Positions 1-64,000 are shown, numbered from the stretch's first letter. The stretch: DNA of 64,000 bases from an uncultured Actinomycetes bacterium (GCA_903893745.1 CAITNF010000013.1:86237-150236), one strand, 5' to 3'. Notes: generated by a model not told the origin, from the letters alone. Numbers and translations: made by a program.

Positions 1-2339
1 GAGCCAGCCGCCGATACCTTCAGCGCGCTGAACGAAGCGGACCCTGTCTTGGTCGACACACTCGTGGTGCCGCTCAACGTCGCTCCCGTTGGTGACGACG
101 AGGCCAGCGTTGCTCTCACCGTGACACCGGAAAACGAAGTCGACGTTACCAAATTACCCCCGACGTCTTGAATGGCTACCACTATTGCATTCAATGACGA
201 CGTGTGAACACTACCGGTTGGTGCGGTAGTCAGCACCAACTTCGATGCGGCTCCCACCTTGAGTGTCACCGTCGACGACGTTAACGAAGTGAAGGCGAGC
301 GACGTTGCAAACAGAATTTGATACGACCCAATTAGTCCAGTCAACTTCATCGCGCCAAACGTCGCGACTCCTTGGTTGAACGTAACCGTTAGATTCGTAG
401 CACTCAACGTTGCAGTAGCTGAACTCGATGACGCAGTCACCGTACCCGAACTTTGTGTCGTGACCACGTTGCCACTGCTGTCTTCAACTTTTACCACTGG
501 CTGGGAGGAAAAAGCCGTCCCATCAGTAGCACTCGTACTCGGCTGCGTAGTCAGGACAATCTTTGACGCACTTCCCGCTGTCAGGTTGAAGGTGTTCGAA
601 GTGACCGAAAGCGCTGGCGAGGCGATCGTAAACTTCAACGCAAAACTTCCGGCGGTACCTTGGATTGTCAGACCACTAAACGTCGCGGTCCCAGTCGTGG
701 TGTCGACTGCAACCGATGAACCAGCCGTAATGCTGGCGCTGCCCGAAGCAATTGACGCAGTTACCGTTGGGGTGATTCCCGTCACGGGATTATTAAGTCC
801 GTCAAGCACGGCCACCACTGGATCAGTAGTCATTGCGACACCGTTGACCACCGCGACCGGCTGCGTCGTAACGCTCAACTGCGAGGCAACACCCGCGACG
901 GCAGGAGTCCCGATGGTGATCGCAAGTACCGTGACCCCGCCCAGCGAGTCGGTGAAGGTCAGAGTAAAACCACTGGTTGGTGCTGCGCTGAAGGCCAGGT
1001 CAGTAAAGGTGGCCACACCCGCGACCACCGGCACCGTCAAGGTGCCCGTTAACGTCCCGCTATTCGAACTCACGGTCACGGATGAACTACCCCCGTAAAT
1101 AACGTTATTCGACGAGTCCTCCAGTGACACCACGGGCTGCGTCGTGAACGACTTCAGGTCCGTTGCCATCACTGGCGCCGTCGTGGTAGCTAACTTCGTG
1201 GGGGTCGTGTAACTATTGTTCACAATCGCGTGAGAAATCTGGCAGCCTCCAGTCCCACTATTGGCGTCATTACCGTACGTTGATTGCATCGCGAAGCTGC
1301 CAGTCGCAAAGGCGACATTCTGTGAGACTCCCGCCGACCACGCACACTCGTCGCCGTTCTCACCGCCTGAATTGTTGTACCACCCGCTCGCGGGGAATTG
1401 ATCGGTCACGGTCTCGGCGTACTCGTGTCCAGCAACAATGGTGACACCATCAAGGGTTCCGTTCGATCCAGCATTAACGTAGTTAGCCCCGCAACTCCCC
1501 CCAAGATCGGTGAGGTAGGGCATATTCGTAAAAGCAATGCCGCTCATGTTGGCTGGCGCAGTGTAACCCAGGGTGCTGTCACCGGTGTAGTCGTGCCACG
1601 CGCAGAAATTCGAACTTGCTCCGAAGCCGTCGGGGCTCGTGCCCGTCGGTGACACAATTATGTACTGCGCATTCGCATTCAGCGCATTGGTCTTGTTGTT
1701 GAAGTGAGTGGCTGCAGCGACTGCTTCAGCGCCCAACTGTGCTTGAGTGGAACTCTTGGTTGAGCTGTACACCGAACTGTTGTCGTACCAAACGCCGGCG
1801 AGCACTGATCCACTGGGGTAGGCCACGTGCGCGTTCGATGCGGCACAGGTTGTCGCACCTGATGCAACTCCTTGGCAGTACTGCGTCAACACTCCACTCC
1901 AGAGTTCCCCATTAGTGCCCAGACCGGCGTAGAGCGCCTCGAGTCGTGGAGCAAGTCCTAGGGAATCATTGGTGAATGAGTCGGTCTGATACGTCACGCC
2001 ACCCGTCGTAGTGGAAGTTACCGTGTCGGTGCCCCACAGAGAACCCCAAAACACAACGTAGATTTTTTCTGGACCCGTAGAAATCGCGAGATTCGGTTCG
2101 CCGGAAAACGTTGAACCACCACGGTACGAAAGAAGTGACGACCCACTAACTCGCAGCGGTGCCGCAACTTGTGATCCGCGAAGCGGGACCGCTCCATGAC
2201 GATACGAATGATTCACGACGGTGGTTGCCGCACCCACCGTCAACGGGGGTAGCGTCACCAGGACTGAGACCAGAAGAGCTCCGACGGCCGCCATCGTTTT
2301 AGCCGCTTGAATACTAAATAACCGACGTGGATTACCCAT
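1..2339 (-). CDS. Large secreted protein (truncated by window start): signal peptide, EXORDIUM/PHI-1-like putative catalytic domain, then Ig-like repeats
   Basis: Own translation from ATG at 2339: MGNPRRLFSIQAAKTMAAVGALLVSVLVTLPPLTVGA..., containing AGHEYAETVTDQFPASGWYNNSGGENGDECAW, then repeats of the type 'LTTQPVVxVEDSSGNVVTT...GTVTAS...GVATFSGLxLxGxxGSYxLxF'. Open to position 1; absent from the ORF track because it is incomplete. Confidence 0.8.
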   Translation of the reverse strand, partial: MGNPRRLFSIQAAKTMAAVGALLVSVLVTLPPLTVGAATTVVNHSYRHGAVPLRGSQVAAPLRVSGSSLLSYRGGSTFSGEPNLAISTGPEKIYVVFWGSLWGTDTVTSTTTGGVTYQTDSFTNDSLGLAPRLEALYAGLGTNGELWSGVLTQYCQGVASGATTCAASNAHVAYPSGSVLAGVWYDNSSVYSSTKSSTQAQLGAEAVAAATHFNNKTNALNANAQYIIVSPTGTSPDGFGASSNFCAWHDYTGDSTLGYTAPANMSGIAFTNMPYLTDLGGSCGANYVNAGSNGTLDGVTIVAGHEYAETVTDQFPASGWYNNSGGENGDECAWSAGVSQNVAFATGSFAMQSTYGNDANSGTGGCQISHAIVNNSYTTPTKLATTTAPVMATDLKSFTTQPVVSLEDSSNNVIYGGSSSVTVSSNSGTLTGTLTVPVVAGVATFTDLAFSAAPTSGFTLTFTDSLGGVTVLAITIGTPAVAGVASQLSVTTQPVAVVNGVAMTTDPVVAVLDGLNNPVTGITPTVTASIASGSASITAGSSVAVDTTTGTATFSGLTIQGTAGSFALKFTIASPALSVTSNTFNLTAGSASKIVLTTQPSTSATDGTAFSSQPVVKVEDSSGNVVTTQSSGTVTASSSSATATLSATNLTVTFNQGVATFGAMKLTGLIGSYQILFATSLAFTSLTSSTVTLKVGAASKLVLTTAPTGSVHTSSLNAIVVAIQDVGGNLVTSTSFSGVTVRATLASSSPTGATLSGTTSVSTKTGSASFSALKVSAAG

Positions 2340-2485
2340 TTTCCTCACGACCTTTCGAACGACCATCTATTACGAACAGATTTACTCCATTTACTGTACC
2401 AAGAAGCTCGGAAAAACCAGCCGGGGCCTACCTGACCACTCTGGGCATTGAATCTCGCCCGGTCTTATGAGACGCCGCATAATTC

Positions 2486-2782
2486 CTACGATCGAATGGC
2501 GCTCAGTCCTCGACGGGGTGCCAATGAACGTTCTGGTACTCCGTGTGGTTGGGACTGACTTGCGCCCGAGGGGGCAACCTCGACAAGAACGACCTGAGAA
2601 GTCGGATGAGGAATTTCTTCGCCCTGGGCGAGCATCAACTCAATGTGCAATGCAATGGCCTCATGGATGTTTGCAGCCACTTCCTCAAGTGTGTAACCCG
2701 CTGATAGACACCCCGGCAAGTCGGGAACGTACGCACAAAGGTTCGGGCCTGCATTTTCAATGATAACGGCGTACTTGCTCAT
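2486..2782 (-). CDS. hicB: HicB-family antitoxin, copy 1 (partner hicA degraded)
   Basis: MSKYAVIIENAGPNLCAYVPDLPGCLSAGYTLEEVAANIHEAIALHIELMLAQGEEIPHP: typical HicB N-terminal domain. Confidence 0.85.
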   Translation of the reverse strand: MSKYAVIIENAGPNLCAYVPDLPGCLSAGYTLEEVAANIHEAIALHIELMLAQGEEIPHPTSQVVLVEVAPSGASQSQPHGVPERSLAPRRGLSAIRS

Positions 2783-2975
2783 CGTGGCCTCCGCTCAAGT
2801 CCGGCCTGCTTGACAATGCGAGCCAGCGTCGACTTCGATAGTCAATGCCGAGGGTACCTGGCACGGTCACCGTGCCCTTCCTGTCCGGATGCTGAATCTG
2901 GCGATGGCTTCCGACCTGTCGGACTTGTACCCATCCTTTTTAATTCAACTCACGAATCATCTCACGAACTTTCAC
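2779..2975 (-). pseudogene. hicA: Degraded hicA toxin, copy 1
   Basis: Minus strand reads (G)VKVREMIRELN*KGWVQVRQVGSHRQIQHPDRKGTVTVPG, then a frame change to SKSTLARIVKQAGLERRPR*, matching intact HicA at 4247..4444 apart from an in-frame TAA and a frameshift. Confidence 0.85.
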
Positions 2976-3119
2976 ATCTCACAATGGTTGTGGGATCAGT
3001 GAATTTACGACCTAGTTGGTTTTACTTTTCCGGCTCTGGACTTTCTAGAAAGAAACGATAGACATTCGTCTATCGCGAGTTGTTGAAAACGTGATACTGG
3101 CAAAGAGATGGATCTGGAA

Positions 3120-3335
3120 TCAGACGGCGATTTTGGTAGTGCCAACGAAGTCGAGGGGCTCCGGTATTGCCTCACCCGACTCCAACATCAGTTCTAAGTG
3201 GGACGCAATGGCTTCGCGCATATTCTCAATGACCTCATCAACTGTCTTGCCAGTCGTGGTACAGCCATCGAAGTCAAGAACATATTCACTCAAGTTTGGT
3301 CCAGCATCTTCAATGATGATTGTGTATTCCCTCAT
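3120..3335 (-). CDS. hicB: HicB-family antitoxin, copy 2 (partner hicA degraded)
   Basis: MREYTIIIEDAGPNLSEYVLDFDGCTTTGKTVDEVIENMREAIASHLELMLESGEAIPEPLDFVGTTKIAV. Confidence 0.88.
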   Translation of the reverse strand: MREYTIIIEDAGPNLSEYVLDFDGCTTTGKTVDEVIENMREAIASHLELMLESGEAIPEPLDFVGTTKIAV

Positions 3336-3530
3336 CGCTGCCTCCCTCTTTCAAACCCGCCTGCTTCCAGATGCTACTTAGGGTCTTCGGCGCCATCTCG
3401 TCGCGAAGGTGTCCCGGTACGGTTACGGTGCCAACCTTCGCGGAGTGCTGGAAATGGCGGTGACTCCCTCGCTGGCGGACCATCTGCTATCCATCCGCCT
3501 CAATAATTTTGATACGTCCCTCACCTTCAC
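3333..3530 (-). pseudogene. hicA: Degraded hicA toxin, copy 2
   Basis: Minus strand: VKVRDV, frameshift, IKIIEADG*QMVRQRGSHRHFQHSAKVGTVTVPGHLRDEMAPKTLSSIWKQAGLKEGGS; the stop is TAG where the intact copy has TGG (Trp). Confidence 0.85.
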
Positions 3531-3652
3531 GACCTCCCAACGGTCGCAAAAATTTCAGTTGTCGAAGGAAAACCTGTACACGTTCGTTTATCGTCGGTTG
3601 TTGAAAACAGATCTGGCTCATCACCCCGCTGGACCTGTGATAGAACCCGAAT

Positions 3653-4015
3653 ATGACATCGCCCCTCCTCGGACTGCGTACCGTCATCTACCCAGCCCCT
3701 GATCTCGCCACTGCTAAGAAGTGGTGGAGCGATTTCTTGGGCTACGAGCCGTATTTCGATGAGCCCTTCTACGTGGGCTTCGACGTCGAAGGCTATGAAC
3801 TCGGTTTGTTGCCAGACGCCAATCCGGTGGACGGGGCTCAGACTTACTGGGGTGTCGCGAACGTCGAGCAAGCCGTCGGGAAGGCAATCGCCCACGGTGC
3901 AGTGGCGGTGTCACCAGCAACCGACGTTGGCGGCGGTATCGTGACGGCTACAGTTCGAACACCGAGTGGCAGTGTCGTGGGCTTCATCTTCAATCCACAC
4001 TTCGCGCTTCGCTAG
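3653..4015 (+). CDS. VOC/glyoxalase-fold family protein
   Basis: LGLRTVIYPAPDLATAKKWWSDFLGYEPYFDEPFYVGFDVEGYELGL... typical VOC domain. Confidence 0.8.
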   Translation: MTSPLLGLRTVIYPAPDLATAKKWWSDFLGYEPYFDEPFYVGFDVEGYELGLLPDANPVDGAQTYWGVANVEQAVGKAIAHGAVAVSPATDVGGGIVTATVRTPSGSVVGFIFNPHFALR

Positions 4016-4034
4016 TCAGCTGGTGACGTCGCAG

Positions 4035-4250
4035 TCACACGACGACCTTGGTGGCCCCCACAATGTCAAGTGGCTCGGGAATGGGCTCGCCGTATTCAGC
4101 CAAGAGCTCTAGGTGGGCCTCGATCGCCGACTTCATGTTCTCCGTCACCTCTTCGATGCTGCGCCCCGTGGCGACACAGCCGTCGAAGTCGAGAACATAC
4201 GCGCTGTAGTTATTTGCGCCACTTTCGATGACGATGGTGTACTCCCTCAT
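4035..4250 (-). CDS. hicB: HicB-family antitoxin, copy 3
   Basis: MREYTIVIESGANNYSAYVLDFDGCVATGRSIEEVTENMKSAIEAHLELL...; overlaps hicA by 4 nt. Confidence 0.9.
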   Translation of the reverse strand: MREYTIVIESGANNYSAYVLDFDGCVATGRSIEEVTENMKSAIEAHLELLAEYGEPIPEPLDIVGATKVVV

Positions 4251-4444
4251 CGCGGCCTCCTAGGCAACTGAGCCTGTCTCTTGATGCTAGCGAGAGTCTT
4301 GGGGTGAAGATCATCCGAGGGTGCGCCGGGAATGGTCACCAGACCAGCCTTGGTGGCGTGACGAAAGTGTCGATGGCTTCCCTTCTGACGGACCAGGAAC
4401 CATCCATCGGCTTCAACTAAAGACACCACGTCACGCACTTTCAC
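4247..4444 (-). CDS. hicA: HicA-family mRNA interferase toxin, copy 3 (intact)
   Basis: MKVRDVVSLVEADGWFLVRQKGSHRHFRHATKAGLVTIPGAPSDDLHPKTLASIKRQA: HicA GSHRHF motif. Confidence 0.9.
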   Translation of the reverse strand: MKVRDVVSLVEADGWFLVRQKGSHRHFRHATKAGLVTIPGAPSDDLHPKTLASIKRQAQLPRRPR

Positions 4445-4467
4445 CTCCTCCCAACGGTCGGGGGAAG

Positions 4468-4920
4468 CTAGTCCTCGAAGGAGTACCTGTACACGTTGGT
4501 CTCACGTAACTGAAAGCCAAGGTCGCGATACATGGCGTTCGCGGCCGTGCGTGATTCGCGGCTGGTCAGATCAATTGTTCGTACACCATTTCGTTTGAAC
4601 TCCTCAATTGCGCCAATCATGAGCTGGCGACCAACACCTCGACCACGAAAATGTTCATCGACAATGACGTCCTCAATCCAGCCTCGAACCCCAGAAGGAA
4701 TCTTGAAAGAAACGAGGGTCACCATGGCAACCACTTGTTCGTCGTTGATCGCCACCATGAGATCTACTCCTTGCGTAGCGAGCAGTGCCGCCAGGTACGA
4801 GTCGGAAACCACCGGAGCGGTAGACGACAGTTGAGGAAGCAGGCGATTCATTCCGTCAAGCAGTGCTGGTGTTGGATGTTGAACAATCTCTAGGCGAATC
4901 ATTCGTCGCCCCCGCGCCAT
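4468..4920 (-). CDS. GNAT-family N-acetyltransferase
   Basis: VIVDEHFRGRGVGRQLMIGAIEEFKRNGVRTIDLTSRESRTAANAMYRDLGFQLRETNVYRYSFED. Confidence 0.9.
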   Translation of the reverse strand: MARGRRMIRLEIVQHPTPALLDGMNRLLPQLSSTAPVVSDSYLAALLATQGVDLMVAINDEQVVAMVTLVSFKIPSGVRGWIEDVIVDEHFRGRGVGRQLMIGAIEEFKRNGVRTIDLTSRESRTAANAMYRDLGFQLRETNVYRYSFED

Positions 4921-5594
4921 ACCGGACGACGCAGGTCGTCATAAAAGACATCTCGTTGCTCACCGGCAATGGCCGAAAAAATAGGGTCGGCCCATCGTTC
5001 GGCACCCAGTGTTGGTGAGGGAAGATTGTCACGAGTGAACCAACCCGCGTCAAGACACTCCAGGGGGTGGATTTCGAGAGAACCTCCGGTCATTCGACAA
5101 AAGAAGAGCAGCGAATAGAGGGGGATTCGTGAAGCACCTAGACGCATGCCATCGAGCACGCCAATGAGCCGCACGGGCTCGACCTCAATTCCAGTCTCTT
5201 CTCGCACTTCTTTCACTACGACTTCGGGGGCCGAGTAGCCAACGTCACACCATCCAGTCGGATAGAGCCACATCTTGGAGTCGGCCCGTTGAATAAGGAG
5301 TAACTCCCCACGGTCGTTGGTCACCGCGGCGCCCACTGCCACTTTTGGCGTCGCGTAACCCGCTACGCCACTACCCACCGACTTCATCCACTCACTCACG
5401 TGGCCATCGGCGTCGAGGGCGTCGCTGAGACCAACGTCGGCCGCGGCCTTGATGTCACCGGCGATTTTTAAGACTTCCTCAAACCGCTCGCGTTCGTACT
5501 GACTCTGGGTGAAACCCAGTCCCGTTTGGGCAACTCCCGCCAACGACTCGGCCCAGCGTCGTAACGCCTTCTCCGAGATGGGCTGATTCGTCAC
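4899..5594 (-). CDS. NUDIX hydrolase with N-terminal accessory domain
   Basis: GWCDVGYSAPEVVVKEVREETGIEVE NUDIX box. Confidence 0.9.
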   Translation of the reverse strand: MTNQPISEKALRRWAESLAGVAQTGLGFTQSQYERERFEEVLKIAGDIKAAADVGLSDALDADGHVSEWMKSVGSGVAGYATPKVAVGAAVTNDRGELLLIQRADSKMWLYPTGWCDVGYSAPEVVVKEVREETGIEVEPVRLIGVLDGMRLGASRIPLYSLLFFCRMTGGSLEIHPLECLDAGWFTRDNLPSPTLGAERWADPIFSAIAGEQRDVFYDDLRRPVWRGGDE

Positions 5595-5603
5595 GCCAGC
5601 TCG

Positions 5604-6290
5604 CTACGCCAACGTCGCGTCGAGCACTTCATCAACGGAACCAACGAGCCCCGTGTAGAAGGCGCCAAACTCGGCGTAGAGGGTGGAGGCTTCATCAAAG
5701 CGCATCGTGTACACGCAGTCCTTCAGGTCGTCAACGTGAGCACCAAAGAGCGTGACGCCCCACTCCCAGTCATCGAGACCCGTCGAGCCAGTGACCACCT
5801 GTAATACCCGCCCCTTAAAGGTTCGACCACTCTTGCCGTGCTGTCGCATCAACTCCTCACGTTGCTCGTAGGGCAGCGCGTACCAGTTGTGCTCGTCACC
5901 ACGACGCTTGGACATTGGATAGAAACAGAAGGCGCGCAGACCCTCGGGAGGAAGAATCGGAAAGAGGCGATCATGAATCATTTGCTCGGGCATGCCACCC
6001 GCGTACTCACTGACCTCGGTCACCGATACGTAACTTTCGGCCACGAGAAAACCCGCCGCTTGAATTTTTGATTGAAAACGACGCAGGTCCCAAAGATTCT
6101 CGCCGAGCACCATAAAACAAGTATCCGCCTTCGCCCCCAAAATGGCCGCCGTCACCACCTGGAGTCCCGCGGCTGTGGCCTCGTCGACCGCCTTGTGGAC
6201 GCTCCCTACGTCGACGGTGCGATCGGGGTGACAAAAAAGGTGCACGACGTTAAGTCCGCGCGACGGGCCGATCGGGGAAGGCGTGGTCAT
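5604..6290 (-). CDS. chdC: Chlorite-dismutase family; coproheme decarboxylase (HemQ/ChdC)
   Basis: VVTGSTGLDDWEWGVTLFGAHVDDLKDCVYTMRFDEASTLYAEFGAFYTG and FYPMSKRR: Cld/HemQ motifs. Confidence 0.88.
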   Translation of the reverse strand: MTTPSPIGPSRGLNVVHLFCHPDRTVDVGSVHKAVDEATAAGLQVVTAAILGAKADTCFMVLGENLWDLRRFQSKIQAAGFLVAESYVSVTEVSEYAGGMPEQMIHDRLFPILPPEGLRAFCFYPMSKRRGDEHNWYALPYEQREELMRQHGKSGRTFKGRVLQVVTGSTGLDDWEWGVTLFGAHVDDLKDCVYTMRFDEASTLYAEFGAFYTGLVGSVDEVLDATLA

Positions 6291-6339
6291 TACCCCATGC
6301 TACGGCGCGTGCGCCAGGGTCTGCCAACCCCGTAATGCC

Positions 6340-6372
6340 AAAACCGCGGGGCTCGAGAGCCCCGCGGTTTCA
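6340..6372. terminator. Strong palindromic intrinsic terminator downstream of groEL (likely bidirectional)
   Basis: AAACCGCGGGGCTCGAGAGCCCCGCGGTTT perfect inverted repeat. Confidence 0.8.
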
Positions 6373-6389
6373 TTTCAGCGACTTAGCGC

Positions 6390-8024
<1,635 letters not shown>

Positions 8025-8063
8025 CTACTGCGAGATTGCACCGTTCTTGGTGCGGGCTCAATG

Positions 8064-8090
8064 TTAGCAGTCGGAGGCTGAGAGTGCTAA
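8064..8090. promoter_or_regulatory. CIRCE operator (HrcA site) upstream of groEL
   Basis: TTAGCAGTC-N9-GAGTGCTAA, one mismatch from consensus TTAGCACTC-N9-GAGTGCTAA. Confidence 0.9.
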
Positions 8091-8097
8091 TTGACGA

Positions 8098-8373
8098 CTA
8101 GCCACCGGCAACCGCCGGCACCAACGAGATGGTCTGGCCGGCTTCAAGAACGGTATCGAGACCGTTCAGAAAACGAATGTCCTCGTCGGCGACAAAGACG
8201 TTGACGAATCGGCGCAGCGCTCCGCGGTCGTCCAGTACTCGAAACGCAATGCCGGGGTGCGCCGCGTCGACCGCCACGATGGCGTCGCGCACCGTCGAGG
8301 CCTCCACCGGAACTTCACCCACGCCGCCAACCAAGGCGCGCAGTTGACTGGGGAGTCGCACAATGACGTTCAC
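8098..8373 (-). CDS. MoaD/ThiS-family sulfur carrier, CysO-like, C-terminal Gly-Gly
   Basis: MNVIVRLPSQLRALVGG...RFVNVFVADEDIRFLNGLDTVLEAGQTISLVPAVAGG; closely resembles mycobacterial CysO (from memory); GTG start overlaps upstream stop (GTGA). Confidence 0.88.
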   Translation of the reverse strand: MNVIVRLPSQLRALVGGVGEVPVEASTVRDAIVAVDAAHPGIAFRVLDDRGALRRFVNVFVADEDIRFLNGLDTVLEAGQTISLVPAVAGG

Positions 8374-9617
8374 GAGGCGGCTACGAGCTGTTGAAAACGA
8401 AGGGCGTCTTCGGCCGCGGCGAGCGAAGGCTTAATCGTCGCGCTCACCGTCGAAGTTTCGACCACCGCGTCAAGTGTCTTTAAGCCGTGACCCGAGATGA
8501 TGGCGACTATTGATTTGTTGGGATCAATCGTGCCGCGTTGAATCATTTGACGAAGTGACGCAATTGTGACGCCACCGGCCGTCTCCGCGAAAATTCCCTC
8601 GGTGCGAGCGAGTAGGCCAATGCACTCGAGGATCTCGTCGTCGGGCACCGAGCCACAGTCCCCACCGTTGGCGCGCAGCTCGTCCAGCACGTAGGGGCCA
8701 TCGGCCGGATTTCCAATGGCCAGTGAGCGAGCAATGGTATTGGGGCGCTGGGGTGTCACGACCTCGGCGCCTTCGCTGAACGCCGTCGCGATCGGTGAAC
8801 AGCCCTGCGCCTGAGCGCCAAAGAGCACCGGGGCCACCCCATCGACGAGACCCAACTCGATGAATTCGTGAAAACCCTTCGCAACCTTCGTTAACTGACT
8901 GCCCGACGCCACCGGCACCACCACCTGGTCAGGCGTGCGCCACCCCAACTGTTCGGCAATTTCGAACGCGAGCGTCTTGGAACCTTCGGCGTAGTAAGGA
9001 CGAAGGTTCACGTTGGCAAACGCCCAGTCGGGGTGCTCGGCCACGAGTTCGATACAGAGTCGATTCACGTCGTCGTAGTTACCTTCCACACCCAGCACGG
9101 TGCCACCGAAGATCGCGGTCATGGCAATTTTTGATTTTTCGAGATCGGAAGGAATTATCGTCACACTCGGCCATCCAATGAAGGCGGCGTGTGCGGCGAC
9201 TGAGGTAGCGAGATTGCCCGTCGAGGCACAGGCCGCCGTCGTGAATCCCAACTTTCGCGCACTCGAGAGCGCGACGGAGACCACTCGGTCCTTAAACGAA
9301 CCAGTGGGATTTCGCGTGTCGTCCTTGAGCCAGAGTTCTTTCACACCGAGCACCTCGGCGAGACGGGTGGCGCGACGCAGAGGCGTCCAGCCCGCTCCCA
9401 AATCGACTGGCTCGACGCCCCGATCGGGCAGCAGGGCTCCGTAGCGCCAGATGGATGCTGGTCCGTTGGTGATTGACGCGCGAGTCACCACGCCCTTGGC
9501 GGCTTCGAGGTCGTAGGCGACCTCGAGCGGTCCAAAACAGAACTCACACGAGTACCGGGCCTCCGCCGGGTACGTGGTGCCACACTCTTTGCATCGAAGA
9601 CCGGTTGCGAAACTCAT
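8370..9617 (-). CDS. thrC: Threonine synthase-family PLP enzyme with N-terminal zinc ribbon
   Basis: CKECGTTYPAEARYSCEFCFGPLEVAYD; NPTGSFKDRV PLP-lysine motif; STGNLATSVAAHAA; fold-type II. Confidence 0.88.
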   Translation of the reverse strand: MSFATGLRCKECGTTYPAEARYSCEFCFGPLEVAYDLEAAKGVVTRASITNGPASIWRYGALLPDRGVEPVDLGAGWTPLRRATRLAEVLGVKELWLKDDTRNPTGSFKDRVVSVALSSARKLGFTTAACASTGNLATSVAAHAAFIGWPSVTIIPSDLEKSKIAMTAIFGGTVLGVEGNYDDVNRLCIELVAEHPDWAFANVNLRPYYAEGSKTLAFEIAEQLGWRTPDQVVVPVASGSQLTKVAKGFHEFIELGLVDGVAPVLFGAQAQGCSPIATAFSEGAEVVTPQRPNTIARSLAIGNPADGPYVLDELRANGGDCGSVPDDEILECIGLLARTEGIFAETAGGVTIASLRQMIQRGTIDPNKSIVAIISGHGLKTLDAVVETSTVSATIKPSLAAAEDALRFQQLVAAS

Positions 9618-9627
9618 AACTCCCTTT

Positions 9628-9728
9628 TCATCGTTCGGGCTTTGGCACCTGGTGTGGGGGAACGTCCCGGTTCCACACTGGTTGTCGCGACTTCAGCGGG
9701 CCCGTCCCTCAGTCGCTCTTGATGACCC
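9628..9728 (-). ncRNA. SAM-I (S-box) riboswitch aptamer upstream of thrC-like gene
   Basis: Minus strand: TCATCAAGAGCGACTGAGGGACGGGCCCGCTGAAGTCGCGACAACCAGTGTGG...CCACACCAGGTGCCAAAGCCCGAACGATGA; conserved AAGAG, GAGGGAC-GGCCC, TGAAG, CAACC, GGTGCcAAagCC; P1 TCATC/GATGA, P2 and P3 pair. Confidence 0.9.
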
Positions 9729-9791
9729 TCTAAGTCTGGCGGCTCACGGCGCCCGTGTCAAGTGCGGGGGTCGGGCGGTCGGCTCTAACCT

Positions 9792-10571
9792 TTGCTCATG
9801 CACAACGAGGACGTCCCTTGGACGCTGGATCGCGAGTTATTCGAACCCGATCAAATCGTGAGCCAGAAGGCCGGCGAAACCGTTGCGGTCATCATCCCGG
9901 CGAAAAACGAGGCCGCCACCATTGGCACCGTCCTCGACGCCGTGTCCCAAAATGGCTCACTCGTTGATGAACTAGTTGTGATCAACGATCACTCCAACGA
10001 TGACACCGCCACCATTGCCCAGCACCATGGTGCGGCCGTGGTGACCCTGGAGGGCCCCAGTGGAAAAGGCGAGGCCATGCGCGCCGGACTCGCCGCGACC
10101 ACGAGCACGTGCGTCGTCTTTTTGGACGCTGACGTGCTCAACACCACCGCCGACTTCGTCTCACGCCTCGTCCAGCCGCTCTTTGTACGCCCCGAAATTC
10201 AACTCGTGAAAGCCTTTTACGAACGTCCGCTTCACAACATGCCCACTGGGGGTGGACGAGTGAACGAACTGAGCGCCCGTCCAATTCTCTCGTTACTTTT
10301 CCCCGGCCTGGGTGAGATTCGTCAACCCTTGGCTGGTGAAACGGCCGGGCGTCGACGCGCCTTTGACGCGATCACGCTGGAGGCGGCCTACGGCGTCGAG
10401 ATCGCGTTACTCATCGACATCGCTCGAGAGTTCGGAGTGCGTAGCTTGGCTCAGGTTGATCTCGGTATTCGTCGTCACCGAAATCGACCAATCGAAGAGC
10501 TACGTCCAATGGCAGTTGACGTCTTGCACGCGGCACTCTCGCGCTACGGTATCGAGCTACCGCCTCAGTGA
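9792..10571 (+). CDS. gpgS: Family 2-type glycosyltransferase, glucosyl-3-phosphoglycerate synthase-like
   Basis: VAVIIPAKNEAATIGTVLDAV...VVFLDADV...VKAFYERPL...QPLAGETAGRRRAFDAITLEAAYGVEIALLIDI. Confidence 0.78.
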   Translation: MLMHNEDVPWTLDRELFEPDQIVSQKAGETVAVIIPAKNEAATIGTVLDAVSQNGSLVDELVVINDHSNDDTATIAQHHGAAVVTLEGPSGKGEAMRAGLAATTSTCVVFLDADVLNTTADFVSRLVQPLFVRPEIQLVKAFYERPLHNMPTGGGRVNELSARPILSLLFPGLGEIRQPLAGETAGRRRAFDAITLEAAYGVEIALLIDIAREFGVRSLAQVDLGIRRHRNRPIEELRPMAVDVLHAALSRYGIELPPQ

Positions 10572-10572
10572 G

Positions 10573-11229
10573 TTAGCCCTTGATGGCAATATCGGGGCCG
10601 AGCACAACTACCACGTCGTCGCTCTGTGCTCCTAGGGCTGGTACCTGACTGCCAAGTGGGGTTAACGACTTTTGGCTTAAACCCAACGCGGTGGCAATCT
10701 GTGACGCGGCCCATTGGTAACCCGCTTTGAAGTAGACGACACTCGCCGGAGCCTTCGCTGACGCGTTGATGGCCGGTAGCGCGTCCCAGTTCGCGGTGGT
10801 CAGTCGCGAAGTCAGCGTATGGGCAATTCCCGCAATTGACGTACCGTTCGCAATCTGCACGCGGACCTTGGACTTCACGTGTACTGGTGCGGGGCTCGTG
10901 GTGGTGGTCGTGTGCGACTTCTTCGAAGTCGTGGTGGTGGTGTGCTTCTTCGTAGTCGTCGTAGTGGTGTGAGACTTCTTCGTCGTAGTCGTGGTTGCGG
11001 GTATTGACGTGGAAGTACTCGTCGGCGATGGCGCCGACGAGTTATTGGAGCGCAGGATTAAGAATGTTGAGGTCACGAATAACAACAGAATTACCGCGAC
11101 AATGCCCATAGCGGGCTGGTAGTGCGACCCCGAGTTCGAGGGCTCCGTGGGTGGGGTAGACGACTCACTCATCGCGACCAGCCTAGACAGAATGGCCAGC
11201 ACGAGTGTTGAGCCGGGTTTATTCACCAT
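10573..11229 (-). CDS. Membrane-anchored protein with Thr/Lys-rich linker and LytR C-terminal-like domain
   Basis: One TM (GIVAVILLLFVTSTFLIL), TTTTTTKKHTTTTTSKKSHTTTTTS linker, then VRVQIANGTSIAGIAHTLTSRL (LytR_C-like). Confidence 0.75.
   Translation of the reverse strand: MVNKPGSTLVLAILSRLVAMSESSTPPTEPSNSGSHYQPAMGIVAVILLLFVTSTFLILRSNNSSAPSPTSTSTSIPATTTTTKKSHTTTTTTKKHTTTTTSKKSHTTTTTSPAPVHVKSKVRVQIANGTSIAGIAHTLTSRLTTANWDALPAINASAKAPASVVYFKAGYQWAASQIATALGLSQKSLTPLGSQVPALGAQSDDVVVVLGPDIAIKG
10895..11005 (-). repeat. Low-complexity Thr/Lys/Ser/His codon repeat
   Basis: Repeated (T)n-KKSH/KKH units encoded by gtggtggt/gtagtcgt-type DNA. Confidence 0.8.
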
Positions 11230-11334
11230 CCTCCAGCAAATACCGCGCCGGAACGCTCGGATTGCTTCGAGGGTGTGATCGAGTGGTCACTACGAGCCTG
11301 CACCACGTCTCGTTCACTAACCTTGGGGTTTCCA

Positions 11335-11411
11335 GCCGGTGTGGCGCAGTCTGGCAGCGCAGGCGATTTGTAATCGTCAGGTCGTGGGTTCGAATCCCTC
11401 CACCGGCTCCA
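11335..11411 (+). tRNA. tRNA-Thr (anticodon TGT), CCA encoded
   Basis: GCCGGTG acceptor/CACCGGC; anticodon stem-loop GGCGA-TTTGTAA-TCGTC; GGTTCGAATCC T-arm; ends TCCA. Confidence 0.95.
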
Positions 11412-11422
11412 AGGAGGATCAG

Positions 11423-11875
11423 ATGAAGCCCATGAAACGATTTGCCTCCGCCTGGAAGGAGTTCCGGGACTTCGCGCTGCGCGCCAACGCCGTCGACCTC
11501 GCTATTGGTGTTGCCCTCGGCTCAGCCTTTACGGCGGTGGTGCAGTCGATCGTGCAGGGACTCTTCACACCCATCATCGGTGCCGTATTTCAAAAATCTA
11601 ACTTTGCCGGGCTCTACTTCACCGTGCACGGCAGCCAATTTCGCTACGGCCTCGTGGTCAACGCCGTCGTTACCTTCACCATTGTTGCGGTCATGCTCTT
11701 CTTCGCAGTCGTCAAACCACTGAACAGTCTGCGGCGCCGTCTCGGTCACGATCTGCCGACTGCGCAACCAACCGCGCCCTGCCCCGCCTGTCGAACCGCA
11801 ATCGACCAATCGGCTCGTCGCTGTCCCGCGTGTACCGAAGTGCTTAGTGACGACTGGTCACGCGACGCTCACTGA
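11423..11875 (+). CDS. mscL: Large-conductance mechanosensitive channel MscL with C-terminal zinc ribbon
   Basis: FRDFALRANAVDLAIGVALGSAFTAVVQSIVQGLFTPIIGAVF...; tail CPACRTAIDQSARRCPAC; RBS AAGGAGG. Confidence 0.92.
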   Translation: MKPMKRFASAWKEFRDFALRANAVDLAIGVALGSAFTAVVQSIVQGLFTPIIGAVFQKSNFAGLYFTVHGSQFRYGLVVNAVVTFTIVAVMLFFAVVKPLNSLRRRLGHDLPTAQPTAPCPACRTAIDQSARRCPACTEVLSDDWSRDAH

Positions 11876-14124
11876 GCGAAGACTTCTACTCGCGTATACG
11901 TAATCCCGGCCACACCCTTGGGGCCGCCCTGTCCGACACTCTTCACTGCCACATTTTTCACTTTGAGGGCTGCGAGCCGCCCGCGTAAGTACGACGCGAC
12001 CGCATTCGCTCGTTGCAGACTCACCAAGTGATTGCGCGCAGCGGTACCGTTGCCCGTGGCGTAGCCGTAGAGGGTTACCTTCGTGTAGTGCTTCGTGCGA
12101 ATTACTTTGGCGAAGTTCAAAATCTGGGTCTTGAGCCGATTGGTTAACGTCGCGTGCTTCGCGGCGAAGGGACCCACCGCTCCGACCACTCGAGCCACGG
12201 GGTTTGCCGTCCACTGGGCGTAGAGCGTCTGCGTGGTCGTCAAGGTGAGTTGGCCATTCAGCGCGAACGTGGTGCCAATCCCCCCAGAGACGGTGTTCCA
12301 ATGACTGAGTTGATTACCCGGGTTAGCCAGACCACTCGATCCGGGCAAGGTGATAGAGGTGCCCTGGGGACCACTGATGGCGGGCACGGCCCCCGTACCC
12401 CCATTCGGGTCAAAACGAATAGTGATTGTGGGTGCGGCGACCCACTGGGCGTAGAGGGTGCTCGCCGCGAGCAATAGGTAGGGAGTATTCGCGCTAAAGG
12501 GCGTGCCCGAACCATCGGCCGCAGAGTTCCAATTGGTAAATAAAAACCCGATGTTCGTGTACTGGTCACCACCGGGCAACGTCACCGATGATCCGTCCAG
12601 ACCACTCAGTTCAGATTGCGTGCCACTGGCCCCATTGGCGACAAACGTCACGCTGTAGTGCGCAATGACGTGCCAATGGGCGTAGAGGGTAAGCGTCGCC
12701 GCGGGCGAGTAGCTCGCACCGGCGAGTCCGGCCAGAGTTCCACCCGTCACGAGAGAAAACCAGCCGTCGAACACTGATCCCGTCAATGTTGGAGTGGGTA
12801 AAACGAGAGCGCTGGTGGCGTAGGTGAAGTTGGCTGACGTCGGGCTCACGGTACCTGCGCCCGCGTTGTACGTGACGGTGTAGACGGCCGGGGACCACTG
12901 TGCGAAGAGGGTCAGCGAGTTTGAAGGTGTGTAACTCACCCCACCGAGCCCAATGAGACCACCACCCGAAGCCGCGCTATACCAACCGCTAAAGAGATAG
13001 TTCGTGAGCGTGGGCGTGGCCAGGGTCAGCGAACCAGTCCCGTAGGTGTACGCCACCGACGCAGGACTTACCGCGCCACCTTCGGCGTTGTAGGTCAACG
13101 TGAAGACCACTGGTGTCCACTGGGCATAGAGACTGAGCGACACCACGGGCGTAAAAGTTCCTCCACCCAGCGCCACCAACGTGCCACCCGAAGCGGAGCT
13201 AAACCAACCATCAAAGTTGTAGTTCGCCAGTACTGCGGTGGGCAGAGCGAGCGCGCCCGTTCCTACGGTGTAGTTGAACAACGCCGGTGACACCGATCCG
13301 CCTCCGGGCACCAACGTCAACACGTAGACGTCAGGAATCCACTGGGCGTACAGGGTCAAACTCACCGTCAACACGTACGACGATCCACCGGTGTACGACG
13401 TACCAAGGCCGTCAGCCTGCGTGTTCCAATCGTTGAACGAGTAACCCGCGTACGTCATCCCAGTTAGTCCGGGCAAGGTGATGATGGAACCACGCGGTCC
13501 ACTTAACAAGGTTGTCGAAGTGCTCCCGCCGTTACCGGAGAAAATTGCAGTATCAATCGGGATTAACTCCCACTGGGCGTAAAGAGTGATACTCCCGATT
13601 GCAAAATTGAAACTAGCTCCATTAGACAAGGCCGTTCCGGTTCCGTTGGCGCTGGTGTTCCACCCCGTGAACTGGTAGTTCGCTTTAACAAAAGCTGGAC
13701 TGAGATTTGCGAACTGCGTTAACGCCGTTGACGTAGTAGCCATCTGAACCTGATTCACCGTGTCCGAACTACTTGCATTTTCATTGAACGTCGCAGAATT
13801 CTCAGTCCACTGTGCGTATAGAACCATTTCCCCTAGTGCAAAGTTGTAAGTCTGTCCATCCGTATAGGCCTGACCAATGCCTGCCGGATCAGTATTCCAA
13901 TTGACATAGTGAAATCCTGAATTCAAAAACCCCATGGTGGAGAAAAGACTCAGCGGAGTCACCGTATTCGCCGTTTGAGCGGTCGCTACTTGATCATTGG
14001 CATCAATATTTTGCGCAAAAGTGACTGACGCAAACGGTGTTGCTGATGCGAGTACTGGTACCGCCAAAAATATGAGCGAACTTACCAGTGAGACCCCAAT
14101 AAAACGAACAAAAACACGATTCAT
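11869..14124 (-). CDS. Secreted protein with about eight InlB/Listeria-Bacteroides B-repeats and C-terminal OmpA-like domain
   Basis: Signal peptide; repeated '...F.GW....GG....L....Y....SLTLYAQW' units; C-terminus LKTQILNFAKVIRTKHYTKVTLYGYATGNGTAARNHLVSLQRANAVASYLRGRLA. Confidence 0.85.
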   Translation of the reverse strand: MNRVFVRFIGVSLVSSLIFLAVPVLASATPFASVTFAQNIDANDQVATAQTANTVTPLSLFSTMGFLNSGFHYVNWNTDPAGIGQAYTDGQTYNFALGEMVLYAQWTENSATFNENASSSDTVNQVQMATTSTALTQFANLSPAFVKANYQFTGWNTSANGTGTALSNGASFNFAIGSITLYAQWELIPIDTAIFSGNGGSTSTTLLSGPRGSIITLPGLTGMTYAGYSFNDWNTQADGLGTSYTGGSSYVLTVSLTLYAQWIPDVYVLTLVPGGGSVSPALFNYTVGTGALALPTAVLANYNFDGWFSSASGGTLVALGGGTFTPVVSLSLYAQWTPVVFTLTYNAEGGAVSPASVAYTYGTGSLTLATPTLTNYLFSGWYSAASGGGLIGLGGVSYTPSNSLTLFAQWSPAVYTVTYNAGAGTVSPTSANFTYATSALVLPTPTLTGSVFDGWFSLVTGGTLAGLAGASYSPAATLTLYAHWHVIAHYSVTFVANGASGTQSELSGLDGSSVTLPGGDQYTNIGFLFTNWNSAADGSGTPFSANTPYLLLAASTLYAQWVAAPTITIRFDPNGGTGAVPAISGPQGTSITLPGSSGLANPGNQLSHWNTVSGGIGTTFALNGQLTLTTTQTLYAQWTANPVARVVGAVGPFAAKHATLTNRLKTQILNFAKVIRTKHYTKVTLYGYATGNGTAARNHLVSLQRANAVASYLRGRLAALKVKNVAVKSVGQGGPKGVAGITYTRVEVFAQ
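12190..14080 (-). repeat. Array of InlB-type B-repeats inside CDS 11869..14124
   Basis: Eight TLYAQW/TLFAQW/TLYAHW/VLYAQW unit ends in the translation. Confidence 0.8.
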
Positions 14125-14358
14125 GACTTACCCTTTCCTCGATGGAATGGTGCGTCTGGCATCCGGCGTACGCCTAAAAACTTTGCGAAGGCTGAGTAAT
14201 CGTGCCACCCGAACAAAGCCACGTTCGTGATCTAAAAAAGTATCAAATCACCAACAACATGTTTCGTAACTCACTACCTCTACAGGACTACTACCGATAG
14301 AGAGTGATTACCAATCGAGGGAAGTACACATTACGAACGCAAAAATTTGCGTCGTTAC

Positions 14359-15198
14359 TTAATGCGTGTGACGTTGACGAGCGACTTCGAACGCGGCGAC
14401 TGACACGGCGACACCCGCATTGAGCGAACTAATTTTTCCTAATTGCGGAATCGAGACCACACCCGCACAACGCTTGCGCGTCAGTGGGGCCAGCCCCTTC
14501 TCCTCACCGCCCACAATCAGCGCTACTGGTCCAGTTCCTAGATCGAGGTCGTAGAGCGAGTCCTTTGATTCGCCGGCCAGTCCCACGGTCAAGACACCGG
14601 CCTTATTCAGTTGGTCAATGGCGGCGGGAATTCCGCCCACGTCACAAAAAGTCAGGTACTCAATTGCCCCGGCCGCAGTTTTGGTGACCGTTGGTGAAAT
14701 CCGCGCCGTACGGTGCCGAGGCAGGATGACCCCAGTCACCCCGGCACCATCGGCACTGCGCAGCATCGCCCCAAGGTTTCGTGGATCAGTGACGCCATCA
14801 CAGACGAGCAGGAAGGGACGAGGGTGCTGGAGCAGTTGCTCAATACCGACGGTCGCGAGACGTCCGGCGAAGGCGAGGACTCCTTGGTGACCTTCGGTGC
14901 GCGCTTCGCGGTCGAGACGCGCCATGGAAATCAATTGAATCGGCACCCGTTGACGCTGCGCCTCGAGTTCAATCGCGTCAAGAATGTCCGACGGATCTTG
15001 AGCGTCGGCCACGTAGATTTTCTGCACGGTGCGACGGCGCGCCTTTAGTAGTTCTAAGACGGCGTGGCGGCCTTCTACCTGCTCACCGCCGAGACCCTCC
15101 TTGTCGCGCGCTGGGGCGCGTCGTGGCGCTCCCGTCGCTCCGGGACGAGTGGGGCGGCCCTGGGGTCCACTACGGCGCGCGGGCGGACGCGGGCTCAC
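14359..15198 (-). CDS. rlmB: 23S rRNA (guanosine-2'-O)-methyltransferase, TrmH/RlmB family
   Basis: EGRHAVLELLKARRRTVQKIYV; LVCDGVTDPRNLGAMLRSADGAGVTGVILPRHR; IVGGEEKGLAPLTRKRC. Confidence 0.92.
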   Translation of the reverse strand: MSPRPPARRSGPQGRPTRPGATGAPRRAPARDKEGLGGEQVEGRHAVLELLKARRRTVQKIYVADAQDPSDILDAIELEAQRQRVPIQLISMARLDREARTEGHQGVLAFAGRLATVGIEQLLQHPRPFLLVCDGVTDPRNLGAMLRSADGAGVTGVILPRHRTARISPTVTKTAAGAIEYLTFCDVGGIPAAIDQLNKAGVLTVGLAGESKDSLYDLDLGTGPVALIVGGEEKGLAPLTRKRCAGVVSIPQLGKISSLNAGVAVSVAAFEVARQRHTH

Positions 15199-15668
15199 GA
15201 ACGCCCCTCGAGCAAGGCGACCGCCGTGGCGCTCACTCCCTCGCCTCGACCAAGCGCACCCATTCCTTCAGCGGTGGTCGCCTTGACGCTCACGTGCGTG
15301 CCGACCACGGCGCTGAGTTCAGTACTCATGGCATCCATGAAGGGAGCCAGTTTGGGTTGTTCAGCCACAATCGTGAGGTCGGCCGAAGCGACCCGGTAGC
15401 CAGCGTCGTGGACGAGAGTGATAGTTGCTTCGAGTAGACGACGCGACGCGACGCCCGCAGTCGCGGGGTCTTGATCAGAGAAGTGCCGTCCGAGGTCTCC
15501 TAAGTTCGCCGCGCCGAGTAGCGCATCACACAGCGCGTGCGTAGCTACGTCGGCATCAGAGTGACCATCGAGACCGACTGCGCCAGGAATCAACACCAGG
15601 CCGAGCCATAGTTGGCGCGACGAGTCGTTACTCACCCGATGCGAATCGTAACCGTGGCCAATTCTCAC
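15195..15668 (-). CDS. ispF: 2-C-methyl-D-erythritol 2,4-cyclodiphosphate synthase
   Basis: MRIGHGYDSHR...GHSDADVATHALCDALLGAANLGDLGRHFSD. Confidence 0.95.
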   Translation of the reverse strand: MRIGHGYDSHRVSNDSSRQLWLGLVLIPGAVGLDGHSDADVATHALCDALLGAANLGDLGRHFSDQDPATAGVASRRLLEATITLVHDAGYRVASADLTIVAEQPKLAPFMDAMSTELSAVVGTHVSVKATTAEGMGALGRGEGVSATAVALLEGRS

Positions 15669-16309
15669 GCGTTACTCCGTTGCCACTGGGCCACTTGCTC
15701 GAGGTCACCGGGCACCGTGATCTTTAGATTCTGAGGTTCACCGGCGACGATGACGACTCGGCCGCCCAATGCTTCAACGAGGGCCGCGTCATCGGTGGCG
15801 TTGGTCGCACTGGCGTGAGCTCGCTCGAGTACGTCGCGACGAAATGCTTGAGGGGTCTGCACGGTAACGAGGTCTTCACGGGGCACGGTGTTCGTGACGA
15901 CGACGTTTTCAACTTCGTGCACGACACGTTTGACCGTATCGGTGACGGGTAGGCCGGGGATTGCGGCGTCGGCACCGTGGAGCACGGCGTCGACCACGGC
16001 GCGAAACAGCGATGGCGATGCGAGGGGGCGCGCGGCGTCGTGTACGACCACCACGTCGGCGTCGCTGCAGTAGGCAAGTCCGGCGCGAACCGAATCACCA
16101 CGCGTACGGCCACCCGTAGTGACGACGTCGGCGCCGTCGCCGTTCCCGTCGTAGTTCGAGGGCACGACCAACACGACTAGTGACGCTACCGAGCGCGCCG
16201 CATCAATGCTGTGACGAGCCACCGATTGAGTACCGAGGCGCGCAAACTGCTTAGGGGCACCAAAGCGCAGACCTTGGCCGGCGGCCACGACCACGGCGGC
16301 CACCGTCAT
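15665..16309 (-). CDS. ispD: 2-C-methyl-D-erythritol 4-phosphate cytidylyltransferase
   Basis: AAVVVAAGQGLRFGAPKQFARL...VVHDAARPLASPSLF. Confidence 0.93.
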   Translation of the reverse strand: MTVAAVVVAAGQGLRFGAPKQFARLGTQSVARHSIDAARSVASLVVLVVPSNYDGNGDGADVVTTGGRTRGDSVRAGLAYCSDADVVVVHDAARPLASPSLFRAVVDAVLHGADAAIPGLPVTDTVKRVVHEVENVVVTNTVPREDLVTVQTPQAFRRDVLERAHASATNATDDAALVEALGGRVVIVAGEPQNLKITVPGDLEQVAQWQRSNA

Positions 16310-16311
16310 GA

Positions 16312-16800
16312 CTAGGGAAGAACTGAGGCGAGCTTTTCTTCAGCCGCTTCAGTGTCAACGTTGAGGGCGAAGGTCAACTCGGACACCAAGATCTGACGAG
16401 CTCGCGTCAACATGCGCTTTTCCCCCGCCGAGAGGCCCTTGTCCTTGTCGCGGATTGAGAGGTTGCGCACCACTTCAGCGACTTGGTAGATGTCGCCCGA
16501 ACGAAGCTTCTCGGAGTGGTTCTTGAAACGTCGTGACCAGTTAGTCGGCATACGAGCTTCCTTCTTGCGAAGCACGGCAAAGACTTCTTCGACCTCTTCG
16601 TCATTGATGACGTCGCGCAGACCCACTGATTCAGCGTTGGCGACCGGGACCATCAAGACCAGGTCGGTGTAGGCGACCTTCAACTTCAAGTAGTCCTGCT
16701 TGACGTCAAAGGCGGTCATTTTTTCAATCTTTTCCACGGTGCACGCACCATGGTGGGGGTAGACGAGACGATCGCCTTTTTTGTACTTACGAACGGTCAT
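16312..16800 (-). CDS. carD: CarD-family transcriptional regulator
   Basis: YKKGDRLVYPHHGACTVEKIEK...DYLKLKVAYTDLVLMVPVANAESVGLRDVI. Confidence 0.95.
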   Translation of the reverse strand: MTVRKYKKGDRLVYPHHGACTVEKIEKMTAFDVKQDYLKLKVAYTDLVLMVPVANAESVGLRDVINDEEVEEVFAVLRKKEARMPTNWSRRFKNHSEKLRSGDIYQVAEVVRNLSIRDKDKGLSAGEKRMLTRARQILVSELTFALNVDTEAAEEKLASVLP

Positions 16801-16872
16801 AGACGGAGGGTTCTCCTAAAGAACTAGCCCATTTCAGGGCGTCAGGGGATTATCTATTCTACCATTACTTGT

Positions 16873-18216
16873 TCACAAGGTGCCGTTTCGGGCCACCATC
16901 AAGGCTTCGGCGAGTGAACGGCACCGGTGCACGACTAAACCCGGGGTTTCGTCGAGTTCACCCTCGGCGGGCACGATGATCGCTTCGGCCCCCAATCGAT
17001 GCGCTTCGCGCACGCGTCGAGCGAGACCGGTCACTGGCCGCAGTTCACCGGCGAGGCCCACTTCACCCACCGCCACCATGGTGCGCGCCACGGCGAAATG
17101 CTGCACCGCCGACGCCACGGCCAGAGCCAGCGCGAGGTCGACTCCCGGCTCGCTGGCCGGCAGTCCACCCGCCGTGGCCACGAAGACGTCCGCGCCGCTG
17201 GTGTCAATGGTGCAGCGCGCCTCGAGTACCGCGAGCAAGAGCGCCAGGCGCTGTGAAGAGACCTGGTGGGCCACGCGGCGCGGCGAGCCAATGCCCGACG
17301 CGACGAGCGCCTGGACTTCCACCAGCAGTGAACGTGAGCCGTCGTTCGTCACCGTCACGACGACTCCGGGTACGTCGAGATCGGCGCCACGAAGTTTGAG
17401 AGCGGCGTCGGGCAACTCGCGCAGACCTTCGTTCGCCATCTCGAGGAGTCCGACTTCGCCCGTGGGACCAAAGCGATGCTTCATCGCTCGAAGTAGCCGC
17501 AGCGTGCCGTGTCGATCGCCCTCGACGCGTATCACGGTGTCGACCAGATGTTCGAGCGCTCGCGGTCCCGCCAGCTCACCATCTTTAGTGACGTGACCCA
17601 CCAGCACGAGCGCGATGCCCGTCGATTTCGCAACGGCGCAGAGTCGTTCTGCCGCGTGGCGAACCTGGGGCACCGAACCCGCAACGCTCGACAGCGTGTC
17701 GTCACTCATCGCCGAAATTGAGTCAATCACCGCGACCGTAGGGCGACGCTCGCGCAGTAACTGCTCGGCATCAGCGACGTTCGTAGTGGCGGCCACGTCG
17801 AGTCCATCGGGCACGTCACCGAGTCGTCGCGCCCGCTGGGCGACCTGGGCCGGTGACTCCTCGGCCGCAATCAGTAAGACCGCGTGGCCGGCTTGGGCGA
17901 GTGCGCGCAGCGTCATCAGGGCCAGGGTGGACTTACCCACGCCCGGCTCACCAAAGAGCAGTGTCGTGGAACCTTCGACGAAACCGCCGCCCAGCACTCG
18001 ATCAAACTCACCCACGCCCGTTGACGTGCACTGGGCCGCGTCGTCACTTACGTCACGAAGCGAGGTGGTCTGCAGCGGTACCGCCGATTTCGACGCAGCG
18101 ACCTGACGCTCCTCGTCGAGCGTGTTCCACTCACCACAGCCCGGACAGCGTCCAACCCACCGAGGCGAGTTAGTGCCGCACTCGCGACAGACGTGGATTG
18201 AGTGGCTCTTCACCAC
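16873..18216 (-). CDS. radA: DNA repair protein RadA
   Basis: CRECGTNSPRWVGRCPGCGEWNTL; LLFGEPGVGKSTLAL; KHRFGPTGEVGLLEM. Confidence 0.95.
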   Translation of the reverse strand: MVKSHSIHVCRECGTNSPRWVGRCPGCGEWNTLDEERQVAASKSAVPLQTTSLRDVSDDAAQCTSTGVGEFDRVLGGGFVEGSTTLLFGEPGVGKSTLALMTLRALAQAGHAVLLIAAEESPAQVAQRARRLGDVPDGLDVAATTNVADAEQLLRERRPTVAVIDSISAMSDDTLSSVAGSVPQVRHAAERLCAVAKSTGIALVLVGHVTKDGELAGPRALEHLVDTVIRVEGDRHGTLRLLRAMKHRFGPTGEVGLLEMANEGLRELPDAALKLRGADLDVPGVVVTVTNDGSRSLLVEVQALVASGIGSPRRVAHQVSSQRLALLLAVLEARCTIDTSGADVFVATAGGLPASEPGVDLALALAVASAVQHFAVARTMVAVGEVGLAGELRPVTGLARRVREAHRLGAEAIIVPAEGELDETPGLVVHRCRSLAEALMVARNGTL

Positions 18217-18243
18217 CGCGACCCTACGTCCTCGCTGTGACGT

Positions 18244-20748
<2,505 letters not shown>

Positions 20749-20849
20749 TTGACACCCTTTTCGTATCGATACTTAGCAGTGTACCGGCGAGTCGCGACGT
20801 TCCGTCCTCGCCCCACCGACCAAGTAGAACACTCCCCTAAGGTGGTGGG

Positions 20850-21827
20850 GTGAATCCGTTCGAGCGACTTGATCTGCCCGTGGTCGAGTCCGATTTGGCC
20901 CGTCTCGAGGGGCTACTCGCCGAGTCCGTGATATTTGGCGATGACTACCTGGACCAGGTCACGACTCACCTCATTTACGCGGGGGGCAAGCGCCTACGAC
21001 CACTGCTGGCCGTCGCCTCGGCGACCGGTGGCGCGCGCGCCGCTTCGTCGAACGACCTCTTGGGTGGCGTCGCGCTCGAGCTGATGCACCTAGCGTCGCT
21101 CTACCACGACGACGTCATGGACGAGGCCGAAGTGCGTCGCAACGTTGACAGCGTGAACGCCCGCTACGGCAACCTGATCGCCATCGTCGCCGGGGACTAC
21201 TTGATGGCGCGCTCGGCCGCGATTGCTGCCGACCTCGGCACTGACGTAGCCGGACTCCTCGCGCGCACGCTCGCGTGGTTGACGCGTGGACAGGTCTCCG
21301 AAGTACGAACCTCGTTCTCCGTCGAGCGCACCGAGAAGGACTACTACGAGGCGATCGAGGGTAAGACCGCGTCGCTCATGTCGTCAAGCTGTCGGGTGGG
21401 AGCCATGACGGCTCACCTCGACGCCGACCAGACTGAAGCTCTGGCCGAGTTTGGTCGCTGCTTTGGGATGATCTATCAGCTACGCGATGACATTCTCGAT
21501 CTCACCGCCACCAACAACCAGCTCGGAAAACCGGCGGGCCAGGACCTCGCCGAGGGTGTCTATAACCTGCCAACGTTGTTTGCCCTTCGTGACGCTCGCG
21601 TGGGCGATGAGTTGCGCAGTGTGCTCGGGGCCGCGCTCGATGACGAGGCTCGCGAACGGGCTCGCAAACTCGTCGTCGCTACTGACGGCATTGGCGAAAC
21701 CATGCTCGCCGCGAAGAGCTTCATGGCTCAAGCCCACGAGTCACTCGCGGTCGTGCCGCACGCACCACTGCGCGCCGGCTTTGGCTCGCTCATCGAGTCG
21801 TTGCTCGAAGACCTGCCCGCGTACTAA
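20850..21827 (+). CDS. Polyprenyl (trans-isoprenyl) diphosphate synthase
   Basis: GGKRLRPLLAVASA; LYHDDVMDEAEVRR; QLRDDILDLT. Confidence 0.92.
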   Translation: MNPFERLDLPVVESDLARLEGLLAESVIFGDDYLDQVTTHLIYAGGKRLRPLLAVASATGGARAASSNDLLGGVALELMHLASLYHDDVMDEAEVRRNVDSVNARYGNLIAIVAGDYLMARSAAIAADLGTDVAGLLARTLAWLTRGQVSEVRTSFSVERTEKDYYEAIEGKTASLMSSSCRVGAMTAHLDADQTEALAEFGRCFGMIYQLRDDILDLTATNNQLGKPAGQDLAEGVYNLPTLFALRDARVGDELRSVLGAALDDEARERARKLVVATDGIGETMLAAKSFMAQAHESLAVVPHAPLRAGFGSLIESLLEDLPAY

Positions 21828-23231
21828 TTAGTCGCGCAGCGGTTTCAGAGTCGGGAAGGCAATCACTTCGCGAATGCTCGCCTCATCGGCAATCAGCATT
21901 GCTAAGCGGTCCATGCCCAGTCCGAGGCCAGCCGTCGGCGGTAGTCCCCACTCGAGCGCCTTGATGTAATCCTCGTCAATGGCCATGGCCTCGGGGTCAC
22001 CGGCGGCGGCCAACCGAGCCTGGTCCTCGAAGCGCGTGCGCTGATCGACCGGATCGTTTAGTTCACTAAAGCCGTTGGAGAGTTCTCGCCCCACCGCGTA
22101 GGACTCGAAGCGCTCCGTGAGCTCGGGGTCGTCCTGGCGACGACGCGCCAGCGGTGAGACCTCCACGGGGAAGTCCGTGACAAAGATTGGGTCCCAGAGT
22201 GAGTCTTCGCAGGTCACCTCGAAGAGTTCGGCGAGGCAGCGACCGGGACCCCACGACGCGTGGACCTCAACACCGCGCTCGCCCAGCAGCGCCGCGAGCC
22301 GTTCTCGAGGAGTGTGCACCGACACGTCTTCGCCCACGGCCTCACTGGCCAATTCCGCCATGGTGCGCCGCGGCCACGGGGCCGCGAAGGAGAAGGGGCG
22401 ATCTTGGTACGTGACCTCAGTCGTACCGAGCACGTCACGAGCCACGCCAGCGACGAGCTCCTCGGTGAACGACATCATGTCCTCGTAGTTCCAGTACGCC
22501 GCGTAGAGCTCGAGCATGGTGAACTCGGGGTTGTGGCGAGGGCTGAGTCCTTCGTTGCGAAAGACTCGTCCGAGTTCAAAGACTCGCTCAAAGCCCCCCA
22601 CCACGAGCCGCTTGAGCCAGAGCTCGGGGGCAATGCGCAAGAACAGGTCGCTGCCCAACGCGTGATGGTGCGTCGTGAAGGGCTTGGCCGCCGCGCCCGT
22701 CGCGATGGCGTTCAAAATCGGCGTCTCAACTTCAATGAAGTTCGCCGCCCAGCAGCGTTCCCGGGTGGCGCGTAGTACTTCACTTCGCCGCGCGAGTGAC
22801 GTGCGCGACTTCTCATTGGCCCACAGGTCGGCTTCACGGTGACGATAACGCAGATCGAAGTCGGCAATCCCGGCCCACTTGTCACCAAAGTTGTGCAAGG
22901 CCGTAGCGAGCTTCACCCACGTCGCTACCTTGATCGAAAGTTCGCCGCGCTTCGTGCGCACGACCTCGCCCGTAACACCCACCCAGTCACCGAGGTGGAG
23001 TTTGGCGAACTCGTCGAAATCGGCACAGACCGCCGCCAGCGCGAAGAGCTGAATCTCACCCGACGAGTCGCGCATGGTCGCAAAAGCCAACTTGCCTTGG
23101 GTGCGGAGCAACATCACCCGACCGGCGACCTTCACGACGTCGCCCGACTCTTCACCATCGACGAGATGGGCGTAGGAGGTCTGGAGTGCGCCGGCGAAGG
23201 CGTTATGAGCAAATGAGTACGGCGTGGTCAC
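21828..23231 (-). CDS. lysS: Lysyl-tRNA synthetase class II
   Basis: GVTGEVVRTKRGELSIKV; FRNEGLSPRHNPEFTMLELYAAYWNYEDMM; GLGLGMDRLAMLI. Confidence 0.93.
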   Translation of the reverse strand: MTTPYSFAHNAFAGALQTSYAHLVDGEESGDVVKVAGRVMLLRTQGKLAFATMRDSSGEIQLFALAAVCADFDEFAKLHLGDWVGVTGEVVRTKRGELSIKVATWVKLATALHNFGDKWAGIADFDLRYRHREADLWANEKSRTSLARRSEVLRATRERCWAANFIEVETPILNAIATGAAAKPFTTHHHALGSDLFLRIAPELWLKRLVVGGFERVFELGRVFRNEGLSPRHNPEFTMLELYAAYWNYEDMMSFTEELVAGVARDVLGTTEVTYQDRPFSFAAPWPRRTMAELASEAVGEDVSVHTPRERLAALLGERGVEVHASWGPGRCLAELFEVTCEDSLWDPIFVTDFPVEVSPLARRRQDDPELTERFESYAVGRELSNGFSELNDPVDQRTRFEDQARLAAAGDPEAMAIDEDYIKALEWGLPPTAGLGLGMDRLAMLIADEASIREVIAFPTLKPLRD

Positions 23232-24061
23232 GAAGCGTCTCCCGAATGGTTCCGTTCATGAACGATACGCAATCCGTGGAGGGTCAACCATGGTTCGACG
23301 TGATTAACGAGTTTCGTGTGGGGGGCAATCAGTCCCGCGAGTCCCCCGGTGGCAATGACCGGTGCGCTACCCAACTCATCCAAAATACGCTCGGCGAGCC
23401 CGTCCACCTGGGCGGCGAAGCCGTAGAGCACGCCTGATTGGATGGATTCCACGGTCGAGCGACCAATGACCGAACGGGGCTTGACTAACTCGACCGAACG
23501 TAATGCCGCCGCCTCGCTGTAGAGCGCCTCGAGCGAAATGGCGACCCCGGGGGCAATCGCCCCACCCAGGTACTCACCCTGAGCCGAGATCACGTCAAAG
23601 GTCGTTGCCGTACCCAGGTCCACCACAATGGACGGTCCCGGGTAGAGGTCGAAGGCGCCGACCGAATTCGCAATACGATCGGGGCCCACCTCACGTGGGT
23701 TGTCGTAGAGAATCGGCATGCCCGACTTGGTGCCCGGTCCGAGCACCGTCACGTTGAGTTCACTGAACCAACGGTTGGCCATGCGGCGAAGTTGGGTGGT
23801 GACCGACGGCACCGACGAACAGATAGCGATTGCGCTGACCGCGGTGCGCAGATCTAACCCTTCGAGGTCGAGGAGTTGGGTCAGCACCATGGCGTACTCG
23901 TCCGGCGTGCGATCGGGCACTGTGGAGAGGCGCCAGTGAAAGGCCAAACCTCGCTCATCGTTCGCGCGAGCAAAGCCCATCGCGTCGGGCGCCTCGGGTC
24001 GCGAACCCCCAAAGAGACCAATGACGGTCTCAGTATTTCCTACGTCAATTGCGAGTAGCAC
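23228..24061 (-). CDS. coaX: Type III pantothenate kinase
   Basis: MLLAIDVGNTETVIGLF; GPDRIANSVGAFDLYPGPSIVVDLGTATTFDVIS. Confidence 0.95.
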   Translation of the reverse strand: MLLAIDVGNTETVIGLFGGSRPEAPDAMGFARANDERGLAFHWRLSTVPDRTPDEYAMVLTQLLDLEGLDLRTAVSAIAICSSVPSVTTQLRRMANRWFSELNVTVLGPGTKSGMPILYDNPREVGPDRIANSVGAFDLYPGPSIVVDLGTATTFDVISAQGEYLGGAIAPGVAISLEALYSEAAALRSVELVKPRSVIGRSTVESIQSGVLYGFAAQVDGLAERILDELGSAPVIATGGLAGLIAPHTKLVNHVEPWLTLHGLRIVHERNHSGDAS

Positions 24062-24918
24062 TACTCCCCCTGCGCCACGAGTTGCACTGGTCCATTATCG
24101 ATTAATCGAACGCCATCGACGGTGCACGCGAGCAGCGCTCGAGCCACGCCAGAGTTGGTGTCACTCGACGGCACCAAGGTGAGTGGGTCAACGACTTCGG
24201 CGTAGATCGGCTCGAGTGATGACGAGTGCAGACTCTCCAAGAGTCGGGCCCGATGTTCGCTCGCTCGAGCTGGCTGAGCCGCCACGAGGGCGAGCGCTCG
24301 AGAGAGTGCCGTCGCGCGCGCACGTCCCGATTCAGTGAGCTGCACGTTGCGACTCGACAGGGCGAGTCCGTCGGGGTCACGGATGATGGGACAGCCCACG
24401 ACCTCAACATCGAGGGCTAGGTCACGCACCATCGCTCGGATGACGCCGAGCTGTTGAAAGTCCTTTTCCCCGAAGTATGCGCGACAGGGACCAGTAATCG
24501 CGAAGAGCTTCGCTACGACGCTCGCCACTCCGTCAAAGTGGCCGGGCCGACCCACTCCTTCGAGGTGATCACTAATTCCACGCACCGAGACGGTCGTTGC
24601 CGTGGGCTCGGGATAGTTTGGCCACATGGCGACGAGGCTGGGCGCGATCAGACAGTCAACGCCAAAACGTTCGGCCGCCGCAAAGTCAGCGTCAGGTGTG
24701 CGCGGATAGCTGGCGAGGTCGCGGTCGTTATGGAACTGGCGGGGATTGACGAAGATGGTGGCGAGCACCACGTCGCCGTGCTCGTGAGCCGCACGCACCA
24801 GTGAGCCGTGGCCTTCGTGCAGCGCCCCCATGGTTGGTACTAGTCCCACTCGACGCCCGCGCGCGCGCTGCTCGTGAGCGTAGCGACGCCACTGGTCAAT
24901 GTCGCTCAACTGGTCCAT
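24061..24918 (-). CDS. panC: Pantothenate synthetase
   Basis: VGLVPTMGALHEGHGSLVRAA; ATIFVNPRQF; YFGEKDFQQLGVIRAMV. Confidence 0.95.
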   Translation of the reverse strand: MDQLSDIDQWRRYAHEQRARGRRVGLVPTMGALHEGHGSLVRAAHEHGDVVLATIFVNPRQFHNDRDLASYPRTPDADFAAAERFGVDCLIAPSLVAMWPNYPEPTATTVSVRGISDHLEGVGRPGHFDGVASVVAKLFAITGPCRAYFGEKDFQQLGVIRAMVRDLALDVEVVGCPIIRDPDGLALSSRNVQLTESGRARATALSRALALVAAQPARASEHRARLLESLHSSSLEPIYAEVVDPLTLVPSSDTNSGVARALLACTVDGVRLIDNGPVQLVAQGE

Positions 24919-25637
24919 CAGGTGAGCATCTCGGTGCGACGAAGTTCGGCGAGCTCGAAGGCGGCGTTCGCGAGTGCCACGTACGTGGCGCGCTCTGATT
25001 CGGGGATGGCTTGAAGGTGCGCGTCAATGGTGACCATGTCACCGCGCGACGCCGGTCCGGTGAGCGCCTCGTGGGGGCCGTAGGTGGCAACGTCCTCGAG
25101 CGCCCGACGCGCCAGCGGCAAAAAGTCCTCTAACGTCAATCCCGCACTGACGGCGAGTGACTCCACGTGAGCGAGCAGCGCGACCAGGTGATTCGCCGCC
25201 ACGGTGGCCGTTGCGTGGTAGCGACTTCGCTGAGCGTCATCGAGACGTCGAGCGACCCCTCCGACTGCGGCCACGAGTTCATCGACCAACGCGTCACCGG
25301 CCACGCAGTAGACGGCCCCCGCCAAGCGATCGGCACCGAGTCCGTCAGCGAGCAACGTCGTCAGAGGGTGCATCGACGCGACGCGCGGGTGCGGAGCCAA
25401 CCCTTCAAGCGTGCGCGACCCAGCGACGTGCACGACGACTCGATGATCGCTCACCGGTACCTGCGACGCGACGCTTACCAGCGCGTCATCGGGGACGCAC
25501 AGCATCACCACGTCGACGTCGTCGCCAATCAAGTCGACTTGATCGTGATGCAGCAGCGTGGTCGTAAAACTCACTCGACGAAAGGCCGTCGCGAATGAAG
25601 TGCCCGCGCGGCCCGATCCAATAATGACGATGTGCAT
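24918..25637 (-). CDS. Rossmann-like + DUF2520 dehydrogenase-fold protein
   Basis: MHIVIIGSGRAGTSFATAF; VVVHVAGSRTLEGLAPHPRVASMHPLTTL; C-terminal HATATVAANHLVALLAHVESLA. Confidence 0.82.
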   Translation of the reverse strand: MHIVIIGSGRAGTSFATAFRRVSFTTTLLHHDQVDLIGDDVDVVMLCVPDDALVSVASQVPVSDHRVVVHVAGSRTLEGLAPHPRVASMHPLTTLLADGLGADRLAGAVYCVAGDALVDELVAAVGGVARRLDDAQRSRYHATATVAANHLVALLAHVESLAVSAGLTLEDFLPLARRALEDVATYGPHEALTGPASRGDMVTIDAHLQAIPESERATYVALANAAFELAELRRTEMLT

Positions 25638-25681
25638 CTCTGCTCCGATCCGTTCCAGCCCCTCGCGGGTGCCGTTCGGTG

Positions 25682-26149
25682 TTAGCGCAACGACTCGAGT
25701 GTACCTAGTGCGACGACTCGGCCGCGAGCGCCCGCGAGTTGCTCCTCACTAACTAGGTCGGGGGCGAGCTCGGCGAGAGGAACCAGCACGAAGGCGCGCT
25801 CGTAGAGACGAGGGTGGGGCACCAAGATTTCGGGGTCATCACTGACCATCTCGCCCACGAGCAGCACGTCAACGTCGAGCGTGCGCGGGCCCCAGCGCAC
25901 TTCACGAGTCCGCAGCGCGTCGCGCTCGGCGTGACGCGCGCGCTCGAGCAGCGCTCGCGGGCCGTCAGTCGTCATCACCTCGACGACCAGATTCCAAAAA
26001 TCGTCTTGGCTGACCCCACCCACCGGCTCGGTTTCGTAGACCCGCGACACTCGACTCGCGTCGCTTTCGACCACGAGTTCCAGACCTCGCGCTAGGTACG
26101 CGCCGCGGTCACCCATATTGGAGCCCAGCGAAAGATAGGCGCGATGCAC
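25682..26149 (-). CDS. folK: 2-amino-4-hydroxy-6-hydroxymethyldihydropteridine pyrophosphokinase
   Basis: AYLSLGSNMGDRGAYL; RTREVRWGPRTLDVDVLLVG; VPHPRLYERAFVLVPLAELAPD. Confidence 0.95.
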   Translation of the reverse strand: MHRAYLSLGSNMGDRGAYLARGLELVVESDASRVSRVYETEPVGGVSQDDFWNLVVEVMTTDGPRALLERARHAERDALRTREVRWGPRTLDVDVLLVGEMVSDDPEILVPHPRLYERAFVLVPLAELAPDLVSEEQLAGARGRVVALGTLESLR

Positions 26150-26514
26150 TAGTCGCGACGAAGGGTACAGCGCACGCCCACCGAGTCAACGTCCTCGGCG
26201 ACGGGCGGGCGAGTCTTACGCACCGCGACGGTCACCGCTTCGATCTCGGGGTCGTAGGCGAGAATCGCCAAACCAACGCGCGACGCGAGCGTTTCGAGCA
26301 AGAGAAACTCACCATCGACGGTAACGCGTTCGACCAACGTCAGCACTTCGGCGTAGTTGGTGGTTGCGGTGAGATCATCACGTAGGGCGGCGTCACTCAG
26401 TGAACGTTCCAGGTCCAGATCAAAGACCAGCGGCTGCACTCGCGTTCGCTCTTCGGGCAAGACACCAACAATCGCACTGCAGCGAAGGCCGCGCAGTTCA
26501 ATACGGTCGCTCAC
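26149..26514 (-). CDS. folB: Dihydroneopterin aldolase
   Basis: DRIELRGLRCSAIVGVLPEERTRVQPLVFDLDLE. Confidence 0.93.
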   Translation of the reverse strand: MSDRIELRGLRCSAIVGVLPEERTRVQPLVFDLDLERSLSDAALRDDLTATTNYAEVLTLVERVTVDGEFLLLETLASRVGLAILAYDPEIEAVTVAVRKTRPPVAEDVDSVGVRCTLRRD

Positions 26515-27035
26515 GCGGTGGCCTCGGGTAAATCCATCAGCACGGTTCGACCATCGGGTCCAATCGAGCGGCGAAAGAGTCGTTCGATGAGGGCAATAGA
26601 GGTCGGGACCGTGGGCACTTTCTTTGACCAGACTAAGTAGCCAGCAATGACGCCCAGCAGGTGGTCCGAGACTTCGTCACCGTGTAGCAACACCGTGACG
26701 TTGTTTTCCATTGAGCCCGCGAGGTCGCGGTAGCAGGCTCCCAGTACGTCGCGTTGCTGGGGTCCACCGCGCAGGGCGTAGTGGCTCGCGGTGAGTCCGT
26801 GTTCAAAGTAGGCACTCAAGTTCTGCATCACCGGCAGAATTGAAATCACGCGACCAAATCCCTGGTGCTTCAACCAGAGCAGTTCCTCGTCACGGCGCAC
26901 TCGACGATGCACCGAGGTTGAACCACCCGGTCGCTCCGAGACGGCCAGCAGCCCGCGATAGACCCAGATGAAACTGCGCGGCTCGATCCCGGCCGCCCAC
27001 TTGCCCCTCACGCGACTACCTCTCCTGCGGGGCAA
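26511..27035 (-). CDS. Conserved hypothetical protein resembling a dual-specificity/tyrosine-phosphatase fold without the catalytic Cys
   Basis: YRGLLAVSERPGG...LLWLKHQGFGRVISILPVMQNL...YRDLAGSMENNVTVLLHGDEVSDHLLGVIAGYLVWSKKVP; P-loop position reads LHGDEVSD rather than HCxxGxxR. Confidence 0.55.
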   Translation of the reverse strand: MPRRRGSRVRGKWAAGIEPRSFIWVYRGLLAVSERPGGSTSVHRRVRRDEELLWLKHQGFGRVISILPVMQNLSAYFEHGLTASHYALRGGPQQRDVLGACYRDLAGSMENNVTVLLHGDEVSDHLLGVIAGYLVWSKKVPTVPTSIALIERLFRRSIGPDGRTVLMDLPEATA

Positions 27036-27808
27036 ACGAGCAACTCACGAAGTTGCACGGCCGCCTCAGCGTCATGTACTCGAACCATTGTGGCACCTTG
27101 GAGCATGGCCCACGCGGCCGACGCAATCGAACCCTCTAAACGCTCCTCCACGCCCAGCTCTTGGACCCCCAGACGACTGAGGAACTGCTTACGACTGGTC
27201 CCAATGAGCAGGCCCGCCCCGTAGCGCTGGGCCAGTGCCGCAAATCGATCAGTGTGCGCCAGCAGGGTCAAGTTGTGTTCGAGCGTCTTGCCAAATCCGA
27301 TTCCCGGATCGAGCCAGAGCTGGCGTATCGTCGCGGTGCGCGCGCGAGCGGCGACCCCGTCGAGAAACGCTTCGATCTCACCCACGACGTCGTCGTAGGT
27401 CGGATTATCTTGCATAGTTCGCGAGTCACCCTGTCGGTGCATGGCGACGTACCCCACGCCGAGTTCACCGGCCACGTTGAGCAGTGTGCACGACACGTCG
27501 TTCACTACGCAGGCTCCCGCCGCCACCGCGGCCCTCGCAACCTCTTCTTTTTGAGTATCGACCGAGACCGGGCCCAGCGCGCTTAACGCTTCGACCACGG
27601 GCACGACGCGTGTCAACTCCTCATCAACGCTCACCGCCGTAGCCCGGGGGCGCGTCGACTCACCACCGACGTCGACGATGTCGCATCCCACGTCAAAGAG
27701 CGTGCGGCCCCTCGCGACTGCTTCAGCGACCGAGCTGGAACGCGAATCAGGGAAAAAAGAGTCGGGAGTGACGTTGACAATTCCCATTATTTGGGGACTC
27801 AGCGCCAC
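27008..27808 (-). CDS. folP: Dihydropteroate synthase
   Basis: IMGIVNVTPDSFF; VDVGGESTRPRA; LDPGIGFGKTLEHNLTLL. Confidence 0.95.
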   Translation of the reverse strand: MALSPQIMGIVNVTPDSFFPDSRSSSVAEAVARGRTLFDVGCDIVDVGGESTRPRATAVSVDEELTRVVPVVEALSALGPVSVDTQKEEVARAAVAAGACVVNDVSCTLLNVAGELGVGYVAMHRQGDSRTMQDNPTYDDVVGEIEAFLDGVAARARTATIRQLWLDPGIGFGKTLEHNLTLLAHTDRFAALAQRYGAGLLIGTSRKQFLSRLGVQELGVEERLEGSIASAAWAMLQGATMVRVHDAEAAVQLRELLVCPAGEVVA

Positions 27809-28380
27809 GTCGACCTTCGCTCGTGGATGTACTGCAGGGCCTCGGCGCGATACGACGCGTCGTCACGAAAGACTCCTCGCACCGCTGACGTCACGGTGGT
27901 CGCGCCCGCCTTCTTCACGCCCCGCATCGACATACAGAAGTGCTCGGCCTCGATGACGACGATCGAGCCGCGCGGTTGGAGCTCTCGCTCCATCGCTTCG
28001 ACAATTTGGGTCGTCATACGCTCTTGCACCTGCAGACGTCGCGCGAAGCCTTCGACTAATCGAGCCATCTTCGAGAGTCCCGTAATGCGACCTTCGGGCC
28101 CGGGGAGATAGGCCACGTGAGCGAGTCCCACGAAGGGCACGAGGTGGTGCTCGCAGAGCGAAGTAAAGGGAATGTCGCGAACCATGACCATTTCGTCGTG
28201 ACCGGCTTCGAACGAGACGCGCAGGTGTTCACCCGGGTCGCCTTCGAAGCCCTCGAAGAGTTCGACGTACATGTCCGCCACACGGCGCGGGGTGTCAACG
28301 AGTCCGTCACGAGTGGCGTCCTCGCCAATGGCGTCGAGCAGTTCGCGCACCAGCGACTGGACCCGGGCGCGGTCGACCAC
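27799..28380 (-). CDS. folE: GTP cyclohydrolase I
   Basis: DTPRRVADMYVELFEGFEG; FTSLCEHHLVPFVGLAHVAYLPG. Confidence 0.96.
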   Translation of the reverse strand: MVDRARVQSLVRELLDAIGEDATRDGLVDTPRRVADMYVELFEGFEGDPGEHLRVSFEAGHDEMVMVRDIPFTSLCEHHLVPFVGLAHVAYLPGPEGRITGLSKMARLVEGFARRLQVQERMTTQIVEAMERELQPRGSIVVIEAEHFCMSMRGVKKAGATTVTSAVRGVFRDDASYRAEALQYIHERRSTWR

Positions 28381-28382
28381 GA

Positions 28383-28952
28383 CTAGGCCTGACCGGTAAA
28401 GGTGTAAATCGCGTCGAGGTTGCGGTAGCGCTCATTGACGTCAAGTCCGTAGCCCACGACGAACGTGGAGGGAATTGAAAACCCTACGTACTTAAGGTCT
28501 TGCTCGACTCGCTGCTCGCCCTCTTTGAGTAACAGCGCGCAAACTTCGAGGCTGCGCGGGCTGCGAGCCCCGAGATACTGACGCAGGTAGTTAAGGGTCA
28601 GACCCGAGTCCACGACGTCTTCGACGATTAACACGTCACGTCCAGCAAGGTCCACGTCGAGGTCCTTGACGATGCGCACGACGCCGCTCGTCTTGGTCGC
28701 GGCCCCGTAGGACGACACGGCCATGAAGTCAATCTCGACGGGTAGTTCAATGGCGCGCATGAGGTCGGCCATGAAGTTAACGGCCCCCTTCAACACGCAC
28801 ACCAGCAGGGGTGGATTCTTGGCGTAGTCCCGGGTGATGGCTTGGCCGAGTTCGAGTACTCGAGCCTTTACATCCTTAGCGGCCACGACGACCTCACCGA
28901 GATCGTGCGCGGCCCAGTGCGCCGTGAAGTTGGCGTCATCGTGCGGTCCCAT
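28383..28952 (-). CDS. hpt: Hypoxanthine phosphoribosyltransferase
   Basis: VCVLKGAVNFMADLMRAI; VLIVEDVVDSGLTLNYLRQYLG; VVGYGLDVNERYRNL. Confidence 0.95.
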   Translation of the reverse strand: MGPHDDANFTAHWAAHDLGEVVVAAKDVKARVLELGQAITRDYAKNPPLLVCVLKGAVNFMADLMRAIELPVEIDFMAVSSYGAATKTSGVVRIVKDLDVDLAGRDVLIVEDVVDSGLTLNYLRQYLGARSPRSLEVCALLLKEGEQRVEQDLKYVGFSIPSTFVVGYGLDVNERYRNLDAIYTFTGQA

Positions 28953-28975
28953 GTCTGGCCAGCGTAGTTGAGCGG

Positions 28976-29863
28976 CTACTCCAGCGTGAGCCGTTGGTCA
29001 CGACGAGCCAGACGCCGTGAGCCGCTGAGCTCAGTCGCGACCACGTCACCACGCACGACGGCCATGGCTCGCTCGATCTCGTCGGCACTGGGCGGATGGT
29101 GACCATCACCCGCGTCGTCACTACGCAAGACCGTGCGCAGCCAGCGGCGCAGCCGTGCGTCGGGCCACGCACGGAGAATTCGACAGTCCGCATCGACGAG
29201 GTCGAGAGCGTGGTCGGGGGCGCTTAACTCCTCGAGCCAACGACGGTCCTCCCCCAGTACTCGGGCCTGGCGGGCCAGAATTGGCACCACGTCACGCCCG
29301 GCAATGTCGTCTAGAAGGGCCAGCAGTTCGTGACGCACTCGATTGCGCTGAAAGCTCGGATCATCATTGGTCTCGTCGTGACGAGGCTCAAAGTCACTGC
29401 GACGAACAAAGTCGTGCAGCGGCGCTCGGCGGATATCTCGAAGCGGCTTCGTCGGATCGCCCACCATGGGCGACAGCCCGTCCACCCCCGCGCCGCGCAT
29501 CATGTTGAGGAGCACCGTCTCGGCCACGTCGTCCATGGTGTGGCCCGTCAGGACTCCCTTGGGCAGTGCGTGACGACGCGCCGAGCGAGCCCGGGCTTCA
29601 AAGTTGCCGCCCGGTTCGACCGTGACGTCGTGACGCACGAAGGCCACGCCCAGTGCGCCACAGACCGACTCGACGAAGTCGGCGTCCGCGCCGCTCGTGG
29701 CGCGAGCGTGGTGATCAACGTGATGCACCGTCACGACTAGTTCGGCCTCACGCGCGAGCAACAACAGACCGAGTGAATCGGGTCCACCCGACACCGCAAG
29801 GTCCACGCGCGACCCCGACGGGGGAAAGTAACAGCTCTCCAGTAGCGGTGCGCTCGTCGTCAC
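28976..29863 (-). CDS. tilS: tRNA(Ile)-lysidine synthetase
   Basis: LAVSGGPDSLGLLLLA PP-loop; GHTMDDVAETVLLNMMRGAGVDGLSPM. Confidence 0.92.
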   Translation of the reverse strand: MTTSAPLLESCYFPPSGSRVDLAVSGGPDSLGLLLLAREAELVVTVHHVDHHARATSGADADFVESVCGALGVAFVRHDVTVEPGGNFEARARSARRHALPKGVLTGHTMDDVAETVLLNMMRGAGVDGLSPMVGDPTKPLRDIRRAPLHDFVRRSDFEPRHDETNDDPSFQRNRVRHELLALLDDIAGRDVVPILARQARVLGEDRRWLEELSAPDHALDLVDADCRILRAWPDARLRRWLRTVLRSDDAGDGHHPPSADEIERAMAVVRGDVVATELSGSRRLARRDQRLTLE

Positions 29864-29872
29864 GTCCGTAGG

Positions 29873-30703
29873 TTACGCAACGACGCATCGGGCCCGATGC
29901 TCACGTCGAGCGTTCACCAGTCGCGCCGCCAGGTAGGACACGGACGAGAGCGCCGTAATCCAGAAACTCACCGGCCCGCCGAGCCAGACGCCAAAGAAGA
30001 GGCCGAGCCACGCACTCGCGAGCGCGAGTGCGCTCGAGAGCGCCAGGGCTCGAAGAGGCCGATTCGTGATGACCTCGGCCGCGGCCGCGGGGGCCACCAA
30101 CAGTGAAAAGACCAACAGCACGCCGACTACCTGAATGGCGACCACGGTCGTCACCGCGAGGAGCAACAAAAAGGCCAGCGACAGTTTTCGCGCGGAGAGT
30201 CCCCGCGACGCCGCCGACTGGGCGTCAATCGACACGAAGAGTAGCGGTCGATAGATCACCGATACCGCGACGACGACCAGCAGCGATAACAGCGCCACTA
30301 GTCCTACGTCGCCCCACGAGACCCCAAGAATCTGTCCAAAGAGAATGGAGTACGTCGCGTTTGCGTACCCGCTGTAGAGCGAGATAAATAAGACACCAAG
30401 TCCGAGAGCCGCAGTGAGCGTCACACCCACTACCGCGTCACGGTCGTCGAGTTTGGCTCCACCGAGGCCAATCAAGAGTCCCGCACCCACACAAAAGGCC
30501 AAGAGACCCACGACCGGCGAGAGTCCGAGCCACACGGCACCCGCGGCGCCCGCAAATCCCACGTGGCCAATGGCGTGCGCGGCAAATGCCTGACGACGCA
30601 GCACAACGAAATAGCCCACCGCCCCGGCCGCCAGGGCCACGGCCGTGACCGCGTAGAAGGCGTGTTGCACGAACGAGAGCGCGACTAGCTCGTGAAGACT
30701 CAT
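29873..30703 (-). CDS. znuB: Zinc/manganese ABC transporter permease
   Basis: ABC-3-type permease; FAAHAIGHVGFAGAAGAVWLG; multiple TM segments; next to ATPase and SBP genes. Confidence 0.87.
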   Translation of the reverse strand: MSLHELVALSFVQHAFYAVTAVALAAGAVGYFVVLRRQAFAAHAIGHVGFAGAAGAVWLGLSPVVGLLAFCVGAGLLIGLGGAKLDDRDAVVGVTLTAALGLGVLFISLYSGYANATYSILFGQILGVSWGDVGLVALLSLLVVVAVSVIYRPLLFVSIDAQSAASRGLSARKLSLAFLLLLAVTTVVAIQVVGVLLVFSLLVAPAAAAEVITNRPLRALALSSALALASAWLGLFFGVWLGGPVSFWITALSSVSYLAARLVNARREHRARCVVA

Positions 30704-31611
30704 GCGGACGGGTCCGTGTAAAGGTCACCCAGGTGCTCGTGGGCTAGTTCGTTCGAGTGATCGTGTCCGTGCGGATGAGGGTGCGCAAACTCCTCTTCGA
30801 GTCCCACAATGACGCGTCGGCCCCTCGGAGTCACGATGATCTCAATAGGGTGTCCGTACAGGTCGCTCAAGACCTCTTCGTTCACTACGTCGTTGATCGC
30901 TCCGCTGCGCACCTGACGACGTGCAATCCACAACACCTGGTCAACCAGGGGCGCCAGGGGATTGAGATCGTGCGCCACGACGAGCACACCCGCTCCGGTT
31001 GTAGTGCGAATCAAATGAATAAGGTCAACAATCTCGGCCTGCGCCGTGAGGTCGAGACCCGCGAGGGGCTCGTCGAGCAAGAGCAGTCGCGGCTCAAAGA
31101 CCGTCGCGTGCGCCAGCGCCGCGCGCTGGCGCTGGCCACCCGACAGCGTACGCAGAGGTCGATCGGCGAACGACGTGGTGCCCGTCATGGCCAAAGCCCG
31201 CGCCACGACTTCGTCTTTCGTCTTATCGCGACGCCAGCCAAAGCGCGGACCGTCGTAGCCGAGCCCCACGTAGTCACGAGCAGTAATGGTCGAGAGTTCG
31301 TCGGCGTGACGCGACTGGGCCAGCAGACCAACCGCACGATTGCCACGGTGTGGCGACGCGCCCAACACTTCGAGCGACCCTTCGCTGAGTGGCGCCAGAC
31401 CCAAGATGACGTTCAACAGCGTGGACTTGCCCGCACCGTTGGGACCGAGCACGGCCGTTACCGTGCCCGGTTCGAGCGAAAAGTTTGCGCCACTCCAGAT
31501 CGTGCGCCCACCCAGGTTCACGGCTCCGTCACGCATCACCAGCAGACTCACGAGAGGCACCCCTCTTGATGCAGATCGGCCCGCATCGTGCCGATGATTC
31601 CACCCAACCAT
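30700..31611 (-). CDS. znuC: Zinc/manganese ABC transporter ATP-binding protein (true start probably internal)
   Basis: VLGPNGAGKSTLLNVILGL; LSGGQRQRAALAHA; LLLLDEPLAGLD; His-rich C-terminus HPHPHGHDHSNELAHEH. Confidence 0.9.
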   Translation of the reverse strand: MVGWNHRHDAGRSASRGVPLVSLLVMRDGAVNLGGRTIWSGANFSLEPGTVTAVLGPNGAGKSTLLNVILGLAPLSEGSLEVLGASPHRGNRAVGLLAQSRHADELSTITARDYVGLGYDGPRFGWRRDKTKDEVVARALAMTGTTSFADRPLRTLSGGQRQRAALAHATVFEPRLLLLDEPLAGLDLTAQAEIVDLIHLIRTTTGAGVLVVAHDLNPLAPLVDQVLWIARRQVRSGAINDVVNEEVLSDLYGHPIEIIVTPRGRRVIVGLEEEFAHPHPHGHDHSNELAHEHLGDLYTDPSA

Positions 31612-32426
31612 TGGGTGTAGGTACCCGTGCGCATCGTTTCAGTGACGTTGAGGACCGGTACGTGGACCGACTTGGCCCGAGCGACCAGTTGCGCGGTCAG
31701 TGGCGTCGCCGTTTGCACGTTATTGACGAGAAAGGCCACGTGATTTCTTAATTGGTCCAGTGCGGTCGCGAGGTCGCGCACCGTCGGGTCCACGCCGTTA
31801 CCGATGGCGAGGCGCAGCAACCGGGGCGTCACGACGTTCAGGCCCAGTGCACTCAGCAGATAACCAGTGACGTCCTCGGTCGCGGCCACCGCGACGCCGG
31901 CACAGGCGTGGTGCACGACCACGAGCGTTCGCGCAATCATTGACAGCGCCAGCTCGAGCGACTTCGCACGCTTGGCAACTCCCGGGAGGTTCCCGTGCCG
32001 ATTCAAGAGCGTGCTGAACGTGGCGACAAACTTCTGGGCCGCCGACACGTCGTAAAAGAAGTGGGGATTGGCGCCCAACTTCGCGTGCACCATGGTCGCG
32101 ACGTTGAACACCGTTGGCGCGCTGGAACGTCCTTGGACCAACTTGGAGAGCCAGGTGTCATACCCGGCACCATTGACGATCACGATGGAGGCGCTCGCCA
32201 CGTGGGCGGCGTCAGTGAAGGTGGCTTCATGTTGGTGCGGGTCGGCGTTCGGGTCTGTCACCAGTGAGACCACTGTGGCGTCGGGCCCCGCCACCTGACG
32301 CGCAAGTGCGGCCCACTGCGTCACCCCGGTCACGACGATTGGTCGACTACTCGCACCGGCCGGGCTCGATCCCAGCGCGGCCAGCATCGCCACGAGCGTC
32401 AGCGGGAGTAGCCTGTTTAGAATCAT
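31548..32426 (-). CDS. znuA: Zinc/manganese ABC transporter substrate-binding protein
   Basis: VVTGVTQWAALARQVAG; SLVTDPNADPHQHEATFTDAAHVASASIVIVNGAGYDTWLSKLV; start within the 31548..32462 ORF uncertain. Confidence 0.87.
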   Translation of the reverse strand: MILNRLLPLTLVAMLAALGSSPAGASSRPIVVTGVTQWAALARQVAGPDATVVSLVTDPNADPHQHEATFTDAAHVASASIVIVNGAGYDTWLSKLVQGRSSAPTVFNVATMVHAKLGANPHFFYDVSAAQKFVATFSTLLNRHGNLPGVAKRAKSLELALSMIARTLVVVHHACAGVAVAATEDVTGYLLSALGLNVVTPRLLRLAIGNGVDPTVRDLATALDQLRNHVAFLVNNVQTATPLTAQLVARAKSVHVPVLNVTETMRTGTYTQWLGGIIGTMRADLHQEGCLS

Positions 32427-32454
32427 TCCAACTAAACTATCTGGAATCATTCTA
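32418..32454. promoter_or_regulatory. Two putative Zur/Fur-type operator boxes in znuA-zur divergent region
   Basis: TAGAATCATTCCA (32418-32430) and TGGAATCATTCTA (32442-32454); each has the dyad GAATNATTC. Confidence 0.6.
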
Positions 32455-32485
32455 AAATTCAAGTTGAGGACGGTACGCTGAAACT

Positions 32486-32878
32486 ATGACCTCTACCCGA
32501 AATACCGCTCAGCGACGTGAGGTCATTGACTCACTCGCCCGAGTGCAGGGCTTCATTAGCGCCCAAGATCTCCACGGTCTCATTGGACGCGCCGGGGGCA
32601 AGATTGCCCTGGCCACGGTCTACACCCAACTGCGCAAGCTGGCCGAACACGGCGAGGCCGACGTCGTGATGACCGACCGTGGCGAAAGCCTCTATCGACG
32701 TTGCGTCGTTGACGTGCACCATCATCATCTGGCCTGTCGATCGTGTGGCGCTACGGTCGAAATTGACGCGCCCGAGATTGAACGCTGGTCGCGTGACGTA
32801 GCGCAACGTCATGGCTACCACGATCTGCGTCACGTGCTCGAACTGAACGGAATCTGCGCCGCGTGCCTGTCGAAGTAG
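32486..32878 (+). CDS. zur: Fur-family regulator, Zur-like
   Basis: TSTRNTAQRREVIDSLARVQGFISAQDLH; VDVHHHHLACRSCGATVEID; CAACLSK. Confidence 0.88.
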   Translation: MTSTRNTAQRREVIDSLARVQGFISAQDLHGLIGRAGGKIALATVYTQLRKLAEHGEADVVMTDRGESLYRRCVVDVHHHHLACRSCGATVEIDAPEIERWSRDVAQRHGYHDLRHVLELNGICAACLSK

Positions 32879-33618
32879 CGCTAAGCGCCACCGAGCGAGG
32901 CGGCCTCACGGTCTATCCGTTGGACGGTGCTCGCGAATTGGGCGTCGATGCCTTCGTCACCTCTCGCGACGGCGGCGTGAGTGGCGGACCCTACGAGTCG
33001 TTGAATCTGGGACTGCACGTGGGCGACCTCGACGAGCACGTCATCGAGAACCGTCGTCGCGTCGCGGCCGCTATCGGCGTCACCAGTCTCGTGACCGTTC
33101 GTCAAGTACACGCTATCCACGTCGTTCTGGTTAACGGACCTCTCGAGGAACCTGTTGAAGCCGACGGACTCGTCACGGACGAAGCCGACCTTGCGCTAGC
33201 TATTCTCGTCGCTGACTGCATCCCCGTACTGCTGATCGACCGCGCGACGTCACGGTTTGGTGTCGTGCACGCGGGCTGGCGCGGACTCGCGAGTGGCGTA
33301 CTGGCGGCCGCGGTGCAACAGTTCGCACCCGAGGCAGCGCTGCACGCGTTTCTCGGTCCCGCCATTGCGCCCGAGCATTACCAGATTGGACCGGAAGTCG
33401 CGCAACATTTTCTTGATGTTCCCGAGGCCCTTCTCGCCGACCGCGACGATCGATCACGACTCGACCTACGTCACGTCGCGACCGAGCAACTCCTCGGTCT
33501 CGGTCTCGGCGCCAACCATATTGAAGTGAGTCGCCAGAGTACGGGTGGCCCCTTCTTTAGTGACCGAGCGCAGCGCCCGTGTGGTCGTTTTGCCCTCGTC
33601 GCGAAGCGAGCGTCGTAG
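32863..33618 (+). CDS. pgeF: Multicopper polyphenol oxidase/purine nucleoside phosphorylase YfiH-PgeF family
   Basis: VTVRQVHAIHVVLV; LVADCIPVLLID; GVVHAGWRGLASGVL; GPAIAPEHYQIGPEV. Confidence 0.9.
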   Translation: MPVEVALSATERGGLTVYPLDGARELGVDAFVTSRDGGVSGGPYESLNLGLHVGDLDEHVIENRRRVAAAIGVTSLVTVRQVHAIHVVLVNGPLEEPVEADGLVTDEADLALAILVADCIPVLLIDRATSRFGVVHAGWRGLASGVLAAAVQQFAPEAALHAFLGPAIAPEHYQIGPEVAQHFLDVPEALLADRDDRSRLDLRHVATEQLLGLGLGANHIEVSRQSTGGPFFSDRAQRPCGRFALVAKRAS

Positions 33619-33647
33619 CATGAGGACGTGATGGCCGGGGCATTCGC

Positions 33648-34934
33648 GTGAGACAACGGGCACAACTCTTCTCCTACGTGGGGCTCGAGCAACACGACCA
33701 GACTCTCGTGGCCCACTACGAACTCGACGACTACCGATTTATCGAGTCCGTCACGTTCGAGGGGGCCGTCACACTCGACTCGTCCGCCGTGCGCGCCGTG
33801 GCGAACCTCTGGTACTTGGTCGCGGGACTTTCGTACTACAAGGCTGGGGCGGCCTACCGAATAGATTTGGGCGCGACCTGCGTTGGTCCGAACGGGCGAG
33901 CTCTCTTCGAAGCTGCGTTGCACGACGGACTCGGCGAGTTCCGCTATCGCAACGAACTGCCACTACACGACGTCACCATCGAAGGCGGTGCTGCGGGCGA
34001 GCAACTCGACGGCACGTTCGATACCAGTCGAGTGCTCACGCCCTTTGGTGGGGGCATCGACTCGGTCGTGACCACGCATCAACTCCAGGGTCTCGTTGAC
34101 CAGGCGCTCTTTGTCGTCAGTCCCGAGAGTGGACGTTTTGGTCCGCTCGAGGCTACGGGTGCGGTCACTGGTCTCGAGGTCGTGCGCGCCACGCGGTCAC
34201 TCGACCCGCAGATTCTGTCCGGTGACCCCGCACTCTTCACTGGACACGTACCGGTCACCGCCATGGTTTCGCTCTTGGCCGCGGTTGCGGCCCTGGGCAC
34301 GGGTCGCGGCGGTGTGGCAATGAGTAACGAACACTCGTCATCCGCGCCGAATCTTCGCTGGATGAATCGTGCGATTAACCACCAGTGGAGTAAATCATGG
34401 GTCGCCGAAGAACTACTTCGCGATGCACTGAATGAAATTCTCGGGCCGCAGTTTGAGTTTGCGAGTTACCTGCGTGATCGCAGCGAACTCTGGGTGGCAA
34501 AAGTCTTTAGTGAACTCACCAGTTACCACCAGGTCTTTCGCAGTTGCAACCGAGCCTTTAGCCAAGAGCGAACGAATCGGGCGATCGACTGGTGTGGTGA
34601 GTGTGACAAGTGCCTCTTCATCAATCTCATCCTCGCGCCGTTCCTATCGCGCCCAGCTCTGAAGGCCATCTTTCACAGTGAACCCCTCGCCAATCCACGC
34701 CTCGAATCGCAGTTGCGAGCACTCGTAAACGTCGGACTGGACCACAAGCCGTTCGAATGCGTGGGCGATCCCGACGAAAGTGCGGTAGCGCTCGAGCGCG
34801 TCAGCGCCATGTCCGAATGGTCCGACGTACCCCACTTGGCCGCTACTGCTCGACTGGTGCAGTCAGACCGAAGTTTTGACCAGCTCCTCGAACCACAAGG
34901 GATCAGCCGTGTTCCGGCCCACTGGCTTCGCTGA
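33648..34934 (+). CDS. murL: MurL-like UDP-MurNAc-L-Ala-L-Glu epimerase
   Basis: TPFGGGIDSVVTTHQL; SNEHSSSAPNL...WMNRAINHQWSKSW; SCNRAFSQERTNRAIDWCGECDKCLFINLILAPFL: MurL-type signature, next to a MurD-like ligase. Confidence 0.8.
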   Translation: MRQRAQLFSYVGLEQHDQTLVAHYELDDYRFIESVTFEGAVTLDSSAVRAVANLWYLVAGLSYYKAGAAYRIDLGATCVGPNGRALFEAALHDGLGEFRYRNELPLHDVTIEGGAAGEQLDGTFDTSRVLTPFGGGIDSVVTTHQLQGLVDQALFVVSPESGRFGPLEATGAVTGLEVVRATRSLDPQILSGDPALFTGHVPVTAMVSLLAAVAALGTGRGGVAMSNEHSSSAPNLRWMNRAINHQWSKSWVAEELLRDALNEILGPQFEFASYLRDRSELWVAKVFSELTSYHQVFRSCNRAFSQERTNRAIDWCGECDKCLFINLILAPFLSRPALKAIFHSEPLANPRLESQLRALVNVGLDHKPFECVGDPDESAVALERVSAMSEWSDVPHLAATARLVQSDRSFDQLLEPQGISRVPAHWLR

Positions 34935-36207
34935 CCTCGCCGGAAAGCGAGTCGGCATCTTTGGTTACGGCGTAGAGGGCCGCGCCACCGCAGAACGTCT
35001 GGGTGACAACGCCACCGTGATCCTCGTTGACGACGCCCCTGGTCGTGGTGACCACGTGCTCGTCACCAGCGAAGGCGGACACGAAGCTCTGTTGAACTGT
35101 GACGTCGTCGTAAAGGGTCCCGGGATTCCTCGCCGACGCGAGGACGTCCTCGCACTCGAAGCCCACGGCGTGCGGGTCACTTCAGCGCTCAACCTCTGGC
35201 TCCACGAGATCGATCGCCGTCGCGTCATCGCCGTCACAGGCACCAAGGGCAAGTCCACGACTACGTCGCTCATCACCTTTTTCTTGCGGTGCCTCGGCGA
35301 ACCAGCCCAGTCACTCGGCAATATTGGCCAACCTCCCTACGACCTGCACGTTGACACGTCGTTGGGTTGGCTCGTGGTCGAGGTGTCGAGCTACCAGTGT
35401 GTTGATCTGGAACTCGCACCGGCCACGGTGGTCGTTACCTCACTGGGAGCCGACCACCTCGACTGGCACGGTTCACTTGAGCAGTATCAGAGTGACAAAC
35501 TTTCGCTGACTCGAGCTGCGGGTCCCCATCAGACCTTCGTCGCTGACGTGCCCTCCCTACGCGAGGTCGCAGGTGAACTGGGTGGCGACGTATCATTCGT
35601 GACTCCTGCTCACCACGAACTCGTGGAGGCTCTTGGACTGCTTGGTGCACACAACGACGACAACGTCAGTCTCGCCGTCGAGGTCGTTGCGCGACTGACT
35701 GGCAAAACCCCAGGTGAAGTGGCCAACAGCGTGCTCGTCCTGGCCCGCGACTTTGTCCCCTTGCGAGGACGCCTCACACTTATTGCCAGCGAAGTCCGCA
35801 GTGGCGGTACCATTCGCTACGTCGACGACGGGCTCGCGACTTCAGAACTTCCAACTATCGCGGCCCTTCAGATCTTTCGTGACGAAGCAGTCGCACTAAT
35901 TGTGGGCGGATTTGATCGCGGTGTTGATTACTCCTCACTCGCGTCAGTCATTACTAATCGAACCCCACCCACGCTCTTGCTCACCATGGGCGAAGCTGGC
36001 GAGCGGATTGGTTGGGCAGTCCGTGCACTCGCTGCGACCCTTGAGCAGGTGCCGGTCCACGACATGAGTGAAGCGGTGCAGGCAGCGCGCGAGTTTCTCC
36101 AGCACGGGGGTGTCGTGCTCTTATCTCCGGCGGCACCGAGTTTCGACCAGTTTCAAAACTGGGAAGAACGATCAAATTCGTTCGCTACGGCATGTTTTAG
36201 AACATGA
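34909..36207 (+). CDS. murD2: MurD-family ligase, probable MurD2-type (UDP-MurNAc-L-Ala-L-Glu ligase)
   Basis: VIAVTGTKGKSTTTSLITFFLRCLGE; VSSYQCVDLELAPATVVVTSLGADHLDWHGSLEQYQSDKLSL; GTG start chosen, overlapping murL stop. Confidence 0.78.
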   Translation: MFRPTGFADLAGKRVGIFGYGVEGRATAERLGDNATVILVDDAPGRGDHVLVTSEGGHEALLNCDVVVKGPGIPRRREDVLALEAHGVRVTSALNLWLHEIDRRRVIAVTGTKGKSTTTSLITFFLRCLGEPAQSLGNIGQPPYDLHVDTSLGWLVVEVSSYQCVDLELAPATVVVTSLGADHLDWHGSLEQYQSDKLSLTRAAGPHQTFVADVPSLREVAGELGGDVSFVTPAHHELVEALGLLGAHNDDNVSLAVEVVARLTGKTPGEVANSVLVLARDFVPLRGRLTLIASEVRSGGTIRYVDDGLATSELPTIAALQIFRDEAVALIVGGFDRGVDYSSLASVITNRTPPTLLLTMGEAGERIGWAVRALAATLEQVPVHDMSEAVQAAREFLQHGGVVLLSPAAPSFDQFQNWEERSNSFATACFRT

Positions 36208-36288
36208 ACCTCGTGGTAACAGTGAGGCGAGCGAACTGACTCGTACGGAATTTTAGTTCCGCCTCTTCACTCGCCTAGCAAGTAGTTC

Positions 36289-36325
36289 GTGTGGGCTGGT
36301 GTCATAAACACCCACCAACCCACAC
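36289..36325. terminator. Long hairpin between convergent genes
   Basis: GTGTGGGcTGGTGT-cataa-ACACCcACCAaCCCACAC; no clear U-tract. Confidence 0.5.
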
Positions 36326-36334
36326 GACAACTAT

Positions 36335-39300
36335 TTAAGTAAGAATAATTTTTGGTGACGCGACAATTGCGGTCAATGTACCGCCTGGAGTCGACTCTTG
36401 CATTACTGCCCACGTCTGCCCAGGACTTGATACCACACTCCCCGAGGTTGCTGCCCCTGTCCCTGTTCCCGTCGTGTCACCGTAGGTGATCGTCAAAACT
36501 CCCGAGCCCGCAAGAGCGCTCGTCAAGGTAATAGTGATGACCTGACCCACCACCGTCACCGTGCAACCGGGGGAACACGTCACGTAACCAGCGGCCGAAG
36601 AAGAGGTTGATGGCGCTGACCAACCAGTCGGTACCGTCAGCGTAATCTTTGCTCCAACTGCCATTCCCGCAGGTTCAGCAGTGTAGGTAAAGACAATCGT
36701 GTGACCAGTAGAGCTGTGTGCGAGCGTGGTGGTCGTTGAGGTCATGGTGCCCAGACCATCACCCGGCGTCACATTGATCGACGGCGAACTCGCGAGGTCC
36801 GTTAAGGTCCCGCCGCCCCACGAATTTTCTTGGGTAACCCACGTTGTAGCTCCGACGGCGCTCGGGGCAGTCGCCCCTGGGCCACCCCCGGTGGTACTGC
36901 CGTAGGTGATCACAATGGTGTGACCAACCGCTAGACCGCCAGCCCCGACTGTCACCGTGATGGTCCCTGAAACAGGGATGTCAATCGTGACTGCGGCAGC
37001 GCCGTCAAAGCTGACGACGGAGTAGCCTTCAGCTGACCCGTTTGCTGATGGTACCGACCACCCAGCCGGTACGGTCAACGTAACTTGTGCGCCATTCTGC
37101 AGTGCTGCGGTCGCGGTGTAGGTGAAGACAATTGTTTGACCGGTGTCCGCCGGAAGCACCGTGGTCGTCGTGGTCGTCATGGTGCCCACGCCATCAAGAG
37201 CGCTGACGTTCACCAACGGTGAACCACCAAGTGCGGTTAGTGTGCCACCGGCACTTCCCTTTTCGGTAGCTGTCCAAGTCTGGTCGCCCACGGTGGATGA
37301 CGCAGTCGCGCCAGCACCAGTACCCGCCCTACTTCCGTAGGTAATGACAATTGTCTGACCGATGGTCAACAAGGCCGGGAGTGTCACCGTTATCGTTTGA
37401 GAATTCACCGAAACATTGCTGGTAGAGGCGGCTACACCATTAATGCTGGCAATCGTGTAGCCATTGGCCGACGGACTCGTTGATGGTGCCGACCAGCCAG
37501 TCGGTACAGTCAACGTAACTTGTGCGCCAGCTGCCATGGGGCCCGCGGCAGTGTAGGTAAATACCAGCGAATTTCCAGTTGAGTTCGCAAAAACGTGACT
37601 CGTCGGTGTGGTCATACTTCCCTGGCCGTCACCATCCGAGATAGCAATGATCGGTGAGCTCGCAATAGTCGTCAGCGTGCCAAGCAACGTCGACTTTTGC
37701 TGAGTCGTCCAGACAGCACTACCAACAGTTGCAGGTGCTGTTGCCCCTAGTCCGCCACCAGTCGTACTGCCGTAGGTGATCACAATGGTGTGGCCCGAGG
37801 CTAACGCTGAAGTGAGGGTAACCGTGATGATGTTGAGTCCGACGCCAGTGATAGTGACGTTCGACGTTGAATCACCACTGCCATCAATATTGGCAACCGT
37901 GTAACCGGGATCACTAAGCGGAGTGATTACTGGAAGGTCCCAGCCAGTGGGCACTTGGAGAGTAATTTTTGAACCGCTCGCCATCAAACTCGCTGAAGTG
38001 TAGGTGAACACAATTGTGTTGTTGCCTGAACCTTGCAAGAAGCTCGTAGGCGACGCCGTCATGGTGCCAAGTCCGTCACCCGACAGTGCAATCAGCGGCG
38101 ATGAAACAATCGTCGTTAGCGATCCACCAGAAGTGGACTCTTGCTGGGTCGTCCAAGTCTGCGCGGGACCAACCGCCGGTGCCGTTGCAGTGTTACCCGA
38201 GCCGTAGGTCACGGTGATTGTCCCCGAGCTCGCGAGCGACGAAGTGAGGGTAACCGTAATGAGTTGTGAACTCACCGTCACGGTACCCGATGACGAGGTC
38301 GTGTAACCAGCACCCGCCGAGGTCGCCGGAGCCGTCCAACCCGTAGGCACCGCCAACGTAATCTTGGCGCCCACGGCCATTGCGGCACTCGCGGTGTACG
38401 TAAAGACAATCTGGTTAGCCGATGAGCCACCGACCACTCCACTGGTCGAACTCACCATCGTGCCAAGTCCGTCACCGGGAGTCACGTTGATTGATGGCGA
38501 CGACGCCAAGGACGTCAGCGTTCCAGCCGCTGATGACTTCTCCTGGGTCGTCCACGTCGCGGCACCGACAGTATTAGTAGCAACCGCAGTACCGCCGGAA
38601 CCGTACGTAATGGTGAGAGTGCCATTGGTGGCGAGCGAGACGTTCGAGATGGTCAGTAACTGAGAAGCGACTGTCTTCACCACGGTCGTGGTTGAACCAG
38701 TCACGGTCACGTAACCAGGACCCGCCGTGGTGGCCGGAGCCGTCCAACCCGTTGGAATGGCCAAGGTGACTGCACCAAGAGTAATGGGGCTCGTCGCGGT
38801 GTAGGTGAAGATAATCGCGTGGCTCGACCCCGGCAGCACCGTGGCGGTGTTGGCTGTCATGGTGCCCAGACCATCACCACCCACCGTGATGCTCGGTGAG
38901 CTACTAAGACCGGTCAAGGTTCCTAACGGGGTTGACTTCTCCAACGTCGTCCAGGTCTGGGGTAGGCCAGCGACCGGAGCCGTTGCGGTACCCGAACCAC
39001 TGCCGTAGACGATCGTGATTGTGTTACTTGCTGAAAGTGCCGAGGTGAGCGTTACCAAAATGGTGTTCGTGGACACAATGCTCACGGTGCCCGACGACGA
39101 CGTCACGTAACCCGCAGAGGTGGAACTACTGGTCTGCGGAACCGACCAGCCACTGGGCACGGTCACGCTGACCTGCGCGCCCACGGCCATGGCGCTCGCG
39201 GCGGTGTAGGTGAAGGTAATGGTGTTGCCCCCAGAAAGGGCAACTACTCCCGCGGTAGAGGCGCTAATCGAGCCCACACCGTCGCCGACGAAGGAGACGG

Positions 39301-40936
39301 TCGCCGTCTGGCTTATGGCCACGGCGTCAGTGGTGTCCGTCGCGGTGTAGGTCACGCTCTGGGCGACGAGGTCGGTAACACTGAAGGTCACGACGCCGTT
39401 CACGTTCGAAGTACCGGTGGGAGTGAAGGCTGAGCTACCCGAGCTGGCAACCAACGTGACGAGCTTGCCACTCACTGGCTGGCTCGACGCGCTGAGCAGC
39501 GTCACGGTAATGGTGGAAGCGGCAGTGCCGTTTGGCGTGACCGCCAAAGGACTGGCGACGACCGTCGAATTCGTCGCGTCAGCCTTGGCCGACACGGTAA
39601 TGAGTGAGGACGTCACGCTGAAGCTACCCACGCTGCTCGTGAAGGTGATCGAGTCCGAGGTTCCCGAGGTGCCAGTCAGGGTCAGGCTGGCAAAGGTCGC
39701 GTAGCCCGCGCTAAACGTTCCCGAGGTTACGTTGGTCAACGTGCCCGAACCGGTCGCGATGGCCGCGGTCACGGTGCCGGTGTTCTGGCTGGTCACCACG
39801 TTGCCGCCGGCGTCTTCAATGGCGACGACAGGCTGCGTCGTGAGCGCTACACCCGAACTGGCTCCGGCGGGGGCAGTCGTTATAGCTAGGGCAGCGGCGA
39901 CGCCAGCCGAAAGTGCGATGGTGTCTGACGTTGCGTCAGCCACGCCAACCTTGGAGAACGTCAGGGTGTAATTGCCGACGATGCCGTTCAGTACGAGTCC
40001 ACTAAAGGTGGCCACGCCGTGCACGATTGAGGCAGTTGAACTCGCGAGCGAGCCACTACCCGATGCCGACGCGGTGACGGTGCCCGTGGCCGTCGTTACG
40101 ACATCACCGAGCGAATCTTCGACCGTCACTGTTGGCTGCGTTGCGAGGGCGACGCCGTTCGACGCGGTCGCCGACGGCGAGGTGGTGAGCACCAGGTTCG
40201 TCGCGGCTTGCGCAATCGTCGAGACCACAACCTTGCGAGCAGTGGTGCCCTTGACGGTCTTGATTACGGTGTGCAGACTAACGAGTCCGCCGAGATACTT
40301 GGCTACGGCCTTGGCGCGACTGTTGGCCACGGCAGTGCTCGACGGCGCGTAACCCGTAATGGTCACCGAGGCGCCGGGGGTCAGCTTCTTGGCGAGCGCG
40401 CTCAAGGAAGTCTTTGACGAAGTGCTGAGCACCGAACTGGTGCCGGTGAAGCTCACTGTTGACGCACCGGGTCGGGAGTGTTGCACTCCAACGGTGACGT
40501 CAATGGCGTTACTCGTCACGCCGGTCAGTCCGACAGAATCAAAAGCGAGAATGTACGAACCAGCGGTACCGGTGATAGCGAGATTCTTGAACTTCGCTAC
40601 GCCCTTCACGATGGCGGCCGAGCTATTGGTCAAGGTTCCGTTACCCGAAGCCACGGTTGCGGTGACGCTACCGGAGATGCTTTTCACTACGACACCGTTG
40701 TCGTCTTCAACCTTGATCACGGGCTGGGTACGAAGCACCTTGCCGGTGGTCTGAGCCGCTGATGGTTGCGTGGTGAGTACCAACGTGGTGGGACTGCCCG
40801 CCGCGGACGCGGCACTGGAGAGCACGACACCTAATCCACCGGCCATGAGGACCGCGACCAGTGAGGTCCTGCCCACGACTCGACGAACACCAGTACTGAA
40901 CCCGCTCAAGGTCTCAAACTTCATGACAGAACCCAC
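36335..40936 (-). CDS. Giant secreted repeat protein (1533 aa) with internal OmpA-like segment and seven approximately 110-130-aa tandem repeats
   Basis: Signal peptide SLVAVLMAGGLGVVLSSAASAA; repeats 'GDGLGTMTxxTxxVLxxSSxxxIVFTYTA...MAxGAxxTLxVPTGWSAPxTS...GHTIVITYGSxTG...TWTTQEKSxxGGTLTxLASSPxINV'. Confidence 0.82.
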   Translation of the reverse strand: MGSVMKFETLSGFSTGVRRVVGRTSLVAVLMAGGLGVVLSSAASAAGSPTTLVLTTQPSAAQTTGKVLRTQPVIKVEDDNGVVVKSISGSVTATVASGNGTLTNSSAAIVKGVAKFKNLAITGTAGSYILAFDSVGLTGVTSNAIDVTVGVQHSRPGASTVSFTGTSSVLSTSSKTSLSALAKKLTPGASVTITGYAPSSTAVANSRAKAVAKYLGGLVSLHTVIKTVKGTTARKVVVSTIAQAATNLVLTTSPSATASNGVALATQPTVTVEDSLGDVVTTATGTVTASASGSGSLASSTASIVHGVATFSGLVLNGIVGNYTLTFSKVGVADATSDTIALSAGVAAALAITTAPAGASSGVALTTQPVVAIEDAGGNVVTSQNTGTVTAAIATGSGTLTNVTSGTFSAGYATFASLTLTGTSGTSDSITFTSSVGSFSVTSSLITVSAKADATNSTVVASPLAVTPNGTAASTITVTLLSASSQPVSGKLVTLVASSGSSAFTPTGTSNVNGVVTFSVTDLVAQSVTYTATDTTDAVAISQTATVSFVGDGVGSISASTAGVVALSGGNTITFTYTAASAMAVGAQVSVTVPSGWSVPQTSSSTSAGYVTSSSGTVSIVSTNTILVTLTSALSASNTITIVYGSGSGTATAPVAGLPQTWTTLEKSTPLGTLTGLSSSPSITVGGDGLGTMTANTATVLPGSSHAIIFTYTATSPITLGAVTLAIPTGWTAPATTAGPGYVTVTGSTTTVVKTVASQLLTISNVSLATNGTLTITYGSGGTAVATNTVGAATWTTQEKSSAAGTLTSLASSPSINVTPGDGLGTMVSSTSGVVGGSSANQIVFTYTASAAMAVGAKITLAVPTGWTAPATSAGAGYTTSSSGTVTVSSQLITVTLTSSLASSGTITVTYGSGNTATAPAVGPAQTWTTQQESTSGGSLTTIVSSPLIALSGDGLGTMTASPTSFLQGSGNNTIVFTYTSASLMASGSKITLQVPTGWDLPVITPLSDPGYTVANIDGSGDSTSNVTITGVGLNIITVTLTSALASGHTIVITYGSTTGGGLGATAPATVGSAVWTTQQKSTLLGTLTTIASSPIIAISDGDGQGSMTTPTSHVFANSTGNSLVFTYTAAGPMAAGAQVTLTVPTGWSAPSTSPSANGYTIASINGVAASTSNVSVNSQTITVTLPALLTIGQTIVITYGSRAGTGAGATASSTVGDQTWTATEKGSAGGTLTALGGSPLVNVSALDGVGTMTTTTTTVLPADTGQTIVFTYTATAALQNGAQVTLTVPAGWSVPSANGSAEGYSVVSFDGAAAVTIDIPVSGTITVTVGAGGLAVGHTIVITYGSTTGGGPGATAPSAVGATTWVTQENSWGGGTLTDLASSPSINVTPGDGLGTMTSTTTTLAHSSTGHTIVFTYTAEPAGMAVGAKITLTVPTGWSAPSTSSSAAGYVTCSPGCTVTVVGQVITITLTSALAGSGVLTITYGDTTGTGTGAATSGSVVSSPGQTWAVMQESTPGGTLTAIVASPKIILT
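36340..39290 (-). repeat. Tandem protein repeats within CDS 36335..40936
   Basis: Seven GDG(L/V/Q)G(T/S)(M/I) unit starts in the translation. Confidence 0.8.
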
Positions 40937-41340
40937 CTTAAAATTGACGTAGATGCACCAAAGAACGTAGTGGCCATCAGGTGACCTGTCAAAGCAAGGG
41001 GCCCAGAAAGTCGTTCGAAACCTCGAAACTCACTGGCGGTAGTGGCGCGAACGCGCTGGCACCTCAACTGCGAAGCACAGAATCGGGGGGCTATTCGTGG
41101 GACTTTACGCCGAAACACTGTGTTGCAGTAATCGAGCCGACCCGTTGTACCGATGAGCGACTCATCAAAAACGGCGCTACTGGCCAGATGCATAAGATTT
41201 TTTCAGTAGGTAAGAAATTCCTTTGAAATTTCTGTGCACTTGCTTTCAGTGCCGAGTTAAGCCCCGCCTGGCTTCCGAGCCCCCACCGCCCTGGGTCCAT
41301 CGCGCACCGCTCGCAACTCGGCGTCACGTGACGAAGTGGG

Positions 41341-41416
41341 TGGAGCCTGGGGTGGGAATCGAACCCACGACCTACGCATTACGAATGCGTTGCTCTGCCG
41401 ACTGAGCTACCCAGGC
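41341..41416 (-). tRNA. tRNA-Thr (anticodon CGT), CCA encoded
   Basis: Minus: GCCTGGGTAGCTCAGTCGGCAGAGCAACGCATTCGTAATGCGTAGGTCGTGGGTTCGATTCCCACCCCAGGCTCCA. Confidence 0.96.
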
Positions 41417-41464
41417 GCAACGAGCAACATTACCCGATTCAACGGTGCAGTGACGTGGGGCGAC

Positions 41465-42553
41465 TCAAATCGTCATTAACGACAACATCAGATCGTGCAG
41501 GAGCAACGTCTCATCGACATTTGAACTCAGTCGACGCGACGTTTCAGCCACGACGTCAATTGCGCGAAGCGCGGCATCGACCCGCTGTTCACTGCGCACT
41601 TCGCCACGGACACGGTCATCGAGACTCGACAGCATTCTTTCGCGATAGGCACCGGTGAGCGCACTGAGGCCAAAACGCAGTTCATCAATTCGAAACCGGC
41701 GCTGCTCGCGTTTGTACTGGGCTTCAATCTCCTTGCGGTTGGCGACTGACCGGTGACCCATTGCGCGGGCTTCACTGACGCGTCGCTCGAGTTCTTCGTC
41801 TTGGAGCTGCACCAGTGGCGCTAACGCGTCATTTAACGCACTGACTATTTCGCTGGCCAACTCCGCTGATTTGGCCGCAGTGCCGGTAAGTCGCGTCGGG
41901 ACCGATCGCCACCGATCGAGCCGACTCGAGAGCGTTGCGTCACCGACGAGTACTCGGGCCCGTCGAAGATTACCCCCCGCCGCTGCCGCACAAAGTTGTG
42001 CAACCTCGTGGCTCACACCATCAGCGACCAATATTTCGACGAGGTCGCCTTCACTTAGTGACTTCAATCGAACCTCGACACAACGCGACACAATCGTGTC
42101 CAGCGCACCAGGTACGTCCTCGGCGGTCAGCAAGAAGATCGTTCTAGGTGGTGGCTCCTCGAGTGACTTCAACAACGCGGCGGCCGACGGTGACGGACCA
42201 GTCGTCGTGAGTTCAACTTCATCGAGAATGACGATCTGGTAACCGGCACCGAGTGGCCGACGACGACTCACCTTTTCGGCTTCGCGAATCTCGTCAACTC
42301 GCCACGAGAGCCCTGAACGCTCGAGCACGACCACGTCGGGATCGTTACCCGACAGCACTAAGCGACAGGACTCACAGACTCCACAGCCGTGTTCGCGACA
42401 CTGCAGAGCCGCCGCGAACGTGACCACCGCGTCGTGCAGACTCGAGCCCACGGGACCAGTAAAGAGGTAGGCGTGAACCGGGTGCTGGACGTACTGACGA
42501 AGTAATGTCACCGCTTGGTGTTGGCCGACCAGTCGAGAAAAGACGTCAGTCAC
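41465..42553 (-). CDS. holB: DNA polymerase III delta' subunit
   Basis: LVGQHQAVTLLRQYVQHPVHAYLFTGPVGSS; C4 zinc site CREHGCGVCESC; SLEEPPPRTIFLLTAEDVPGALDTIVSRC. Confidence 0.9.
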   Translation of the reverse strand: MTDVFSRLVGQHQAVTLLRQYVQHPVHAYLFTGPVGSSLHDAVVTFAAALQCREHGCGVCESCRLVLSGNDPDVVVLERSGLSWRVDEIREAEKVSRRRPLGAGYQIVILDEVELTTTGPSPSAAALLKSLEEPPPRTIFLLTAEDVPGALDTIVSRCVEVRLKSLSEGDLVEILVADGVSHEVAQLCAAAAGGNLRRARVLVGDATLSSRLDRWRSVPTRLTGTAAKSAELASEIVSALNDALAPLVQLQDEELERRVSEARAMGHRSVANRKEIEAQYKREQRRFRIDELRFGLSALTGAYRERMLSSLDDRVRGEVRSEQRVDAALRAIDVVAETSRRLSSNVDETLLLHDLMLSLMTI

Positions 42554-43160
42554 GCGACCACGTCAACCGTGCGAGTCGCTCTTCGATGATGGCGGCGACC
42601 TCATCTTCGCTGCTCGCACCGTCAACCACGAACCAACCTTGCGTATCGTTCGCCGCCATCTCGAGGTAACCCTGGCGCACCCGCTCGTGAAAGTTGAGAT
42701 CGGCTGACTCAAAGCGATCCTCGTGATTGCGAGCTCGACGTTCGTTCGCCGTGTCCAGCGCCAGGTCAATCAAGATGGTGAGGTCGGCCCGACAGTCACC
42801 AATCGCCAATTCGGTCGCGGCCATGAGGTCAGCCAGGTCGACCCCCCGACCGTAGCCCTGGTAGGCGAGGGTCGAGGCGAAAAAGCGATCGCTCACGACG
42901 CTGCGACCACTCGCGAGGGTGGGCTCAATCACCGAACGCACGTGGTGTGATCGATCGGCGAGCATCAACAGTGCCTCAGTCGCCGGGGTCATCGGCGTTG
43001 CCGCGTCGAGTAACCACCGTCGCAGTTCTACGCCGAGTGGAGTGTCGCCCGGTTCAAAAGTAAACAGCGCGTCGTAGCGCTCGGCCACGCGGCGAGCCTG
43101 CGTGCTCTTGCCGCTGGCGTCAATACCTTCAAAGACGAGGAAGAGTCCTCGCCCCATCAC
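42546..43160 (-). CDS. tmk: Thymidylate kinase
   Basis: LVFEGIDASGKSTQARRVAER; VVSDRFFASTLAYQGYGRG. Confidence 0.95.
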   Translation of the reverse strand: MMGRGLFLVFEGIDASGKSTQARRVAERYDALFTFEPGDTPLGVELRRWLLDAATPMTPATEALLMLADRSHHVRSVIEPTLASGRSVVSDRFFASTLAYQGYGRGVDLADLMAATELAIGDCRADLTILIDLALDTANERRARNHEDRFESADLNFHERVRQGYLEMAANDTQGWFVVDGASSEDEVAAIIEERLARLTWSRD

Positions 43161-45949
43161 TCGTCGTCCGCGTGCTGGGCAGTTTGCGCAAGTGAGGCGT
43201 TCGCCGCCGCACCCTTTTTGACGGCGGCGCGCTTGGCGACGCCAGTCGCCTTGGTGGGAGTTTTCTTCGCCGCCGATGCTTTCTTGGCGCCCACTTTTTT
43301 GGCAGTCTTTTTCGTCGCCTTCTTCACGGCCTTTCGTGGTCGCGCCGACGGATCGGCGTTTCGACGTTCGGCGAGCAGTTCACAGGCCCGGTCGAGCGAG
43401 ATAGTTTCGGGCGTGTCACCGATTCGCAACGTGGCATTGACCTCACCGTCGGTGACGTAGAGCCCGAATCGTCCCGACTTCACCACGACCGGTCGCTTCG
43501 TCACTGGATCGTCGCCTAACTCCTTGAGGGGACCAGCCGCTCGATTACGACCCCGCTGCTTGGGTTGGGCCAGCACCGCCAGGGCTCTAGCCAAATCAAT
43601 GGTGAAGATCTCTTCTTCGGTCTCGAGTGAACGCGTCTCTTTGCCCCACGTGAGGTACGGACCGTAGCGACCATTTTGGGCAAGGATCGCTTCGCCACCC
43701 TCGGGGTGATCGCCAACTATTCGTGGTAGTGACAGCAACTGCTTGGCGTCTTCGAGAGTGAGCGCTTCGGGCGTCATGGTGGAGAGTAGTGACGCGGTTT
43801 TGGGCTTCTCCTTCGGATCGGTCATCTCGCCAATCTGCACGTAGGGGCCGTAGCGTCCGGCCTTGAGGAAGATTGGTAGACCCGAATCGTCATCAGTTCC
43901 CAGCTCGCGGTCGTTACTGGGGGCGGCTAAGAGTTCGAGCGCGTGCTCGACACTTAACGAATCGGGCTCGGTCGCTTCGGGAATCGAGACGCGCTCTTCG
44001 CCGTGCACGAGGTAGGGGCCGTAGCGACCTGATCGCACCGAGACGGCCAGGCCGTCGGGGGCTACCCCCAGGGGAATTGAGTTGATGGCCGCGAAGTCGA
44101 ATTCGTGCGGCTCGTGGGTCATGTGTTCGAGACCCTTGCGCGCCAGTTCGGTCGTGGCGCTGGGGTCACCGAAGTAAAAGCGCTGGAGCCACGGCTCGAG
44201 GTCCTGGCGACCTTGGGCGATTTCGTCAAGCTGATCTTCCATCGCGGCGGTGAACTGGTAGTCGACCAGGTCGGCGAAGTAGTGCTCGAGCAGGTTCACG
44301 ACCGCGAACGCACGAAAGGCCGGCACCAACGACTTGCCCTTCTTCCAGACGTAACCTCGCCGATCAATCGTCTTCATCACCGACGCGTACGTTGATGGCC
44401 GGCCAATGCCGAGGTCTTCAAGTTTCTTAATCAACGTTGCTTCAGAGAAGCGGTCGGGCGGCTGGGTGTCGTGGCCCTTCGCCTCGGCACTCTGGACGGG
44501 GACGCGCTCGCCCTCGCCGAGCGGGGGCAAGATGCGCTCTTGGTCGGCGAGTTCGGCCTCGGGGTCGTCGGTTCCCTCCACGTACGCGCGACGAAAGCCC
44601 GGGAACTCAATACGCAGTCCCGTCGCACTGAGTCCGAGCACGACGTCGCCCGTGAAGTCGGTGACACCGGTCAAGGTCGTCGTGAGACGCACCTTGTCCT
44701 GCGTGAGCCGAGCGTCCACCATCTGTGAGGCAATGGTCCGCTTCCAGATCAGTTCAAAGACCGCTCGCTCATCGCCCCCAAGTAGCGATGCCGCTTCGTC
44801 GAGCGTGCGAAACGACTCGCCCGCGGGACGAATTGCTTCGTGCGCTTCTTGGGCGTTTTTCACCTTGCGGTCGTAGCGGCGAGGGGCGTCAGCGACGTAG
44901 TCATCGCCAAACATCGATGCCGCCATCGAACGCGCGGCCGCAATGGCTTCGTCGGACAGCGTGGTCGAGTCGGTACGCATGTAGGTAATCCAACCCTGCT
45001 CGTAGAGGCGCTGGGCGGCGCGCATCGTGCGTTCGGGGTCAAAGCGCAACTTACGACTCGCCTCAATCTGCAGTGACGACGTCATGAAGGGTGGCTGAGG
45101 TCGTTGGGTACGCGGCGTTGACGCCACCGATTCAATGAGTACGTCAGCGCCAACGAGTCCACTGGCAATCGACGTCGCCGCGGCGGTCGTGAGTACTTCA
45201 ACCGAGGACTTGGTGTCGAGTTGACCAGCCGCGTCAAAGTGCTTGCCCGTCGCGAGGGTCGATCCGTTCACGGTGTCGAGTGTCGCTTCGAAAGAAGCAC
45301 TCTTGGCCTGAAGCTGTGCCGTGACGTCGAACCACGTGGCCGAGCGAAAGGCCATCCGCTCGCGCTCGCGCTCACAGACCAGTCGGATGGCAACCGACTG
45401 CACGCGACCGGCCGAACGGGCCTTGTCGACCGCGCGCCACAGTACTGGCGACACTTCGTAGCCAACGAGTCGGTCGAGAAACCGCCGACCCTCTTGCGCG
45501 TCAACTAAGCGCAGGTCGAGTTCGCGGGTGTCGTTGACGGCTCGTTCAATGGCGGCGGGCGTGATCTCGTGAAAGACCATTCGCTTCACCGGAACCTTAG
45601 GACTCAAGACCTCCATAAGGTGCCAGGCAATCGCTTCGCCCTCGCGGTCTTCATCGGTCGCGATGTAGAGCTCTTCGACTTGCATCAGTGCGGCCTTCAG
45701 TTCGGTCACAATTTTTTTACGATCACTCGACACGACGTAGACCGGTTTGAAGTGGTCGTGCACGTTGATGCCCAGCCGCGCCCACTTCTCACCCTTCACC
45801 GAAAGGGGGATATCCGCCGCACTTTGCGGTAGGTCGCGAATGTGACCAATGGAAGGTTTGACGATGTAGTCCGAGCCGAGCATGCTCTGGATGCGGGTGG
45901 CCTTGGCGACGGACTCAACAATTACGAGGGCACGAGCCATCCTCACCAC
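43157..45949 (-). CDS. topA: DNA topoisomerase I with Lys-rich C-terminal tail
   Basis: ALVIVESVAKATRIQSMLG; ATDEDREGEAIAWHL; GWITYMRTDSTTLSDEAI; GRYGPYxxxG C-terminal repeats. Confidence 0.97.
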   Translation of the reverse strand: MVRMARALVIVESVAKATRIQSMLGSDYIVKPSIGHIRDLPQSAADIPLSVKGEKWARLGINVHDHFKPVYVVSSDRKKIVTELKAALMQVEELYIATDEDREGEAIAWHLMEVLSPKVPVKRMVFHEITPAAIERAVNDTRELDLRLVDAQEGRRFLDRLVGYEVSPVLWRAVDKARSAGRVQSVAIRLVCERERERMAFRSATWFDVTAQLQAKSASFEATLDTVNGSTLATGKHFDAAGQLDTKSSVEVLTTAAATSIASGLVGADVLIESVASTPRTQRPQPPFMTSSLQIEASRKLRFDPERTMRAAQRLYEQGWITYMRTDSTTLSDEAIAAARSMAASMFGDDYVADAPRRYDRKVKNAQEAHEAIRPAGESFRTLDEAASLLGGDERAVFELIWKRTIASQMVDARLTQDKVRLTTTLTGVTDFTGDVVLGLSATGLRIEFPGFRRAYVEGTDDPEAELADQERILPPLGEGERVPVQSAEAKGHDTQPPDRFSEATLIKKLEDLGIGRPSTYASVMKTIDRRGYVWKKGKSLVPAFRAFAVVNLLEHYFADLVDYQFTAAMEDQLDEIAQGRQDLEPWLQRFYFGDPSATTELARKGLEHMTHEPHEFDFAAINSIPLGVAPDGLAVSVRSGRYGPYLVHGEERVSIPEATEPDSLSVEHALELLAAPSNDRELGTDDDSGLPIFLKAGRYGPYVQIGEMTDPKEKPKTASLLSTMTPEALTLEDAKQLLSLPRIVGDHPEGGEAILAQNGRYGPYLTWGKETRSLETEEEIFTIDLARALAVLAQPKQRGRNRAAGPLKELGDDPVTKRPVVVKSGRFGLYVTDGEVNATLRIGDTPETISLDRACELLAERRNADPSARPRKAVKKATKKTAKKVGAKKASAAKKTPTKATGVAKRAAVKKGAAANASLAQTAQHADDE

Positions 45950-46102
45950 CTCTCCCTACTTACGGCGCGGCACAACTGCCACGAGCTGACGTCCTACAAG
46001 ATAGACAGGAGTTCAACCCGAAACGAGAGATACCACCAGAATCAACCCCAACGGTCGTAGCAAACCGCAAGGCGCGTCTACGAAATAGCCCCGTTGACGA
46101 TT

Positions 46103-48478
46103 TCAGTCGTCGCTCTGCGGTGCGGCCACGATTTCGTACTGCGGATTCAAAATCACCGCTTCACGTCGCAAGGACGTCACGGTGCCGTGAATCAAGAGTC
46201 GAGTACCTCGCTCGATACCCGGCACGTGCGCTCGACCCTGAAAGACCAGCGCAACCGAACCCGAATTGTCGGCCACGACACAGCGCATCTCACTCGCTCC
46301 CGACTCGTGATTAATGGTGATTGAACGCACCCGTCCCGCGATGTCGACCACGTCACGTTCACGCAGCACGGCAATCGGGGTTGCCCCCGAAGAGCGCTCC
46401 GCCAACTTCAGGTCGGCTTCGAGGTGGGCGTCTTCACGCACTCCCCCGCGCGCGATGACGTCGAGTGGCGCAGCCGGGGCGTCGCCCGCAACTTCCGTGG
46501 TCGAACTCATGCGATACGGAATAATGGTCGCCGCGGTTCGTGGCACGTGCATCACGGCACTAGCGATTGCGTCGGCCGTGCGGTCATGGAGTAGTCGCTG
46601 GAGTCGCGAGGTGAAGCCCCGACGCGGCAAGATGACCATACAAAATACGTCGGGGTCACGAACCACGTCCGCGACGAGCTCAAGGGCTGCTCGATCGACT
46701 CGACGGTCGTCGCACTCAACTATTTCGAGATTCAAACCAAACGACGCAGAGTCGGGCGCCCCCCACTTCTCTTCGAGTTGTCGCGTTACCCGAGGGTCGA
46801 TGTCAAAGTGCACCGCACGAATCGAAAACGTATTCAAGGTATTGCAGTAGCGCAAGGCGCGCTCGGTCGCGAGGTCGTAGTTATCGACGAAGACGACCAA
46901 CCGATTGAGGCGAAAGGTGCTCGAACCCGAGCCGTCACGCGACGCCTCGAAGGCCGCGTCTTCACGCGAGTAGAGCTTGTTCATGTGCAACAGTCCGGTG
47001 ACCATGATGGGAAATGCCACCACCACAATCCAGGCACCTTCCGCAAACTTCACCACTGCAAAGATCAACGCAATAATCGCGGTCACGATACTGGAGAGCA
47101 CGTTGATAATAAATCCTCGACGCCAGTGCTCTTCTCGTTTGGTCCAGTGACGCTTGGCCATCCCGGCCCCCGCCATCGTGAAGGCCGTGAAGACGCCAAT
47201 CGCATACAGCGCGATTAGTGCGTTCACACTGGCCTGAAAGACCAGTACCAGCACGAGCGCCATCAAACCCAGCGCCAAAATACCGTTAGAGAAAGCCAGG
47301 CGGTGACCGCGCTTGGTCAACTGCAGTGGCAAGAACCGGTCGTTCGCGACGAAGTTAGTGAGGAAGGGGAAGCCGTTAAAACTGGTGTTCCCACCGGTGT
47401 ACAAAATGAGCATGGTGGCCAGTTGCACCAGGTAGTAGACGACGTGCAGCGCGCCGTGGCCAAAGACCGCAAGCACCTCTTGGCTCACGACGGTAGGCGA
47501 GCCAATTGCGTAGGGCAACGCGTGGGTCCAGCGAGCGAGCAGCGTCGTGCCCACCAAAAGAAACGCGAGCACCGAGGCCATCGTCACCATCACGACGCGG
47601 GCGTTGTGCGCTTCGGGCTTGCGAAAACTCGATACCCCGTCAGAGATCGCTTCAAGTCCGGTGAGCGACGAGCCACCGTTGGCGTAGGCGCGCAGCAACG
47701 TCAAAAACGCTGCGCCCATGAGAAAACCGTGACCACCCGTGCCGAGGTGGCCATCGACCAGTAAGTGCGTCGCGGGCTGGGCAATTGGGTGCAGTGAGCC
47801 CGAGAGAAACTTGGCAACGCCCATCACGATGGTGAGCGTCATCATCGTGATGAAGAAATAGGTCGGAAAGGCGAACCAACTCCCCGCTTCTCGAATACCT
47901 CGAAGGTTGCCAAATATCAACAGCAGCACTACGCCGGCCGTAATCGGCACTCGGTAGTTCACGAGTGACGGCACCGCACTCGTGAGCGCGGCCGTTCCGG
48001 CACTGCACTGCACGGCGACCGTGACGATGTAGTCGATTAACAACGCCACCGCAGTCACTGACGCGACCTTGGGACCAAAATTGTCGCGAACCACGATGTA
48101 GGAACCACCGGTGATGTTGTAGTAACCAATCACGTCGAGATAGGACAGCGTCACCAGGAGCAGAACTCCGAGAATGACAAACATGATTGGGACCAGAAGT
48201 GAGAAAGCGGCGAGCCCGATGTAGGGCGTCAGCTGGGTCAGAATCTGCTCCGCACCGTACGCCGATGAGGAGATGCAGTCGGGCGACAGGACCCCCAGCG
48301 CGACGGGTTTACTAATCCGTTCACCCGCCAGTTGCTCGGAGACAAATGGTCGTCCGAGAAACGTTCGTTTCAGGCGATACCCGAGAGTCTCGGGGTAAAC
48401 CGTCGAGACATTCGCGTGCGAGGTGAGTACGGGAACACTCTTGGAAATCTGGTTGTCGGCTTCGGACACGTGTTTCAC
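46103..48478 (-). CDS. APC-superfamily permease (KimA/YdaO-type potassium importer-like) with C-terminal OB-fold-like domain
   Basis: SSSAYGAEQILTQLTPYIGLAAF...YYNITGGSYIVVRDNFGPKVASVTAVALLIDYIVTVAVQCSAG; C-terminus ERDVVDIAGRVRSITINHESGASEMRCVVADNSGSVALVFQGRAHVPGIERGTRLLIHGTVTSLRREAVILNPQYEIV. Confidence 0.82.
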   Translation of the reverse strand: MKHVSEADNQISKSVPVLTSHANVSTVYPETLGYRLKRTFLGRPFVSEQLAGERISKPVALGVLSPDCISSSAYGAEQILTQLTPYIGLAAFSLLVPIMFVILGVLLLVTLSYLDVIGYYNITGGSYIVVRDNFGPKVASVTAVALLIDYIVTVAVQCSAGTAALTSAVPSLVNYRVPITAGVVLLLIFGNLRGIREAGSWFAFPTYFFITMMTLTIVMGVAKFLSGSLHPIAQPATHLLVDGHLGTGGHGFLMGAAFLTLLRAYANGGSSLTGLEAISDGVSSFRKPEAHNARVVMVTMASVLAFLLVGTTLLARWTHALPYAIGSPTVVSQEVLAVFGHGALHVVYYLVQLATMLILYTGGNTSFNGFPFLTNFVANDRFLPLQLTKRGHRLAFSNGILALGLMALVLVLVFQASVNALIALYAIGVFTAFTMAGAGMAKRHWTKREEHWRRGFIINVLSSIVTAIIALIFAVVKFAEGAWIVVVAFPIMVTGLLHMNKLYSREDAAFEASRDGSGSSTFRLNRLVVFVDNYDLATERALRYCNTLNTFSIRAVHFDIDPRVTRQLEEKWGAPDSASFGLNLEIVECDDRRVDRAALELVADVVRDPDVFCMVILPRRGFTSRLQRLLHDRTADAIASAVMHVPRTAATIIPYRMSSTTEVAGDAPAAPLDVIARGGVREDAHLEADLKLAERSSGATPIAVLRERDVVDIAGRVRSITINHESGASEMRCVVADNSGSVALVFQGRAHVPGIERGTRLLIHGTVTSLRREAVILNPQYEIVAAPQSDD

Positions 48479-48548
48479 ACTAAGGCACCAGCGTCACTAG
48501 TCACAACCGTATTTGCACCTTTGGGGCAAATTGTGGTGGGATGAAGAG

Positions 48549-49202
48549 GTGCATATCATCGTTGTCGGCTCGGGCCGAGTCGGTTCAGAGCTCGCTATGC
48601 AGATGTCCGACGAAGGGCACTCGGTGGTAGTCATTGACAAGAATCCCGACGCTCTGCGACGGTTGAACCGCTTCCACGGCAAGACCTTGGTGGGTTCGGG
48701 GTTCGACCGCGACATCTTGTTCCAGGCCGATGCCAACCAAGCCGATGCGCTCGCGGCGGTCACCAGTGGTGACAACACCAACATTCTCTGTGCGCGAATT
48801 GCGCGCGACAATTACCACATCAAAAATGTGGTTGCCCGAATCTACGACCCCCAGCGAGCCGATATCTACATGAAACTCGGTATTCCCACGGTGGCCACTT
48901 CGCTGTGGACGACCCAACAGGTGCGCCGATGGATGATGCCCTCTGACGACTCAATCGAATGGACCGACGGCGTTGGCATGCTCCACCTGGTCGAACGAGT
49001 ATTACCCGACTCGCTCGCGGGGCGACCGCTGAGTGAATTAAACGTCAGCGATCACGTGCGAGTCGTTGGCCTCATCCGAGGTGGCGTCGGGCGCGTGAAT
49101 ATTGAGGGGCTCTTTGCTCAAGAAGATGACGTGCTCGAGTTCCTCGTCACTCCCGACGGGTTACTCGAACTCACTACCCGGCTCGAAGGAGCGTCGTCAT
49201 GA
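48549..49202 (+). CDS. ceoB: TrkA-N/C potassium uptake regulatory protein (CeoB-like)
   Basis: VHIIVVGSGRVGSELAMQMSDEGHSVVVIDKNPDALRRL...; GTG start chosen within ORF 48513..49202. Confidence 0.9.
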   Translation: MHIIVVGSGRVGSELAMQMSDEGHSVVVIDKNPDALRRLNRFHGKTLVGSGFDRDILFQADANQADALAAVTSGDNTNILCARIARDNYHIKNVVARIYDPQRADIYMKLGIPTVATSLWTTQQVRRWMMPSDDSIEWTDGVGMLHLVERVLPDSLAGRPLSELNVSDHVRVVGLIRGGVGRVNIEGLFAQEDDVLEFLVTPDGLLELTTRLEGASS

Positions 49203-49867
49203 GGGTCGTGGTCGCCGGTGGTGGGTCTGTCGGCACCGCAATTTCGCTGGACCTGGTCGATCGCCACCACGACGTGACGCTGATTGAACAGGTTCCCGCA
49301 AACGCCGAGCGGCTAAAAGCTAAATTGCCGGGCGTCAAAGTATTTCCGGGTGACGCCTGCGAGTTTGCGTGCCTGGTCGCGGCCGACCTGCGCACTGCTG
49401 ACGTCGTGATTGCGGCTACTGGTGACGACGAGGACAACCTGGTGATCAGTTGGCTCTCCAAGCAAGAGTTCGGTGTGCCGCGCGTCATTTCGCGCATCAA
49501 CAATTCGCGCAACGAGTGGCTCTTTAACGAATCGTGGGGAGTCGACGTTGCGGTCTCCACTCCGGCGCTCATTACGTCGCTGGTTGACGAGGCCGTTGAA
49601 GTGGGCGCAATTATTAATCTGATGGACCTCGCGCACGGCAAGATGAAGCTCATTGAGGTCACCCTCGCTTCAGACGCCCCGGCCGTTGCCCAAAAACTCA
49701 CGCTCGACGAACTACGCCTCACCGACGCGGTACGCGTGGTCGCGGTGGTTCGCAGCGACCAGCCCATGACCCCGTCACCCACGATGCGGTTTCTCGAGCA
49801 CGATCACGTCATTTTGATGGCCCGCGCTGACGCGACTCAGGACTGCGCTACAGCCTTCATTGGCTGA
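49199..49867 (+). CDS. ceoC: TrkA-N/C potassium uptake regulatory protein (CeoC-like)
   Basis: MRVVVAGGGSVGTAISLDLVDRHHDVTLIEQ; 4-nt overlap with upstream gene. Confidence 0.9.
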   Translation: MRVVVAGGGSVGTAISLDLVDRHHDVTLIEQVPANAERLKAKLPGVKVFPGDACEFACLVAADLRTADVVIAATGDDEDNLVISWLSKQEFGVPRVISRINNSRNEWLFNESWGVDVAVSTPALITSLVDEAVEVGAIINLMDLAHGKMKLIEVTLASDAPAVAQKLTLDELRLTDAVRVVAVVRSDQPMTPSPTMRFLEHDHVILMARADATQDCATAFIG

Positions 49868-49913
49868 GTTACCTGTACCGTTTCGCCAACTCCATCAGAC
49901 CTAGCATGACGTT

Positions 49914-50678
49914 GTGCGTGCCGCCTTCTTCGATCTCGACAAGACGGTTATCGCAAAATCTGCTCTCGTCGCACTCGGTCCCGAGTTTCACGCCCGGGGT
50001 CTCTTGCCTCGCCGCATTCTGATCCAGGCGGGCCTTAACCAACTCCTCTTCAACTTCGTGGGCGCCGACGAAGCCAAACTCAAGAAAATTCGCCAGCAGG
50101 TTCTTCGAATTACCAAGGGCTGGGACCGCGACGAAGTGCGCGCGCTCGTAAAAGAGACCATCAATGAAGTCTTTGAACCACTGATCTACGCCGAGGCTCT
50201 TGAGCTCATTGACTACCACCGTGAGCAAGGTGACGAGGTCTGGCTCGTCAGTATGGCGCCGGCTGAAATTGTCGAACCGTTCGCGGAACTCTTAGAACTC
50301 ACTGGAGCAATTTCGTCGCGGGCGCGCGTGGACGCGAAAGGGAAATTCACTGGCGAGTTGGAGTTCTTGGCCCAAGGTGAAAACAAGGCCACCGCCATTC
50401 GTGAGCTCGCCGTCGAACGAGGAATCAATCTTGACGAATCGTTTGCCTACTCGGACTCCGCGACGGACGTCTCAATGTTGCAAAGTGTTGGTCACGCCTT
50501 TGCGGTGAACCCCGATCGCTCCCTCGCCCGCAGTGCGCACGAGAATCAGTGGCCCATTTTGCGCTTTCGCCATCCGGTGCGGCCCCACGACCGTTCCCGC
50601 ACTCGAACGCCACTCGTCTTAAGCGTGGTGGCGATTGCGGTGGTGGCGCTGTTTGGCCGATCGCGTCGACGAGGTTAG
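49914..50678 (+). CDS. HAD-IB family hydrolase (SerB-like)
   Basis: RAAFFDLDKTVIAKSALVAL; GEQGDEVWLVSMAPAEIVEPFAE-type region; ESFAYSDSATDVSMLQSVGHAFAVNPDRSL. Confidence 0.88.
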   Translation: MRAAFFDLDKTVIAKSALVALGPEFHARGLLPRRILIQAGLNQLLFNFVGADEAKLKKIRQQVLRITKGWDRDEVRALVKETINEVFEPLIYAEALELIDYHREQGDEVWLVSMAPAEIVEPFAELLELTGAISSRARVDAKGKFTGELEFLAQGENKATAIRELAVERGINLDESFAYSDSATDVSMLQSVGHAFAVNPDRSLARSAHENQWPILRFRHPVRPHDRSRTRTPLVLSVVAIAVVALFGRSRRRG

Positions 50679-51628
50679 AGCGTCAGCAGATCGCGAGCAC
50701 CAGTGTCGGACGACGGGTGACGGAGTTTGCTCATGGCGCGCGCTTCAATCTGGCGAATTCGCTCACGAGTCAGACTCATCTCGGCGCCCACGTCTTCAAG
50801 GGTTCGGATCTCTCCGGCACCGTCAAGACCAAAGCGCATCCGCAGAATCTTCTGTTCACGCTCGTCGAGGGGCTGGAGCAGCTTCTCAATCGCCGCGGGC
50901 ATCATCTTCACGGCCGCGACGTCAAAGGGAGACTCGGCGGAACGGTCCTCAACCACGTCACCGAGTTCGGCGTCGCCATCTTCACGCAGTGGCTCGGAGA
51001 GCGAGATGGGCTCGGAGCGAAAGCGCAAGGCTTCAATCAACTTATCTTCGGGCATCTCGCACTCGTCGCAGAGTTCTTTGATAGTTGGAGGACGACCAAA
51101 CTTCAGTTCGAGACGTGACTGCGCCTTTTGCACGCGCGCCAACGTGTCACCGGCGTGCACTGGGAGACGAATCGTGCGTCCAGTATTCGCAATACCGCGC
51201 GTAATGGCTTGACGAATCCACCAGGTGGCGTACGTCGAGAACTTGAAGCCCTTGCGCCAATCGAACTTTTCCACGGCGTGCATCAGACCGAGGTTGCCCT
51301 CTTGAATAAGGTCGAGCAGCGGCAGGCCCGATGCCTGGTACTTCTTGGCAATCGAAACCACGAGTCGCAAGTTGGACTGTACGAAGTCGCGCTCGGCCTG
51401 ATCGCCGCGGTGCACGGTGCGCCGCAGCGCCTGCTTCTTTGAGGGCGTCAACTTGATTTTCTTGTTGGTCTCGGCGGCTTCGAGCTCAGCTTTGGCTTCG
51501 CGACCTTCTTCAATCGTTTGCGCGAGGTGGACCTCATCGTCCTTGGTCAGCAGGGTGTACTGACCAATATCGGAGAGGTAGAGGCGAACGAGGTCTTCAT
51601 CGTCACGATCGACGCGGTCTTTGGCCAT
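50675..51628 (-). CDS. RNA polymerase sigma-70 factor, primary-like/group 2
   Basis: DLVRLYLSDIGQYTLLTKDDEVHLAQTIEEG; LDLIQEGNLGLMHAVEKFDWRKGFKFSTYATWWIRQAITR; region 4.2 TLEDVGAEMSLTRERIRQIEARAMSKLRHP. Confidence 0.95.
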   Translation of the reverse strand: MAKDRVDRDDEDLVRLYLSDIGQYTLLTKDDEVHLAQTIEEGREAKAELEAAETNKKIKLTPSKKQALRRTVHRGDQAERDFVQSNLRLVVSIAKKYQASGLPLLDLIQEGNLGLMHAVEKFDWRKGFKFSTYATWWIRQAITRGIANTGRTIRLPVHAGDTLARVQKAQSRLELKFGRPPTIKELCDECEMPEDKLIEALRFRSEPISLSEPLREDGDAELGDVVEDRSAESPFDVAAVKMMPAAIEKLLQPLDEREQKILRMRFGLDGAGEIRTLEDVGAEMSLTRERIRQIEARAMSKLRHPSSDTGARDLLTL

Positions 51629-51692
51629 GTTGCCCCCTTCAGAGCCCCAAGATGGGGAAACTGCTACATCTAGTTATACGGGGAGGCGCAAC

Positions 51693-52199
51693 CTAGCCAA
51701 ACGGCCCAAAACTTTCGCCGTAACCGGCGCTTTCCAGGGTTTCGGTGAGTTCTCGGGCGCTGGCTTGCCAAATGGGGTCATTAATGGGTTCGCGGCCCTT
51801 CGCTACGGCCGCGATCGACTGCATCTGGGCGACCGTGGTAACCGACGTCGCGTCCAACCAGGCCCGGTACGCACCCTCGGCCCCCACTTCGCGCGCGTCT
51901 CGAAGCGAGATCAAGAGCCGGGGGCCAATCACCATGGCCATGGCGTAGAGCACCATCGCGCCACTTTCGTCCACGCCGAGCGCCCGACGTAGAACCGCGT
52001 CAACCACTGACTCGGGGGCGAGCGCGTCAAGGCCGAGCTGGGTCTGAGCTTCGAGCGAGCGCTCACCAAAGGCACGCGCCATTTCGTACGTGCACACCAC
52101 GTACGCGTCGTCAGTCAGTTGGGGAGCACCCGCTCCCAGTACTGCGTAGATCGCTGCACAGCACGAGGCCAGGTGCGAAAGTGTGACGCGTTCACTCAC
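51693..52199 (-). CDS. Hypothetical protein
   Basis: 168-aa ORF in operon-like overlap with nadE; no family recognised. Confidence 0.6.
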   Translation of the reverse strand: MSERVTLSHLASCCAAIYAVLGAGAPQLTDDAYVVCTYEMARAFGERSLEAQTQLGLDALAPESVVDAVLRRALGVDESGAMVLYAMAMVIGPRLLISLRDAREVGAEGAYRAWLDATSVTTVAQMQSIAAVAKGREPINDPIWQASARELTETLESAGYGESFGPFG

Positions 52200-53971
52200 G
52201 ATTGATCGGGTTTGAAGGCATTGGTAATCGGCATTCGTCGGTCGCGGCCGAAGGCCTTTTTGGAGATTCGCACGCCCGGTGGCATCTGACGCCGCTTGTA
52301 CTCACTGAGATCGACGAGCTTCGTAATTCGTAGTACCAACTCGCGATCGTGTCCTTGGGCAATTAACTCGTCAGCCGTGGCGTCGCCTTCAACGTAACGT
52401 TCGAGTAGCGGGTCGAGTTCGTCGTAGGGGGGTAGCGATTGATCGTCGCGCTGATCGGGACGTAGCTCCGCCGACGGGGCCTTCGTTAACACCGCGAGCG
52501 CAATCGGTTCGACGTCACCGTCACGAAGGGCGACCTCGTTGCGATAGCGACAGAGTTCGTAGACGAGCGTCTTGGGTACGTCCTTAATCACCGCGAAGCC
52601 GCCGGCCGAGTCACCGTAGAGCGTCGAGTAGCCCGTCGCCATTTCGGACTTGTTACCCGTCGTCAGCACCATCGCGCCCGTGGCGTTCGAAATGGCCATT
52701 AACAAGACACCGCGAATGCGCGACTGAATATTCTCATCGGTCAGTCCCTCGAGTCCGTGATCGAGCACGTCACCGAGCATCACGCCAAAGGCCTGGTGGG
52801 CCGGCTCAATCGGCAGCGTCGCGATCTCAATGTCGAGGCGACGAGCAAGTTCGTAGGCGTCGTCAACCGAGTGATCTGACGAGTAGCGACTCGGCATCGC
52901 GAAGCCCCGCACCGCGCGGGCGCCGACGGCGTCCACGGCGATGGTGGCGACCAGTGACGAGTCAATTCCCCCCGAAAGACCCAGAATCGCCGAGCGAAAC
53001 CCGTTCTTTCGCAGGTAGTCGCGCGTGCCCATCACCAGCGCTTCGTAGATCTCCTCGATCTCTCGGGGAGGATCGGCAATCAAGGGCACGGTGCTCGCAC
53101 GAACGTCGTCGCGACTGCGCGCGTAGGCGCTTTCGAGCGTGACTCCGACCGTTGACGAGCGCGCGTCGATATCGACCACGAGCATCTCTTCGCGAAATGC
53201 CGTTGCTCGAGCGGTGACCTCGCCCGAGGCGTTCACGACCACACTCTGTCCATCAAAGACCAACTCATCTTGACCACCGACCAGATTGACGTAGGCGATC
53301 GGACAGTTCGTTTCGAGGGCTCGCTCACGCAGTATCGCTTCACGCTCGTCACGTCGCCCGCGAGCGAATGGTGAGGCATTCGCGACGACCAGCATCGTGG
53401 CGCCCTGGCGCGCGAGCTCGGCGGCGGGGCCGTTGGCCACCCAGACGTCTTCACAGATCAGCAGTCCAATCGCGACACCACGCACGTTCACGATGGTGTG
53501 GGGACCAACACCCGGGTGAAAGTAACGCTGCTCGTCAAAGACTTCGTAGTTCGGCAACAGCCGCTTAGTCGCGACGGCGACGACGCCCTCATCACCCAGG
53601 GCCACGAGGGCATTAGCGATGTGTCCCAGCGCCGTCGTCGCGGTGGAAGGAACCGCAACGTCGCGCCCATCACTCGACGCGGCCAACGCTACGCCGTGAG
53701 AACCTTCAGCCATCACCGTGCCGACGAGTAGTGGAGGGAGGTTTGACCGACTCGCTAGTTCGTCGAGCGCGAAGGCGGCCGCATCGATGAAGCCTTCCTT
53801 TAAGAGCAGATCTTCGGGTGGGTAGCCCACCAAGCAGAGTTCGGGCGTGATCACCAGGTCGGCTCCGGCGTTAGCCGCTTGAACTCGAAATCGACTTAGG
53901 GTCTCCACGTTCTGACTAAATCCGCCGACCACCGCGTTCATCTGGCTAAGAGCGAGTCGAAGCACGGGCAC
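52196..53971 (-). CDS. nadE: Glutamine-dependent NAD+ synthetase
   Basis: N-terminal nitrilase domain (ALSQMNAVVGGFSQN; LLICEDVWV) + ILGLSGGIDSSLVATIAVDAVG. Confidence 0.95.
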   Translation of the reverse strand: MPVLRLALSQMNAVVGGFSQNVETLSRFRVQAANAGADLVITPELCLVGYPPEDLLLKEGFIDAAAFALDELASRSNLPPLLVGTVMAEGSHGVALAASSDGRDVAVPSTATTALGHIANALVALGDEGVVAVATKRLLPNYEVFDEQRYFHPGVGPHTIVNVRGVAIGLLICEDVWVANGPAAELARQGATMLVVANASPFARGRRDEREAILRERALETNCPIAYVNLVGGQDELVFDGQSVVVNASGEVTARATAFREEMLVVDIDARSSTVGVTLESAYARSRDDVRASTVPLIADPPREIEEIYEALVMGTRDYLRKNGFRSAILGLSGGIDSSLVATIAVDAVGARAVRGFAMPSRYSSDHSVDDAYELARRLDIEIATLPIEPAHQAFGVMLGDVLDHGLEGLTDENIQSRIRGVLLMAISNATGAMVLTTGNKSEMATGYSTLYGDSAGGFAVIKDVPKTLVYELCRYRNEVALRDGDVEPIALAVLTKAPSAELRPDQRDDQSLPPYDELDPLLERYVEGDATADELIAQGHDRELVLRITKLVDLSEYKRRQMPPGVRISKKAFGRDRRMPITNAFKPDQS

Positions 53972-54115
53972 CCTTCGAGCCTACCGGCGAAGAGCGCCGG
54001 AACTTCGGGCGAAGGTTTACACGCGGTTAACACAACGGGGGGGTCAGCCGTCACCCCAGCGACCAAACTAGTAAGTACTCGCGCAGACCCGCGACGAAAC
54101 TTTGAAGGAGCAACT

Positions 54116-55234
54116 TTGTCGTATCAGGCTGAGTACATCTGGATCGACGGCAGCGAGCCGACCCGCAAGCTGCGCAGCAAGACACGAATCATTGCCAACG
54201 GCAAGAAGCCCGAAATCTGGGGCTTTGATGGCTCGAGTACCAACCAGGCCACTGGTCACTTCTCGGACTGCGTTTTGAACCCGGTCTACACCTGCAAGGA
54301 CCCCCTACGCGGTGCGGGCGACATTCTCGTTATGTGTGAGGTCCTAAACCCCGACATGACACCGCACGTCACCAACACCCGAGCTGGGGCGCTCGCGGCG
54401 CACAAGAAGTACGCCAGCTTTGAGCCGATGTTCGGTATCGAGCAGGAGTACACCTTCTTCCAAGACGGCCGACCCTACGGTTGGCCCGACGAGGGCTACC
54501 CCGCACCCCAAGGTCCCTACTACTGCGGCGTGGGTGGCTCCAAGATGCCCGGGCGCGACATCGTCGAACAGCACACCCTCGCGTGCATGCGCGCCGGTAT
54601 TGGTATTGAAGGCACAAACGCTGAAGTGATGATGGGCCAGTGGGAGTTCCAAGTCGGAGTCCTTGACACCGTCGCGGTGGGCGACCAGCTGTGGACCGCT
54701 CGTTGGTTGCTCGAGCGTATTGCCGAAGAGTTCGATGTTGAGGTGAGCTACGACGCCAAGCCCATTAAGGGTGACTGGAATGGTGCGGGCGCACACACCA
54801 ACTTCTCCACGAAGCAGATGCGCGCTGCGGGAGGATGGAGCGCCATCATCGCGGGCTGCGAAGCCCTCGGCACGCGCGTGAACGAGCACATCAAGAACTA
54901 CGGCGAGGGTATCGAGGACCGACTGACTGGCGCGCACGAAACGGCGCACTGGTCGAAGTACTCCTACGGCGTGTCGGACCGTGGCTCGTCGGTGCGCATC
55001 CCGGGCGGCGTCGCCCGAGAGAAGCGTGGTTACCTCGAAGATCGTCGGCCTAACGCCAACATCGACCCCTACACCGTGACCCGACTAATGGTTGAGACCA
55101 TCTGCGGCGCCGCCAAGCCCGCGACCGCGAAGAAGGCGGCCAAGAAGTCCCCCGCCAAGAAGGCCGCGTCGAAGAAGAAGGGCCCCGCCAAGAAAGCAGC
55201 GAAGAAGTCAGTGAAAAAGGCTGCTCGACGCTAG
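54116..55234 (+). CDS. glnII: Glutamine synthetase type II (eukaryotic-like) with Lys/Ala-rich C-terminal tail; TTG start
   Basis: AEYIWIDGSEPTRKLRSKTRII; WGFDGSSTNQATGHFSDC; FGIEQEYTFFQDGRPYGWP; tail KKAAKKSPAKKAASKKKGPAKKAAKKSVKKAARR. Confidence 0.94.
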   Translation: MSYQAEYIWIDGSEPTRKLRSKTRIIANGKKPEIWGFDGSSTNQATGHFSDCVLNPVYTCKDPLRGAGDILVMCEVLNPDMTPHVTNTRAGALAAHKKYASFEPMFGIEQEYTFFQDGRPYGWPDEGYPAPQGPYYCGVGGSKMPGRDIVEQHTLACMRAGIGIEGTNAEVMMGQWEFQVGVLDTVAVGDQLWTARWLLERIAEEFDVEVSYDAKPIKGDWNGAGAHTNFSTKQMRAAGGWSAIIAGCEALGTRVNEHIKNYGEGIEDRLTGAHETAHWSKYSYGVSDRGSSVRIPGGVAREKRGYLEDRRPNANIDPYTVTRLMVETICGAAKPATAKKAAKKSPAKKAASKKKGPAKKAAKKSVKKAARR

Positions 55235-55247
55235 CGAGTACCAAACC

Positions 55248-55286
55248 ACAAAGCCCGCCGACTTCGTGTGCGGCGGGCTTTGTTGT
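55248..55286 (+). terminator. Intrinsic terminator after type II glutamine synthetase gene
   Basis: CAAAGCCCGCCG-acttcgtgtg-CGGCGGGCTTTG-TTGTT. Confidence 0.88.
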
Positions 55287-55325
55287 TGCTGGTCCGAATT
55301 TGACCCCCCGCGAGAAGGTGCGAGA

Positions 55326-56624
55326 ATGTCAACTATGCAGAGCCAGGCCCAGTACGTCTTGCGAACCGTCGAGGAACGAGGGATTCGATTCGTCCAACTC
55401 TGGTTCACTGACGTGCTCGGGCGACACAAGGCCTTTCACGTCACGCCCGCCGAACTAGAGGACGCGCTCGACCAGGGCATGACCTTTGACGGCAGCGCCA
55501 TTGACGGATTCTCTCGCGTCCAAGAGTCCGACGTTCTAGCCCGACCGGACCTCACCACGTTTCAACTGCTTCCTTGGTACGAACAAGGCGCGGGCGTCGC
55601 GAGAGTCTTTTGCGACATTGTCAACATTGACGGCACTCCGTTTGAGGGCTGTCCTCGCCAGCAACTCCGTCGCGTACTCGGCGCAGCCCGTGAACAGGGC
55701 TACACGTTCTTCGTGGCCCCCGAGATTGAGTACTTCTACTTCAACGACCTCGATCCCTCGCACGCACCTCAGCCAACCGACCGGGGTAGTTACTTTGATC
55801 TTTTGCCCGACGACACCGCGAGCCAGCTACGCCGGCGCACGGTACTGACCCTCGAAGAGATGGGTATCGGCGTCGAACACGCCCAACACGAAGACGCCCC
55901 TGGTCAGCACGAGATCGATTTGCGCTACACCGATGCACTCACCATGGCCGACACGGTGATGTCGGTGCGTCACGTCGTCAAAGAACTCGCCCGCCAGTCA
56001 GGCGTCGCCGCGAGTTTCATGCCCAAGCCGCTCGCGGGCGTCCAGGGCTCGGGTATGCACACCCATCTTTCGCTCTGGCGTGACGAAACCAACGCCTTCA
56101 TTGGTGACGGCCCGCACGGACTCTCGCCCGTCGCGACGAAGTTCATTGCCGGCCTCGTCCACCACGCTCCCGAAATCACCGCTATCACCAATCAGTGGGT
56201 GAACTCCTACAAGCGTCTGGTCCCCGGTGGCGAAGCGCCCGTCGGAGCCAGTTGGGCGCGCCACGACGCGGCCGCGTTGGTGCGCGTCCCTTCGGTCAAG
56301 CCGGGCCGTATTGATTCAACTCGTTTGGAGTATCGCTCGCCCGACCCCGCGGCGAACCCCTACCTCGCCTTCGCGGTCATGCTGGCGGCGGGTCTGCGGG
56401 GGGTGAACGGTGACTACGAACTTCCCGTCGAAGGAGCCCGCACCGCTCAGTTACCCCAGTCGCTGGCCGAAGCGCTCGATCTCATGGAGAGCTCCACGCT
56501 GCTGCACGAAACGCTCGGCGCGCACCAAGTGGAGTGGTTCTTGCGCAATAAGCGAGCCGAGTGGGACTCCTACCGTGGTCAAGTGACGGCCTTTGAACTC
56601 GAGCGCTACCTCCCGCTGCTGTGA
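55326..56624 (+). CDS. glnA: Glutamine synthetase type I (GlnA2-like)
   Basis: VRFVQLWFTDVLGRHKAFHVTPAELEDALDQGMTFDGSAIDGFSRVQESD; GSGMHTHLSLW; no canonical NLYDLP adenylylation motif (reads GDYELPVE). Confidence 0.92.
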   Translation: MSTMQSQAQYVLRTVEERGIRFVQLWFTDVLGRHKAFHVTPAELEDALDQGMTFDGSAIDGFSRVQESDVLARPDLTTFQLLPWYEQGAGVARVFCDIVNIDGTPFEGCPRQQLRRVLGAAREQGYTFFVAPEIEYFYFNDLDPSHAPQPTDRGSYFDLLPDDTASQLRRRTVLTLEEMGIGVEHAQHEDAPGQHEIDLRYTDALTMADTVMSVRHVVKELARQSGVAASFMPKPLAGVQGSGMHTHLSLWRDETNAFIGDGPHGLSPVATKFIAGLVHHAPEITAITNQWVNSYKRLVPGGEAPVGASWARHDAAALVRVPSVKPGRIDSTRLEYRSPDPAANPYLAFAVMLAAGLRGVNGDYELPVEGARTAQLPQSLAEALDLMESSTLLHETLGAHQVEWFLRNKRAEWDSYRGQVTAFELERYLPLL

Positions 56625-57319
56625 GCATCGACGTCGTACTCTGCGTGCCCTCGTGTGAGGGACCGGTGCAAAAGGCCTTTGAGGTCACGGGCGTCACTCC
56701 CGCGGTGGCGAGCACCGGCCGCATGAACGAAATTGCGGCGCTCGAGCCGGCCGACGGCTTTTCGGGTGCCGTTATAAACGCGGCCGCCTTTCCCTTCACC
56801 GAAGCGATGAATCTGTGTCGCCAACTTCGCAGCCGCGAACGAAGCGTCGAGCCGATTATTTTGCTGGTTGATCACTACCAACTTGACGACCTCACCTTTC
56901 GTGAAAATCTTTTCGACGACTTTGTCGTGGGGCCCTTCGACGTGGCCGAATTAGCCACCCGTCTGCGCCACCGCCTACGTCGGGCGGGTAACGAAAGTGT
57001 TGCGCCGCGCGTGGAACACGGTGGGCTCTCAATGAATCTCGAGACCTACCAGGCCTCGATCGCGGGACGAGTTATGGACCTGACCTACATGGAGTACGAA
57101 CTCCTGCGGTTCCTCGTCACCAACCCTCACCGCGTCTTCACGCGCGAGACACTCCTGAGCCGAGTGTGGGGCTACGAGTACTACGGCGGGGCCAGAACGG
57201 TCGACGTACACGTACGTCGACTTCGAGCAAAGTTGGGTGAGGAACACGCCCACCTCATTCAAACGGTGCGCTCGGTGGGCTACAAATTCGGCTCGACCAA
57301 CGAGCGCGACGTTGACTAG
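56621..57319 (+). CDS. OmpR/PhoB-type winged-helix orphan response regulator (GlnR-like)
   Basis: C-terminal MDLTYMEYELLRFLVTNPHRVFTRETLLSRVWGYEYYGGARTVDVHVRRLRAKLG; divergent receiver; overlaps glnA stop. Confidence 0.85.
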   Translation: MSIDVVLCVPSCEGPVQKAFEVTGVTPAVASTGRMNEIAALEPADGFSGAVINAAAFPFTEAMNLCRQLRSRERSVEPIILLVDHYQLDDLTFRENLFDDFVVGPFDVAELATRLRHRLRRAGNESVAPRVEHGGLSMNLETYQASIAGRVMDLTYMEYELLRFLVTNPHRVFTRETLLSRVWGYEYYGGARTVDVHVRRLRAKLGEEHAHLIQTVRSVGYKFGSTNERDVD

Positions 57320-57681
57320 TTCGTCGGAGCGTACGCCCAGAGCTCAACTTCGGCGCGCGCGCCAAAGGGCAGTTGCGCCACCGCAATCGCGGAACGAGTT
57401 GGTCGAGGTGCGTTAAAGGCCTCAACCCACACTTCATTACACGAGGCGAAGTCGTCCATGTCAACCAAGAACAACGTGGCCTTCACTACCTGGTCAAAGG
57501 TGGCCCCAGCCTCGCTCAACACCGCTCGGGCATTCACCAGAGCCTGACGTAGTTGATCGGCCGCGCCGCCGTCAACGAAAGTGGGGCTCGCTTGACCAGG
57601 AAGAAGTCCGAGTTGACCGGAGATGACGACCAGGTCACCGGCTCGTCGCCAGGGAGAGTAGGGACCAACCGGCGTGCTCAC
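57316..57681 (-). CDS. RidA (YjgF/YER057c/UK114) family protein
   Basis: GPYSPWRRAGDLVVISGQLGLLPGQ; NARAVLSEAGATFDQVVKATLFLVDMDDF. Confidence 0.92.
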   Translation of the reverse strand: MSTPVGPYSPWRRAGDLVVISGQLGLLPGQASPTFVDGGAADQLRQALVNARAVLSEAGATFDQVVKATLFLVDMDDFASCNEVWVEAFNAPRPTRSAIAVAQLPFGARAEVELWAYAPTN

Positions 57682-57689
57682 GAAAGGGC

Positions 57690-58064
57690 TTAACTAAACG
57701 AGTTGCCGCAGCCGCAGGTTCGCGTCGCGTTGGGGTTGGAGATGTGGAAGCCCGCACCCTGCAAGCCATCCTTAAAGTCAAGTGTTGCGCCCGTCAGTAG
57801 TTCGGCACTCTGGGGGTCGACGACTACTTTGACTCCGTTGTAGTCACGCAGCACGTCGTCCGCAGCAATCTCGCTGTCAAAGAACATGTCGTAGTTAAAA
57901 CCACTGCAACCGCCAGCCTTGACGGCCACGCGCAGGGCGAGTTCTTCTTCAACCTGCTCCGCGGCAATTAACTCGGCGACCTTCACAATGGCCTCGGCCG
58001 TGAGCGTGATCGGCTCGACAGTCTTGTCTCGCAGGTTTACGGTTTCGCTGGTTACATTCGACAT
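57690..58064 (-). CDS. erpA: HesB/IscA-type iron-sulfur cluster insertion protein (ErpA-like)
   Basis: LRVAVKAGGCSGFNYDMFFD; C-terminal ATRTCGCGNSFS; start set at MSNVTSETVN. Confidence 0.92.
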   Translation of the reverse strand: MSNVTSETVNLRDKTVEPITLTAEAIVKVAELIAAEQVEEELALRVAVKAGGCSGFNYDMFFDSEIAADDVLRDYNGVKVVVDPQSAELLTGATLDFKDGLQGAGFHISNPNATRTCGCGNSFS

Positions 58065-58295
58065 AGGGGCTCCTTCGCAAGTCCTTTTCACCATGGTAGC
58101 GACCCGAACCCCCCAATGAAACCCCTCGCGTCGCGAGCCCGCCCCCGTTCTCACTGATTTGTGGCTGGAGCACTACCCCTTCGACGGGTCGCCGGCGTAA
58201 CGAGCCGCCGGGAGCCGCGGCCCGTGCGATAGTAAACCCGTGCGAAATCGAGCCCGACCGACCTCATTGCGGACGAGCCTGAAGGAGGCCCGCCC

Positions 58296-59717
58296 GTGAG
58301 TAACGACGCGCAGACCAACCCAGCCGAGGCGCCCCTCACCTTCGACAACGAGCGTGCACGAGCAAGGTTCCTCGACGATCTACGAGCCGTCGTGGGTGAC
58401 GAGCACCTACTGGTGAGCTCGGACCTTCGAGCGAGTTACGAAACCGACTGGACCCGACGCTGGACCGGATCGTCCATTGCCGTGGCGCGCCCGGCCAATA
58501 CCCAAGAGGTCAGCGCCGTGTTGGCCACGTGTCAGCGACACCACATTGCGTGCGTAGCTCAAGGTGGTCGAACGGGTCTCGTCGGGGGCAGTGTTCCCTC
58601 CGGTAATCAGTTAGTGCTCACGGTGGAGCGACTGAACGACATTGGCGCCGTCGACTTCGATAGTGGCGAGCTGACGGTCGGCGCTGGGACCACGCTGGGT
58701 GCTTTGCAACGCGCGCTGAGCCAACATGGCTGGGAGTTCGGAGTAGACCTGGCGTCGCGTGACAGTGCGACGATTGGGGGCATGATCGCGACCAACGCGG
58801 GCGGCGCACACGTCGTTCAGCACGGTCAAATGCGTGAGCAAGTCGTCGCGCTCGAAGTCGTACTCGCTGACGGCACGGTGATGGGTGGAGCGAGTGACGT
58901 CGCGAAAGACAACGCGGGCTACGACCTGAGCGCGTTGATGGTGGGCAGCGAAGGAACGCTCGGCGTCATCACGAGTGCTCGTCTTCGTTTGGTCCCTCAT
59001 TACCGCCACCGGGTGCTCAGTCTGGTTGGCGTGGACACGCTAACCACCGGACTCGAACTGCTTGGTCACGTTCGCCGATCAACGCACGCAGTGGCAGCGG
59101 CGGAGTTCTTCGATCACGCCGCGATGCAACTCGTTGAGCAGTACCTTGCAATGACTCGTCCGGTGCGCCCGTCGCCGTGGTACGTGCTGATCGAGTGTGC
59201 CAGCGACACCGATCCCACCGAAGCCATGGCTGCGGGCCTGACTGGCACTCCCGGCGTTGACGACGACGCGGTGGCGGTGGCGCTTGATTCGCCCGGACGC
59301 CAGATCTTGTGGAGCTTTCGCGAATCAATTACTGAGGCCATTGCCCAAATCGGGGTAGCCCACAAGCTCGACGTGGGAGTCGCCCCTCGCTTACTCGACC
59401 AATTTGCCCACGAAGTTCGAACCGCGGTTCACTCCTCCTTCGCCCACTCGTCCGTCTTACTTTTTGGTCACTTGGCCGAGGGCAACGTCCACGTCAACGT
59501 CATCAACGTGCCACCCACGGACGCCACTGTCGACGATCTCGTACTGCGACTAGTGGGCTCTATGGGTGGCACGATCGCGGCGGAGCACGGAGTTGGTCGA
59601 GCGAAGCGTGACTGGCTACACCTTGCGCGCTCACCAGCTGAGCTGCACGTTATGCGCGCCCTCAAGTCCGCGCTGGATCCAGAAAATCTGTTAAACCCCG
59701 ACGTCTTGTTCGCCTAG
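58296..59717 (+). CDS. FAD-linked oxidase (GlcD/D-lactate dehydrogenase-like)
   Basis: AQGGRTGLVGGSVPSGNQLVLTVERLNDIG; GGMIATNAGGAHVVQHGQMREQVVALEVVLADG; C-terminal AAEHGVGRAKRDWL. Confidence 0.92.
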   Translation: MSNDAQTNPAEAPLTFDNERARARFLDDLRAVVGDEHLLVSSDLRASYETDWTRRWTGSSIAVARPANTQEVSAVLATCQRHHIACVAQGGRTGLVGGSVPSGNQLVLTVERLNDIGAVDFDSGELTVGAGTTLGALQRALSQHGWEFGVDLASRDSATIGGMIATNAGGAHVVQHGQMREQVVALEVVLADGTVMGGASDVAKDNAGYDLSALMVGSEGTLGVITSARLRLVPHYRHRVLSLVGVDTLTTGLELLGHVRRSTHAVAAAEFFDHAAMQLVEQYLAMTRPVRPSPWYVLIECASDTDPTEAMAAGLTGTPGVDDDAVAVALDSPGRQILWSFRESITEAIAQIGVAHKLDVGVAPRLLDQFAHEVRTAVHSSFAHSSVLLFGHLAEGNVHVNVINVPPTDATVDDLVLRLVGSMGGTIAAEHGVGRAKRDWLHLARSPAELHVMRALKSALDPENLLNPDVLFA

Positions 59718-60521
59718 TTACGAATCGCCCGCTTGCGCGAAGCCCTCGTCACCTTCGATCAAAATGACGCCCTGTCCATCACGCTGCACGATCCGCGGTT
59801 CCACGCGAGGCACCGTTACTTGAACCCGGGCGTAGTTAAGGATGTCGTCAACCGTGTGGAGATGCCTAATCGCTTCAAGATTACGCACGGTGGGAAAAAT
59901 CATCTCAAACTCACCGAGTCGGTGAGCATCCAGTGCGTCAGTAGGTCGAAGCCAGCGATCGGCCACGGTCTCACCCGCGTCGTGGGCGGCCACTTGATTC
60001 GGTGGCGCCTTGACGACGAAGAAACGAGTGTCAAATCGTCGAGGGGGACCGACCGGTGTAACCCAGTGCGCCAAATAGTCAACGCCGCGCAGATCGAGCT
60101 GGAGTCCCTCATCGCGCAAAATGCTCGCGAAGTCAATCGTCCCGGCATTCAGTTGAGCCCGTTGATGCACCAATCGCTCGCGTCGCTCGACGTCAAACAT
60201 TGTCGCTTCACCTCGTGCATCGCAAGTGATGAGAAGGCCCGCCTCTTCAAAGAGTTCTCGCAGGGCGGCCACGTAGAAAACGAGGCCGCCCGACTCGAGA
60301 TTTAATCGATTCGATGCCATCACGTCGTCGAGGCCCACCGTGAGGCCGAGCCCTTCTAAACGACCGTCATCGTCGTCAACACCACCACCGGGAAAGACGT
60401 ACGCACCGCCCACAAAGTCGCTGCGCAAGTTGCGCCGAAGCATAAGTACCTCAGCGCCGTCAGAGCCGTCGCGCAAGGTGAGTATCGTTGCCGCGGGTCG
60501 AATAGGCAAAATCTGGGCCAT
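59718..60521 (-). CDS. NUDIX hydrolase
   Basis: RPAATILTLRDGSDGAEVLMLRRNLRSDFVGGAYVFPGGGVDDDD; AALRELFEEAGLLI; start probably internal to ORF 59718..60557. Confidence 0.82.
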   Translation of the reverse strand: MAQILPIRPAATILTLRDGSDGAEVLMLRRNLRSDFVGGAYVFPGGGVDDDDGRLEGLGLTVGLDDVMASNRLNLESGGLVFYVAALRELFEEAGLLITCDARGEATMFDVERRERLVHQRAQLNAGTIDFASILRDEGLQLDLRGVDYLAHWVTPVGPPRRFDTRFFVVKAPPNQVAAHDAGETVADRWLRPTDALDAHRLGEFEMIFPTVRNLEAIRHLHTVDDILNYARVQVTVPRVEPRIVQRDGQGVILIEGDEGFAQAGDS

Positions 60522-60608
60522 ACGCCAACTTAGCCAACTCTTACTTGGTGAATCCACGGCGCGCGCCCGACCTACTAAGTTTGAGGCACAAAATCGCTAA
60601 GGAGCATC

Positions 60609-61529
60609 GTGGCCACATCATCACCCGTGAAGAAGAGTCCCGCCAAGAAGTCTGGTGGTCGCCCGGCTGGTCTCTTCACGTGGATCGCCGTTGGATTAGT
60701 CGTGATCATTGTGGCGACCATTGTCATAATTAAGGTCAGTTCGGGACCAGCGTCAACCGGTCAAGGCGGCTACCAGGCAGCCGACGCCGCCACGCTCGCC
60801 CAAGTCACCCACGTACCGTCCAGCGTGTTCGATGCAGTAGGGGTCAACTCAGCGGTCGCACCCGTCACGCCACCAATAGCCCTCAAGGGCCAACCGGCGT
60901 TCACGGGTACCAGCAGCACTGGTGCGACGCTGCCGGAAGTCTTCTACCTCGGAGCCGAGTACTGCCCCTACTGCGCCGCCCAACGATGGTCGACCATCGT
61001 GGCGCTCAGCCGGTTCGGCACGTGGAAGGGCCTCGGCAATACCACGAGTTCTTCGATTGACCAGTTCCCGAACACGCCAACCTTTACGTTTTACAAGTCG
61101 TCCTTCTCGTCAAAGTATCTGGTCTTTCAAGGTGTGGAGCGCCAGACCAACGTCTTTAGTAGTTCGCTAAATAACTACACGCCTCTAGAAAATCCCACGA
61201 AGGCCGAGTTCGCCAACTTTAAGAAGTACGACACCAGTAAGTTCATCCCGGGTATCACCGCCCAACAGAACGGTTCGATCCCCTACATGTCGATTGGCAA
61301 TCGGTTCATCGTGTCGGGGGCCAGCTTTACCCCGGCCCTACTCCAAAACCAAACGCGCGGTGCTATCGCCGCGGGACTCGCGAGTGCGTCAAGCCCCATC
61401 ACGGCCGCCATCATTGCTTCGGCTAACTATCAGACGGCGACGTTTTGCGTCTTGACGAAGAATCTGCCTGCCAACGTCTGCACCAGTGCCGGCGTACTCG
61501 CCGCGAAGAAGGCCATGGGCATTAAGTGA
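60609..61529 (+). CDS. DUF929-family membrane-anchored thioredoxin-like protein
   Basis: N-terminal [56 protein letters not shown] (CPYC motif). Confidence 0.87.
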
Positions 61530-61999
61530 GCCGAACGGCTGAACCCGTAGCGCGGTGGGCCGTTCTCACTTCTTTGTTGCTGAGCGTGGCTGGCCTCGCA
61601 ATTTCGGCCTATCTCACCTTTACGCACTTCGAGGGTACAAAATACCTCGCGTGTTCGGGTAACGGCGTCATCAACTGTGGTCTCGTGACCACGTCAGCCC
61701 AGTCGTACTTCCTTGGTATGCCGGTGGCCGTGCTGGGACTGGCTAACTACTTGGTCATGACGGCCCTCACCACTCCGTGGGCTTGGCGGTCTCGCCACTA
61801 CGGCCTTCACGTTTTTCGTTTCGCAGTGGGAATCGGGTCAATGATTTTTGTCCTATGGCTCCTGATCGCCGAGCTTTTGATCATTGACCACATCTGTCTC
61901 TGGTGCACCGGCGTGCACGTCGTGACGTTCGCGTTACTGATTGTGCTCGCCCAGGTGAGCCCGGCCCAACTTGGTTGGACTCGATCAGCGACGCAATAG
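61526..61999 (+). CDS. Vitamin K epoxide reductase (VKOR) family protein
   Basis: [57 protein letters not shown]. Confidence 0.93.
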
Positions 62000-62233
62000 T
62001 GAGCGGCGCTCTACTTCGTTTAGACCACCCCAAATGCCGTGCGACTCGCGGTGATCAATAGCGTTGGTGAGACACTCTTCGCGAACGGGACACGAAGTAC
62101 AGATTCGCTTTGCGGCCAGCTCTCGCTCGAGACGCTCTTCTTTTCGCTCACTCACGTCGGGAGCAAAAAAGAGAGCTCCTTCGCTCCCTCGACAGGCCGC
62201 CATTGCTGTCCACCCCATTGGCAAAATCGCCAT
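61985..62233 (-). CDS. WhiB-family transcriptional regulator
   Basis: AACRGSEGALFFAPD...[40 protein letters not shown]; four Cys and GIWGG motif. Confidence 0.95.
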   Translation of the reverse strand: MAILPMGWTAMAACRGSEGALFFAPDVSERKEERLERELAAKRICTSCPVREECLTNAIDHRESHGIWGGLNEVERRSLLRR

Positions 62234-62360
62234 TGTCTCTCCCCCCGGTTCGACTCTGACCGCAGGATAACCAGAAAGCCCCCAGGAGAGCAAGACGAGA
62301 ATTTCCGTCAACCTTTCCAGAGAACCAGCAGCCATTTCTGGCCTTGCTACGCTTTAGGTA

Positions 62361-62789
62361 ATGGCAACCATTCTTCTCGCGAGTGACCTTCCGGCCCTAC
62401 GCCACGAGTTACGCACCATGATTGATGGGCCCGATCTCACGATTGAGGAAGTCGCCAGCGGTCCAGAGGTTTTGACCCGAGTGAAGCAAGGTGGCGTTGA
62501 CCTGGTCGTCATGGACCTCCAGATTGGCTCGATGGGAGCCATGGCCATCTGTCTCGACTTGCGTAATGAGGAGTCCTACGGGGCCGCCGAGCCCGTCGCG
62601 GTCTTAATGTTGGTGGACCGCCGAGCCGATGTCTTTCTCGCCCGACGAAGTGGCGCTGATGGTTTTGTCGTGAAGCCCCTCGATCCGTTGCGCGTACGTC
62701 ACGCGGTGCGCGCGCTGCTGCACGGCGAACAGTACGAAGATGATTCACTTCGACCGGCCACCGTGCGTGTCGGCGGCGATCGCGGTTAA
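62361..62789 (+). CDS. Stand-alone response-regulator receiver domain protein
   Basis: ATILLASDLPALRHELRTMID...DLVVMDLQIGSMGAMAICLDLRN...GADGFVVKPLDPLRVRHAV. Confidence 0.85.
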   Translation: MATILLASDLPALRHELRTMIDGPDLTIEEVASGPEVLTRVKQGGVDLVVMDLQIGSMGAMAICLDLRNEESYGAAEPVAVLMLVDRRADVFLARRSGADGFVVKPLDPLRVRHAVRALLHGEQYEDDSLRPATVRVGGDRG

Positions 62790-63643
62790 TGAGTCACGCA
62801 GAACCTCCCCTCGCGGGGCTCGCGCGACTGCGCGCGCGCATTGCCGGTCGACCAGAACTAAAGGCTGCGTCACCCGAAGCGCTGGCCATTCACACGAGAG
62901 TTGACCAGCTCAGCAAACTCGAACTTCGTGACGTAATGACCCCGCGGGTCGACGTCGCGTTTTTGACTATTCCCGTCACCCCCGAGGCAATTGCTGAAGC
63001 AGTCCGTGACACGGGTCACTCGTGTTTCCCGGTCGTGAACGGAGACCTTGACGATGTTGAGGGAGTCTTACTGGTAAACGATCTCTTTCGATCAACAACC
63101 GTAAAACGAGCCATCGGAGTTTCGCTACCAACACCCAATGAAATTGCGCGAAAAATTCGTCGACCACTCATGTTGCCCGAAACTCTTGACCTGCTCGACA
63201 GTCTGACTGAGATGCGTGAGCAGCGCCGGACCTTCGCCCTCGCACTTGATGAGCACGGCGGCGTCGCGGGAGTGGTTTCAATTCGTGACATTCTCGAACA
63301 ACTGGTGGGCGACCTTAGTGACGAGTTCGACGAGGAGGATGAGCAGACCATCGTGCGAATCCGTGAGGATCGCTGGCTGGTGGATGGTCAAACGCACGTT
63401 GACGAAGTAGGCGTGGTTTTGGGAATAACTATCCCCGAGGGGGAGTACGTCACCATTGCCGGCTTTGTGCTTGATCTCGCTGGTGAAATTCCAGCCGCTG
63501 GGGCGACGTATGAATTTGAGGACTGCACGTTTCGCGTACAGTCCGTGGAGAAGCGCCGAATAAGCGAGCTGGTGATTGAGCGCCATACGCCCATTGCCGC
63601 TACTACCGGCGAGGGTGATCTGCCGTTGGCTCGAGGAACCTGA
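62789..63643 (+). CDS. CBS-pair/CorC-HlyC domain protein
   Basis: LRDVMTPRVDVAFL; FALALDEHGGVAGVVSIRDILEQLVGDLSDEFDEEDE; C-terminal transporter-associated domain. Confidence 0.9.
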   Translation: MSHAEPPLAGLARLRARIAGRPELKAASPEALAIHTRVDQLSKLELRDVMTPRVDVAFLTIPVTPEAIAEAVRDTGHSCFPVVNGDLDDVEGVLLVNDLFRSTTVKRAIGVSLPTPNEIARKIRRPLMLPETLDLLDSLTEMREQRRTFALALDEHGGVAGVVSIRDILEQLVGDLSDEFDEEDEQTIVRIREDRWLVDGQTHVDEVGVVLGITIPEGEYVTIAGFVLDLAGEIPAAGATYEFEDCTFRVQSVEKRRISELVIERHTPIAATTGEGDLPLARGT

Positions 63644-63681
63644 TGCCGACTAGGATTATCGGGCTGCGAGGCAACTCGCTG

Positions 63682-63759
63682 CGGGCTGTAGCGCAGCTTG
63701 GTTAGCGCGCTGCGTTCGGGACGCAGAGGTCGGGAGTTCAAATCTCCCCAGCCCGACCA
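63682..63759 (+). tRNA. tRNA-Pro (anticodon CGG), CCA encoded
   Basis: CGGGCTG...CTGCG-TTCGGGA-CGCAG...GAGTTCAAATCTC...CAGCCCG-ACCA. Confidence 0.95.
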
Positions 63760-63787
63760 CCATGGTTCGTCCATGGACGTAGTACAG

Positions 63788-63860
63788 GCCCCCATCGTCT
63801 AGCGGCCTAGGACACCACCCTTTCAAGGTGGCGGCACGGGTTCGAATCCCGTTGGGGGTG
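63788..63860 (+). tRNA. tRNA-Glu (anticodon TTC), CCA not encoded
   Basis: GCCCCCATCGTCTAGCGGCCTAGGACACCACCCTTTCAAGGTGGCGGCACGGGTTCGAATCCCGTTGGGGGTG. Confidence 0.95.
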
Positions 63861-63903
63861 CTAAGTTCCAATTGTTGTTTTACAGATAGTTGAAAGGACC
63901 CTC

Positions 63904-64000
63904 TTGAACTTTTCTGTAACTCCTAAGTCCACCCCGCCTGGTGCATTCCTCTCGATCACCAAGCTGATCGCCGCCACAATTGTCTTTGTCTCAACATTTC
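63904..64000 (+). CDS. 5' end of a putative secreted protein (truncated by window end)
   Basis: GAAAGGA RBS then TTG AAC TTT...: MNFSVTPKSTPPGAFLSITKLIAATIVFVSTF, open to window end, signal-peptide-like. Confidence 0.4.
   Translation, partial: MNFSVTPKSTPPGAFLSITKLIAATIVFVSTF

Follow-up and report, generated by a model that had tools for sequence, protein, structure and literature searches.

The window analysed here is a stretch of 64,000 nucleotides from an uncultured Actinomycetes bacterium (GCA_903893745.1, CAITNF010000013.1:86237-150236), with positions counted from its first letter. One gene encodes a KimA-type transporter that continues into a C-terminal OB-fold domain (KimA-OB), and two genes on the other strand encode CeoB- and CeoC-like proteins (Table 1). 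The original prediction had described the transporter as divergent from a CeoB/CeoC pair, and the arrangement agrees: the starts lie about 70 bp apart on opposite strands, and both CeoB and CeoC are single-RCK proteins.

Table 1. Features of the KimA-OB/CeoBC locus
Feature	Position	Strand	Remarks
KimA-OB fusion gene	46103..48478	-	791 aa; GTG start; single uninterrupted frame
Parts of KimA-OB (residues)			N-terminus 1-33; LeuT-fold membrane domain 34-515; PPAT-like cytosolic domain ~526-656; linker ~657-696; OB ~697-787
Predicted KimA-type K+/H+ symporter core, residues 34-656	46511..48379	-	KimA similarity; site residues
Flexible linker, residues ~657-696	46391..46510	-	pLDDT <50 at 659-685; 22% identity among relatives
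OB-fold domain, residues ~697-791	46106..46390	-	PF01336 match; AlphaFold; Foldseek; conservation
Divergent intergenic region, ~70 bp, common to KimA-OB and CeoB	48479..48548	.	no Rfam riboswitch
CeoB-like single-RCK protein (TrkA_N + TrkA_C)	48513..49202	+	probable true start GTG 48549
CeoC-like single-RCK protein (TrkA_N + TrkA_C)	49199..49867	+	4-bp overlap with CeoB

Results

The KimA-OB frame contains no internal stops and no frameshift. The same fusion is present in all four members of the genus in our phylum sample (297 Actinomycetota genomes, evenly drawn) and in dozens of independent assemblies, and this recurrence rules out a frameshift, chimera or assembly artefact as its source.

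Both RCK proteins match TrkA_N (PF02254; 94.5 bits for CeoB and 86.9 bits for CeoC) with the GxGxxG motif present, and both match TrkA_C, at E=1.7e-4 in CeoB, which is under its cut-off, and at 1.6e-7 in CeoC. Their Rossmann motifs (GSGRVG...D and GGGSVG...E) suggest that they sense nucleotides. They are two separate one-RCK chains scoring far under the TrkA equivalog cut-offs, not a TrkA-type double RCK in one chain.

Identity of the transporter

The transporter half is close to KimA (YdaO) of B. subtilis. Residues 34-640 match KimA (6s3k/8b70/8b71) over nearly its whole length (phmmer E=3.6e-89), and the three KimA entries 8b70, 8b71 and 6s3k are the top PDB matches when the full-length model is searched with Foldseek; Pfam assigns the protein to the APC family (PF13520, 73.5 bits). 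In KimA, K+ is bound by D36, Y43, T121, T230 and Y377, proton coupling involves E233, and D117 is a proposed cytosolic K+ sensor (PMC6994465, PMC10284832). The K+ and H+ residues are all identical in the window protein (D67, Y74, T153, T273, Y425 and E276, in the same order) and do not vary among the 49 fused proteins aligned. D117 corresponds to D149, and the aspartate is kept in 48 of the 49. Because these residues are invariant, and because seven APC permease paralogs of the same genome lack the set, KimA-OB is most likely a K+/H+ symporter, as judged from sequence. The earlier assignment to the KimA/YdaO type thus stands, and neither result that would have spoken against the original prediction was obtained: the modelled C-terminal domain is an OB fold, and the permease has the full KimA set of K+/H+ residues. 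Relative to B. subtilis KimA, with which it shares the LeuT-fold membrane domain and the PPAT-like cytosolic domain, the window protein differs in carrying an extra C-terminal linker and OB domain and in having adjoining RCK genes.

The C-terminal OB-fold domain

AlphaFold modelling (49 fused proteins) gave helices for the membrane domain and an alpha/beta fold for the cytosolic domain (526-656), followed by a linker predicted to be disordered (659-685) and by a beta barrel modelled with confidence, in line with the predicted soluble region followed by an OB-like domain. The OB domain modelled alone has six strands and a pLDDT of 87, and its Foldseek neighbours are the OB folds of PolC, archaeal RPA, SSB and RecG (1gm5, TM 0.70), with TM of about 0.65-0.71 for the best matches. 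The C-terminal ~90 residues match PF01336 with E=7.5e-6 and 26.2 bits (curated cut-off 27), three relatives score above that cut-off (27.2-28.6 bits), and RecG models also match. The domain therefore shares its fold with PF01336 and the RecG wedge (PF17191) but is only weakly related to them in sequence; it is not joined to a helicase, carries a family-specific GR(R/P/A) motif and sits in a membrane-transporter context. A second OB match in the same genome (C16) is a RecG helicase by inspection, and OB matches in large frames of two other genomes, both without KimA, are probably RecG as well.

Mean identity to the window protein is 45% for the OB domain and 22% for the linker, so the OB domains appear to be under selection. 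The conserved residues are R708, G715, R716, D737, G740, F746, G748-R749, G758, G765 and N778-P779. Net charge averages +3.3 in fused OB domains and is +1 in the window domain, with many relatives neutral or acidic, and aromatic residues average 3.6 per domain. As to function, the fold relatives favour a nucleic acid as ligand, whereas the gene neighbourhood favours a protein-binding or regulatory role; charge and aromatic content point clearly to neither.

Distribution and origin of the fusion

Across the phylum sample, OB was found in 93 genomes, KimA in 119 and both in 89, such that 89 of the 93 OB-positive genomes also have KimA. In most other actinobacteria the OB domain is a separate gene in the arrangement KimA<->CeoB-CeoC...OB, and at unfused loci picked by the OB match alone, KimA, CeoB, CeoC and OB occur together in 31 of 33. 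KimA and OB are fused in 77 of 80 named loci found with a full-length alignment as query, mostly from Acidimicrobiaceae/Acidimicrobiales MAGs of soil, bog and freshwater origin; within the order, an OB match inside a frame of at least 627 aa is present in 77 of 248 genomes, and all 20 order members taken one per family are KimA-OB. The original prediction that the OB domain is fused to the transporter here was therefore correct, but the fusion is not peculiar to this locus: it recurs across Acidimicrobiales.

A tree of 91 KimA sequences requires three changes in fusion state: the fusion was gained once and apparently lost twice, with one of these losses at a contig end. One apparent loss is Amycolatopsis acidicola, whose KimA falls within the fused clade with no OB domain detected. 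Two MAGs labelled Chloroflexi and Dormiibacterota also fall inside the fused clade, possibly through transfer or misbinning. In a genome of the same order that branches beside the fused clade (G103), the OB gene starts 1 nt past the KimA stop on the same strand (TGA G ATG); this unfused arrangement is the operon intermediate expected on the way to fusion. At three loci of one family the OB frame immediately precedes KimA on the same strand, in the order opposite to the fusion, and one genome carries two tandem KimA-OB fusion genes beside CeoB/CeoC (G313:C5, 5604-10706).

Fusion and CeoBC do not always travel together. Nine fused loci in Streptomyces, Kitasatospora, Embleya, Pseudonocardia and Streptosporangia relatives have no adjoining CeoBC, and in one genome (G097) the fused KimA-OB is an additional KimA besides the CeoBC-linked one. 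Overall, 20 of 83 fused rows lack CeoBC alongside, some of them at contig ends, and thus OB does not always need adjacent CeoBC. The fusion, widespread and of single origin, is one form of a KimA-CeoBC-OB module that is conserved in actinobacteria and tends to take the place of TrkH.

Candidate partners of CeoB and CeoC

RCK proteins of the CeoB/CeoC kind usually gate a TrkH/KtrB channel, and they can also regulate cation/proton antiporters. TrkH (PF02386) had no match in this genome, in three other genus members or in a further member of the family (G167), and KdpA, Kup and Ion_trans_2 (the two-helix K+ channel) were not detected in this genome, a 96%-complete draft. CeoB and CeoC are its only TrkA_N matches over the cut-off. 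Because TrkH, Kup, KdpA and a K+ channel were not detected, CeoBC would be left with KimA-OB as the evident uptake partner, unless the pair acts on an antiporter, a class outside the families searched.

The wider distribution is consistent with this view. In the phylum sample TrkH occurs in 13 of 89 genomes with KimA and OB, compared with 140 of 174 with neither, and in the same order the counts are 2 of 13 and 8 of 9, both comparisons ignoring shared ancestry. Conversely, the presence of TrkH alongside KimA and OB in some genomes counts against a stand-in role. Streptomyces venezuelae has no TrkH/KtrB and two KimA-like proteins (PMC10117811). As far as can be judged from sequence, conserved co-location, a single fusion origin and the anticorrelation with TrkH together support the functional link to K+ transport that had been predicted for the OB domain.

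Discussion

Our results point to a model, which we consider probable, in which this locus is the main K+-uptake system of the organism, with KimA-OB as importer, CeoBC as its control and OB as a regulatory or docking module. We infer transport, CeoBC control and the OB ligand. KimA-OB, as a transporter of the KimA/KUP type, would couple K+ import to protons, and CeoB and CeoC would assemble in the cytosol as an RCK complex, sense nucleotides through NAD(H)/ATP-type Rossmann motifs and control KimA-OB in place of a TrkH/KtrB channel. The role of the OB domain, also inferred, most likely lies in regulation or docking, as a cytosolic module fused to the CeoBC-controlled importer; flexibly tethered to the KimA cytosolic domain, it would most likely keep CeoBC or a ligand close to the transporter.

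Several alternatives bear on the transporter and its ligand. The Pfam label AA_permease_2 would suit a permease that carries amino acids or another substrate, with the OB domain and CeoBC as unrelated neighbours, but we find this scarcely credible: the nearest solved structure is KimA by both sequence and fold, the RCK genes are conserved neighbours, and the invariant K+/H+ residues, which the APC paralogs lack, led us to reject an amino-acid permease. Regulation by c-di-AMP as in Bacillus, with OB as a further c-di-AMP site, is very improbable, although the cytosolic domain of KimA has been retained, 43 of 49 fused proteins carry R or K where KimA has Arg337, and two genomes with the fusion (G081 and G221) encode a diadenylate cyclase. 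At the KimA pocket positions the window protein has R337->L, Q581->R and S582->T. The cyclase domain (PF02457) is absent from this genome, from 12 other genus members, from three more and from G167, so that none was found in any searched genome of the genus; in the phylum sample it occurs in 36 of 89 genomes with KimA and OB but in 171 of 208 others. No c-di-AMP riboswitch (Rfam) was found in the 70-bp divergent region, and in S. venezuelae the RCK protein Vnz_27460, adjacent by locus tag to the KimA-like Vnz_27465, does not bind c-di-AMP (PMC10117811). With the cyclase domain missing and Arg337 replaced by leucine, c-di-AMP is unlikely as a ligand in this lineage, and its proposal as a candidate ligand is weakened here; the same cannot be said of the whole fused family, since G081 and G221 encode the cyclase.

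Two further alternatives concern the OB domain itself. It could be a nucleic-acid-binding module of the RecG-wedge or RPA-like kind that ties the transporter to nucleic acid, such as its own mRNA or the nucleoid, with CeoBC acting separately. The nearest relatives in sequence and fold (the RecG wedge, PolC, RPA and SSB) bind nucleic acid, fused OB domains are slightly basic on average, and R708, R716 and R749 are conserved. We nonetheless regard this as unlikely, since the window domain is near neutral, many relatives are neutral or acidic, aromatics for base stacking are few, the genes conserved beside it encode RCK proteins and transporters, and proteins and small ligands are bound by OB folds as well. 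It is quite unlikely that OB is instead a structural or assembly domain, serving dimer stabilisation or membrane-protein folding with no regulatory role. The long disordered linker that joins it, and conserved residues that are partly glycines and core positions, would fit such a domain; the separate OB gene of most actinobacteria, however, stays beside CeoBC, often closer to CeoC than to KimA, a placement that a pure KimA-folding aid would have no need of.

The regulatory or docking model can be set against better-characterized systems. TrkAH and KtrAB likewise use RCK-domain regulators for K+ uptake, but their membrane subunit, TrkH or KtrB, was not detected here, and the candidate partner is a proton symporter rather than a channel. 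In KhtTU and CpeAB an RCK-type subunit controls a secondary K+ transporter (PMC10117811); those transporters are K+/H+ antiporters, whereas the partner predicted here is a KUP-type importer.

The closest parallel is in mycobacteria. The M. tuberculosis neighbourhood includes Rv2694c, which we take to be an OB-fold protein, and it agrees with the sampled unfused loci, in which two single-RCK genes are divergent from a KimA-type gene with an OB gene nearby; there the OB protein has its own gene, whereas here it is fused to the transporter. At the one locus examined for it, the OB gene is followed by a DUF3159 gene, in keeping with the mycobacterial gene order. In M. tuberculosis, Rv2690c adjoins ceoB, and transposon mutants of the two genes show the same phenotype by Tn-seq (PMC12216072). 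Trk of M. tuberculosis is described as two TrkA-type proteins, CeoB and CeoC, and attenuation of the mutant has been seen both in mice and in macrophages (PMC6375644). Term searches of three papers on M. tuberculosis K+ (PMC6375644, PMC12136442, PMC13163235), with a set of terms that varied between papers, found neither TrkH, KimA nor Rv2690c named as the membrane partner of Trk, and Rv2694c does not appear in the title or abstract of any paper found mentioning it. Our literature searches returned nothing relevant on KimA with an OB fold or on APC permease/TrkA/OB-fold operons.

Taken with the conserved neighbourhood and the lack of TrkH, the fusion suggests that the missing membrane subunit of M. 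tuberculosis Trk is the KimA-type neighbour and that an OB protein of the Rv2694c type is a third part. We see about an even chance that in actinobacteria CeoB and CeoC act through an OB-fold subunit to gate KimA, a proton-coupled importer of the KUP family, rather than a TrkH/KtrB channel. If so, CeoBC-OB-KimA would constitute a class of K+-uptake complex that we did not find described in the literature, with the KimA-OB fusion as its direct genomic signature. This would provide a testable three-component model of K+ uptake for a large part of the Actinomycetota, including lineages without c-di-AMP.

Finally, the window holds two different tandem glutamine synthetase genes on the plus strand (54116-55234 and 55266-56624; 372 and 452 aa). 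The former has a lysine/alanine-rich, histone-H1-like C-terminal tail, and a similar tail is found in the topoisomerase I encoded at 43157-45949.
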